From Erysipelothrix anatis (lineage in GTDB: Bacteria; Bacillota_I; Bacilli_A; Erysipelotrichales; Erysipelotrichaceae): a DNA stretch of 42,797 bases. Location: contig NZ_WTSX01000017.1 in assembly GCF_009828745.1 (NCBI RefSeq), positions 1 through 42,797 on the forward strand. The letters run 5' to 3'. Below, one piece after another: positions 1 through 42,797 of the stretch. The position numbers and the translations under genes were made by a program. How positions within the stretch are numbered: the stretch's first letter is position 1; every line of letters begins with the position of its first letter. A model generated the notes under the pieces. That model had not been told where the DNA came from, did not search any database, and saw nothing but the letters and a program-made list of their open reading frames with translations.

Positions 1-84
1 TATTTAAAATATTACAATGAAAATCGAATACAAGAAAAGCTAGGATATCAGTCTCCCGTTAATTATCGGTTGGCTTCATCCTAA
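1..84 (+). CDS. IS3-family transposase OrfB, C-terminal fragment
   Basis: Twenty-seven codons in frame 1 end at TAA 82-84. They read YYNENRIQEKLGYQSPVNYR near the end. This matches the C-terminal tail of IS3-family OrfB integrases (rve/DDE fold), where 'YYN..RIQ.KLG..SPV.YR' is characteristic. The catalytic DDE residues lie outside the window, so nothing can be said about activity. In the intact element OrfB is normally made as an OrfAB frameshift product that catalyses copy-paste transposition. Confidence 0.8.
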   Translation, partial: YLKYYNENRIQEKLGYQSPVNYRLASS

Positions 85-125
85 CTTGGTTTTTTCTTGA
101 GTCCCAAGGAACTAGGTCAGTTCCA
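1..125 (+). mobile_element. 3' end of an IS3-family insertion sequence (cut by the window edge)
   Basis: The window opens inside an insertion sequence. The end of a transposase reading frame runs to a TAA at 82-84. About 40 bp of non-coding DNA follow, ending near 125 in ..GGTCAGTTCCA. On the other strand that end reads TGGAACTGACC, which resembles the TG..CTG.CC start of IS3/IS150-type terminal repeats. The exact boundary and the target duplication cannot be fixed without the left end. The element lies only about 27 bp beyond the stop of the neighbouring pgi gene and points towards it. Confidence 0.7.
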
Positions 126-152
126 TTGATAATAGAGGGTTTTTATTTTGAC

Positions 153-1787
153 TTATTTTCCGAGTAAACGGAACATGTTCTTTTTGTAAACTTCAACGCC
201 AGGTTGATCAAATGGATTCACATCCAACATGTAAACTGACATTGCAAGTGCCGTAAAGAAGAAATAGACCATATATCCAAATGTATAGGCATCGGCTTTC
301 TCAATTGAGATCAAGATGTTAGGAACTCCACCTGTAACTTCATGAGCCTCAAGCGTTCCTTCAAATGCTTTTTGATTTATCCAGTGTAGGCTCTTGCCTG
401 CGAGATAATTCATTTGGTCAAGATCATTTAATTCTTCAGGTACTAACATATCTTCGATTGGATTATCGATGAGTACGACCGTTTCAAATATATTTTTAGT
501 TCCGTCTTGGATGTGTTGTCCCATTGAATGCAAGTCTGTTGAAAAGTTCACGCTTGCTGGTAATATACCCTTGCCTTCTTTTCCTTCAGATTCGCCAAAG
601 AGTTGTTTCCACCATTCAGCAACAAAAAGCATGTGAGTTTCATAACTCACAAACATCTCTGTAACCTTCCCTTGTTTTTCTAGCATACGGCGTGCTACTG
701 CATAAGTGTATGCAGGGTTTGCTGTAAGGTCAGGCGTATTAAATTCAAATGTAGCGTCTTTGACACCTTGCATTAACGCATCAATATCAATCCCTGCAGC
801 CGCAATTGGTAAAAGTCCTACTGGTGTAATAACTGAGAAGCGACCGCCAATATCATCAGGAATCACAAAAGTTTCATACCCTTTGGTGTCGGCAAGTGGT
901 TTTAAAAGACCATTCTTTGCATCGGTTGTAGCATAGATGCGTTGTGCTGCTTCTTCTTCGCCATAGACTGCTTCCATGTGCTGACGAATCATACGGAATG
1001 CGAGTGCTGTCTCTGTTGTTGTTCCAGATTTGGAGATGACATTCACTGCAACACGTTTGCCTTTAATATAGTTCAAAATACGAACTATTGCAGTTGATGA
1101 GAATGTATTTCCCACATAAATTATTTCTAAGTCTGATTGTGCATAAGGTCCTTGCAGCATTTCAATCGCTGCACGAGCGCCTAAGTATGATCCACCAATA
1201 CCACATACTAAAAGAACATCAGCTTGTTCTTGTATGCGTTTAGCAGCAGTTTTGATACGTGCAAACTCTTCTTTATCATAACGGTTTGCCCAGTCTAACC
1301 ATCCTGTATAGTCGCTTCCTTTTCCAGTACCTGCATGTAACATTTCATGAATACGATTCACGTCTTCTTGATAATCTAACACATTACCTTCTAATAGTGC
1401 GTGGCTTAAATCTACTTTAACCATATCTTTCTCCTTTTGCTTCAACCATCGAGGCATTATTGTCTCAAGCGTTTCAAAACCCAACTCAGCGTCCGGTACT
1501 AAAGGTCGTTTATTGTCTTTATCGGTGCGATCTTTTCGCGAAGAATAGTTCAATGCTTTCAATGATAAGCGCAATTGACTGGGTCCTTCACTCACATCAA
1601 TAATCTTCGCAATAATATGTTCCCCTTGTGTTACATATTGACGAATATCACGTACAAAATCATCCGAAACTTCTGAGATATGGATAAGACCTGTGGTCTC
1701 TTCATCTAAGACAACAAAAGCACCGTACGGTTGGATTCCGGTTATGACACCTTCAACTATCTGTCCATTTGTATACTTATGTTTCAT
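153..1787 (-). CDS. pgi: S1 RNA-binding domain (YugI/GSP13-like) fused in frame to glucose-6-phosphate isomerase
   Basis: Pgi interconverts glucose-6-phosphate and fructose-6-phosphate in glycolysis. Counting from ATG 1793, residues 6-80 form an S1 fold (ITGIQPYGAFVVLDEETTGL, HISEVSDDFV). Residues 81-118 look like the tail of YugI/GSP13-type proteins (GFETLETIMPRWLK). Residue 124 (MVKVDLSHAL) is where an ordinary Pgi would begin. Both Pgi signatures are present: DDIGGRFSVITPVG (313-326) and PFDQPGVEVYKK near the end. AAAAGGAG lies 6 nt before the internal ATG at 1422-1424, so a separate 423-residue Pgi is probably also made. For the long form, GAGG is correctly spaced from the ATG at 1785-1787 and too close to the one at 1793, so the start at 1787 is preferred. 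An extended -10 promoter lies upstream. No terminator is visible before the IS end. Confidence 0.93.
   Translation of the reverse strand: MKHKYTNGQIVEGVITGIQPYGAFVVLDEETTGLIHISEVSDDFVRDIRQYVTQGEHIIAKIIDVSEGPSQLRLSLKALNYSSRKDRTDKDNKRPLVPDAELGFETLETIMPRWLKQKEKDMVKVDLSHALLEGNVLDYQEDVNRIHEMLHAGTGKGSDYTGWLDWANRYDKEEFARIKTAAKRIQEQADVLLVCGIGGSYLGARAAIEMLQGPYAQSDLEIIYVGNTFSSTAIVRILNYIKGKRVAVNVISKSGTTTETALAFRMIRQHMEAVYGEEEAAQRIYATTDAKNGLLKPLADTKGYETFVIPDDIGGRFSVITPVGLLPIAAAGIDIDALMQGVKDATFEFNTPDLTANPAYTYAVARRMLEKQGKVTEMFVSYETHMLFVAEWWKQLFGESEGKEGKGILPASVNFSTDLHSMGQHIQDGTKNIFETVVLIDNPIEDMLVPEELNDLDQMNYLAGKSLHWINQKAFEGTLEAHEVTGGVPNILISIEKADAYTFGYMVYFFFTALAMSVYMLDVNPFDQPGVEVYKKNMFRLLGK
1424..1438 (-). 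promoter_or_regulatory. Internal ribosome binding site for stand-alone Pgi
   Basis: Read on the minus strand the sequence is AAAAGGAGAAAGATATGG, with the ATG at 1424-1422. The SD core is complete and well spaced but lies inside the fused reading frame, where it encodes KQKEKD. It marks the ancestral start of pgi and probably still allows independent translation of the enzyme. Confidence 0.75.
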
Positions 1788-1810
1788 TTTCATACCTCAA
1801 TATCCTATAT

Positions 1811-1842
1811 ATTATAACACATCCTTTTTTGTATGATATAAT
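1811..1842. promoter_or_regulatory. Divergent extended -10 promoters for S1-pgi (-) and the PAP2-like gene (+)
   Basis: On the minus strand TGTTATAAT has its -10 hexamer at 1816-1811. On the plus strand TGATATAAT has its -10 hexamer at 1837-1842. Both carry the TGn extension, which can make up for the weak -35 boxes seen here. The -10 boxes are about 20 bp apart, so the two polymerases would compete for the same DNA. Confidence 0.6.
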
Positions 1843-1862
1843 AAAAGTCAGAGGTGGATCCT

Positions 1863-2321
1863 ATGAGTTCAAATTTTTATCCAATCATTTCAGCAATCTT
1901 GGCGAATGTGCTCGCACAGCTCTTGAAGCCATTGTTTTACTATTTAAGAACCGGGGAGAAAGACTTAAGTTCAATCTTCGAAAGTGGTGGTTTCCCAAGT
2001 TCACATACATCCTTGGTTGTTGGTCTTACGATGTCGTATGGGTATCTCTCAGGGTTCCAATCACAGTATTTCTTTATTTCGCTGGTATTTTCATTAACTG
2101 TTATTTATGATGCTGCGAATGTTCGCTATTATGCTGGTCAAAACATTAAGATGACCAAACAACTCATCCAAGATATCGAAATTTTGACACAAACTACATT
2201 GGAAAATCCTGTGTATCGTGAAAAAATCAAAGATGTTTTAGGACATAAATGGGTTGAGGTAATTGGTGGTTTCCTATTGGGATTAATCACAGCATCTGTT
2301 CTGTATTTCTTTCAGGGGTGA
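1863..2321 (+). CDS. Divergent PAP2 family membrane protein (DUF212, YuiD-like)
   Basis: This 152-residue integral membrane protein carries FESGGFPSSHTSLVVGL (about residues 40-56) and YDAANVRYYAGQ (about 82-93). These are the conserved blocks of the DUF212/YuiD family, which is related to acid phosphatase/vanadium haloperoxidase (PAP2) enzymes. Membrane segments are predicted near the N-terminus, around residues 50-80 and at the C-terminus. The PAP2-type SSH motif is present, but no substrate is established for the family, so the activity is unknown. The ATG at 1863 is preferred over the in-frame GTG at 1854 because GAGGTGG (1851-1857) is then a well-spaced SD. The stop overlaps the SD region of the next gene, which indicates coupling. 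Confidence 0.85.
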   Translation: MSSNFYPIISAILANVLAQLLKPLFYYLRTGEKDLSSIFESGGFPSSHTSLVVGLTMSYGYLSGFQSQYFFISLVFSLTVIYDAANVRYYAGQNIKMTKQLIQDIEILTQTTLENPVYREKIKDVLGHKWVEVIGGFLLGLITASVLYFFQG

Positions 2322-2326
2322 TTAAC

Positions 2327-2566
2327 ATGACATTAGAAGAACGTATAATTCAATCGTTAGATAAAATCAGACCATATATTCAACGTGATGGCGGTGACAT
2401 GGAATTCGTAAGTGTCAGTGACAAAGGCGTTGTAACGGTACGACTTCTTGGAGCTTGCATTGGGTGTGGCTTAATTGACTACACACTACGTGGCGGTGTT
2501 GAAGCACTGCTCATGGATGAAATTGAAGAAGTCACAGGTGTTATTGCCGAGGATTACGATTTATAA
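2327..2566 (+). CDS. NifU-like C-terminal domain Fe-S cluster scaffold/carrier protein
   Basis: This 79-residue protein consists only of the NifU C-terminal domain. It has the DGGDMEFVSV strand, the LLGACIGCGL motif with the two cluster-binding cysteines (CxxC) and a C-terminal GGVEALLMDEIEEV helix. Such small Nfu proteins carry or assemble [4Fe-4S] clusters in the cytoplasm for delivery to client enzymes. The ATG at 2327 is preceded by AGGGGTG at 2314-2320, which lies across the stop codon of the upstream gene, so the pair is probably co-translated. A long terminator hairpin follows about 45 bp downstream. Confidence 0.9.
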   Translation: MTLEERIIQSLDKIRPYIQRDGGDMEFVSVSDKGVVTVRLLGACIGCGLIDYTLRGGVEALLMDEIEEVTGVIAEDYDL

Positions 2567-2610
2567 TCGCAATACGATTTGGGATTGACACAAATCTAGT
2601 AGAAACAGTA

Positions 2611-2673
2611 AAAAAAGCATCTTCTATTTGTATCTTGTCTTAGCACAAGTGTACGAATAGAGGATGCTTTTTA
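2611..2673. terminator. Long bidirectional intrinsic terminator
   Basis: The outer arms are 2612-2628 (AAAAAGCATCTTCTATT) and 2656-2672 (AATAGAGGATGCTTTTT), with one G-U pair. An inner stem, CTTGT 2634-2638 with ACAAG 2645-2649, sits in the loop. A/T runs flank both sides, so it can end the nfu transcript and also transcripts from the convergent small gene. Confidence 0.85.
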
Positions 2674-2687
2674 GTGCTGCATCATCT

Positions 2688-2918
2688 TTATGTTTTTGTA
2701 TGGGTATTTTTAACCAACCATGCGATAATCGCAATCACCAAAATAACGATAAAAGTCACGACAATATCAACCGTCATAAAACTCATGAAATCAAGATGTT
2801 GTGCGGCCGCATCATCCATGTTTTTGATAATCAAAAAGAGGATTACTTTAAATCCCATATAGCATGCGATTGTTGCGACAATAATACTTAGAACGAGACT
2901 GGACTGTTTTTTCTTCAT
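2688..2918 (-). CDS. Small two-TM membrane protein of unknown function
   Basis: This 76-residue protein has a short lysine-rich N-terminus (MKKKQSS), a first hydrophobic helix at about residues 7-30, a short polar loop (KNMDDAAAQHLD) and a second helix at about 45-67 ending in a basic tail. The family is not recognised. The ATG at 2918 is chosen over the one at 2933 because GGGG lies 7 nt upstream of it; the longer start has no SD. It is convergent with nfu and shares its terminator. Confidence 0.6.
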   Translation of the reverse strand: MKKKQSSLVLSIIVATIACYMGFKVILFLIIKNMDDAAAQHLDFMSFMTVDIVVTFIVILVIAIIAWLVKNTHTKT

Positions 2919-3011
2919 AGATATACCCCACATTAGTTCAAGTATAGCAACCCATGAAGCTTCCTACAGGTTTCTTGGTTTAGGTGGTCAATTTTTATGT
3001 TTATCTGGTAC

Positions 3012-3039
3012 AAAGAAAAACGATAAGTTTACTTATCGT
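3012..3039 (-). terminator. Intrinsic terminator of the MutS-like gene
   Basis: On the minus strand ACGATAAG-TAAA-CTTATCGT is followed by TTTTTCTTT. The arms are 3032-3039 and 3020-3027. The stem overlaps the stop codon of the MutS-like gene. Confidence 0.88.
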
Positions 3040-4702
3040 TGTCATTAATAGGTGACCATGACCGTGTTGTTCTAAACTGTGACGCCAGTTCGTCTGCTAC
3101 AGCAACCAATTCCGGATCATATCCATAGTGCTCAAGTAATCGAATCGCATTGGTTGTGTTCGACGGGCCTTGGCGAAGTTGATAATCAAATTCGATACCG
3201 TAGTTGGTGATCGTTTCGCGGAAATGATAATTCGTATAGATGGTCCCCAGCATTTCCGTAAGTTCAATATCGTGTGTCGCTGCAGCCACAAAACATGATT
3301 CATGAGCAAGAGCCGATAGCACTGATGCTGATGCTGCAATCCGCTCGATTGTATTGGTTCCTTTTAAAATTTCATCAATAAACACAAGTGTGAATGCTTC
3401 ATGTTTTACAGCATCTAATATTCGTTTTATTGATTTTGTCTCGGTCACAAAGTAGCTATCTCCCGATTCAATGTTATCCCGCATAGCCATCGATGTAATG
3501 ACTTGAGCATGACGCAATTCAAACGAATCTGCAGTACATGTATTGAAGTTTTGTCCTAAAATTGTATTCAATGCCAATGCACGGACAAAGGTCGATTTAC
3601 CACTCGCATTCGACCCCGTTATCAGGCATCTTTGATCCATTTCAGCCGTATTCGCAATCGCTGCTTCTTCAATCAACGGATGGACAATATTTCTAAATTT
3701 AGGTGCGGAACGATCCGATATGATCGGAAGTGAATAACTTTGCAATGATTCACGATATGAAGCTGTCGCGACATAGACTTCAAGCATTCCCATTATTTCT
3801 ATAGCTTCACGCATGGCGTCTTGATTCGAATTATAGATTTTGATGACGCGACTGTAGGCTAAGGGTGTTATCAAAAAATAAGTTGATAGTATCGTTGTAA
3901 AGAAACTGACACCCATTATATCACTTTGGTTGGTCGGCATCGCAAAGCTTAGCATCGCGGATACACCATTAAAAGGTTTTAACGATAATCGCAAACGCTC
4001 CATTTCTACTTCAAAAGATTCATGGTCAAACTTGGTAATTTTGTGGCCACACTTGATAACATCGGTAAAATAGGCTGCACTGGTTATGTTGGCTTTTATT
4101 TGATCGGTAACTTTTTCATTAAGTGCAAACATGGCAATGAATGAAAAGGTAACCCCTAATATTCCCGCCGTGACATCGATAAAAAGCATGAGAATTGATC
4201 CAATTGCGAAGGCTCTGGCTAATATAAGTATTATATTAAAGTTATGATCAATGGGCTCATAACCATCAAAGTATGCTTGCATCATTTTCTCACGCGGTTT
4301 TCCAATGCGGTTGAGTGGTAATAGCACTTTGAGTCGTGTTGCCTCATCTTCCATTGCTGTGACCTTTAATTCGAAATCATCGCGATTATGCTCGCGCATA
4401 TCCCGTAACCGATAATAGAGCATGCTTTCTCCTAATGAAGACTGCGTTACATTCATGCGGTGAAACAATGCCTCCATATCCAAATCTTGGAACGTTGTCT
4501 CATCAATTGCCTGTACGGGTGTAAAACGATCAAAAAGATACCGTGCATTAGCCATTTCAAAAAACCGCGAATCAAACTCCGGTTTCTCTCCGTACTGTTG
4601 TTTAATCATTTGGATTGTTTGTTCTCTTTGAAATTTAGCAATCAAAAAGATAATAACTAACACACTTACTACAACACTAACTGCTACGATTATAACGCCC
4701 AT
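3029..4702 (-). CDS. Membrane-anchored MutS-family ATPase
   Basis: This 557-residue protein has the MutS C-terminal ATPase: Walker A GSNASGKST (363-371), an ESGDSYFVTE loop (412-421), Walker B LVFIDE (439-444) and the GTNTIERIA segment. It lacks the mismatch-recognition and connector domains of true MutS. Instead it has an N-terminal membrane helix (about 2-22), a hydrophobic hairpin at about 155-195 and another near 262-282, placing the ATPase at the membrane. Such MutS-related membrane proteins occur in Bacillota and Bacteroidota but have no settled function, and a role in mismatch repair should not be assumed. AGGAGG lies 6 nt before the ATG. The gene follows directly behind the terminator of the preceding small gene, so it depends on readthrough or an unseen promoter. 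Confidence 0.85.
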   Translation of the reverse strand: MGVIIVAVSVVVSVLVIIFLIAKFQREQTIQMIKQQYGEKPEFDSRFFEMANARYLFDRFTPVQAIDETTFQDLDMEALFHRMNVTQSSLGESMLYYRLRDMREHNRDDFELKVTAMEDEATRLKVLLPLNRIGKPREKMMQAYFDGYEPIDHNFNIILILARAFAIGSILMLFIDVTAGILGVTFSFIAMFALNEKVTDQIKANITSAAYFTDVIKCGHKITKFDHESFEVEMERLRLSLKPFNGVSAMLSFAMPTNQSDIMGVSFFTTILSTYFLITPLAYSRVIKIYNSNQDAMREAIEIMGMLEVYVATASYRESLQSYSLPIISDRSAPKFRNIVHPLIEEAAIANTAEMDQRCLITGSNASGKSTFVRALALNTILGQNFNTCTADSFELRHAQVITSMAMRDNIESGDSYFVTETKSIKRILDAVKHEAFTLVFIDEILKGTNTIERIAASASVLSALAHESCFVAAATHDIELTEMLGTIYTNYHFRETITNYGIEFDYQLRQGPSNTTNAIRLLEHYGYDPELVAVADELASQFRTTRSWSPINDNDK

Positions 4703-4716
4703 AGTTTCCTCCTCAT

Positions 4717-4752
4717 AGAAAAAGAAACAAGCACTATTTATTGGCTTGTTTC
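4717..4752 (-). terminator. Intrinsic terminator between the small membrane gene and the MutS-like gene
   Basis: On the minus strand GAAACAAGC (4752-4744) pairs with GCTTGTTTC (4732-4724), followed by TTTTTCT. It overlaps the end of the 68-residue gene and stands 15 bp before the MutS-like start, so it is well placed to reduce expression of that gene. Confidence 0.8.
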
Positions 4753-4940
4753 GTTAGTTTTATAAACTTTTGGATGATAAGCACGACTGCCGCAATCATT
4801 AATACATAATTAATAATACGTAGCATTGGCCATCCGCCAAAAGGATATAAGATGCGATCTGAAATCCACATTAAGGTAACAAGTATTCCTAATCCTACAA
4901 TACTTGTATATGTCGATTTATCTTTACTCTTCTGTGCCAT
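4734..4940 (-). CDS. Small two-TM membrane protein of unknown function
   Basis: This 68-residue protein has a charged N-terminus (MAQKSKDKSTY), a hydrophobic segment at about residues 13-32, a short GGWPM loop and a second hydrophobic segment at about 41-60 ending in a lysine-rich tail. The family is not recognised. The ATG is preceded by a strong AGGAGG at 6 nt spacing. It starts 8 bp after the YjjG-like gene stops, so the two are probably one operon. Its stop lies inside a terminator hairpin. Confidence 0.65.
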   Translation of the reverse strand: MAQKSKDKSTYTSIVGLGILVTLMWISDRILYPFGGWPMLRIINYVLMIAAVVLIIQKFIKLTKQANK

Positions 4941-4948
4941 AGATCCTC

Positions 4949-5632
4949 CTATTCCACAATACTGAGTAGTTCCATTAAGTCCGCAATTTCATAATCCGGA
5001 ATAATGTTACTGGTGTTTTCGATTTGTTTTGGATTGTACCATACGGTCGTTATTCCCGCAAGATTACCACCTTGAATATCTGCACTCAATGAATCACCGA
5101 TAATCAATGTTGTTGTTTTATCCGCCTGTGGTAATTGTTTGAATGTATAATCGAAGAAAACAGGACTTGGTTTTGTTGCACCAACATCACTCGAAATAAC
5201 AATGGCATCAAAAATATCATGAATTCCAACGTTATGCAAGCGTTTATGTTGTGTTCGACTTATACCGTTAGTCACTATTGCTAGTGTATACTTATCTGTA
5301 ATTTTTGCAAGCAATTCCTTTGCATTGGGCATTAGAATGGGATGATTTTCTACATGTTGTCGAAATTTATCATCCATTTCATATCCGCTCATGCTGACTT
5401 CATAATCTTCAAATGAGCGCGCAAATCGCTGTTCCATGATTGTTTCTTTCGGAATATGGCCCGCTTCATGGTCGTGCCATAATTGATGATTTATGGCTAG
5501 ATATTTTTCTTTGAGAGCATCGCTGTAAGGAATGCCCACATCGTTAAGTAACTTACCAAAAGCAATGTCTTGTGATGCTGTGAAATCGAGTAATGTATTA
5601 TCGATATCTAGTAATATAGTTTTATACTTCAT
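4949..5632 (-). CDS. HAD-superfamily nucleotidase, YjjG/YfnB type
   Basis: This 227-residue cytoplasmic HAD phosphatase has motif I LLDIDNTLLD (nucleophile D9, acid D11), a helical cap at about residues 20-90, motif II IVTNG, motif III lysine in TKPSPVFF and motif IV IIGDSLSADIQGG. The YjjG/YfnB family hydrolyses nucleoside monophosphates, including non-canonical pyrimidines, and some members act on sugar phosphates. Its exact substrate is not determined by sequence. GGGG lies 6 nt before the ATG. It heads a short operon with the 68-residue membrane protein. Confidence 0.85.
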   Translation of the reverse strand: MKYKTILLDIDNTLLDFTASQDIAFGKLLNDVGIPYSDALKEKYLAINHQLWHDHEAGHIPKETIMEQRFARSFEDYEVSMSGYEMDDKFRQHVENHPILMPNAKELLAKITDKYTLAIVTNGISRTQHKRLHNVGIHDIFDAIVISSDVGATKPSPVFFDYTFKQLPQADKTTTLIIGDSLSADIQGGNLAGITTVWYNPKQIENTSNIIPDYEIADLMELLSIVE

Positions 5633-5695
5633 CTTAAACCCCGCTTATTTCATACTTCTAATAATACAACATTCTAAACGTTTTGTATCGCTTAC

Positions 5696-5731
5696 TTGAA
5701 AAAAAGTCCATGAGCTAAGCTCACGGACTTT
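5696..5731 (-). terminator. Intrinsic terminator of the ABC exporter operon
   Basis: Arms are 5725-5731 and 5703-5709 (AAAGTCC/GGACTTT), with an inner TGAGC/GCTCA stem (5711-5715, 5719-5723). On the minus strand the stem is followed by a T-run. It stands 5 bp after the stop of the second ABC gene. Confidence 0.85.
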
Positions 5732-5735
5732 AGGA

Positions 5736-7538
5736 TTAGTCTTCAGAAAATTGGCTATTGTAGAGGGTTGCATAGAAACCATCTTTGGCGATGAGTTCTT
5801 CATGATTTCCCACTTCAATAATATCTCCTTTGTCCATAACAAGAATCATATCTGCGTTACGAATTGTCGAGAGACGGTGTGCAATAATAAAGCTCGTACG
5901 TCCTTCCATCAATTTATCCAATGCTTGTTGGATAAGAACTTCGGTACGTGTATCAACAGAACTTGTGGCTTCATCAAGTATCATAATTTTCGGATCGGCA
6001 AGAATTGCACGAGCGATTGTTAATAATTGTTTTTGTCCTTGGGAAACGTTGGATGTTTCTTCATTAAGAACTGTATCATAACCATCAGCTAAGGTTCGAA
6101 CAAAGTGGTCGACCTGTGCTTCTTGAGCAGCGGTATAAACTTCTTCATCCGTTGCAGCGAGATTACCGTAGCGAATATTTTCTTTAATAGATCCACTGTA
6201 TAACCATGTATCTTGAAGAACCATACCAATGGTCGAACGTAAATCTTCACGTTTGAAGTTTCGGATATCAATACCGTCAATCATAATTGATCCAGAAGTA
6301 ACATCGTAGAAACGCATTAACAGTTTAACAATGGTTGTTTTACCAGCACCTGTTGGACCAACAATCGCGACTTTTTGGCCTGGTTTAACGTAGGTACTAA
6401 AGTCATTGATAATTGTCTGTCCTGGAAGGTATCCAAAGTTTACATTCTCAAACATAACAGAACTTTGCAGTGTTTCCAAATCGTAGTCAACGGGTGTTTC
6501 TGCCGGTTCTTCGTCCTCTTCTAAGAATTCGAACACGCGCTCTGCAGCCGCGATTGATTGTTGGAATTGTGCGGAAATACTTCCTAATTGTGCAATCGGA
6601 TTTAAGAAGTTACGCATATATTGGATAAAGGATTGAATATCCCCAACACTAATCATTCCTTGCGTTGCGTACCAACCTCCAAGAATACTAATTACAACAT
6701 AACCAGCATTCCCAATAAAGTTCATCATTGGTTGTGCTAAGCCTGAGAAGAAATTACTTTTCCATGTTGAGTCGTAAAGACGGTTATTGATTTCATCATG
6801 TTTTGCTAATGAAATGTCTTCCGCATTATAAGCTTTAACAACAATTTGGCTTCCGTACATTTCCTCAATATGACTGTTCAACTCTCCCAAGTTGTCTTGT
6901 TGCGCTTGGAAGAATTTTTGTGATCGGCTAAAGATAAAGACCATGATTCCAAATGATACCGGCATAACGAGCAATGCCGCAAGCGTCATTTGCCAGTTAA
7001 TCGTGATCATCATATATAAGACCCCAACAATGGTCGTTACCGATGTGAGAATCTGTGTAATACTATTGGTCAAGTTTGTATCAATAACGTCAATATCGTT
7101 CGTTACAATTGAGAGCGTATCTCCAACTGTTGTTTTGTCAAAATAGCTAAGGGGTAGGCGGTCAATTTTAACCTGCATATCTTTACGCAATTTGAATGTA
7201 ATATCACGAGAAATTCGTGCCATCACAAATCCTTGAATATAACTAAACAGGAAACTAAAACCGTAAATAGCTGAGAGGAAGATAAGGATTTGTCCAATCT
7301 TCTCAAAGTCTACACCACCAAGTCCTTGGACACGAGAGACCAATCCTTCAAAAAGAACGGTTGTCGCTTGTCCTAAAATCTTCGGTCCAATGATTGCTAA
7401 AACCGTTGAGATGAGTGCTGCAATCAGAACAAAGATGAATTTCACCATATGAGGTTTAATCAACCCTGCTAATTTGCGAATTGTTTGCTTCATATCTTTT
7501 GCTTTTCCAGATGGAGCTGAACTGTTATTTTTTGCCAT
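5736..7538 (-). CDS. ABC exporter half-transporter, canonical-NBD subunit of a heterodimer
   Basis: This 600-residue fusion has six TM helices (about residues 30-330) and an ATPase domain. Motifs: Walker A GPTGAGKT (394-401), Q-loop VLQDTWLY, signature NVSQGQ (497-502), Walker B ILDE with catalytic E523, and H-loop H554 (IIAHRLST). Its signature is the non-canonical SQGQ form, while Walker B and the H-loop are intact. This is the complement of the partner encoded just upstream and the pattern of TM287/288-, LmrCD- and BmrCD-type heterodimers. Such pairs usually export drugs or lipophilic compounds. The ATG overlaps the end of the partner gene by 14 bp and has AGGAGG upstream, so the two subunits are coupled. 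Substrate unknown. Confidence 0.92.
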   Translation of the reverse strand: MAKNNSSAPSGKAKDMKQTIRKLAGLIKPHMVKFIFVLIAALISTVLAIIGPKILGQATTVLFEGLVSRVQGLGGVDFEKIGQILIFLSAIYGFSFLFSYIQGFVMARISRDITFKLRKDMQVKIDRLPLSYFDKTTVGDTLSIVTNDIDVIDTNLTNSITQILTSVTTIVGVLYMMITINWQMTLAALLVMPVSFGIMVFIFSRSQKFFQAQQDNLGELNSHIEEMYGSQIVVKAYNAEDISLAKHDEINNRLYDSTWKSNFFSGLAQPMMNFIGNAGYVVISILGGWYATQGMISVGDIQSFIQYMRNFLNPIAQLGSISAQFQQSIAAAERVFEFLEEDEEPAETPVDYDLETLQSSVMFENVNFGYLPGQTIINDFSTYVKPGQKVAIVGPTGAGKTTIVKLLMRFYDVTSGSIMIDGIDIRNFKREDLRSTIGMVLQDTWLYSGSIKENIRYGNLAATDEEVYTAAQEAQVDHFVRTLADGYDTVLNEETSNVSQGQKQLLTIARAILADPKIMILDEATSSVDTRTEVLIQQALDKLMEGRTSFIIAHRLSTIRNADMILVMDKGDIIEVGNHEELIAKDGFYATLYNSQFSED

Positions 7539-9681
7539 AATTCAATTCCTCCTCTGATAATTGTGACGCAGCAATTTCATAGTATGTGGCGCTGGATTTG
7601 AGGAGTTCTTGGTGAGTTCCAATTCCTACCATTTTACCTTCGTCCAATACAATGATTTGATCTGCATCGATAATTGTATTAACACGTTGTGCAACAATCA
7701 TCAGTGTTGCATCTTCATAATTTTCGTGAATTGCTTTTCGTAAAAGTTGATCTGTTTTAAAGTCTAAAGCAGAGAAACTATCATCAAAGATATAGATTGA
7801 CGCATCACGTACTAAAGCACGTGCAATACTGAGTCGCTGGCGTTGTCCACCAGAAACGTTTGTTCCACCTTGTGCAATACGATATTGGAGTCCTTCTTCT
7901 TTATCAAGAATAAAGTTTCCTTGCGCAATTTCTAATGCTTTGAGGACTTGTTCATCACTTGCCCCTTGATTTCCGTATTTCAAGTTTTCTTCAACCGTTC
8001 CAGACAGTAAAATTCCTTTTTGAGGAATATAACCGATGTCTTCGCGAAGCGTCTTCTGATCGATATCACGCACATCGACACCATCAACACGCACAACACC
8101 TTCACTTGCGTCATAGAAGCGTGGAATCAGGTTGATTAAGGTTGATTTCCCAGACCCTGTAGACCCAATAAAGGCCGTTGTTTGTCCTGGTCGTGCAGTG
8201 AAACTAATGTCTTTGAGGACATATTCATCCGCTCCGTCATATTTAAACGAAACATTGTCAAACTCAACAACACCTCGTTTTGTATCATCAAACGGAAGGC
8301 TTGTTTGCGGATCCTCAATTGAGTTTTCCGTTTCAAGAATTTCGTTAATACGGTTTAATGATACCATCGCACGCGGAATAAAAATAAACATCATCGAGAT
8401 CATAAGGAAAGCCATAATAATTTGCATTGCATATTGCACGAAGGCCATCATATCTCCGATTTGGATGATTCCATTTGAAACTTCACCTGCACCAAACCAA
8501 ATGATTCCCACAACTGTCATGTTCATTATTAACATCATGATTGGCATCATAATCGACATGACACGGTTCACAAATAATGTAAGGTCTGCAACATCAACGT
8601 TTGCTTTTTCAAATCGTTTGTTTTCAAAGTCTGTATTTCCAAATGCACGCATAACCATGACACCACTTAAGTTTTCTCGGAAAACTAAGTTTAAACGGTC
8701 TACGAGCGATTGTCGTATTTTAAATTTCGGCATTGCAACAAAATAAATAAAGAGAAGAACAACGAAGAGAGCGGCGCATGCTGCACCAATTAACCACGTC
8801 ATGGAATCGGCTTTATTTTGAATCATGACAATCCCACCTATAGCCATAATTGGCGCATAGAAGAAAATTCGAATAGACATCATGATCATCATTTGTACTT
8901 GTGTAACATCATTGGCTGATCGAACAACCATTGATGATTGTGAGAATTTATTAAATTCTGCACTTGAGAAGCCTTGGATTTTTTCAAAGACTTCACGACG
9001 TAGATTACGGGAAAATCCTGCCCCTGTACGTGTTGCGGATAGTCCGACTAACACAGCAGCAATAACCCCAACAAATGTTATTCCTAGCATTTGTAATCCG
9101 GTCTTAAAGATATAGTCACGTTGTAACGTTGATATATCCGTTCCTTGTTCTTCATAAAGCATTTTTGCGACCATGACGCCTGTTTGTGCTTTTAAAGAAT
9201 CTTGAGTTTCTTCAGCCTTTGCAAATGCCGCTTCTTTGATTGAATTGTCTAAGGACTCAAAGAGTGGAATTGCAGGGTAAAGATCTGTGATATTGAAATC
9301 TTCGGACATTTGACCGTTCATCGGTTCGGTTCCGGGAATTTCGTAGTTCATCAATGTCCAAATGGATTCTCCCACTAACACATCGATTTCTTTTCGATCT
9401 ACATCATCGTTGATGACTGCTTCATTACCAGATACTGTATATGCATTTTTAAATGCATTTGATTGTGTTTCTGGAAGTACAGCAGCGATTAGATCGTAGC
9501 CATTCTTACTCATTACTTCTGGACTTGCATGTTCGATCCCCGACTGTTGGATTCCGACGTTTACGATATCCGACATATAATTCGGAAGTTTTAGGTCGGC
9601 CCACGCCTGAACAAACAAGAGCGATATCGCTACCAGAACTAGTAGTATGAATGGTTTCATATTCTTAAGAATACGTTTCAT
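7525..9681 (-). CDS. ABC exporter half-transporter, degenerate-NBD subunit with large extracytoplasmic insert
   Basis: This 718-residue protein is first in the exporter operon. TM1 (about 10-28) is followed by about 150 mostly polar residues (35-185) before TM2, predicted to lie outside the membrane. That is longer than the short loop of most exporters of this type. ATPase motifs: Walker A GSTGSGKS (506-513), canonical signature NVSGGQ (608-613), Walker B YIFDD with D634 in place of the catalytic Glu, and Q665 in place of the H-loop His. These two changes define the degenerate half of heterodimeric exporters. The start has AGAGAGG at 7 nt spacing. The extra domain resembles in placement the extracellular domain reported for BmrD-like subunits; its role here is inferred only from position. 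Confidence 0.92.
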   Translation of the reverse strand: MKRILKNMKPFILLVLVAISLLFVQAWADLKLPNYMSDIVNVGIQQSGIEHASPEVMSKNGYDLIAAVLPETQSNAFKNAYTVSGNEAVINDDVDRKEIDVLVGESIWTLMNYEIPGTEPMNGQMSEDFNITDLYPAIPLFESLDNSIKEAAFAKAEETQDSLKAQTGVMVAKMLYEEQGTDISTLQRDYIFKTGLQMLGITFVGVIAAVLVGLSATRTGAGFSRNLRREVFEKIQGFSSAEFNKFSQSSMVVRSANDVTQVQMMIMMSIRIFFYAPIMAIGGIVMIQNKADSMTWLIGAACAALFVVLLFIYFVAMPKFKIRQSLVDRLNLVFRENLSGVMVMRAFGNTDFENKRFEKANVDVADLTLFVNRVMSIMMPIMMLIMNMTVVGIIWFGAGEVSNGIIQIGDMMAFVQYAMQIIMAFLMISMMFIFIPRAMVSLNRINEILETENSIEDPQTSLPFDDTKRGVVEFDNVSFKYDGADEYVLKDISFTARPGQTTAFIGSTGSGKSTLINLIPRFYDASEGVVRVDGVDVRDIDQKTLREDIGYIPQKGILLSGTVEENLKYGNQGASDEQVLKALEIAQGNFILDKEEGLQYRIAQGGTNVSGGQRQRLSIARALVRDASIYIFDDSFSALDFKTDQLLRKAIHENYEDATLMIVAQRVNTIIDADQIIVLDEGKMVGIGTHQELLKSSATYYEIAASQLSEEELNYGKK

Positions 9682-9724
9682 TCATGTACCTCTCTCTCAT
9701 AATCTTCACATAAATTTCATAAAA

Positions 9725-9772
9725 TGAACCATGTTCAGTTACTATTATATTACAAATTATCGGCCATGACAA
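9725..9772 (-). promoter_or_regulatory. Promoter and operator-like palindrome of the ABC exporter operon
   Basis: On the minus strand TTGTCA (9772-9767), 17 bp, then TATAAT (9749-9744) form a near-consensus sigma-A promoter. The perfect palindrome TGAAC-CAT-GTTCA (9725-9737) lies from about +1 to +13, directly over the expected start point. A repressor bound there would block initiation. No MarR/TetR gene is adjacent, so the regulator is unknown. Confidence 0.72.
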
Positions 9773-9815
9773 TTTTAATGGTTCGATTTTAACAAATCTT
9801 CACGTTCCCATAGAA

Positions 9816-9843
9816 AAAGTTGTTATCACAGGATAACAACTTT
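9816..9843 (-). terminator. Perfect 12-bp inverted repeat, probable second terminator
   Basis: AAAGTTGTTATC (9816-9827) and GATAACAACTTT (9832-9843) enclose a 4-nt loop. On the minus strand the stem runs into TTTTTC, so it can terminate transcripts coming from the CAP lipoprotein gene before they reach the ABC promoter. Its symmetry would also suit an operator, but its position upstream of the -35 argues for a terminator. Confidence 0.6.
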
Positions 9844-9897
9844 CGTAAATTTAGAGCCTTAGCTGTAACACATTTGATTTCTAGAAAGATACGTCAT

Positions 9898-9942
9898 AAA
9901 TAAAATACCGCACTGGTCCCCACACAGCGCGGTATTTTATTT
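9898..9942. terminator. Intrinsic terminator of the CAP lipoprotein gene
   Basis: Arms 9898-9911 (AAATAAAATACCGC read from the left) and 9929-9942 (GCGGTATTTTATTT) form a 14-bp stem with a 17-nt loop. It lies 16 bp after the lipoprotein stop. Confidence 0.8.
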
Positions 9943-9958
9943 CGGTTCAAGGGCATTA

Positions 9959-10675
9959 CTAATAACCAAACAGTTGTACGTAGTAATGCATGCCTCGAAC
10001 ATCTCGAATTACGGCAGTTCCAACCGTCCCAAAATCTCCATAGAGAATATTGTCACGATGTGATTCAGATTGCATGAAGCCAGCTTGTGCTTCTTCAGAG
10101 GTCTTTTGTCCGTATGCAATATTTTCAGCATAGACATGGCTACTCACGGTATCCCATAAGCGTCCATCCGGACGTTTATGATCAAATGTAATAAGAAGCT
10201 CCTTAGCCCTTGTTTTAGCAGCTTGCGATAATTCATCCGACCACGAAAGTTCTGTTAAATAAACATCACGTCGGGATTGATTAATTGATTCGAATAATGC
10301 ACTTGCAAAAGCATCATCATAAACACCTTGTGTCACACTCTCCAAGGTTTTAACCCCAACTTCTATAATTTCTGCAGTTGCAGGAACTGTCTCTGCAAGA
10401 TTTTCATATGTCGTTATGTCGCCATTATGTTCTAACTGAATGATTTCATAACGATAATACCCATCCGCTCCCGATTCAACAATTCGCGAATCACCAACAA
10501 ACAATAATCCTGAAGGTCTTTCAATTGTTTCATAGTAGATAGGTTCAATTCGCTCATCAATTACTTTGGAATAACTGGTCACTGTGTCACCAGTCATCAC
10601 CATGCCCAGTTGCTGATTTGAGGCACAACCCGTGATAAGTAAAACTACTATAAGTAGCAGTAGTATTTTCTCCAC
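9959..10675 (-). CDS. CAP/SCP-domain lipoprotein
   Basis: This 238-residue exported protein has a hydrophobic signal (LLLLIVVLLITGC) with lipobox LITGC, so it should be anchored to the outer face of the membrane. The C-terminal half (about 120-238) is a CAP/SCP domain: a FESINQSRRDVYL helix, FDHKRPDG, AENIAYG and ESHRDNILYGDFGTVGTAV, with the family's conserved His and Glu positions visible. Bacterial CAP lipoproteins of the YkwD type are widespread but their biochemical role is unsettled. The preferred start is GTG (10675-10673), 7 nt behind AAGGGG; the ATG one base away is out of frame. A hydrophilic N-terminal region separates lipobox and CAP domain. Confidence 0.85.
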   Translation of the reverse strand: MEKILLLLIVVLLITGCASNQQLGMVMTGDTVTSYSKVIDERIEPIYYETIERPSGLLFVGDSRIVESGADGYYRYEIIQLEHNGDITTYENLAETVPATAEIIEVGVKTLESVTQGVYDDAFASALFESINQSRRDVYLTELSWSDELSQAAKTRAKELLITFDHKRPDGRLWDTVSSHVYAENIAYGQKTSEEAQAGFMQSESHRDNILYGDFGTVGTAVIRDVRGMHYYVQLFGY

Positions 10676-10914
10676 ATAATCACCCCTTCAAAAAAATTAC
10701 TAAGGGTTGTTTTATACAACACGGCATCCTATCATGAACATAGGATTATAATACCATTGTGTCTGACACATTATAAGGTTTATCGCACAATTATTAAATC
10801 ATGTTCGTTGTATATTGACTAACATGCTGTATTTAGTGGTTATTTGGTAACTATTTTTCAATTGCTGTGTGTTTTTCTTGTGATTGAGGAATTAAGATTT
10901 AGAATTAAACATAA
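10676..10914 (-). promoter_or_regulatory. Upstream region of the CAP lipoprotein with two -10 boxes and a palindrome
   Basis: This 240-bp stretch has no gene. On the minus strand there are two TATAAT boxes (10775-10770 and 10750-10745). Between them lies the 13-bp palindrome TGTGTC-T-GACACA (10758-10770). A regulator bound there would affect either start. The -35 boxes are weak, so this is a candidate only. I see nothing else in the stretch. Confidence 0.4.
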
Positions 10915-10940
10915 AAAAAGATAACCTAAGTTATCTTTTT
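10915..10940 (-). terminator. Intrinsic terminator of the nadE operon
   Basis: AAAAAGATAAC (10915-10925) and GTTATCTTTTT (10930-10940) enclose a 4-nt loop. The stem overlaps the nadE stop. Confidence 0.85.
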
Positions 10941-12693
10941 ACATTTTAAGAATGGATTCCATAAGTGCACGTTGTTTCTGTGTGTAAGTCTGTGGAAGTT
11001 GGCTCTCACGATACGTCATGCCATATGCATAGTCACTCACTGAAACAATCGGCGGCATTTGAATGCGCTTGTAGACAGCGACATTCATCGTTCGAATAAC
11101 CCATTTCAAATCATCGATAAACGCTTCAGGTTTATCCAATTGATAGGTTTTGAGATAACTACCGAGTTTCGTATTGTAAATGGTACCATCTCGATATGAT
11201 GTAAGCAAATCTTCCAAAGAGTCTTTTTGTAAGAATTCGATGAGAGCATCATGATACCCCCATTTCATAGGATCAAATTGATCATCCTTTAATTCTGCAC
11301 TTGGTGCAAATTCCCAAGATACATGTGTTGCTTCGTCATGAGGAATGAGGTTTTGTGGAACGAGTTCTGCCTCAGCAATTTCGTTCAGTGATTGCGCAAC
11401 TTTTCCAACTTCCATCTTAGTAAGATCTCCAAGTATCGCCAGCGCACCAATTGCATCACCATAAAGCGTTGCATAACCCAATGCAACCTCTATTTTATTT
11501 CCATTATTTGAAACTACAGCATTTTCTAGGCTCGATACACTCATCAATGTATGGCCTCGTAGACGCGCTTGAATGTTTTCATAGGATAAACCTTCGACCG
11601 TTTCGTAACCACCGTGACCTAAACTTTCAAGTGTTGCATCAACCATGGAAGCAATTGGAATCTCCAATAATTTAAAGTTTAGTTTTTCACTGAGATGATA
11701 GGCATTACTCTTGGTAATGTCACGTGTGAATTTACTTGGCATTGTAACACCCAATACACGATCTTCTCCCAGTGCTTTAACTAAGAGCGATACCGTTACA
11801 CTGCTATCAAGACCACCCGATACACCTACGACCCATTTTGGACCGTATGCAAGTGTTTCCTCATCAAAATAACGAATTGCGTGGATGAGTGCTTCATAAA
11901 GTTTGTGCTCGACTGGATTTTGATGTGCCTCAAGGGCCATCAAATCAATCACGGTTTCTGATTGCTCAAAATTTTGTGGTAACTCATGAATTGTGTTAGG
12001 CGTCACAACCAATGACCCACCATCAAATACTACGACATTTTTACCATTGTTTTGCATTCCCGTGGCATTCACATAAACAAATGGCATTGATAGATTGTGA
12101 CGACGGATTGTGTCAAGGCGCGATGTCTCTTTGCCTTTAACCCATGGTGATGCGGAAATATTAATCATTACATCAGGGTTATAGGCTTTCATTTGTGTCG
12201 TAGGTGACATATCATGCGTTTCATCCCACATATCTTCGCAGATTTGAATTGCAACTTTTTGACCTTTAAATTCAAACGGTTCAAAATTACCATGGCCCGC
12301 ATGGAAATAACGTTTATCATCAAAAAATGTATAGTTAGGCAATAAGTGTTTGAAATAGATACCCCGATCGGTTTGAGATGCACGTTGTGCCCAATCCCCA
12401 TCAACTGCAAAATACGCCGCGTTGTATAAATGCTTTCCATCATGATGCACATTTCCCCAAATAACTGCGGTTCCTTCAGAGAGCACTTTTAATTGATCGT
12501 TATACTGCATGAAATCATGAATTGTATCTAGATTATTATATTTATCCCCCAACATGTAACCACCGACGGCCATTTCTGGGAAGACAATGATATCTGCTTG
12601 ATTCTTATGGGTTTGAATCGCTGCTTTCATTGCTTCAAAGTTTCGTTGTGGATTATTTGAAAAAATACGTTGTTGTATAATTGCTAGTTTCAT
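10939..12693 (-). CDS. nadE: Glutamine-dependent NAD+ synthetase
   Basis: This 584-residue enzyme makes NAD+ from nicotinic acid adenine dinucleotide and ATP, using glutamine as nitrogen source. The N-terminal nitrilase-type glutaminase (about 1-255) shows the triad E40 (VFPEMAVGGY), K115 (FKHLLPNY) and C152 (IQICEDMWD). The C-terminal synthetase has the ATP-binding P-loop SGGLDSS (292-298). Many Bacillota instead have the short ammonia-dependent enzyme, so the long form is worth noting. The start overlaps the SpoU methylase stop by 4 bp (ATGA) and has AAGGAG upstream, so it is translated in series with that gene. A terminator follows directly. Confidence 0.95.
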   Translation of the reverse strand: MKLAIIQQRIFSNNPQRNFEAMKAAIQTHKNQADIIVFPEMAVGGYMLGDKYNNLDTIHDFMQYNDQLKVLSEGTAVIWGNVHHDGKHLYNAAYFAVDGDWAQRASQTDRGIYFKHLLPNYTFFDDKRYFHAGHGNFEPFEFKGQKVAIQICEDMWDETHDMSPTTQMKAYNPDVMINISASPWVKGKETSRLDTIRRHNLSMPFVYVNATGMQNNGKNVVVFDGGSLVVTPNTIHELPQNFEQSETVIDLMALEAHQNPVEHKLYEALIHAIRYFDEETLAYGPKWVVGVSGGLDSSVTVSLLVKALGEDRVLGVTMPSKFTRDITKSNAYHLSEKLNFKLLEIPIASMVDATLESLGHGGYETVEGLSYENIQARLRGHTLMSVSSLENAVVSNNGNKIEVALGYATLYGDAIGALAILGDLTKMEVGKVAQSLNEIAEAELVPQNLIPHDEATHVSWEFAPSAELKDDQFDPMKWGYHDALIEFLQKDSLEDLLTSYRDGTIYNTKLGSYLKTYQLDKPEAFIDDLKWVIRTMNVAVYKRIQMPPIVSVSDYAYGMTYRESQLPQTYTQKQRALMESILKM

Positions 12694-13403
12694 TCGGATA
12701 CTCCTTTTTGACGATAGTGCTCATAGGCAAAGGATGTTGCTGCTCCAACCGTACTCAACGAGACACGTGCATCATAATCAATTCGAACATGATCATCACT
12801 TAAATCAAGGAGTGAGCGCGAAAGCCCACGAAGTGCGCCTCCTAAAGCAATACAGACACGGTTAGGCATCGTGTAGTGATGAAGCGCAACACTCTCATCA
12901 CCACGGTATGCAGCAACAATGCGAACATCGTTTTCTTTTACAATAGTCATATCGTGCGCTAAATCATCAGATTTTAACCACCATAACGATTCACTTGCAC
13001 CAGCACTTGCACGAATCAGTTTTGCTTCATTATCATAAAAATCATAGTTTGGCGTCACAATACCATCAAATCCCAAAGACGCCACCGTACGGCAAATCTC
13101 ACCAAGGTTAAAAGGATCCGTGACCCCTTCAATACACATAAGTGCAAGTTGTCCTTGCTTTAGCGTATCAAAACCATCCGAAATTCGTGGTCCGCATGCA
13201 ACTAAATATCCACCATGGCTCGTATTTCCTGCCAATTGATCCATAGCCTCACGATCTAACCGTTCAATCGGTAGTCCCTGCGCAATTCCTAAAACATAAC
13301 GCGACTCTTTGTCATGATGTTTATCAAGAATATAGACGGCACTAATTTCTCGTTTTCGTTCTTTTAGAATTGCTTTAACACTTATTTTACCTGATACAAT
13401 CAT
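12690..13403 (-). CDS. SpoU/TrmH-family RNA 2'-O-ribose methyltransferase
   Basis: This protein of about 237 residues belongs to the SPOUT superfamily, S-adenosylmethionine-dependent methylases of rRNA or tRNA. Motif 1 is clear (EGVTDPFNLGEICRTVASLG). Motif 2 reads CIALGGALRGLS where FGNEGxGLS is usual, and motif 3 reads RVSLSTVGAATSFAYE where SLNVSVAAA is usual, so the cofactor-pocket residues are atypical. An N-terminal RNA-binding-like segment is at about 1-75. The ATG at 13403 is preferred over the in-frame GTG at 13415. It overlaps the preceding stop as ATGA and has GTGGAG at 6 nt. Whether it is an active methylase, and on which nucleotide, cannot be told. Confidence 0.82.
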   Translation of the reverse strand: MIVSGKISVKAILKERKREISAVYILDKHHDKESRYVLGIAQGLPIERLDREAMDQLAGNTSHGGYLVACGPRISDGFDTLKQGQLALMCIEGVTDPFNLGEICRTVASLGFDGIVTPNYDFYDNEAKLIRASAGASESLWWLKSDDLAHDMTIVKENDVRIVAAYRGDESVALHHYTMPNRVCIALGGALRGLSRSLLDLSDDHVRIDYDARVSLSTVGAATSFAYEHYRQKGVSE

Positions 13404-13996
13404 AGAATACTCCACTCTTTAAATTTATCCAAAATCGCAGTCTCTAGAACGCGAACACCTTGTTTTTTCAACTGTAAACCATTTGGTTTAACAATATTAT
13501 AAGCTCCGGTATCGAATGCCGCTTGATTCAGCAAGCCATCCAATGTAATTAATTCAAACCCATACGATTTCGCAATTTTACGGGTGATGTATATTTTATC
13601 CTGAATATCGTAGCGAACATGATCACAGATTGCATAACGAGATACATAAAAAGGTTCAATCAAGACAACACGTTTGAGTGTCATAGCATCCAGTTTACGG
13701 GCTAATTCATGATACTGGTTTTCAAAATTAAGCATGGATGCAGTTGTTCCCGATAAAATATCGCGCCGTAAGCTCAAACTATCTTCATTACCAATACTCA
13801 CAAAAACAACGCTTGGTTTCAGTGTTGTGCAATCGGATTGAAAATTATTCAATACATCCTCCATAAGATAGTGCTTTTGTGCACTGTTATGAATGTTATA
13901 ATTTTGCAATGATTTCGTTAATGATCGTGTTAATGATGTACTCACAAACGTATTATCACCCAACAGTACGATGTTCGCATTTTTCTTTAATCTCAT
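13400..13996 (-). CDS. SGNH/GDSL hydrolase-like protein with altered catalytic blocks
   Basis: This 198-residue protein opens with a strand-turn like SGNH block I, but reads IVLLGDNTF, so GDS has become GDN. It has a block III-like VFVSIGNED (G-x-N) and a strand LIEPFYVS typical of the family. The C-terminal block V, usually DxxH, reads KPNGLQLKKQGVRVLE with no His at the expected place. No signal peptide is seen. It may be a non-catalytic member of the fold, or a different protein with a similar Rossmann-like layout. The start has GGGGTG upstream. It is first in a tightly coupled cluster with the SpoU methylase and nadE. Confidence 0.55.
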   Translation of the reverse strand: MRLKKNANIVLLGDNTFVSTSLTRSLTKSLQNYNIHNSAQKHYLMEDVLNNFQSDCTTLKPSVVFVSIGNEDSLSLRRDILSGTTASMLNFENQYHELARKLDAMTLKRVVLIEPFYVSRYAICDHVRYDIQDKIYITRKIAKSYGFELITLDGLLNQAAFDTGAYNIVKPNGLQLKKQGVRVLETAILDKFKEWSIL

Positions 13997-14037
13997 ATTC
14001 AGTCACCCCATTTATTTTATTATACATGTTTAAACGA

Positions 14038-14063
14038 AAAAAAGAGTTCGAAAACTCTTTTAA
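14038..14063 (-). terminator. Intrinsic terminator of the queA operon
   Basis: AAAAGAGTT (14040-14048) and AACTCTTTT (14053-14061) enclose CGAA. On the minus strand the stem runs into a T-run. It overlaps the stop of the 112-residue membrane protein. Confidence 0.85.
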
Positions 14064-14398
14064 ACTTGGAAAAATGCCCATCCACAGTACAATAAGAGCA
14101 AATCGAGGAACCCACCGGTAATTCCTACGGTTCCAAGTAATTGTCGAAACTCTGGTACTTGTAGAATATTCAGTTGGAATCCAAAGATAAAGACAACGAT
14201 GATTGCGATGACAACTTTTCCTAACCAACGGTTATTTGCTTTGCTGTGTGGGGACATAAAGTGTCCAATCACTAGAAGCATAACCATCCAAATAAATGTT
14301 AGAAACCACGTAAAGGTTCCAGGTATAAATTTTAAGAGCAGACTGTAAATTATTGCGGATGCAACAATTGCCAGTAATGCGGTCCAATGACGTTTCAA
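14060..14398 (-). CDS. Multi-TM membrane protein of unknown function (TTG start)
   Basis: This 112-residue protein has about four predicted hydrophobic segments (near residues 7-25, 28-46, 60-80 and 91-110). The family is not recognised. The best start is TTG (14398-14396): no in-frame ATG is available before the second membrane segment, AAGGAG lies 10 nt upstream, and the TTG overlaps the stop of the preceding gene as TTGA. The tight overlap suggests it is made together with the 168-residue membrane protein, possibly as partners. The terminator lies at its stop codon. Confidence 0.62.
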   Translation of the reverse strand: MKRHWTALLAIVASAIIYSLLLKFIPGTFTWFLTFIWMVMLLVIGHFMSPHSKANNRWLGKVVIAIIVVFIFGFQLNILQVPEFRQLLGTVGITGGFLDLLLLYCGWAFFQV

Positions 14399-14901
14399 AC
14401 TTTCACAACTCCTTCTTGTTTAAGGCGTACAAACGCACCAAACAATATTCCCAATCCCGGAATAATTGTCGATGGTAACCAGACAAGATTCATAAACGAT
14501 CGAATCTGCATCGTATCGTACATTAAATTCCCAAAAATTGGGTTCATAAGACTATAGAATAACCATGGCGTCTTCAGGTGTAACACGTAACTGTATGCAA
14601 AAATAATTAAAAACGTTGCAAGTAAGATACCCGTTAGTACAAGAACTGCTGAATCAATGGTTGCGATAAGGTTACGCTTATTAGATTTTGAAATAACGAG
14701 CAGATAACCAGGAATCGCATAAATAATAAATCCTATAATACTAATTATAATTACTTGGAAACCAACATGAATCCCTCTAATATATTGAATTAAAGGGTGA
14801 CCGTTTCCATACATTAAGAGCGTTATTGTTGCGACAATGAACTGAATTCCTATCACAATTAGAATCATTTTTAACCGCTCTGGATTTTTATTGATTTTCA
14901 T
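14395..14901 (-). CDS. Membrane protein of unknown function, four to five TM segments
   Basis: This 168-residue protein begins with a lysine-rich cytoplasmic tail (MKINKNPERLK). Hydrophobic segments follow at about residues 12-32, 45-70, 80-105 and 140-160. No catalytic motif or known domain is recognised. GAGGAG lies 4 nt before the ATG. It begins 12 bp after queA ends and overlaps the next membrane gene by 4 bp, so the three genes form one operon. A link to queuosine salvage is possible but rests only on location. Confidence 0.65.
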   Translation of the reverse strand: MKINKNPERLKMILIVIGIQFIVATITLLMYGNGHPLIQYIRGIHVGFQVIIISIIGFIIYAIPGYLLVISKSNKRNLIATIDSAVLVLTGILLATFLIIFAYSYVLHLKTPWLFYSLMNPIFGNLMYDTMQIRSFMNLVWLPSTIIPGLGILFGAFVRLKQEGVVKV

Positions 14902-14913
14902 AAGACTCCTCTT

Positions 14914-15939
14914 TTATTTTTTATGGGTCAAGATCATGCTATCGCCAAAGGAGAAGAAACGATATTCAGTTTCAACTGCGTGGGCATATGCGTGGTCAAT
15001 TTCCGCTTTACCAGCAAAGGCGCTGACAAGCATAATGAGTGTAGATTTTGGCAAGTGGAAGTTCGTAATAATTGCATCCACTGCTTTCCATTCATATCCT
15101 GGATAGATAAATATTTTACTTTCATCTTCTGTCTCAAGAAAGGTTCCATGTTCGCTCATAATCGTTTCCAAAGTTCGGACTGATGTTGTTCCAACAGCTA
15201 CAATACGACGACCTTCGGCACGTGCTTGATTTAAAACATCTGCTGTTTCTTGGGTCATAAAGTATGATTCGGCATGCATCGTATGCTCGAAAATATTATC
15301 TACTTTGACAGGTCGGAATGTTCCTAAACCGACATGTAATGTTACAGGAACAATCATAACACCTTTTGCTTTCAATTGGTCAAGGATTTCTTCAGTAAAG
15401 TGTAATCCTGCAGTGGGTGCCGCAGCACTTCCTGCAACTTCCGAATAAACTGTTTGATAACGCTCTTTATCTTCAAGACGTTCATGAATATACGGTGGCA
15501 ACGGCATTTGTCCCAGTTCATCCAGCACCTCTAAGAATATCCCCTCAAAAATTAGGTCAAAGAATCGAATGCCTTCTTCGCCAATTTTAGTACAGATAGC
15601 TTTCAGTTTTCCGCCACCAAAACTTAGTTCTGTTCCTAGTTTCACAACCTTAGCGTTTCCAACTAGGCATTCTGCAGTTGTCCCTTCAAATTTAAGAATC
15701 AACAACTCAACATGTGCACCTGTCTCAGGTTTTTCTCCGAAAAGACGAGCAGCAATAACGCGAGTGTTATTAACCACCAAGACGTCCCCTTCATGCAAGT
15801 AGTCAGTTATATTGTAGAAGTGTTTATCTTCAAGATTCATACCGTCCACAACCAATAAGCGCGACTCACTGCGTTTGGCGGCAGGTGTTTGTGCTATCAG
15901 TGACTCTGGAAGGTAAAAATCAAAATCATTTACGTTCAT
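14914..15939 (-). CDS. queA: S-adenosylmethionine:tRNA ribosyltransferase-isomerase
   Basis: This 341-residue enzyme transfers and isomerises the ribosyl group of SAM onto 7-aminomethyl-7-deazaguanine in tRNA, giving epoxyqueuosine in tRNAs with GUN anticodons. Family landmarks are [19 protein letters not shown] at the N-terminus, [51 protein letters not shown] and [20 protein letters not shown]. Length is normal. AGGAG lies before the ATG. It sits 25 bp behind a Nudix gene. The tgt gene, which acts one step earlier on the same tRNAs, is about 9 kb away in the same window. Confidence 0.97.
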
Positions 15940-15964
15940 AAGTGTTCTCCTAAAAAGTTCTTTA

Positions 15965-16435
15965 CTATTTTAACACATTCCCTTTTGTGATTGCGAACTC
16001 TTGGAATTCTTGAATCATTCGTAAGTGAACGGGAACCATTAATTCTGGCAATTGATCCAGTGGAAAAAAATGAACACCTAGGGATTCATCAGGATTATGT
16101 TGCAAATCTCCATCATAGTCCATTGTATAGAAAACCGCGGTTACAACGTACATCTCATCCCCATTTTCGAGTACAACATGATGCGACGGTCCTGAATAAT
16201 TTTTGAAAAATTCCAGTGTTCGAATCGTCAGGTTAGTTTCTTCTTTGACTTCTCGAAGGGCAACTGTTTCAAAACTTTCGCCAAGATCCATCATTCCTCC
16301 AGGAAGGCCAAAATGACCTGAAGTACGCTGCTCCAAAAGAACTGCCCCAGCACTATCAAAAACAAGTACAACTGAACCTGGCAATATAATTGGACGGTGC
16401 CCAACAAATTGTCGTAAGTATTTGTAATATTCCAT
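15965..16435 (-). CDS. Nudix hydrolase
   Basis: This 156-residue enzyme has a complete Nudix box. It starts at G47 ([20 protein letters not shown]), with the metal-binding glutamates in REVKEE (61-66); N68 takes the usual glycine place near the end. Nudix enzymes cleave nucleoside diphosphates linked to another group. The substrate (8-oxo-dGTP, ADP-ribose or other) is not readable from sequence. TAGGAG lies 6 nt before the ATG. It is the first gene of the operon with queA and two membrane proteins and starts about 30 bp behind the crr terminator. I see no clear promoter in that gap, so readthrough from crr may contribute. Confidence 0.88.
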
Positions 16436-16462
16436 AAGTAACTCCTATCTATCCTTTGATAT

Positions 16463-16491
16463 ACAAAAAAGCTTAGGATATCCTAAGCTTT
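16463..16491 (-). terminator. Intrinsic terminator of crr
   Basis: The 24-bp perfect palindrome AAAGCTTAGGATATCCTAAGCTTT is cited here only by its span, 16468-16491 (key half AAAGCTTAGGAT). On the minus strand it is followed by a T6 run. It ends the crr transcript just after the stop codon. Confidence 0.85.
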
Positions 16492-16495
16492 AAAA

Positions 16496-16975
16496 TTATG
16501 CGTTTACTGAGAAGATATCCTCAGTGGTTGGTGTTACTGTTTCACCATCACGATGTAATGTTATCGCTTGGCCTGATGTTATAATCATTGGACTGATAAT
16601 TGATTTTCCAGCCGCCTTGATGAGGTCAAGATCCATCGTTGCAAGTTTATCTCCACGGGATACTTTATCACCGACTTTAACGTGCGATACAAATCCTTTG
16701 CCTTCAAGTTGAACCGTATCAATTCCTAAGTGAACAAGAATTTCAACGCCATCTTCTCTGACAATACCATAGGCATGGCCCGTTGGGAACACAACCGTTA
16801 CTTCACCTTCTGAAGGTGCAACGATTGTTCCTTCGGTTAATTCAATGGCATAACCATCACCCATCATTTTTTGGGCAAAGACAGGATCAGGAACTTGTTC
16901 TAATGATAAAACAGTTCCAGTTCCGAATGCTCCATATGATTCATCTGTTATTTTCTTTTTACGTTTAAAAAACAT
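16496..16975 (-). CDS. crr: PTS glucose-type EIIA component
   Basis: This 159-residue soluble phosphocarrier has the EIIA-Glc fold. The two active-site histidines are H67 (PTGHAYGI) and the phosphorylated H82 (EILVHLGIDTV). It takes phosphate from HPr and passes it to EIIB domains of glucose-family transporters. TreB, encoded upstream on the same strand, has EIIB and EIIC but no EIIA, so this protein is the likely donor. No terminator is visible between treC and crr. GGAGG lies 8 nt before the ATG, and a small GGCG-TAG-CGCC hairpin (16989-16999) lies just before the SD. The N-terminal KRKKKITD tail is basic. Confidence 0.93.
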   Translation of the reverse strand: MFFKRKKKITDESYGAFGTGTVLSLEQVPDPVFAQKMMGDGYAIELTEGTIVAPSEGEVTVVFPTGHAYGIVREDGVEILVHLGIDTVQLEGKGFVSHVKVGDKVSRGDKLATMDLDLIKAAGKSIISPMIITSGQAITLHRDGETVTPTTEDIFSVNA

Positions 16976-17137
16976 ATATATACCTCCAAGTGGCGCTACG
17001 CCGCATCAAGTCATTATTAGTTGATTGTTGGCGCTTGTGTATCTATTTTATCATTTATTCACGCGGAATAGATACGTTAACGACTATTTATTATGAAATT
17101 ACAATGACATTTGTGACGTATTCATCTCTAGTTTACA
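16976..17137 (-). promoter_or_regulatory. treC-crr intergenic leader
   Basis: These 160 bp have no gene. A GC-rich hairpin GGCG-TAG-CGCC (16989-16999) precedes the crr SD. A second CGCC element about 30 nt upstream could pair with the same GGCG instead. A possible TAAAAT -10 lies further upstream with no good -35. No terminator is seen behind treC. Confidence 0.35.
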
Positions 17138-18763
17138 TTACGCAGTGATGGCGTAGACACATGCTTCATACGGTTTCAATTCGCATGTTGCAGTTAAAGT
17201 CGTACGTCCCACATTGGAAAGCAAGATTTCTTTAACGTTTTGTTTCGGTTGATATGCAACGGTATTGCCATAAAAATTAATGACCACTACAATCGTTTCT
17301 CCGTTATATTCGCGGGTATAAATCATAAGCTCCGGATGATCCATTGCTTCAAATGTTATCGATCCCGATTCAATAATTCGCAAAGTCTTTCGTAACGCAA
17401 TCAGTTTGCGGTAATAATGGAAGACTGAATTCGGATTATCAAGGTTATCTGCAACTGTTTGGACATTTGGATATTTGGTCAATCCTAACCACGGGGTTCC
17501 TGTCGTAAAACCATGATGTATGGTATCATCCCAAGGAATGGGAGTTCTTGAGTTATCGCGCGAGCGTTGGCGTAAAATTTCAAGTGCTTCATTATCTGAC
17601 ATCGATGTTCTTAGAATTTCATAATAATTAATCGACTCTACATCACGATAATCGTCAATGCTATCAAAGTATGCATTCGGTAACCCAATCTCTTCACCTT
17701 GAAAAATATAAGGCATTCCGCGCATTAATTGCATCGCGGTTGCCAGCGCAGTTGCCGATTCAAATGGATATTCTTGATCATTTCCGAAACGAGATACAGA
17801 ACGGGGTTGGTCATGATTATTTAAAAATAACGACATGTTCGCATTATTTGCTGCCATTGCATCTTGCCATGTTTTCATCAATGTTTTGAATTGCAAGAAA
17901 TCAAATGGCATTAATTCCCATTTCTTTCCATCTTTGTAATCCACTTTTAGATGATGGAAGTTGAAAATTGTGGATAACTCTTTATTTTCTGGAGTTGCAT
18001 AAGCAACTCCATTTTGAACATCTGTCGACGAGAGTTCACCAACAGTGGTGATATTGGGATATTTTCCGAATGTTTCTTGATTCAAGCGGTGAAGGTGTTC
18101 GTGAATTCGCGGGCCATCGGTATAGAATCGACGTCCGTCCCCTTCAAAATCATCTTCAAAAGTATCGGGATTAGGTTTAGAGACCAGATTAATGACATCA
18201 AAACGAAGTCCTTGAATTCCCTTATCCAGCCAGAAATTCACAACATCTACGAGTGCTTGGAAAACAGGTTCATGTTCCCAGTTCAAATCCGCTTGGGTTA
18301 CATCAAAAAGATGTAAATAATACAGATTGAGCGATTCAACATATTCCCAAGCATTTCCTCCAAACTTTGACTCCCAATTGGTTGGTTTCTCGCGGAAGAA
18401 ATAGAAGTCTTGATATTGTGGATCCTTGAGTGCTCGTTTGAACCATGCATGTTCTGTTGAAGTATGATTTAAAACCATATCAAACATAATACCAATATCA
18501 CGTTTTTTAGCTTCTTGTATCAACGTTTCAACCGATTCCATTGTCCCAAAAACAGGATCAATTGCAAGATAATCCGCTACGTCGTATCCATTATCACGCT
18601 GTGGTGATGTAAAAATCGGAGTTAGCCAAATCATATCGATACCTAAATATTGGAGGTAATCCAACTTTTCAATAATTCCTTGAACATCTCCAATTCCATC
18701 CCCATTTGTATCATAAAATGACTTTGGATAAATCTGATAAACTATCGGTAACTTATTTTGCAT
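17138..18763 (-). CDS. treC: Trehalose-6-phosphate hydrolase (GH13)
   Basis: This 541-residue cytoplasmic enzyme splits trehalose-6-phosphate into glucose and glucose-6-phosphate. GH13 residues are visible: Ca site DTNGDGIGD (18-26), nucleophile D189 (GLRFDVINL), acid E243 (TVGELSST) and D318 (FLNNHDQPR). The segment GDGRRFYTDGPRIHEHL (208-224) is typical of TreA/TreC rather than oligo-1,6-glucosidase. The start at 18763 (MQNKLPIVYQIYPKSF) matches the family and has AAAGG upstream; the in-frame ATG at 18784 has no SD. The chosen start overlaps treB by 11 bp, so the two are coupled. Oligo-1,6-glucosidase remains a minor alternative. Confidence 0.92.
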   Translation of the reverse strand: MQNKLPIVYQIYPKSFYDTNGDGIGDVQGIIEKLDYLQYLGIDMIWLTPIFTSPQRDNGYDVADYLAIDPVFGTMESVETLIQEAKKRDIGIMFDMVLNHTSTEHAWFKRALKDPQYQDFYFFREKPTNWESKFGGNAWEYVESLNLYYLHLFDVTQADLNWEHEPVFQALVDVVNFWLDKGIQGLRFDVINLVSKPNPDTFEDDFEGDGRRFYTDGPRIHEHLHRLNQETFGKYPNITTVGELSSTDVQNGVAYATPENKELSTIFNFHHLKVDYKDGKKWELMPFDFLQFKTLMKTWQDAMAANNANMSLFLNNHDQPRSVSRFGNDQEYPFESATALATAMQLMRGMPYIFQGEEIGLPNAYFDSIDDYRDVESINYYEILRTSMSDNEALEILRQRSRDNSRTPIPWDDTIHHGFTTGTPWLGLTKYPNVQTVADNLDNPNSVFHYYRKLIALRKTLRIIESGSITFEAMDHPELMIYTREYNGETIVVVINFYGNTVAYQPKQNVKEILLSNVGRTTLTATCELKPYEACVYAITA

Positions 18764-20162
18764 TGCCCTCAACCTTTCTGCCATATGCGACAGTAATTAC
18801 AAACGGAACAATAATGACAACGAGGGCAATCATAAAGAATAATGGCCAACGGTCAATATTAAATGATAAGAATCCTGGCAATCCACCAACTCCAATTGAG
18901 TTAGCCATCAATCCAAATCCAACCGAGATAACAGCCGCAATTGATGAACCAATCATCGCAGCAATAAATGGATAGTTATACTTCAAGTTAATTCCGAACA
19001 TTGCTGGTTCCGTAACACCAAGATATGCTGAAATAATGGAAGGAATCGATACTTGCTCTTCTTCGGTATTGCCTCGATGGAGCCACCAAATTCCAAGAAC
19101 TGCACTCCCTTGAGCAATATTACTAAATGCAATCATTGGCCATAAGAGCGTTCCACCAAAGTCATTAACGAGCTGCATATCAATCGCATTACTCATGTGA
19201 TGTAATCCTGTTAAGACTAGGGGTGCATAGAAGAAACCAAAGATTCCTGCAAAGAGAATTCTAAATGATGATGTTAGACCTGAATAGACGACATTTGAAA
19301 TCCATGAACCAATTGTCCATCCAATAGGACCTAAAACAACGTGTGCAATTAAGACTGCAGGTACTAATGCGAAGAGTGGTACAAAAATCATTGAGACAGC
19401 ACTTGGGATGATTTTCTTCCAGAACCGTTCCAGATATACCAGAGTAAATCCAGCAAGCATTGCAGGAATGACCTGTGCCTGATACCCAATCATTTGAACT
19501 TGTGCAAATCCAAAATCCCAGAAAGGAATTGCTGTTGCACCAGCTACCTCATACGCATTCATTAATTGTGGTGAAACTAAAGTAATCCCTAAGACAATTC
19601 CTAAGATTTGTGTTGTTCCCATCTTGCGTGAAATTGACCATGTGATTCCGACTGGTAGGAATTGGAAAATTGCTTCTCCGATGAGCCATAAGAAGTGGTT
19701 AATCCCTGCCCAGAATTGTGAGTTATCGACGATTTTACCCCACTCGCCCCATGTAACACCTTCCAGAATATTTCTAAACCCAAGAATGAGTCCCCCAATA
19801 ATTAATGCAGGAATAAGCGGTGCAAAAATTTCTGCCAAGTTGCTCATGAGTTGTTGAACTTTACCCTGATTCGTTTTAGCGAGTGTTTTGACACCTTCTT
19901 TTGTGGTCCCTTCAACTCCAGATATTTCTACAAAATCATTGTAGAAAAGATCGACATCATTTCCAATGATGACTTGAAATTGACCAGCTTGTGTAAACGT
20001 TCCTTTGACTGCTGGAATCTTTTCAATTGCTTCAATCTCAGCTTGGTCAGGATGATTTAACACAAAACGCATCCGTGTGACACAGTGTGTTACAGCCCCA
20101 ATATTATCCTTGCCACCCACGTGTTTTAGTAAATCACGTGCGTCATTTTGATATTTTCCCAT
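18753..20162 (-). CDS. treB: PTS trehalose transporter EIIBC
   Basis: This 469-residue protein has an N-terminal EIIB domain with phosphorylated C27 (AVTHCVTRMRFVL), a linker, and an EIIC domain of the glucose family with about ten TM segments (about 110-460), including GLHHMSNAIDMQL and YLGVTEPAMFGINL. It imports trehalose as trehalose-6-phosphate. It lacks EIIA and must borrow EIIA-Glc. The start MGKYQNDARDLLKHVGG at 20162 has AAAGGAGG 4-5 nt upstream; longer in-frame starts run into the terminator hairpin and are rejected. A RAT-terminator switch lies directly upstream, so expression depends on the antiterminator gene before it. Confidence 0.92.
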   Translation of the reverse strand: MGKYQNDARDLLKHVGGKDNIGAVTHCVTRMRFVLNHPDQAEIEAIEKIPAVKGTFTQAGQFQVIIGNDVDLFYNDFVEISGVEGTTKEGVKTLAKTNQGKVQQLMSNLAEIFAPLIPALIIGGLILGFRNILEGVTWGEWGKIVDNSQFWAGINHFLWLIGEAIFQFLPVGITWSISRKMGTTQILGIVLGITLVSPQLMNAYEVAGATAIPFWDFGFAQVQMIGYQAQVIPAMLAGFTLVYLERFWKKIIPSAVSMIFVPLFALVPAVLIAHVVLGPIGWTIGSWISNVVYSGLTSSFRILFAGIFGFFYAPLVLTGLHHMSNAIDMQLVNDFGGTLLWPMIAFSNIAQGSAVLGIWWLHRGNTEEEQVSIPSIISAYLGVTEPAMFGINLKYNYPFIAAMIGSSIAAVISVGFGLMANSIGVGGLPGFLSFNIDRWPLFFMIALVVIIVPFVITVAYGRKVEGNAK

Positions 20163-20199
20163 CTTCTTTCCTCCTTTGGAATGGGGTTTAAAGAAGAAA

Positions 20200-20271
20200 A
20201 CATAAAAAGCCTCCCAAGACGCCATAAAAGACGCACTTGAGAGGCTTGCCCATAATTCCGGTAACAAATCC
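20200..20271 (-). promoter_or_regulatory. RAT antiterminator site overlapping an intrinsic terminator, upstream of treB
   Basis: The RAT lies at 20271-20243 on the minus strand (GGATTTGTTACCGG, then AATTATGGGCAAGCC). It matches the LicT/SacY-type RAT consensus GGATTGTTACTG..ATGGGCAAAACC very closely. The terminator stem is AAGCCTCTCAAG (20247-20236) with CTTGGGAGGCTT (20218-20207), followed by TTTTATG. The last bases of the RAT are the first bases of the terminator stem, so the two structures exclude each other. The RAT begins exactly after the stop codon of the antiterminator gene. Confidence 0.9.
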
Positions 20272-21117
20272 TCACTTGCCTTTATTCATCATCTCCAAAC
20301 GGTTTAGATGAATTGTAAGATAGACAAGTTCTTGTGGGTTTAGTTTTTTCTTTAAACGATTTTCAATGTATTCCTGAATTTGTAGCGAACATTTGTAAGC
20401 ACTATCAAATTCTTCAATAACATTGTACAAGATATTTTCTTCGAAGTCAATTTGTGTATCGCTCAGTGCCCGCTGGACGAGCATTTTTATATGAATTGTG
20501 ATGCGTTGTGTTGCTGCTTCTTCTAGTTTCAATGAGATTAAATAGTAATCACGAACAATATTCAAACAGTTTAGAACCGTGTCCGTTAGAATCGAGGATT
20601 GGTTTTTAATATCCGCATGGGCACCATTCACAATATGCATCGTCAGGAATCCAATTTCATCGTCAGGCATATTAATTCCATACTTTGTGTTGACCATTTC
20701 AAGCAATCGAGTTCCAAATTGGAACTCATCACCATAAAGAATTTGAAGATCATAGTTCATTAAATTTTTAATATCTTGACCACTTCGATGACGTTCCATC
20801 GCAAAATTAATATGATCAATCAACGTTACATACGCATGAGCATCCAAATTGATTCGCGTTTGCTTCGACACATTATCAATCAGACGATACATGTCATAGA
20901 ACATACTTTCAGGAATATCGCGAACAAGCTGAGACGTCTTTAAAACATCTTCTTGCTTGAGTTCGAAGACTTTTTCAATTTTTCGGTTATCAACTTTGGC
21001 ATGAACTTTCCCCTGAAAGCCAACACCCATCCCAACTATAATAACTTCCTGGAGTCCACTCATGGCACTCACAACGTTATTGTTGAGTATTTTTTTTATT
21101 CGGTACGTTTTTTCCAT
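20272..21117 (-). CDS. BglG/LicT-family transcriptional antiterminator
   Basis: This 281-residue regulator has a CAT-type RNA-binding domain (1-55, MEKTYRIKKILNNNVV) and two PRD domains. The four regulatory histidines fall at H102, H161, H209 and H270, almost exactly where LicT has H100, H159, H207 and H269. EII-dependent phosphorylation in PRD1 should inhibit it and HPr-dependent phosphorylation in PRD2 should activate it, as known for LicT. Binding stabilises the RAT downstream and prevents termination before treB. The start at 21117 has AGGAG at a usable spacing. The location makes it the trehalose regulator here, a job usually done by the GntR-type TreR. Confidence 0.92.
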   Translation of the reverse strand: MEKTYRIKKILNNNVVSAMSGLQEVIIVGMGVGFQGKVHAKVDNRKIEKVFELKQEDVLKTSQLVRDIPESMFYDMYRLIDNVSKQTRINLDAHAYVTLIDHINFAMERHRSGQDIKNLMNYDLQILYGDEFQFGTRLLEMVNTKYGINMPDDEIGFLTMHIVNGAHADIKNQSSILTDTVLNCLNIVRDYYLISLKLEEAATQRITIHIKMLVQRALSDTQIDFEENILYNVIEEFDSAYKCSLQIQEYIENRLKKKLNPQELVYLTIHLNRLEMMNKGK

Positions 21118-21136
21118 CGTGAGTTCTCCTGTGTGC

Positions 21137-21166
21137 ATTGTACCGTTTAAATGAATTTATTGTCAA
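21137..21166 (-). promoter_or_regulatory. Promoter of the antiterminator-treBC operon
   Basis: On the minus strand TTGACA (21166-21161) and TACAAT (21142-21137) are separated by 18 bp. The start codon is about 20 bp downstream of the -10, so the leader is very short and holds no RAT of its own. Confidence 0.75.
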
Positions 21167-21171
21167 ATCTT

Positions 21172-21206
21172 TAACAAAAGAAAACTCGCGGTTTATGAAC
21201 CACGAG
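21172..21206 (-). terminator. Intrinsic terminator of the degenerate Nudix gene
   Basis: CTCGCGGTT (21185-21193) faces AACCACGAG (21198-21206). On the minus strand the one mismatch becomes a G-U pair. TTTTCTTTTG follows, so the structure works in the minus direction. Confidence 0.75.
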
Positions 21207-21215
21207 CTTTTGGAT

Positions 21216-21659
21216 TTAGTATAAGTCGCCATGGACTCGAATATAGTCCATGAATGATTTTTGTACATCGTCATAATACTTGCAAATAACACGTTTTGAA
21301 AAAGCATCTATGTTTTCTGGAACGTCATACATTGGATAAAAGGTCTGACTGCCATTGGGTTCAAAATCTTCAGTATAGTAAATTGTATGAACTTCTACGA
21401 GCCACTTACTTGGGCTAAACTCGGAATCTGAGTACACATTCATCAATGATAATGTTCCTACTTCCAAATTATGCACGTCTTTCATATCCATACGTACTGA
21501 ATTTTCTAATGTTTGCTTTTGTTTTAATTCTATATTGGGTAGCGAATATACCCCTCGTTCGTTTTTTGCGAGAAGGACATTTCCTTCTTTATCTACGGCC
21601 AATAACGTTGCAATTGGCACTACTTTTGGGGTCTGCGTTTGTCTGAATTTTTTGGACAT
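21216..21659 (-). CDS. Nudix-fold protein with a degenerate Nudix box
   Basis: This 147-residue protein has the Nudix layout: a strand TPKVVPIATLLAV, GNVLLAKNERGVYSLPN and then the helix region. Where active enzymes have Gx5Ex7REUxEExGU, it reads N42, Q48, then VRMDMKDVHNLEV. The REUxEE glutamates are thus replaced by M57, K60 and D61. Metal-dependent hydrolysis is therefore unlikely, and a binding or regulatory role is possible. The start at 21659 has GGAGGT 7 nt upstream; the ATG at 21689 has none. It is monocistronic, with its own terminator. Confidence 0.6.
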   Translation of the reverse strand: MSKKFRQTQTPKVVPIATLLAVDKEGNVLLAKNERGVYSLPNIELKQKQTLENSVRMDMKDVHNLEVGTLSLMNVYSDSEFSPSKWLVEVHTIYYTEDFEPNGSQTFYPMYDVPENIDAFSKRVICKYYDDVQKSFMDYIRVHGDLY

Positions 21660-21735
21660 CGTTACCACCTCCGTAAATCCATTATGCATTATTTATGTGT
21701 AATTTGAGCGAAATAAGTACTAACACACAATCTCA

Positions 21736-22362
21736 CTAAGTTTGGGGAATTGTTGTTTTGATAGGTTGAACACGGTAGGTACTAATCATATCAATTAAAA
21801 CTGATGACACTGTTACCGTGATTAATGAGTAAACTATTCGCGACATCGGAATATACGACAATGATAGTATTAGCACTGAAAAATCTGTAATCATGTACGC
21901 TTTCGCAAGTTTCCAACCTGTACGTTCAGAGATGATGAGTGCAAGTGCGTCATCACCACCACTCGATCCCCCACTTCTAACAATAATCCCGACCCCAATA
22001 CCTACAAACATTCCTGCAGCGATTGCAGCGACGAACTGATTCGTAAATAGATGGGTAATTAATGGAGGTTGAAGTTCCCACATTCTTAAAAATGCAGCAA
22101 CAAAAAATGATGTGATCACCGATTTTTTAATGAAATCGAGACCTAAGAATTTGAATGCAAAGGCATAACACAATAGATCCAATGCAAAGGAAATGTAGGA
22201 AGCGTTAATCCCTGTCCAGTGGTTGATGAGTAGAATCCCACCAATAACTCCACCTTCGGTGATTTGTAGGGGTTGGTGAATATTATAAAGACCGAATGAT
22301 AGGATCAGAGATCCTAGTAACATTGCCCCAACAGTCTTCCTATTTTCTTTATTGCGAAACAT
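21736..22362 (-). CDS. YitT/YczE-type integral membrane protein
   Basis: This 208-residue protein has five to six TM segments. It carries landmarks of the YitT family: LYNIHQPLQITEGGVIGGILL near residue 25-45 and the glycine-rich GIIVRSGGSSGGDDALALII at about 125-144. It lacks the cytoplasmic C-terminal DUF2179 domain of full-length YitT. Function and substrate of the family are not established, though transport is often suggested. AAGGAG lies 7 nt before the ATG. It is divergent from a MerR-family regulator. Its promoter has the unusual 19-bp spacer typical of MerR-activated genes, so it is the likely target of that regulator. Confidence 0.8.
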   Translation of the reverse strand: MFRNKENRKTVGAMLLGSLILSFGLYNIHQPLQITEGGVIGGILLINHWTGINASYISFALDLLCYAFAFKFLGLDFIKKSVITSFFVAAFLRMWELQPPLITHLFTNQFVAAIAAGMFVGIGVGIIVRSGGSSGGDDALALIISERTGWKLAKAYMITDFSVLILSLSYIPMSRIVYSLITVTVSSVLIDMISTYRVQPIKTTIPQT

Positions 22363-22385
22363 TGTATTTCTCCTTTTTCTATATA

Positions 22386-22422
22386 TTGACCATTCTAAAC
22401 CCTAGTACTATACTAGAGTCAA
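22386..22422. promoter_or_regulatory. Divergent promoter/operator of the MerR regulator and the YitT gene
   Basis: Minus strand: TTGACT (22422-22417), 19 bp, TAGAAT (22397-22392). This is the overlong spacer that MerR proteins correct by DNA distortion. Plus strand: TTGACC (22386-22391), 17 bp, TATACT (22409-22414), an ordinary promoter for the regulator. The 21-bp imperfect palindrome ACCCTAGTA-CTA-TACTAGAGT (22399-22419) fills the spacer of the minus promoter and covers the -10 of the plus promoter. Confidence 0.8.
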
Positions 22423-22445
22423 ACAAAGAACTTTGGAGGATACCC

Positions 22446-23264
22446 ATGAAACAACTTTATACGATCAAAGAAATTTCGCAGTTATATGGTATTGGTGTTG
22501 ATTCCATTCGCTATTATGAAACTAAAGGACTGATTGCACCGCAACGCGGCGACAACAATTATCGCTATTATTCTCTTAATGATATTTTCATTCTCAACAT
22601 CATTCGCGACCTCTTGGCCTTAGATTTTTCCACTGAACAGATTAAAGACTATTTAGATGCTTTTTCACTCAGTCATACAATTACACTCTACGAAACCGAG
22701 AAAGAACGCGTCCAAACGGAAATATCAAAACTAAATGAAATCTATGAATCTCTAAACTATCGGAGTGATATGCTACGCTTTTACCGTCATTTAGACACCG
22801 CCACGATCACCATCAAAGAGTATCCAATTCGCTACGGTTACGAACTCGAATCACAAATGCGAAGTGATGAAGAAACTGATTTTGTGATCAAACAACTACA
22901 TAGGAAGCACCAAGAAGAATTGGATGAATTGGGTGACTTAGAGATTGGTGCCATCCCTTCCTATGATGATGCAAATCAAGGAATCATAAATACCATGCAA
23001 TCGGTATTTTTTATTGGTGATGAAGAAACCGACGATTATGACTTTATCCTTCCAGCGGGTACCTACATTTCTATTTTCTATCAAGGGTCGTATAAGCAGA
23101 GTGTTGCGAATTTGAAGAAAATTATTAATGTTGCACATGAGCACGGCTATACATCCGACAATCGTCCTTTTGAAATTTATCGTATCGATAACCGCTACAC
23201 TCAAAATGAGTCCGAGTTTTTAACTGAGGTACAATTAAAATTAAACGATAAAAAAACCGCCTAA
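22446..23264 (+). CDS. MerR-family transcriptional regulator with effector-binding C-terminal domain
   Basis: This 272-residue protein has a MerR winged helix-turn-helix at the N-terminus (LYTIKEISQLYGIGVDSIRY, then YETKGLIAPQR), a long dimerisation helix (about 80-125) and a C-terminal domain (about 130-272). The latter resembles the GyrI/BmrR-like ligand-binding fold (FILPAGTYISIFYQGSYKQS). Regulators of this layout sense drugs or metabolites and activate promoters with 19-20 bp spacers. One such promoter lies in the divergent gap towards the YitT gene, which points to autoregulation and activation of that neighbour. GGAGG lies 6 nt before the ATG; longer in-frame starts run through the promoter and are rejected. 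Confidence 0.9.
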   Translation: MKQLYTIKEISQLYGIGVDSIRYYETKGLIAPQRGDNNYRYYSLNDIFILNIIRDLLALDFSTEQIKDYLDAFSLSHTITLYETEKERVQTEISKLNEIYESLNYRSDMLRFYRHLDTATITIKEYPIRYGYELESQMRSDEETDFVIKQLHRKHQEELDELGDLEIGAIPSYDDANQGIINTMQSVFFIGDEETDDYDFILPAGTYISIFYQGSYKQSVANLKKIINVAHEHGYTSDNRPFEIYRIDNRYTQNESEFLTEVQLKLNDKKTA

Positions 23265-23276
23265 TAGCGGTTTTTT
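23251..23276. terminator. Bidirectional terminator between merR and the PTS EIIC gene
   Basis: AAAAAACCGC (23251-23260) and GCGGTTTTTT (23267-23276) enclose CTAATA. The stem overlaps both stop codons of the convergent genes. Confidence 0.9.
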
Positions 23277-24582
23277 ATTGTTCTGATGTTTCCGTAATTG
23301 CTTCAAGCTCACGTTCTAGCTGTTGTTTCTCAAATACTTTAAAGAATGGATAGTATATGAGCAACGAGATTATGAAGTTTATGATTACTAGGATAGCTGC
23401 CATTATTGTCCAATCAGTGCTAATCCATGCAGCAATTGGCGAGAGGACAGTAAACGGTAACTTCGCAACCATCATCGGAATCAAATTAAGTTTCAAGAAG
23501 ATGTATGAAACTGTCGTCATAACCAATGGAGCCACAATAAATGGGATCGCAAGAATTGGGTTCATAACAATTGGAGCTCCAAAAATAATTGGTTCATTAA
23601 TGTTGAAGAGTCCCGGAAGAATCGACAGTTTTCCCAATTGCTTCAAATATTTTGATTTTGAGAACATAAAGAGAACAACAAGTGCCAACGTTGCTCCCGA
23701 CCCACCAATCCATACAAACCATTGAATAAATTGCTCCGTAAATATATTGGGGAGTTGGGATGCAGGTACACCATTAGTGAATGCTTCCATATTTTCGGCA
23801 ATCGACATGTCCCAAAATGGACGAATAATGGGACCTAGAATTGCCGGACCATGAATTCCCATTACCCAAAAGATGCAAATTAAGAATACCGTTAGTAACC
23901 CTCCAATTAAACTATTTCCTGTTAATAGGCCTTTCAACGGCATTAGGATGGTTGTGAGGAAACCATTAATATCAAAGCCTAAGAGATAGCGTATCGTCCA
24001 GAAGAATAGAATTACCACAGCTGTTGGGAGTAGCGCAATGAATGAATTCGCGACTTCTGGTGGAACGCCATCAGGCATTTTTATCGTCCAATCTTTTGCT
24101 TTCATATAACGGAAAATCTCGACAGTAATTATCGAAGTAACAATTGCTGCGAACAATGATGATGAACCTAATGCTCCGATATTGATGTAACGACCTGAAC
24201 CAATCACACCATCAACAGCTTGTGTGACATGAACAGGAACAACTGTCGAAATAAGAAAGGCCAAGACAGCAAGTAGTCCTGTTGATACTTTATCCAATTG
24301 GTAGGTACCTGCTAAATGCTGGGCAATGGTAAACGTACAATATAGTGACATCGTTCCGACAGTAAAACGGAAGGGAATATCAAGCATTGCTTTGTACGGC
24401 TCGATGACCGCAGCAATTTCGGGTACGGGAATATTCAGCAAAATTGTAAAAAACGATCCTACAATCGTTAACGGAAGGGTGGCGATAATACCGTGACGGA
24501 TTGCGGACATGTGGCGCTGTCCACTAATTCGTGTCGCATAGGGCATAATCTTGGCTTCCAAAAATGTCATTAATGCATTCAT
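23275..24582 (-). CDS. Orphan PTS EIIC of the lactose/cellobiose family
   Basis: This 435-residue membrane permease has about ten TM segments. Family landmarks include HGIIATLPLTIVGSFF, IFWVMGIHGPAILGPI and LPGLFNINEPIIFGAPIVMN. It forms the sugar channel of a cellobiose/chitobiose/beta-glucoside type PTS. No EIIA, EIIB or phospho-glycosidase gene is next to it, so it must work with components encoded elsewhere. The start at 24582 has GGAGG 7 nt upstream; the more distal in-frame ATG is not supported. A near-consensus cre site lies upstream, suggesting CcpA control. Confidence 0.88.
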   Translation of the reverse strand: MNALMTFLEAKIMPYATRISGQRHMSAIRHGIIATLPLTIVGSFFTILLNIPVPEIAAVIEPYKAMLDIPFRFTVGTMSLYCTFTIAQHLAGTYQLDKVSTGLLAVLAFLISTVVPVHVTQAVDGVIGSGRYINIGALGSSSLFAAIVTSIITVEIFRYMKAKDWTIKMPDGVPPEVANSFIALLPTAVVILFFWTIRYLLGFDINGFLTTILMPLKGLLTGNSLIGGLLTVFLICIFWVMGIHGPAILGPIIRPFWDMSIAENMEAFTNGVPASQLPNIFTEQFIQWFVWIGGSGATLALVVLFMFSKSKYLKQLGKLSILPGLFNINEPIIFGAPIVMNPILAIPFIVAPLVMTTVSYIFLKLNLIPMMVAKLPFTVLSPIAAWISTDWTIMAAILVIINFIISLLIYYPFFKVFEKQQLERELEAITETSEQ

Positions 24583-24604
24583 AGTGAATCCTCCTATATA
24601 AAAC

Positions 24605-24654
24605 ATTATAACATTATATTCATTGGATTCAATACAAATATGTATGCGTTTTCA
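24605..24654 (-). promoter_or_regulatory. Promoter and cre-like site of the PTS EIIC gene
   Basis: On the minus strand TTGAAT (24632-24627), 16 bp, TATAAT (24610-24605). Just upstream, TGTATGCGTTTTCA (24641-24654) differs from the CcpA consensus TGWAARCGYTWNCA at one position. Its place upstream of the -35 allows either activation or repression. Confidence 0.65.
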
Positions 24655-24684
24655 ATATATGGGTATTCTCCCTTCTATTAACAA

Positions 24685-24720
24685 TAAAAAAGCTTCGACA
24701 TATTGTGTCAAAGCTTTTTT
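24685..24720. terminator. Intrinsic terminator of tgt
   Basis: AAAAAAGCTT (24686-24695) and AAGCTTTTTT (24711-24720) form the stem, with an inner GACA/TGTC pairing. It lies just after the tgt stop. Confidence 0.85.
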
Positions 24721-24725
24721 CTGAA

Positions 24726-25895
<1,170 letters not shown>

Positions 25896-25902
25896 TCATT
25901 AA

Positions 25903-27714
25903 TTATTCTTGGACGTTTCGGATTGCAGCTTTACGTTCGTGTGGTTTTAAGAAACGTTTACGTAGACGAATATTTAGAGGTGTAACCTCAACCAATTCAT
26001 CATCGCGAATGAACTCAAGTGCATATTCAAGCGTTAGTTGGATTGGTGGTGTAAGCTTCATGGCTTCATCACGTCCTGAACTACGAATCGCTGTTTGTTT
26101 TTTGTTTTTTGTTGGGTTAACATCCATGTCGGTATCACGTGCGGCAATCCCGACGATCATTCCTTCATAGACATCTGTTTGTGCACCAATAAAGAATTGG
26201 CCACGTTCTTGTAAGTTAAAGATTGAGTATGCCATCGAAACACCTTGTTCTGTTGAAACCATTGAACCGTTTTGACGTTGTTGGATAGCACCTTTGTATG
26301 GTTCGTAACCGAAGAATTGGCGGACCATTGTACCTTCACCACGTGTTGAGTTAATAAAGTCTCCACGGAAACCAATTAAACCACGTGTTGGAACACGCCA
26401 GTATTGTTTAACCATACCACGGTCTTCAGTCATGTCAGTCATTTCCCCTTGACGAAGGCTAATTTGGCTGATCATTGTTCCTGAATATGCTTCTGGCACT
26501 TCAATGATTACAGTTTCAATTGGCTCATGTTTTTTGCCATCGATCATTTGTGTGATAACTTGTGGTTTTGAAATTGCCAGTTCGTATCCTTCACGACGCA
26601 TGTTTTCAATAAGGATTGATAAGTGAAGTTCTCCACGTCCAGAGACTTTGAATGAATCTGCTGACCCCGTATCATCAACGCGTAATCCCACGTTAACTTC
26701 GAGTTCTTTTTCAAGACGTTCTTTAATGTTACGAGATGTTACGTATTTTCCATCACGACCTGCAAATGGTGATGCATTAACCATGAAGTTCATGGACAAT
26801 GTTGGTTCTTCGATAATAATTGGTGGTAATGGATCAATGTGATCAACATTGTTTAATGTGTTACCGATTGAGATATCATCAATACCAGCAACCATTACGA
26901 TGTCACCAGCGTATGCAACTTGTGTCTCCACTCGTTTTAGACCTTCGTAGACATATACTTTTGAAATTGATTGACGTTTAACGTTTCCATCATTATCAAC
27001 AACAGCTACTTGTTGTCCTTTTTTAACTTGTCCTTTAGTAATACGACCGATTCCAAGACGTCCAACATATTCATCATAAGCTAATGATGATACTTGGAAT
27101 TGAAGTGGATCATTATCGTAATCTGGATAAAGTGGTGTGTGTTCAACAATTGTGTCAAAGAGATCTTTAATGTTTGTTGCATCTTGATCTAATGATTTTT
27201 GAACAATTTGTTTTTTCGTAATTCCGTAAAGAATTGGGAATTCAAGTTGTTCGTCGGTTGCATCAAGGTCCATAAAGAGTTCGTAAACTTCTTCAATGAC
27301 TTCTTCAACACGACGGTCTTGTTTATCAATTTTATTAATTAGTAAGATTGGTTTTAAACCATTTTCAAGCGCTTTGTTTAGAACAAAACGTGTTTGTGGC
27401 ATTGGTCCTTCTGCACTATCAACAATTAAGATAACTGTATCAACCGTTTTGATGATACGTTCAACTTCACTTGAGAAGTCAGCATGGCCAGGAGTGTCCA
27501 CAATATTAATTTTAATGTCGCCATATTCGACACTACAGTTTTTGGAATAGATTGTAATACCACGCTCACGCTCGATATCATCACTATCCATAACTTGGTC
27601 CACGACCACTTGATTCTCATGAAATACACCTGCGGACTTTAACATCGCATCTACGAGTGTACTTTTACCAGCGTCAACGTGAGCAATAACTGCTATGTTT
27701 ATTATTTTTTTCAT
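25903..27714 (-). CDS. typA: Translational GTPase TypA/BipA
   Basis: This 603-residue ribosome-associated GTPase resembles EF-G. Its G-domain has G1 AHVDAGKST (10-18), G2 ERGITI, G3 DTPGHADF and G4 NKID. It has the TypA C-terminal region with [20 protein letters not shown] and [20 protein letters not shown]. It supports ribosome assembly and growth under stress, especially cold. Length is normal. The SD (AAGGAAAA) is further from the ATG than usual, about 11 nt. A TATAAT (27751-27746) upstream is the likely promoter -10. Confidence 0.96.
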
Positions 27715-27895
27715 ATATTACATTTTCCTTTTCTACAACTGGTCTATTATACACGAATTCGTAGTAAAAGTGTAGAAAATGCAATCATGAGTGCGTTTAC
27801 AGACGAAAAAAGTTCCATTTTCAAGCAATTTGCTCTGTTTTTCTCGTGTTCATCACCCATCGTTAACATTTGCACCTGTGCTTTACTACGAAAAT
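27715..27895 (-). promoter_or_regulatory. typA upstream region
   Basis: This non-coding stretch holds a TATAAT -10 on the minus strand (27751-27746) with only a weak -35 at 17 bp. The palindrome ACGAATTCGT (27753-27762) lies directly upstream of the -10. Nothing else is recognisable. Confidence 0.45.
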
Positions 27896-27916
27896 AGCCC
27901 ACCATGACGGCGGACT
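27888..27916 (-). terminator. Terminator of ldh
   Basis: On the minus strand AGTCCGCC (27916-27909) pairs with GGTGGGCT (27903-27896) through two G-U pairs, followed by ATTTTC. It lies 12 bp after the ldh stop. The T-run is short. Confidence 0.65.
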
Positions 27917-27927
27917 ATTCGTATACT

Positions 27928-28869
27928 TTATAGATTTGATTGGTTGATAATTTCTTTAAGCATATCTGCAGATTCTCGAAGTGCCGACACTTCGTTTGTG
28001 CTGTATGGAACTTCAACGGTATTAAGAACTCCTTGACGACCCACAACTGTTGGTACTGAAATATAAACATCTTCGATTCCATAATCACCACTTTGTAATG
28101 AGGAAACGGTTAAGATTGATTTTTCATCACGAAGAATTGCTTTAACAATGTGCGTAACGGCAAGTGCAACCGCATAATTGGTATAACCTTTACGATCAAT
28201 AATTTCGTACGCAGCCGTTTTAACATCATGCGTAATTTGATCACGCATCGCGTCATTAAACTCAATGTTCATATTGCGTGAATACTGCTCGATTGTAAGT
28301 CCAGCAATGGTTGCGAGTGACCATGTTGCAATCTCACTATCACCATGTTCACCAATAATATTCGCATGGATATTACGAGGATCGACAGCAAACTTGTTTG
28401 CTAAAATTGATTGGAAGCGTGCGGTATCAAGAACTGTACCTGAACCAATCACGCGATTCGCTGGGAAGCCTGAAAGTTGGTAGGTTATTTGTGCCAAAAT
28501 ATCTACTGGATTTGAGACAACCAAGAGGATAGCATCTGGATTGTATTCAACAATACTTGGAATTAATTGCTTATAGATCTCAATATTACGGTTTACAAGA
28601 TCAATCCGTGTTTCACCAGGTTTTTGTGCCAAACCGGCAGTGATAATTACAATATCGGATCCTGCTGTTTCTGGATAGTCACCAGCAACAACCTTTACGG
28701 GAGAAACAAATACTTGACCTTGATCCAGATCCATTGCTTCACCTTTCGCTTTATCTTTGTTGATATCAACAATTACAATTTCGGATACGACATTACTATT
28801 CATTAACGCAAATGCAGTGGTTGAACCAACAAAACCTGCACCAATTATTGAAACTTTATTTGCTTTCAT
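27928..28869 (-). CDS. ldh: L-lactate dehydrogenase
   Basis: This 313-residue NAD-dependent enzyme reduces pyruvate to L-lactate, regenerating NAD+ in fermentation. It has the Rossmann motif GAGFVGSTTA (10-19), Q82 in AGLAQKPGETR at the position that separates lactate from malate dehydrogenases, SNPVDILAQ, SGTVLDTARF and the catalytic H175 (GEHGDSEIATWS). The start at 28869 has AAGGAG 8 nt upstream; the longer in-frame start has none. An extended -10 TGGTATGAT lies upstream. It is divergent from the HMG-CoA reductase gene. Confidence 0.95.
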   Translation of the reverse strand: MKANKVSIIGAGFVGSTTAFALMNSNVVSEIVIVDINKDKAKGEAMDLDQGQVFVSPVKVVAGDYPETAGSDIVIITAGLAQKPGETRIDLVNRNIEIYKQLIPSIVEYNPDAILLVVSNPVDILAQITYQLSGFPANRVIGSGTVLDTARFQSILANKFAVDPRNIHANIIGEHGDSEIATWSLATIAGLTIEQYSRNMNIEFNDAMRDQITHDVKTAAYEIIDRKGYTNYAVALAVTHIVKAILRDEKSILTVSSLQSGDYGIEDVYISVPTVVGRQGVLNTVEVPYSTNEVSALRESADMLKEIINQSNL

Positions 28870-28932
28870 AGAATCTCTCCTTTTGTCTGTCTTCATCATA
28901 CCAAAACTGCGTTAAGAAGCGGTAGAGTTTGC

Positions 28933-28960
28933 TTGCATTTTCATCGTGATAAGTTATTCT
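28933..28960 (+). promoter_or_regulatory. Candidate promoter of mvaA
   Basis: TTGCAT (28933-28938), 16 bp, TATTCT (28955-28960). It fits a sigma-A promoter moderately well and is followed by GAGGTG before the start codon. Confidence 0.45.
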
Positions 28961-28980
28961 TAATCTATGAGGTGATTCAC

Positions 28981-30225
28981 ATGTATACAAAGTTTTATAA
29001 GAAAGATATCGCAGCTCGGAAAGCTGTCCTTGCTCAAGACCATCGTTACGATGAGTCCTTGGATACGCCTTTACCGGAATCTGTTTACGACAATATGATT
29101 GAAAATGCAATTACAGCCTATGAACTTCCAATGGGAGTTGCTCCTGGATTTCTAATCAATGGAAAAGATGTTGTGATGGCAATGGTCACAGAAGAACCAT
29201 CAGTGATTGCTGCTGCGAGTAATGCCGCAAAGATATTCCAACGTAATGGTGGTATAACAAGTCATGTAGAAAGTCGTTTCATGCGTGGTCAAATTGCATT
29301 TGCTAATCCAAAAAACCCACAAGAAATGATGGAATTTGTTGAGAATAATTTCTCAGAACTACAGCATATTGCACACACTGCTTACCCATCTATTGTGAAA
29401 AGGGGTGGCGGTCTTCACAAAATAGAAACCAAGTATGTGATGAATCCCGATAAAACACACTTCCTGATTGTCTATTTAATTGTAGACACGCAAGAGGCAA
29501 TGGGTGCAAATATGATGAATACTATGCTTGAGGCCGTTAAGAGTTACTTAGCCGAAACATTCGCAACAGAAGCCTTAATGGGGATTTTATCAAACCTAAC
29601 AACGGAATCCGTTGTTCATGCTTCCGTACGTTTGAATCCAGATACGCTTAAACATTCTGATCTCATTGCCTCACGCATTAAACAGGCATCCGATCTTGCG
29701 ATGGTAGACCCATATCGAGCAGCAACACATAATAAAGGGATTATGAACGGTATTGATGCTGTCGTCTTGGCAAGTGGGAATGATTGGCGTGCAATCGAAG
29801 CCGCAGTCCATAGCTATGCTTCACTTTCAGGCACATATCAACCCTTAACTAAATGGTCTATAGCAGATAATGGTGATATCCTCGGTTCCATAACCTTACC
29901 CATGCCCATTGGCGCTGTTGGCGGCTCAATGGGTATTCACCCTAAAGCACAATTAGCACGTAAAATTATGAAATTCGAGAATGCTCAAGACCTCATGATG
30001 ATGATCGCAAGTGTCGGCCTTGCACAAAACTTCGCTGCCATTTACGCATTAACTACTGACGGCATTCAAAAAGGTCACATGGCACTGCATGCCCGGTCGC
30101 TCGCATTACAAGCTGGGGCTCTCGCTGAACATCTCGATGCAATCGTGACTGAACTGACACAAACCCAACCCATGAATCTTGAAGCAGCTCATAAAATTGT
30201 TTCAAAATATGAAGGTAGAGAGTAA
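28981..30225 (+). CDS. mvaA: Hydroxymethylglutaryl-CoA reductase, class II (degradative-type sequence)
   Basis: This 414-residue enzyme interconverts HMG-CoA and mevalonate. Class II residues are visible: E72 (VTEEPSVIAAAS), DTQEAMGANMMNTM (169-182), K252 (HNKGIMNGID), D268 (SGNDWRA) and the catalytic His in QKGHMALHAR (363-372). In Gram-positive cocci and relatives this class works in the biosynthetic direction for isoprenoids, which is the likely role here. No other mevalonate gene is in the window. The ATG at 28981 has GAGGTG at 6 nt; an upstream in-frame start at 28933 overlaps the promoter and is rejected. A terminator overlaps the stop. Confidence 0.95.
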   Translation: MYTKFYKKDIAARKAVLAQDHRYDESLDTPLPESVYDNMIENAITAYELPMGVAPGFLINGKDVVMAMVTEEPSVIAAASNAAKIFQRNGGITSHVESRFMRGQIAFANPKNPQEMMEFVENNFSELQHIAHTAYPSIVKRGGGLHKIETKYVMNPDKTHFLIVYLIVDTQEAMGANMMNTMLEAVKSYLAETFATEALMGILSNLTTESVVHASVRLNPDTLKHSDLIASRIKQASDLAMVDPYRAATHNKGIMNGIDAVVLASGNDWRAIEAAVHSYASLSGTYQPLTKWSIADNGDILGSITLPMPIGAVGGSMGIHPKAQLARKIMKFENAQDLMMMIASVGLAQNFAAIYALTTDGIQKGHMALHARSLALQAGALAEHLDAIVTELTQTQPMNLEAAHKIVSKYEGRE

Positions 30226-30239
30226 TCTCTATCTTTTTT
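30214..30239 (+). terminator. Intrinsic terminator of mvaA
   Basis: GGTAGAGA (30214-30221) and TCTCTATC (30226-30233) with one G-U pair, then T6. It overlaps the mvaA stop. Confidence 0.75.
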
Positions 30240-30288
30240 ATAGGATTTATAGCGCACGCTTCCTATTTAAAAGATAGAGGTGAAATTG

Positions 30289-30918
30289 ATGTATTCTATA
30301 TTAACTTCTATTTTTTGTGTACTACTGACATTTTTAATATGGTGCTGGGGATTTCGCGTTATTGATGCAATCAAAAGTAATCAATATGGCCAACGGCGCG
30401 TCTCTGTCTTTATTTTTATGGTTTTCAATCACTACATTATTTTTCGACAATTGATGCAAATGGAACTCCCAACGATGCTTCGAATTGTCCACGGTTTGTT
30501 TATATCGCTTCTGTTGTTGATGAGTTTAATTGATACATACACCTGTTGTATATCGAATCACCACTTAATAATCTGCTTAATTTTAGCACTACTTCAGCGT
30601 TGGCTAAATCCACTGACCCAAAATCACTTTTTCTTGTTAGTCTGTGTTGTTCCGCTAACATTGATAGGTTTAAGACACAAAGAATATCTCGGTTTTGGCG
30701 ATGTTATCTTACTTATTATTTGTGCGACTTACTTAAATGTACTTTCGTTTTACATAACACTTGCGATCGCGGTGATAAGTGCTTCGTGTGTTTCTATTTT
30801 GTTAATTGTGATGGGGCGACGATCGCTGCAAGATGCTATCCCCTTTGTTCCATTTATCACTTTTGGGTTCGTTATGACCTTACTTTTTGACGCACCAATT
30901 TGGTTTGGATTCCCATAA
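30289..30918 (+). CDS. Prepilin peptidase (A24) family membrane protein, probably short form
   Basis: This 209-residue polytopic membrane protein has about six hydrophobic segments. Two aspartates match the A24 aspartic-protease pattern: D82 in SLIDTYTCCISN and D138 in YLGFGDVILL, the latter the GxGD motif. Type IV prepilin peptidases cut leader peptides of pilin-like proteins such as competence pseudopilins. The N-terminal zinc/methylase motif of classical PilD is absent. The first motif is poorer than usual (DxxxxxIPN expected), so specificity is uncertain. No pilin or com gene is adjacent. The ATG at 30289 has GAGGTG at 6 nt spacing and is preferred over GTG 30280. Confidence 0.7.
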   Translation: MYSILTSIFCVLLTFLIWCWGFRVIDAIKSNQYGQRRVSVFIFMVFNHYIIFRQLMQMELPTMLRIVHGLFISLLLLMSLIDTYTCCISNHHLIICLILALLQRWLNPLTQNHFFLLVCVVPLTLIGLRHKEYLGFGDVILLIICATYLNVLSFYITLAIAVISASCVSILLIVMGRRSLQDAIPFVPFITFGFVMTLLFDAPIWFGFP

Positions 30919-30940
30919 AAAAAGCTCTTACGAGCTCTTT
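30918..30940. terminator. Bidirectional terminator between convergent membrane protein genes
   Basis: AAGCTC (30922-30927) faces GAGCTC (30932-30937) in an imperfect A/T-flanked stem. It ends transcripts of both convergent genes. Confidence 0.65.
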
Positions 30941-32178
30941 GATGTATATATTTTTTTCTGAATTACACCAGATCCAGGTTTTTTTAGTTGGCTTTCAAGA
31001 TACTCATAATAAGCCCCGGGAGTTGCCACACCACTTATTTGTATTAATCGCATTCCACTTGATTCAATAATTTGATCAGCAACCAGAACGCAATTGGTCG
31101 TAAACACGTTGTATGTTTTGAACTTTCCGCGCTTAAACTTATAGAAATCTACTTTTAGATTTGCTTGACGGAGTCGTGTTAGATAGTTTTCGCCTTCTGT
31201 ATCTTGTTGATATGGGTAATCATAATAAAACGCATCTTCAAGAATTGTATCAATACGTGCTTCTATTTGACTCGCTTGCTCTTGTGTTAAATGAATAAAG
31301 AAACGAAAGACTGTTGTGCCCGTATCGACTGCATATTGGACAAAATCTTTCTCACTTCCAATAATCATGACACCGTCGCCATAGGCCATTGATTTTGCAC
31401 GGTTGAAGTTATCATGGGCACCATAAGAATAAATACTGCCACGATATCCTATATCAAGGTGGCCGATTCGACTATGTCCTTCATCTTTAGCATAAAGGTA
31501 TACGGATAACATTGTACCCGTTGAGGGCTCAACCTCGCTCGAAAAACTGCCAGGATTTTCCAACTCAATACGATTAATACTCTTTATTAAAAAATTCGGA
31601 ATTAATGCAGCAAAAAAGACTGGCAAGGAAAAACTAATCTTGATTTTATTACGGAAAAGAACTTGAACTGCCGAAAATCCCTCCACTATACCATATAGAA
31701 TAATGTATGATCCAACTTGTAAATTAATAATAAAACGGTTTTCAACACCACTGAAAATCAGTAATAAACCCATGCCAAATGAAATTAGAAACGCAATAAT
31801 TTTTCCAAACTTTCCGGGTTCGTTGTCCTTAATTTTGACATAAAGTTCAAGTCCGTGGACTGCTGCATTAAACATTGCCCACATCCCAAAAATAATTGCA
31901 ATGATCTCGATATAGAGGTACTCCGTCAGTCCCAGCAATATAAATAGACCCAGTGCACCTAAACCAATTAACCCATTGAAGATATTCCGATTTCGGATAC
32001 TTTGATAAATCGAAACCACAAACGAAGCAATTAATGCAATACGGATAGCGAGATAAATGAGTGACCACATGAGATTATCACGATAAATAAAAAGTACCCC
32101 TATTACGATTAAAACTACAGACACGAGTATCTGTATCCATAAAACTGATTTTTCTTCCCGTGAAAACACATGTTTCAT
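30928..32178 (-). CDS. HdeD-like polytopic membrane protein with a C-terminal permuted papain/NlpC-P60-like domain
   Basis: The first 200 of 416 residues hold about seven hydrophobic segments in paired form, resembling HdeD/DUF308 proteins. A soluble domain follows (about 220-400). There, H240 in GHLDIGYRGSIYSYGAHD and C363 in FTTNCVLVADQI occupy the His-first, Cys-last order of circularly permuted papain-like families (DUF4105/YiiX type). The ligand could be a lipid, peptide or cell-wall amide; none is established. The start at 32178 has AGAGG at 6 nt. The longer in-frame extension crosses the promoter (TGTTATAAT, -10 at 32202-32197) and is rejected. Domain assignment is by motif only. Confidence 0.62.
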   Translation of the reverse strand: MKHVFSREEKSVLWIQILVSVVLIVIGVLFIYRDNLMWSLIYLAIRIALIASFVVSIYQSIRNRNIFNGLIGLGALGLFILLGLTEYLYIEIIAIIFGMWAMFNAAVHGLELYVKIKDNEPGKFGKIIAFLISFGMGLLLIFSGVENRFIINLQVGSYIILYGIVEGFSAVQVLFRNKIKISFSLPVFFAALIPNFLIKSINRIELENPGSFSSEVEPSTGTMLSVYLYAKDEGHSRIGHLDIGYRGSIYSYGAHDNFNRAKSMAYGDGVMIIGSEKDFVQYAVDTGTTVFRFFIHLTQEQASQIEARIDTILEDAFYYDYPYQQDTEGENYLTRLRQANLKVDFYKFKRGKFKTYNVFTTNCVLVADQIIESSGMRLIQISGVATPGAYYEYLESQLKKPGSGVIQKKIYTSKSS

Positions 32179-32196
32179 ACAATACCTCTTTGCTTT

Positions 32197-32204
32197 ATTA
32201 TAAC
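32197..32204 (-). promoter_or_regulatory. Extended -10 promoter of the HdeD/papain-like gene
   Basis: On the minus strand TGTTATAAT, with the hexamer at 32202-32197, lies 19 bp before the chosen start codon. It shows that the upstream in-frame extension is not translated. The rest of the gap up to 32350 contains an A/T-rich region with a TAGAAT serving the divergent DUF805 gene. Confidence 0.55.
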
Positions 32205-32350
32205 ACTGAAATATAGCCTCGTCGTCGAAAAACGCATGTACATTTTCGATACACACTCTCATATTCTCATAAATTTTCAAATATTGTATACATATTACTG
32301 TTTTTCTGTTCGTAGATATTATAGAATAGGACAATAAAGGGGGAAAACTT

Positions 32351-32731
32351 ATGAACTATTTAAAGAAATTTGTAGCTAACATGGCAATCATGGACGGTCG
32401 CACATCACGTCGTGAATTCTGGTTTACAATCTTATACATTTATCTCTTTGCAGCACTCTTTGGCGTTGCTGTTGGTTTAATTGGATTAATTGTTAAATTA
32501 CCTACACTCTTGGGCGCAGCTATCATCGTTATTCAAGCCATCATTTTCATTGGAACAATCTCGATGCAAGTTCGTCGTCTACATGACACAAATAAATCTG
32601 CATGGTACCTACTCGTAAATATGATTCCAGTTATTGGTCAATTCGTATTTATCTTCTTCTTAGTAAGTCCTGGTGATGACCACATGAACAACTATGGTTA
32701 CCCAAACAACTCACAAGAAACAACATTCTAG
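32351..32731 (+). CDS. DUF805 family inner-membrane protein
   Basis: This 126-residue protein has four hydrophobic segments. It shows the DUF805 landmarks DGRTSRREFW (15-24), VRRLHDTNKSAWYLL (77-91), MIPVIGQ and a C-terminal SPGDDHMNNYG. The family (YhaH/YhaI in E. coli) is common and has no defined function. AAAGGGGG lies before the ATG, which is stronger than usual. A strong terminator follows, so it is a single-gene unit, divergent from the HdeD/papain-like gene. Confidence 0.88.
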   Translation: MNYLKKFVANMAIMDGRTSRREFWFTILYIYLFAALFGVAVGLIGLIVKLPTLLGAAIIVIQAIIFIGTISMQVRRLHDTNKSAWYLLVNMIPVIGQFVFIFFLVSPGDDHMNNYGYPNNSQETTF

Positions 32732-32737
32732 TAGATT

Positions 32738-32772
32738 AAAAGGCACTCGACCTACGTCAAGTGCCTTTTTTT
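32738..32772. terminator. Intrinsic terminator of the DUF805 gene
   Basis: AAAAGGCACT (32738-32747) and AGTGCCTTTT (32760-32769), extended by T. It is also usable by the convergent deacetylase gene. Confidence 0.88.
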
Positions 32773-34111
32773 ATGTTCTATAGTAAATTTTCTTTGGTTC
32801 AATTGGGATGTTACGTGATTCGAGTAATTCTTCGACCGTGACAAATTTATAACCCTCAGCCGATAATTTTTCGAGCGCACACTTAGTTCCTTCAACAGTA
32901 CTTGAATACAGATCATGCATGAGAACAATTCCACCATCATGCGCATATTCCACAACTGTATCGCAAACTGATTTGCCATCTTTATAACGCCAGTCATTTG
33001 AATCAATTGACCAGTTAATAAATGTGACATTTGAATTTTCACGAACATACTCATTAGCATTCCCGTATGGTGGGCGGACCATGATTTGACCATCATATCC
33101 CGAAGCATCGCGGATTGCTTGCTCTGTACTCGCAATTTCTTGCTGGATTTGCTCTGGAGTCGCTTTATTCAAATTTGGATGTGAAAAAGTATGACTCGCT
33201 ATTTGATTTCCTGAATCAAGAATTTGTTTCACAATGTCTGGGTAACTTCCTACACGACTCCCCACTGTAAAGAATGTCGCTTTTCCATTATACGTTGCAA
33301 ACAAATCGATTAATGCCAAGGTATTATCACCATGTGGTCCATCATCGTATGTGAAAGCAATCAATTTCTCATTGCCATCGATTCCTTGATCAAGGTAGGC
33401 TGATGGAACATCGGCTGCAGTTTTATCAGTCTCAAACGGTGGTTCATCAAAGAAATGGGCAGACTCTTTTAAATCGTACTCGACCTTACGATCATTCGAA
33501 AACAGACACATTTTCTGATCGTTGAGCAGCCAATTTGTTTTCCCATCCAACGTCGATGATGCAATAACTTGATCACGCGGCATTACTGGTTCTAAAATCT
33601 TACGGTAGTCACTCATGACCTTTCGATCTGCTTTGTCAACGAGCAGATCTTTGGGACTTACTTCCGTATCTGAATTCATGTCAAAAACACGACTTTCCAC
33701 ATTGGTGAGTGCACCATCAAGTTGTTGGTAGAATGTAACACTCAAATATTTATCTTTATACGTCGATACCGCGTAGTCTTGGAGAAATTCGACATCGGTT
33801 CGTTCACTGTCGGTAAACACCTCTTGGTTTCGAGTTTGGGTATTTGTAAGCACATTGTCCACAAATGTATCTGCAGATTTGTATCCCGTCTTTGGATAAT
33901 GATACGCAAAATATCCTTGATCCATTGATTTTAAATCCTTAACTTGGGTTCCAATTTGCTTATTATCTGTATCCACATTCTTTAAATGACTTGGATATTT
34001 GGGAAACATACCACTTATAATATATATTCCTAAACCTACTACAAGTAGGATTGATAATGCAAAAGGAATCGCAAATTTATAATTAATTTTATAACGTCTT
34101 CGCTTTGCCAT
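32771..34111 (-). CDS. Membrane-anchored peptidoglycan/polysaccharide N-deacetylase (PgdA-like)
   Basis: This 446-residue protein has a basic N-terminus and one TM anchor (about 13-34), so the rest is extracellular. Residues about 60-220 resemble the DUF3298/RsiV-like region found before PgdA domains. The C-terminal NodB domain (about 248-435) has all five motifs: TYDDGP (D256, D257), SHTFSH (H307, H311), RPPYGN (346-351), DSNDWR (370-375) and IVLMHD (H399). Such enzymes remove acetyl groups from cell-wall GlcNAc and give lysozyme resistance, which matters for host-associated bacteria. GAGG lies upstream of the ATG. A hairpin in the upstream gap may be part of its leader. Confidence 0.88.
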   Translation of the reverse strand: MAKRRRYKINYKFAIPFALSILLVVGLGIYIISGMFPKYPSHLKNVDTDNKQIGTQVKDLKSMDQGYFAYHYPKTGYKSADTFVDNVLTNTQTRNQEVFTDSERTDVEFLQDYAVSTYKDKYLSVTFYQQLDGALTNVESRVFDMNSDTEVSPKDLLVDKADRKVMSDYRKILEPVMPRDQVIASSTLDGKTNWLLNDQKMCLFSNDRKVEYDLKESAHFFDEPPFETDKTAADVPSAYLDQGIDGNEKLIAFTYDDGPHGDNTLALIDLFATYNGKATFFTVGSRVGSYPDIVKQILDSGNQIASHTFSHPNLNKATPEQIQQEIASTEQAIRDASGYDGQIMVRPPYGNANEYVRENSNVTFINWSIDSNDWRYKDGKSVCDTVVEYAHDGGIVLMHDLYSSTVEGTKCALEKLSAEGYKFVTVEELLESRNIPIEPKKIYYRT

Positions 34112-34306
34112 TTATCTTTACCTCTTCTTAATAATCCTATCACACTCATCGTTTAAATCTAACCCCTTCCAATTGATTATCTTTTGAAATTTTCGGGAGT
34201 TCACCATCATTTCATGAACTCTTCCGGTAGTGTTAGGTTTCTTCACATTATCTTTACAATATAGTCAAATACCAAAATTACACATAATGTTATCGATGGT
34301 AATTGG
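34112..34306. promoter_or_regulatory. Non-coding gap upstream of the deacetylase, with a hairpin
   Basis: No gene is seen. GAGTTCA (34197-34203) and TGAACTC (34215-34221) form a 7-bp stem, extendable by CGG/CCG with a bulge. On the minus strand there is no T-run after it, so it is not a terminator. It may lie in the 5' leader of the deacetylase mRNA. No convincing -35/-10 pair was found for that gene. Confidence 0.35.
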
Positions 34307-34335
34307 TTGATTTTTTATTTACAAAAAGGTATTAT
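34307..34335 (+). promoter_or_regulatory. Promoter of the candidate small RNA
   Basis: TTGATT (34307-34312), exactly 17 bp, TATTAT (34330-34335). The predicted start at about 34339-34342 falls at the base of the first hairpin of the RNA. Confidence 0.65.
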
Positions 34336-34338
34336 GTT

Positions 34339-34484
34339 AGTAACAACTTCAAATAATAGATAAGTTGTTACTGCATCCGTCGTAGATGACTTCATAATTT
34401 CCTTCTTAACCACTTATGAAGACCACTACGATGTTACGCACTATCTCTCTTAAAAGAAATGGGTTCCCGTCCATTTCTTTTTTT
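34339..34484 (+). ncRNA. Candidate structured small RNA or mutY leader (about 145 nt)
   Basis: The span has a promoter at its head, a terminator at its tail and no convincing reading frame. Hairpin 1 is a perfect 11-bp stem, AGTAACAACTT (34339-34349) with AAGTTGTTACT (34362-34372). Hairpin 2 pairs 34378-34385 with 34426-34433 and CTTCATAA (34390-34397) with TTATGAAG (34414-34421), around a 4x4 internal loop. Its 16-nt apical loop (34398-34413) holds TTTCCTTCTT, complementary to Shine-Dalgarno-like AAGAAGGAAA. Hairpin 3 is the terminator, AAAAGAAATGG (34452-34462) with CCATTTCTTTT (34471-34481). I do not recognise it as a known RNA family. It could be a trans-acting sRNA or an attenuator before mutY. 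Confidence 0.6.
34452..34484 (+). terminator. Intrinsic terminator of the candidate small RNA
   Basis: An 11-bp stem (34452-34462 with 34471-34481) is followed by T-runs to 34484. It stands 44 bp before the mutY start. Confidence 0.85.
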
Positions 34485-34528
34485 GCGTTCAAATACCCAA
34501 AGTCGCGAATATGGGCTATACTATACGC

Positions 34529-35515
34529 ATGACATTTACAGATAGATTAATAACATGGTATCGCGCAAATAAACGAGACTTACCGTTTCGTCGTGAGCGT
34601 GATCCCTATAAAATTTGGGTCAGTGAAATCATGGCTCAACAAACACAAATTGCAACGATGCTCCCTTACTATGAAAAATGGGTTGCGAAGTATCCAACTG
34701 TTCAAGCTTTAGCAGCAGCTGATATTGATGAAATTCTCAAAATGTGGGAGGGATTGGGTTATTACCGCCGTGCTCGTAACTTACATGCCGGGGCACAGTT
34801 TGTTGTGGAACATTTTGACGGTGTTCTGCCCGCGGATAAACAGGCACTTATGAGTATTCCTGGCATTGGTGACTACACTTCTAGTGCGATTGCCTCAATT
34901 GCTTTTAGTTTGCCGGAAATAGTGATTGACGGTAACGTCAAGCGTGTCATGGCACGATATCTTAATTATACCGAGAACGTAAATGCACGAGCAGCCCATA
35001 AGGTCTTTGATGCGTTTCTTAAAGAAGAGCTTATTAAGGATGGTGCGGATCCTAACGAATTCAATCAAGCATTAATGGAGTTAGGGGCCCTTGTATGTAC
35101 TCCTAGTAACATAAACTGCGAAGGGTGTCCTTTTGAGGAAATGTGCGCTTGTTGGCGTGGAGAAGTCGTGGGTCAGGTTCCCTTTATACCCAAAAGCAAA
35201 CCTGTGAAAGCGTATGATAAATCAGTCTTTATCCTCGTTAAAGATGGAAAATTGCTTATTTCGAATGAGCACGATGATGGTTTAATGGAAGGTCTCTTCC
35301 GTTTACCACAAATTGATGGTCACCAAGATTTGAAACCTGTCACAACTCTTGTCCATAAGTTTTCTCATTTGCATTGGAATATTGAAGCTTATCACGTTGA
35401 TTCGTTAGACATTGGAGATCACAATTGGTTCTTTGTGCCTCTTCAAGAAATTGTGGACACTTATCCTCTCGTGACGGCTCATCGCAAGATTCTCCAAAAT
35501 CAGAAGATATTATAA
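34529..35515 (+). CDS. mutY: A/G-specific adenine DNA glycosylase
   Basis: This 328-residue repair enzyme removes adenine mispaired with 8-oxoguanine. It has E33 (VSEIMAQQTQ), the helix-hairpin-helix SIPGIGDYTSSAIAS (109-123), catalytic D134 (IDGNVKRVMAR) and a [4Fe-4S] site C190-x6-C197-x2-C200-x5-C206. The C-terminal NUDT1-like domain (about 220-328) that recognises 8-oxoG is present but short, with FSHLHWNIEAYHV. The start at 34529 (MTFTDRLITWYR) fits the family better than the ATG at 34511. Neither start has a clear SD, so initiation may be leaderless or weak. It lies 44 bp behind the candidate small RNA. Confidence 0.93.
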   Translation: MTFTDRLITWYRANKRDLPFRRERDPYKIWVSEIMAQQTQIATMLPYYEKWVAKYPTVQALAAADIDEILKMWEGLGYYRRARNLHAGAQFVVEHFDGVLPADKQALMSIPGIGDYTSSAIASIAFSLPEIVIDGNVKRVMARYLNYTENVNARAAHKVFDAFLKEELIKDGADPNEFNQALMELGALVCTPSNINCEGCPFEEMCACWRGEVVGQVPFIPKSKPVKAYDKSVFILVKDGKLLISNEHDDGLMEGLFRLPQIDGHQDLKPVTTLVHKFSHLHWNIEAYHVDSLDIGDHNWFFVPLQEIVDTYPLVTAHRKILQNQKIL

Positions 35516-35543
35516 AAAGAGTTCACCATTGGTGAACTCTTTT
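35515..35543. terminator. Intrinsic terminator of mutY
   Basis: AAAAGAGTTCACC (35515-35527) and GGTGAACTCTTTT (35531-35543), a 13-bp perfect stem with a 3-nt loop. It is shared with the convergent phosphatase gene. Confidence 0.88.
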
Positions 35544-36356
35544 CTAAATTATTTTTAACGTTTCAAGGGCATAGGCTATTCCCGATTCATCGTTTGAACG
35601 GGTCACAAAATGGGCCATATCTTTAACTGCATCGACTGCATTCCCCATTGCGACAGCATGGCCAACATAGGATAAGAACGATTTATCGTTATGACCATCG
35701 CCAAACCCAATCATCGCATCAGGATGGTATCCTAAAGGTTCTAATGCTTGCGCTAGTGCATTTCCTTTATCAATCCCTTGCGCTGTATACTCAAGGTAAA
35801 ATGGCGCGGAGAAAACACAATTGAGTTTTCCTGAAAATGGTGCAATAAGGGCGTCGTGGTGTTCCTGAAGATACTCAGGTGTAGCACTCACCAAAACTTT
35901 ACTAAGGGTAAATGTTGCGGCTTCACGTAAATCTTTAATGGGTTTGAGCTTCAGATAGCACATTTCTGCTTCGTGTTGAACCATATAACCATCTTCATTA
36001 TTCGTATACAAGAATGTCCCGTCATCAAACATCATACTGACGTCAAATTGTTCCAGGTGATCAATAATTGAAAGCACTTCTTCATGAGATAGTGGTTGAT
36101 GAAAGAGAACTTCATCCGTTGCTGGATTTAAAACCTTGCTACCATTATAAGAAACAATCATGCCACCAAAGTTTGCAAGATCGAGTTCGGCTGCAAGTGG
36201 AAGCATACCGCTTGTCGGTCTTCCCGACGCTAAAACAACACGCGTTCCCTTTTGTTGAGCCTTAATCAAAGCTTTTTTTGTAGTCTCATCCAGTGTTCCA
36301 TCGGACGAAATTAGTGTACCATCAATATCTGTAACGATTATTTTAATATGTTCCAT
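35544..36356 (-). CDS. Cof-type HAD phosphatase (HAD-IIB)
   Basis: This 270-residue cytoplasmic phosphatase has motif I VTDIDGTLIS (D10, D12), motif II VVLASGRP, a type-IIB cap at about 85-190, motif III lysine in GIDKGNAL and motif IV MIGFGDGHNDKSFL. The Cof/YidA/YwpJ families dephosphorylate sugar phosphates, flavin precursors or pyridoxal phosphate; the substrate is not identifiable here. GGAGG lies 4-5 nt before the ATG. It is monocistronic and convergent with mutY. Confidence 0.88.
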   Translation of the reverse strand: MEHIKIIVTDIDGTLISSDGTLDETTKKALIKAQQKGTRVVLASGRPTSGMLPLAAELDLANFGGMIVSYNGSKVLNPATDEVLFHQPLSHEEVLSIIDHLEQFDVSMMFDDGTFLYTNNEDGYMVQHEAEMCYLKLKPIKDLREAATFTLSKVLVSATPEYLQEHHDALIAPFSGKLNCVFSAPFYLEYTAQGIDKGNALAQALEPLGYHPDAMIGFGDGHNDKSFLSYVGHAVAMGNAVDAVKDMAHFVTRSNDESGIAYALETLKII

Positions 36357-36400
36357 AGATCCTCCACATAATGCATCTATTATAGCTTATTTTGCATATA

Positions 36401-36426
36401 AAAAAAATCATGGTTTCCCATGATTA
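36401..36426 (-). terminator. Intrinsic terminator of the 150-residue membrane protein gene
   Basis: AATCATGG (36407-36414) and CCATGATT (36419-36426). On the minus strand a T-run follows. It overlaps the stop codon. Confidence 0.82.
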
Positions 36427-36876
36427 TTTACTTGATAAATATGTCAGCAAATAGGTTCCACTCAAACCTAGGGACCCAACACCTAAGGCAAGAAGGCCCC
36501 ACTTTGATGCTTCTTGTGTAACGCCTGTTAATGCATAATATGTTAGCAGAACGCCGAACAATGCATACAAACCAATATTCATCATCAATGCTTGTGGTTT
36601 TAGATTATCATTCATCACAAAACGTTCTTTTGGTACAATCGTAAGCCCTTGTAAAAAACGTTTACGATAAATGATTTCCATTATAATGAGTGTCGCAAGA
36701 CCGAACACCATGGATGCAGGTGTATCAAAAAACAGGCCATTCACAACAACTGCAAGTGCTAAAGTAATTGCAAAACGGCTCTGAAATACCTTTGCAAGTG
36801 CCTCTTTATCTTTGGGGACAAGATATACATTCTTATTAAAAAAATCAATAAACATAGTTTCTTCTGTTTTTGCCAT
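36424..36876 (-). CDS. Membrane protein of unknown function, four TM segments
   Basis: This 150-residue protein has a soluble N-terminus (about 1-30), two close hydrophobic segments (about 33-50 and 53-68), a basic loop (RKRFLQGLTIVPKERFV) and two C-terminal TM segments (about 95-115 and 125-146). The family is not recognised. GGAG lies upstream of the ATG at a slightly long spacing. It is divergent from agaS; nothing else links the two. Confidence 0.6.
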   Translation of the reverse strand: MAKTEETMFIDFFNKNVYLVPKDKEALAKVFQSRFAITLALAVVVNGLFFDTPASMVFGLATLIIMEIIYRKRFLQGLTIVPKERFVMNDNLKPQALMMNIGLYALFGVLLTYYALTGVTQEASKWGLLALGVGSLGLSGTYLLTYLSSK

Positions 36877-36971
36877 TCGATGATTCTCCGTCTCTATATA
36901 CCTATTCTACCTTATATTTTATAGTGTAGCACCAATTCATTTGTCTTTTTCAGTTTGCTTTTTGCATCTTT

Positions 36972-37011
36972 AACCAATTTGGTTGAGGCACACCCTTTCC
37001 AATCCTATAAT
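36972..37011 (+). promoter_or_regulatory. Promoter and operator-like palindrome of the agaS operon
   Basis: TTGAGG (36983-36988), 17 bp, TATAAT (37006-37011). The 13-bp perfect palindrome AACCAA-T-TTGGTT (36972-36984) overlaps the -35. A TTTGCA (36961-36966), the reverse complement of the TGCAAA repeats before the EIIB gene, lies just upstream. Confidence 0.65.
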
Positions 37012-37048
37012 GAAGATGATAAAAAATATAAGAAACGGAGATTTGTAT

Positions 37049-38224
37049 ATGTTTAAACAAGATAAAGCCCACTGGGAAGCACTTGCTGGTTTCCACACGG
37101 CAAATGAAATTGCACAACAACCTGAAACATGGTTGAAGACTTTGGACATCGTAACTTCAAAACGTTCTGATATTGAAGCGTTCATCAACCAAGTTACAGG
37201 CCAAGAAGATTTTGATGTTATTTTTACAGGAGCTGGAACTAGTGAATTTGTTGGAAACTCACTTGCACCAATCCTTCAAGCAGCGTATGGACGCAACTTT
37301 AAATCAGTTGCAACTACAAACATTGTAGTTACTCCTGAAGTCTATGTTCACCCAACACGCCCTACATTACTTGTATCATTTGGACGTTCAGGAAACTCAC
37401 CAGAATCCATTGCCGCAGTTGATGTTGTGAACGAAGTCAACAAGAATGCAAAACACTTAGTCATTACATGTAACCATGAAGGTAAATTAGCGTTACGTGA
37501 TGACGAAAACATCTACTCAATCAAACTACCAAAAGAAACAAATGACCAATCATTTGCTATGACAAGCAGCTTCTCAAATATGTTCCTTGCAGCTTACCTA
37601 TCATTCAACATTGATAAATTAGAGAGCTACACAGATGCAGTCAAAGAAGTTGTCCGTGTTGGAAAACATATCGAATCCGATCGTTTCCAAATTGTTAAAG
37701 ATACAGTTGATAGCTTTGATTTTGACCGTATCGTTTATCTTGGAGATGCAGACCTTAACGGTTTTGCCCAAGAGAGTGCATTAAAAATGTTAGAACTTAC
37801 AGCTGGTGAAACAGTAACAATGCATAACTCACCACTTGGTTTCCGTCATGGACCTAAATCAATTGTCAACAACAAAACTTTAACTGTTATCTACATGAAA
37901 GAAGCAGAATATGTTCGTAAATATCAAATCGACTTAATTCGCGAAATGAGCGGACAACGTGCAGGCAACAAAATTATGGTTGTCGATACACGCCACGATT
38001 CACAAATTAAAGACTTAGTTGATGTCTACGAAGTCATCGAATATAATGAAACTATGAATATGGACCTTGTTGGTTTAAATATGGTGATGTATGCTCAAAT
38101 CTTCTCACTGTACCAATCAATCAAGTTGAATAAATCACCAGACAATCCATGGCCATCAGGACTTGTAAACCGTGTTGTTCAAGGGGTTATCATTTATCCA
38201 TATCATAATGGAGGCGCAAAATAA
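37049..38224 (+). CDS. agaS: SIS-domain amino-sugar-phosphate isomerase/deaminase (AgaS-like)
   Basis: This 391-residue cytoplasmic protein has two SIS sugar-phosphate-binding domains (about 45-190 and 210-350). Landmarks are FTGAGTSEFVGNSLAP, SFGRSGNSPES, ALKMLELTAGETVTMHNSPL and FRHGPKSIVNN. AgaS proteins convert galactosamine-6-phosphate to tagatose-6-phosphate with ammonia release. The neighbouring mannose-family PTS genes fit uptake of galactosamine, N-acetylgalactosamine or a related amino sugar. The ATG at 37049 has GGAG at 8 nt spacing; the longer in-frame start runs through the promoter. Its stop shares one base with the start of the EIIA gene (TAATG). No aga deacetylase or tagatose kinase gene is seen in the window. 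Confidence 0.88.
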   Translation: MFKQDKAHWEALAGFHTANEIAQQPETWLKTLDIVTSKRSDIEAFINQVTGQEDFDVIFTGAGTSEFVGNSLAPILQAAYGRNFKSVATTNIVVTPEVYVHPTRPTLLVSFGRSGNSPESIAAVDVVNEVNKNAKHLVITCNHEGKLALRDDENIYSIKLPKETNDQSFAMTSSFSNMFLAAYLSFNIDKLESYTDAVKEVVRVGKHIESDRFQIVKDTVDSFDFDRIVYLGDADLNGFAQESALKMLELTAGETVTMHNSPLGFRHGPKSIVNNKTLTVIYMKEAEYVRKYQIDLIREMSGQRAGNKIMVVDTRHDSQIKDLVDVYEVIEYNETMNMDLVGLNMVMYAQIFSLYQSIKLNKSPDNPWPSGLVNRVVQGVIIYPYHNGGAK

Positions 38225-38658
38225 TGATCGGTATCGTTGTAACAGGACACGGCGAATTTGCTTCTGGTTTAACATCAGCAGTCGAACTCATCGCTGGACG
38301 TCAAGAACAATATGAGGTTGTAACATTCAACCAAGATAAAACACCGGAAACTTTATCTGAAGACTTAAAGGCAGCAATCGAACGTGTTAATACAGGCGAA
38401 GGTGTCTTAGTGTTCACAGATTTAAAAGGTGGAACACCGTTTAAAGAATCAGCAATGTTATCTGCTTCATTCAGTAACATTGAAGTTTTAACAGGAACAA
38501 ACTTAGCGATGTTGTTAGAAGCAAGTTTAATGCGAATGGGTGATGTTGAAGTTCAAGCATTTTCACGTTCATTAGTTGAAACTGGCGCATCACAAGTAGA
38601 TTTCTTTGAATTAGTTTTAGAGACATCAGAAGATGATTTTGATGGAGATGGTATCTAG
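38224..38658 (+). CDS. PTS EIIA, mannose/N-acetylgalactosamine family
   Basis: This 144-residue soluble phosphocarrier has the phosphorylated H9 in IVVTGHGEFASGL and the FTDLKGGTPFKES segment typical of EIIA-Man. It receives phosphate from HPr and hands it to the EIIB encoded 1.7 kb downstream. It starts on the last base of the agaS stop, with GGAGG 9 nt before. It is separated from its EIIB, EIIC and EIID partners by yajC and the oppositely oriented AraC gene. The C-terminal tail is unusually acidic (ETSEDDFDGDG). Confidence 0.92.
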   Translation: MIGIVVTGHGEFASGLTSAVELIAGRQEQYEVVTFNQDKTPETLSEDLKAAIERVNTGEGVLVFTDLKGGTPFKESAMLSASFSNIEVLTGTNLAMLLEASLMRMGDVEVQAFSRSLVETGASQVDFFELVLETSEDDFDGDGI

Positions 38659-38669
38659 GGAGGCTAACT

Positions 38670-38960
38670 ATGACACCAATGTCAGTAGTTTTATATTCAA
38701 GCTTAACTGTTGGAGTGCTCTTAGTTTCATTCGCAATCATTTACTATATTACAACTGCGCGTAAGATTAAGCAGCAACACAGCCGTATGCCTGATATTCT
38801 TAATGAATTGAAACCAGGGGTAGAGATTGTATTCGCTGGTGGATTCGTCGGAAAACTTGTAAGTACCGATGATGAAAAAATCTTTGCAAAAGTACGCCTC
38901 AGTGATAACACTGTAGTCGAAATTGCAATGTATAGCATTACCAATATTTTAGATCGTTAA
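38670..38960 (+). CDS. YajC-family membrane protein in the PTS operon
   Basis: This 96-residue protein has one TM helix (about 5-27), then a basic segment and a soluble YajC-like domain (LNELKPGVEIVFAGGFVGKL, then VRLSDNTVVEIAMYSI). YajC is an accessory subunit of the Sec translocon. Second copies sit inside mannose-family PTS operons of streptococci and relatives, and this looks like such a copy. Whether it helps insert the EIIC/EIID membrane subunits is unproven. GGAGG lies 6 nt before the ATG. A terminator follows, closing the agaS-EIIA-yajC unit. Confidence 0.85.
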   Translation: MTPMSVVLYSSLTVGVLLVSFAIIYYITTARKIKQQHSRMPDILNELKPGVEIVFAGGFVGKLVSTDDEKIFAKVRLSDNTVVEIAMYSITNILDR

Positions 38961-38961
38961 T

Positions 38962-38996
38962 AAAAAAGCTGGAGTCTTCACGACTTCAGCTTTTTT
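38962..38996. terminator. Bidirectional terminator between yajC and the AraC gene
   Basis: The stem pairs 38962-38976 (AAAAAAGCTGGAGTC) with 38982-38996 (GACTTCAGCTTTTTT) around a 5-nt loop, with one mismatch-like position. It ends both convergent transcripts. Confidence 0.88.
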
Positions 38997-40209
38997 TGTG
39001 CTCTGATTTATTTTCTTCTGTAATTGATTCAATGGATTCTTTGTATATCGATTGTGAGAATTCACTAGGTGCTAATCCAAAACGTTTTTTGAATTTACGT
39101 GAGAAGTAGTGGATTGAACTAAACCCAAGCTTTAACGCAATTTCTGTAATTGGATAGCGTTCTTCTAAGATCATGTGTTGGGCTTTCGCCATTTTCAATT
39201 CATTAATATACTGCTTCGGCGGCATATTGAGATTTTTCTTAAAAATACCCTGTAAGGTTGAACGGCTAATTGAAAACTGATCGCAGATGTCTTCCACCGA
39301 GATGGGTTCAAAAATATTATTATGAATGTAAGTACTAATTTCATTCATTAACTCATTTTCAAAGTTTTCTTGAATTGGATTGTTTGTCGTAACTTTTGTT
39401 TGATCTTGATTCTCAAGTTGGATCAAAAGAATGACTAATTCTTGAAGATATGAAACCATGAGATCACGCGAGTATGGTACGTTATGCGACTCCATAATGG
39501 TCGAGTGGCGAATGAATTTATCCGTCAATTGATACAACTCCGGAGTACAGTCAATGATTCGATCTTTAAGATGTGCCATATCCTTCGTGCGAATGTTCAT
39601 ATCAAACATAATGGTGAGGTATGATGACGATTTATCACCTCGAATATATTGTTTATGAAATTGTCCTGGAAAATAAAGCATGATTTGTTGACTGGATAGG
39701 ATATGTTCAACACCATCCACTTCAACCCCTAACTCTCCCGTATCCACATACGTTAATTCCCAGAAATAATGGGATTCGCCATCAAAGTGATAGTCCTTCC
39801 CTTTTACACTATAATAATATGAATAAATGTCGGTAACAGCAAATTTTGGACGAATCGGCTCATACGCCAACTGGTTGGGTAAATCGATCCGTTTCAACTC
39901 TTGAGCCATCGGTGTTTGATATGAGAAATCCACAACAACGCTTTGTGTTAATGGAATGACTGTATAAGGTGTATTCTCTTTCAGCATAATTGGACGGTGG
40001 ATAACAAATTGTTCGCGGCTTCCAAACTCTTCTTGAACTACCAAAATCGCAATTCCTTCTAATAACTCAATACGAATTGGCACTTCACTTACTTCTAGAT
40101 AGTCTGGATTTTTTCCTTCAATAATCCTACGATGTGATACATATTCTGACGGCTCTTCAGCAATCGAACCAAATTTAAGAAACTGTGGACTTGTTGTCTT
40201 TAAATACAT
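38986..40209 (-). CDS. AraC/XylS-family transcriptional regulator
   Basis: This 407-residue regulator has an N-terminal cupin-like sensing region with HYFWELTYVDTGELGVEVDG and YFPGQFHKQYI (about residues 145-195). Its C-terminal AraC DNA-binding domain (about 300-395) has two helix-turn-helix units: SVEDICDQFSISRSTLQGIF and ITEIALKLGFSSIHYFSRKF. Such proteins usually activate sugar-use genes in response to a sugar. It is divergent from the EIIB-EIIC-EIID operon, whose upstream region has paired TGCAAA repeats, and convergent with the agaS operon, so it is the likely regulator of the locus. AGGTAGG lies before the ATG. The N-terminal region of about 130 residues before the cupin is not recognised. 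Confidence 0.9.
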   Translation of the reverse strand: MYLKTTSPQFLKFGSIAEEPSEYVSHRRIIEGKNPDYLEVSEVPIRIELLEGIAILVVQEEFGSREQFVIHRPIMLKENTPYTVIPLTQSVVVDFSYQTPMAQELKRIDLPNQLAYEPIRPKFAVTDIYSYYYSVKGKDYHFDGESHYFWELTYVDTGELGVEVDGVEHILSSQQIMLYFPGQFHKQYIRGDKSSSYLTIMFDMNIRTKDMAHLKDRIIDCTPELYQLTDKFIRHSTIMESHNVPYSRDLMVSYLQELVILLIQLENQDQTKVTTNNPIQENFENELMNEISTYIHNNIFEPISVEDICDQFSISRSTLQGIFKKNLNMPPKQYINELKMAKAQHMILEERYPITEIALKLGFSSIHYFSRKFKKRFGLAPSEFSQSIYKESIESITEENKSEHKKS

Positions 40210-40295
40210 AATTCACCTACCTAAACTTCTCTCTATGCCTCTATTATACAACATTGTGCTTTTTCATTAAATAATTACCGCCGATTAATCAAAAG

Positions 40296-40370
40296 TGCAA
40301 AGGATATGTAAAATAATGCAAATAAAAATGTACCTATCTATTGTAATATTACACTATAAGAGCGCTTACA
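40296..40370 (+). promoter_or_regulatory. AraC-type direct repeats, weak promoter and cre-like site before the EIIB gene
   Basis: TGCAAA occurs twice (40296-40301 and 40317-40322), exactly 21 bp apart, the two-helical-turn spacing of AraC half-sites. A TATAAG (40355-40360) serves as -10 with no good -35, as expected for an activated promoter. TAAGAGCGCTTACA (40357-40370) reads TGTAAGCGCTCTTA on the other strand, close to the CcpA cre consensus with about two mismatches. It covers the start point, so it should repress. Confidence 0.65.
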
Positions 40371-40402
40371 TCTCTTATGGGTATGAAAGGAGAGCATGAA
40401 TT

Positions 40403-40879
40403 ATGCCAAATATCGTATTAACTCGAATTGACAATCGTCTCATCCACGGACAAGTCGCAACACAATGGTCGGGAGTTATTGGTGCTAACTTACTGTTAGT
40501 TGCTAATGATGAAGTTTCTACCAACAAGATGCGTCAAGGCCTTATGGACATGGCTGCACCAGGATACGCACAAACACGTTACTGGTCACTTCAAAAGACA
40601 ATTGATACAATTCACAAAGCATCTGATCGCCAAATGATTTTCATCATTTGCGAATCACCTCAAGATGTCTTAACACTTGTTGAGGGCGGTGTTCCAATCA
40701 AAAAGGTAAACATCGGAAACATGCACATGGCGGAGGGGAAACGCCAAGTAGCAACTGTTGTCGCAGTTGATGACAACGATGTTGCTGCATTCAAACGTCT
40801 CCAAGAACTTGGAGTTGAGCTTGAAATTCGACGCGTTCCTCAAGAAGGTACAGAAGACGTCGCTAAATTATTTAAATAA
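40403..40879 (+). CDS. PTS EIIB, mannose/N-acetylgalactosamine family
   Basis: This 158-residue soluble phosphocarrier has the phosphorylated H15 in IDNRLIHGQVATQW and the EIIB-Man fold, with VNIGNMHMAEGKRQVA. It receives phosphate from the EIIA encoded with agaS and passes it to the sugar carried by EIIC-EIID. AGGAGAG lies upstream of the ATG. It is first in a three-gene operon under the AraC/cre region. Confidence 0.94.
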   Translation: MPNIVLTRIDNRLIHGQVATQWSGVIGANLLLVANDEVSTNKMRQGLMDMAAPGYAQTRYWSLQKTIDTIHKASDRQMIFIICESPQDVLTLVEGGVPIKKVNIGNMHMAEGKRQVATVVAVDDNDVAAFKRLQELGVELEIRRVPQEGTEDVAKLFK

Positions 40880-40899
40880 TACTCAAGGAGGAAAAGATT

Positions 40900-41712
40900 A
40901 TGGATTTTGGAATTATTCCAATCATTCTCGTAATGATCGTTACATTTATTGCAGCGATTGACCAATTTAGTTTCCTAGAATCCCTCTACCAACCAATCGT
41001 ATTATGTACAATTGTTGGTGCTATTCTTGGAGATATTAAGGCCGGAATGGTTGTTGGTGGTACATACCAATTAATCTCAATCGGTAGTATGCCAGTTGGT
41101 GGAGCACAACCACCTAACGTAATTATCGGTGGTATCATGGCTACTGTGTTTGCTATTTCATCAAATATGGCACCTGATGCAGCTGTTGGTTTAGCAGTTC
41201 CATTTGCTTTATTTGGACAATATGCTGTTACATTGACATTTACATTAATGTCACCAATGATGGCATTAGCAGATAAAGCTGCTGAAGACGCAAACCCAGC
41301 AGGAATTACACGCGTTAACATTATCTCAATGGCAATCTTGGGATCACTCTTCGCATTTATCGTCTTACTTGGAATGTTATCAGGACAAGTTATCGGTAAA
41401 CAATTAGCAGAAGCTTCCTATAACCTTAGCTGGTTAATGGCTGGTCTTGATGTTGCTGGTGGTATGATGAAATATGTTGGTTTCGGTATCTTGATGAAGA
41501 TTATGCTATCTGGCGAACTATGGGGATTCTTCTTCCTTGGTTTCGCATTTGCTACAATCGTCAACATGGTTCCTGGACTTTCAGGAGCAGCATTGCTTAT
41601 CCTTTCAATGATCGGTGGCGCTATTGCTATCTATGACTTCCAACAAAATACAAAACTACGTAAATTAACACAAAATGCAACATTCGGTGGAGGTGAAGAA
41701 GATGGAATCTAA
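40900..41712 (+). CDS. PTS EIIC, mannose/N-acetylgalactosamine family
   Basis: This 270-residue membrane permease subunit has about eight hydrophobic segments. It carries SIGSMPVGGAQPPNVIIGG and GMVVGGTYQLI, typical of sorbose/mannose EIIC (AgaC/AgaW-like). With EIID it forms the transport channel. GGAGG lies before the ATG, 21 bp after the EIIB stop. Its end overlaps the EIID start by 11 bp. Confidence 0.93.
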   Translation: MDFGIIPIILVMIVTFIAAIDQFSFLESLYQPIVLCTIVGAILGDIKAGMVVGGTYQLISIGSMPVGGAQPPNVIIGGIMATVFAISSNMAPDAAVGLAVPFALFGQYAVTLTFTLMSPMMALADKAAEDANPAGITRVNIISMAILGSLFAFIVLLGMLSGQVIGKQLAEASYNLSWLMAGLDVAGGMMKYVGFGILMKIMLSGELWGFFFLGFAFATIVNMVPGLSGAALLILSMIGGAIAIYDFQQNTKLRKLTQNATFGGGEEDGI

Positions 41713-42628
41713 TGTAACACACTACAAAGATTTAACTCCAGCACAACCGCTGGACAAGAAAACTCTTAACAAAATGGTTTGGCGTTCACTCTTCTTGCAA
41801 GCATCATTTAACTATGAGCGTATGCAAGCAGCTGGATGGCTCTATGGAATTCTTCCTGGATTAGAAAAAATCCATACTAACAAAGAAGACCTCTCAGCAT
41901 CTATGACGCATAACCTTGAGTTCTTCAACACTCACCCATTCTTAGTTACATTTGTTATGGGTATTGTTCTAAACTTAGAACAAAACAAAGCTGATATCCC
42001 AACAATCCGTGCCGTACGTGTTGCTGCAATGGGTCCTCTTGGAGGTATTGGTGATGCTCTATTCTGGATGACACTTGTTCCTATTACAGCTGGTATTACA
42101 GCTAATATGGCAATTGGTGGACAGATTATGGGTCCAATCTTGTTCTTATTAATCTTTAACGCTGTACAATTTGCACTTCGTTTCTGGTTAATGAACATGT
42201 CATACCGTCTTGGTGCACAAGCAATCGATGTCTTTACAGAAAATGCTAAAGAATTTACACGAGCAGCTGGTATCCTTGGGGTATTCATTGTTGGTGCGAT
42301 GGTTTCTATCTTCGGTGGAACACAAATTCGTATCTCAGTTGTTGATGGTGACATGGTAACAAACGTTCAAAAAATTATGGATGGAATTTTACCAAAACTC
42401 TTACCATTACTCTTAACAATGTTAATGTACTTCTTACTCAAGAAACGTAACTGGACTCCTACAAAATGTATCGTACTATTATTAGTAATCGGTATTGGTG
42501 GAACTGCAACAGGAATCTTAGCTGGTGATTCAAAAGCTATTAACCCTGAAACAGGAGAAGCAATCCCTGGTGGCTATAACCCACTTCTAAACTGGTATGA
42601 ATACGGTGTAGAGAAACCAAAAAACTAA
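41702..42628 (+). CDS. PTS EIID, mannose/N-acetylgalactosamine family
   Basis: This 308-residue membrane subunit is characteristic of the mannose PTS family. It has RSLFLQASFNYERMQAAGW, FNTHPFLVTFVMGI, AMGPLGGIGDALFWMTLVPI and a hydrophobic C-terminal half. The ATG at 41702 has GGTGGAGG upstream and fits the family start; the track of the frame further upstream lies inside EIIC. It is the last recognisable gene of the window, followed by the hairpin CCACCAGC-TTA-GCTGGTGG with a T-run that can end the operon. Substrate is inferred as an amino sugar from the agaS gene. Confidence 0.93.
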   Translation: MESNVTHYKDLTPAQPLDKKTLNKMVWRSLFLQASFNYERMQAAGWLYGILPGLEKIHTNKEDLSASMTHNLEFFNTHPFLVTFVMGIVLNLEQNKADIPTIRAVRVAAMGPLGGIGDALFWMTLVPITAGITANMAIGGQIMGPILFLLIFNAVQFALRFWLMNMSYRLGAQAIDVFTENAKEFTRAAGILGVFIVGAMVSIFGGTQIRISVVDGDMVTNVQKIMDGILPKLLPLLLTMLMYFLLKKRNWTPTKCIVLLLVIGIGGTATGILAGDSKAINPETGEAIPGGYNPLLNWYEYGVEKPKN

Positions 42629-42680
42629 AAACATAGTATTTCAGAAACTCTCCTTTCAAAAATACTAAAAAAATAAATAT

Positions 42681-42704
42681 CCACCAGCTTAGCTGGTGGT
42701 TTTT
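42681..42704 (+). terminator. Hairpin with T-run behind the EIID gene
   Basis: CCACCAGC (42681-42688) and GCTGGTGG (42692-42699) enclose TTA and are followed by TTTTT. It acts as terminator of the PTS operon even if it belongs to the downstream element. Confidence 0.8.
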
Positions 42705-42797
42705 CAGATGCGGGCGTAGCCCTTTACTTCTAGTTGCGCTTTACAGCGCTAATGTAGTCTGCCATCTACATCTATTTCTTGCTACCCGTAAACGGGT
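42681..42797. repeat. Run of five hairpins at the window edge, possible IS200/IS605-type end or structured RNA
   Basis: In 117 nt five stems follow one another: 42681-42688/42692-42699, GGGC 42712-42715/GCCC 42719-42722, GCGCT 42736-42740/AGCGC 42745-42749, ATGTAG 42752-42757/CTACAT 42766-42771, and ACCCGT 42784-42789/ACGGGT 42792-42797. The dense GC stems differ in composition from the flanks. Subterminal hairpins like these mark IS200/IS605 elements and the structured RNAs linked to TnpB, but no transposase is in view, so identity is open. Confidence 0.45.

Follow-up and report, generated by a model that had tools for sequence, protein, structure and literature searches.

Comparative sequence analysis identifies a structured, non-coding gene upstream of mutY in Erysipelothrix anatis, which is real and independent of mutY. 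On balance, it is best regarded as an independent gene for a trans-acting small RNA (sRNA) of ∼145 nt that probably occludes Shine-Dalgarno (SD) sequences through a C/U-rich loop. The gene was studied within a window of 42,797 nt, the whole stretch of DNA that was analysed, where it sits between a divergent polysaccharide deacetylase gene and mutY. The features of the locus are as follows.

32771–34111, minus strand, divergent: polysaccharide deacetylase gene (PF01522)
34307–34335, plus strand: putative sRNA promoter, −35 TTGATT (34307–34312), 17-bp spacer, −10 TATTAT (34330–34335)
34340–34484, plus strand: sRNA, ∼145 nt, the 5′ end placed from the promoter and the 3′ end from the terminator
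34340–34371, plus strand: 5′ hairpin, 32 nt, GTAACAACTT / AAGTTGTTAC, stem near-invariant, loop variable
34372–34440, plus strand: second hairpin, long and bulged, with compensatory changes in both inner helices
34397–34413, plus strand: apical loop, ∼16–17 nt, ATTTCCTTCTTAACCAC, putative pairing site
34440–34451, plus strand: pyrimidine-rich, single-stranded linker, ∼11 nt, core CACTATCTCTC at 34439–34449
34452–34484, plus strand: intrinsic terminator, 11–13 bp stem (hairpin 34452–34481) followed by a T run
34517–34522, plus strand: −10-like box of mutY, TATACT, 6 nt before the ATG, separate from the sRNA
34529–35515, plus strand: mutY (HhH-GPD plus NUDIX_4)

The MutY protein of the window shares 98% identity with its counterpart in E. 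aquatica VA92-K48. The left-hand neighbour of the sRNA varies: it is the deacetylase gene in the window and in genome G007, and a gene for a membrane protein of 416–468 aa with no Pfam match in G003 and G012. The window itself encodes a 468-aa membrane protein without a Pfam match at 30928–32334 (minus strand), relatives of which adjoin the sRNA locus in the latter two genomes.

Promoter and terminator

The original prediction envisaged a promoter with 17-bp spacing, and three ordered stems and a strong terminator bounding a non-coding span of ∼145 nt. All of these elements are present. Taken on its own, the promoter match in the window is at chance level, with six promoter-like sites in a 1.4-kb region against 5.2 expected. 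It becomes convincing because comparison across relatives reveals a constant geometry: TTGNNN-17-TATNAT precedes the sRNA in all 12 homologues, the spacer sequence having diverged, and the −10 box ends exactly 4 nt before the first model position in every one of the 12, an arrangement whose chance is ∼0.0015 per sequence. The terminator is likewise kept as a structure among relatives, with a diverged sequence.

Distribution

BLAST located the sRNA once in the window's own genome and in ten of 60 genomes overall (the window's own counted), all of them Erysipelothrix. Nine distinct sequences went into a first covariance model. It recovered a single copy in each of 12 out of 13 Erysipelothrix genomes, the newly detected ones being the divergent homologues of G008 (E 2.5e-7) and G011 (E 1.7e-4). 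Nothing convincing emerged when 302 further genomes of the order were searched with this model: a lone weak match in G031 (E 0.005) is devoid of loop and linker and was taken as a chance hit driven by the terminator. A second covariance model, run against 395 genomes drawn evenly from the class, found matches in Erysipelothrix only, and searches of plasmids and phages returned no match to the sRNA. At the sensitivity of these searches, the large covariance runs employing Infernal's stricter filters, the family is restricted to the genus.

No known family had been recognised at first, and in an Rfam 15 scan of the whole window no family reached its gathering score; matches at E values up to 10 were chance similarities to eukaryotic snoRNAs and miRNAs only. 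6S RNA (RF00013), which forms one long bulged hairpin, was excluded, as the fold described here comprises three hairpins and the 6S RNA of this genome is located elsewhere (G000:C1:17137-17298).

Fold and structural conservation

The predicted fold of 34340–34528 has a free energy of −47.4 kcal/mol, compared to −28.6 ± 3.5 in dinucleotide-preserving shuffles (z = −5.4), and none of 200 shuffles was as stable. Across nine sequences aligned plainly with MAFFT, the share of paired cells is 94.7%, and 14 cells are changed on both sides versus 4.7 ± 2.2 in shuffles. When G008 and G011 are included in an alignment fitted to the covariance model, a procedure that favours structure, 94% of cells are paired and 13 double-change pairs are observed against 3.7 ± 1.4 (0/500 shuffles); structures slid along this alignment fare far worse, with 45–63% pairing. 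The stems, whose conservation upstream of mutY in relatives had been proposed as a check, are conserved in the homologues, and the double-sided changes fall in the terminator and in each of the two inner helices that the long hairpin contains. The 5′ hairpin is less informative for covariation, because its sequence is nearly invariant and the departures in its stem are mostly G-U pairs. The length of its loop varies freely, and the stem is still present in G011, cut to six pairs. The claim of a new small RNA is well supported: the gene is conserved throughout the genus, its promoter geometry is constant, its stems show compensatory changes, a terminator is present, and neither a conserved ORF nor an Rfam family was found.

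Apical loop and linker

The apical loop, AUUUCCUUCUUAACCAC, is predicted to be single-stranded and does not vary among ten genomes. The same prediction holds for the linker core, CACUAUCUCUC, which is identical in all 12 genomes and represents the most conserved segment of the sRNA. In the two deepest members, G008 and G011, the loop has been rebuilt into CUCCUUUC, an inner hairpin and a CCACAC loop, and the inner hairpin displays complementary changes between the two (GACAG/CUGUC versus GACGG/CCGUC). Five genomes (G002, G004, G006, G009 and G012) repeat the linker motif as a second CUCUCU run, which lies in the bulge on the 5′ side of the long hairpin. Outside the genus the loop motif finds one-mismatch matches only, at approximately the level of a reversed control; two viral contigs contain the loop 17-mer without the rest of the sRNA.

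Probable mode of action and putative targets

RNA polymerase would start ∼4–6 nt past the −10 box and stop at the terminator, and the independent gene would give rise to a trans-acting sRNA of ∼145 nt. The hairpin at the extreme 5′ end probably shields the transcript from 5′-end decay. The long second hairpin would present the pyrimidine-rich apical loop UUUCCUUCUUAACCAC and be followed by the pyrimidine-rich linker CUAUCUCUCUU, both unpaired and both suited to act as pairing sites. Purine-rich SD regions are the most likely partners of the loop, and pairing there would block translation initiation. Obstruction of the SD by pyrimidine-rich loops is an established mode of several Firmicutes sRNAs (PMC4132741, PMC10433868, PMC4438229): in LhrC, CU-rich UCCC sites lie in the loop, in the linker and in the loop of the terminator (PMC4132741), RoxS has three C-rich regions (PMC10433868) and the csRNAs expose a CCUCCU loop (PMC4438229). 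The Erysipelothrix loop (UUUCCUUCUU; CUCCUUUC in deep members) fits this mode, which provides the leading explanation.

The suggestion that a C/U-rich loop could pair with SD sequences is plausible. Complements to the loop are not enriched: sites complementary to the 17-nt loop with up to three mismatches are not commoner than those of a reversed control pattern. The motif AGAAGGAAA precedes an ATG more often than its control does, as expected of any SD-like motif, and a CCUCC core would pair better with SDs than this loop. Several recurrent loop-complement sites were discarded as coding sequence (for example in a release-factor gene and a membrane protein gene). As for the linker, the complement of its 11 nt occurs in the genomes searched almost only in the sRNA gene itself.

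The scarcity of complements to a segment conserved in 12/12 genomes, together with the lack of enrichment for the loop, would agree with an sRNA that mainly binds a protein or sponges another RNA, loop and linker being recognition sites and mRNA pairing minor or absent. We consider this unlikely, while giving it some weight. sRNA seeds are often only 6–8 nt long, a length that the target searches could not resolve; the pyrimidine-rich composition suits SD pairing, and the alternative has no known partner protein.

The search for complements of the loop gave one weak candidate target, the SD of rplM, encoding L13. The rplM site, UGGUUUAGGAGGAAAU, is the best-conserved near-complement at a start site, with a predicted energy of −18.1 kcal/mol over ∼15 bases, including one mismatch and one G-U pair; the best non-self site in the window reaches −16.1. 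Ten genomes that carry the invariant loop keep this rplM site with little or no change. In G001, the genome without the sRNA, the site is altered and the pairing lost (−9.8), and in G008, whose loop differs, the pairing has not clearly been kept. The L13 ribosomal-protein operon is normally autoregulated. The candidate site adjoins a near-invariant region before rplM (L117 1002–1053, minus strand) that resembles L13_leader (RF00555); the match is weak (21.9 bits against a gathering score of 44, E 0.84), but it concerns the right gene and strand. Since this apparent autoregulatory leader could by itself explain the conservation of the site, rplM is regarded as a candidate only. An sRNA acting in trans on ribosomal-protein synthesis by way of its loop and the rplM SD seems decidedly improbable; if true, the pairing would couple the sRNA to the ribosomal-protein operon.

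Relationship to mutY

The sRNA is found directly upstream of mutY and on the same strand in 11 of 12 genomes, an arrangement that would be expected of a cis-acting leader or attenuator in which transcription stops after the third hairpin in a controlled way and mutY is fed by read-through. This part of the original prediction did not survive comparison, and we give it very little credence. mutY possesses a −10-like hexamer of its own (TATACT, TATAAT or TATAGT), which every Erysipelothrix genome examined places 6 nt ahead of the ATG (7 nt in G011) and which recurs in two of the three remoter relatives (Erysipelotrichaceae L014, L016); a box so close to the start codon predicts a leaderless mutY mRNA. 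In G003 a stretch of ∼2 kb that contains other ORFs lies between the sRNA (618126–618279) and mutY (615191–616168). The sRNA is absent from the genome of G001, including the stretch upstream of mutY, whereas mutY and its −10 box are kept. A switch between GTTAC (34433–34437) and GTAAC (34340–34344) had also been proposed: both motifs occur at these positions, but the switch was rejected because the 5-nt complementarity on which the antiterminator pairing would depend is confined to the window species and its 97%-identical sister.

It is equally hard to credit that the stretch works as DNA, for example with the 5′ inverted repeat as part of an operator, or encodes a small peptide, even though that repeat is nearly invariant and occurs only here in the genome and short frames exist in single species: the other helices show compensatory changes, the terminator is kept as structure only and no ORF is common to the homologues on either strand, the minus-strand SD-like AGAAGGAAATTATG being followed, in several relatives, by a frame that reads Met-Lys-stop. 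The G-U changes within the 5′ repeat retain RNA pairing and break DNA symmetry, which favours an RNA stem over a DNA operator; a hidden ORF on either strand was likewise rejected.

Comparison with known small RNAs

The CiaR-dependent csRNAs of streptococci resemble the Erysipelothrix sRNA in being independent genes with their own promoter and terminator and an anti-SD-like pyrimidine loop. However, csRNAs consist of two stem-loops ∼40 unpaired nt apart and are preceded by the CiaR site NTTAAG-N5-TTTAAG (PMC4438229), whereas the Erysipelothrix sRNA has three hairpins, a ∼11-nt linker and a single copy, and direct reading of 34260–34340 revealed no TTAAG and hence no such site. Both the stem-loop layout and the CiaR site place it outside the csRNAs. 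Similarity to LhrC of Listeria lies in the several C/U-rich single-stranded sites, in loop and linker, that could pair with the SD. LhrC is multicopy and carries three redundant UCCC motifs (PMC4132741); the Erysipelothrix sRNA, in contrast, is single copy, has UUUCC/CUCUCU motifs and matches no family. Only the window species and its sister carry a UCCC, which lies in the terminator loop, and membership in LhrC was rejected on the grounds of copy number and this limited occurrence. RoxS/RsaE of Bacillus and Staphylococcus share pyrimidine-rich single-stranded regions, which are used there against the SD (PMC10433868). The loop in Erysipelothrix is similarly pyrimidine-rich and predicted to be unpaired, but RoxS/RsaE rely on C-rich regions and the Erysipelothrix RNA, with its UUUCC/CUCUCU motifs, exhibits no Rfam similarity to them and no family match. 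The comparison suggests that the sRNA most likely belongs to no described family and works like LhrC, RoxS/RsaE and the csRNAs while being unrelated to them.

Implications for RNA regulation in Erysipelothrix

Erysipelothrix is a genus of animal and zoonotic pathogens, distant from the Firmicutes models, and a search of the literature found no paper describing sRNAs in it. A genus-wide, single-copy and structurally constrained RNA with two near-invariant single-stranded motifs offers a good entry into RNA regulation in this lineage, and the Erysipelothrix sRNA is a ready candidate for an Rfam family.
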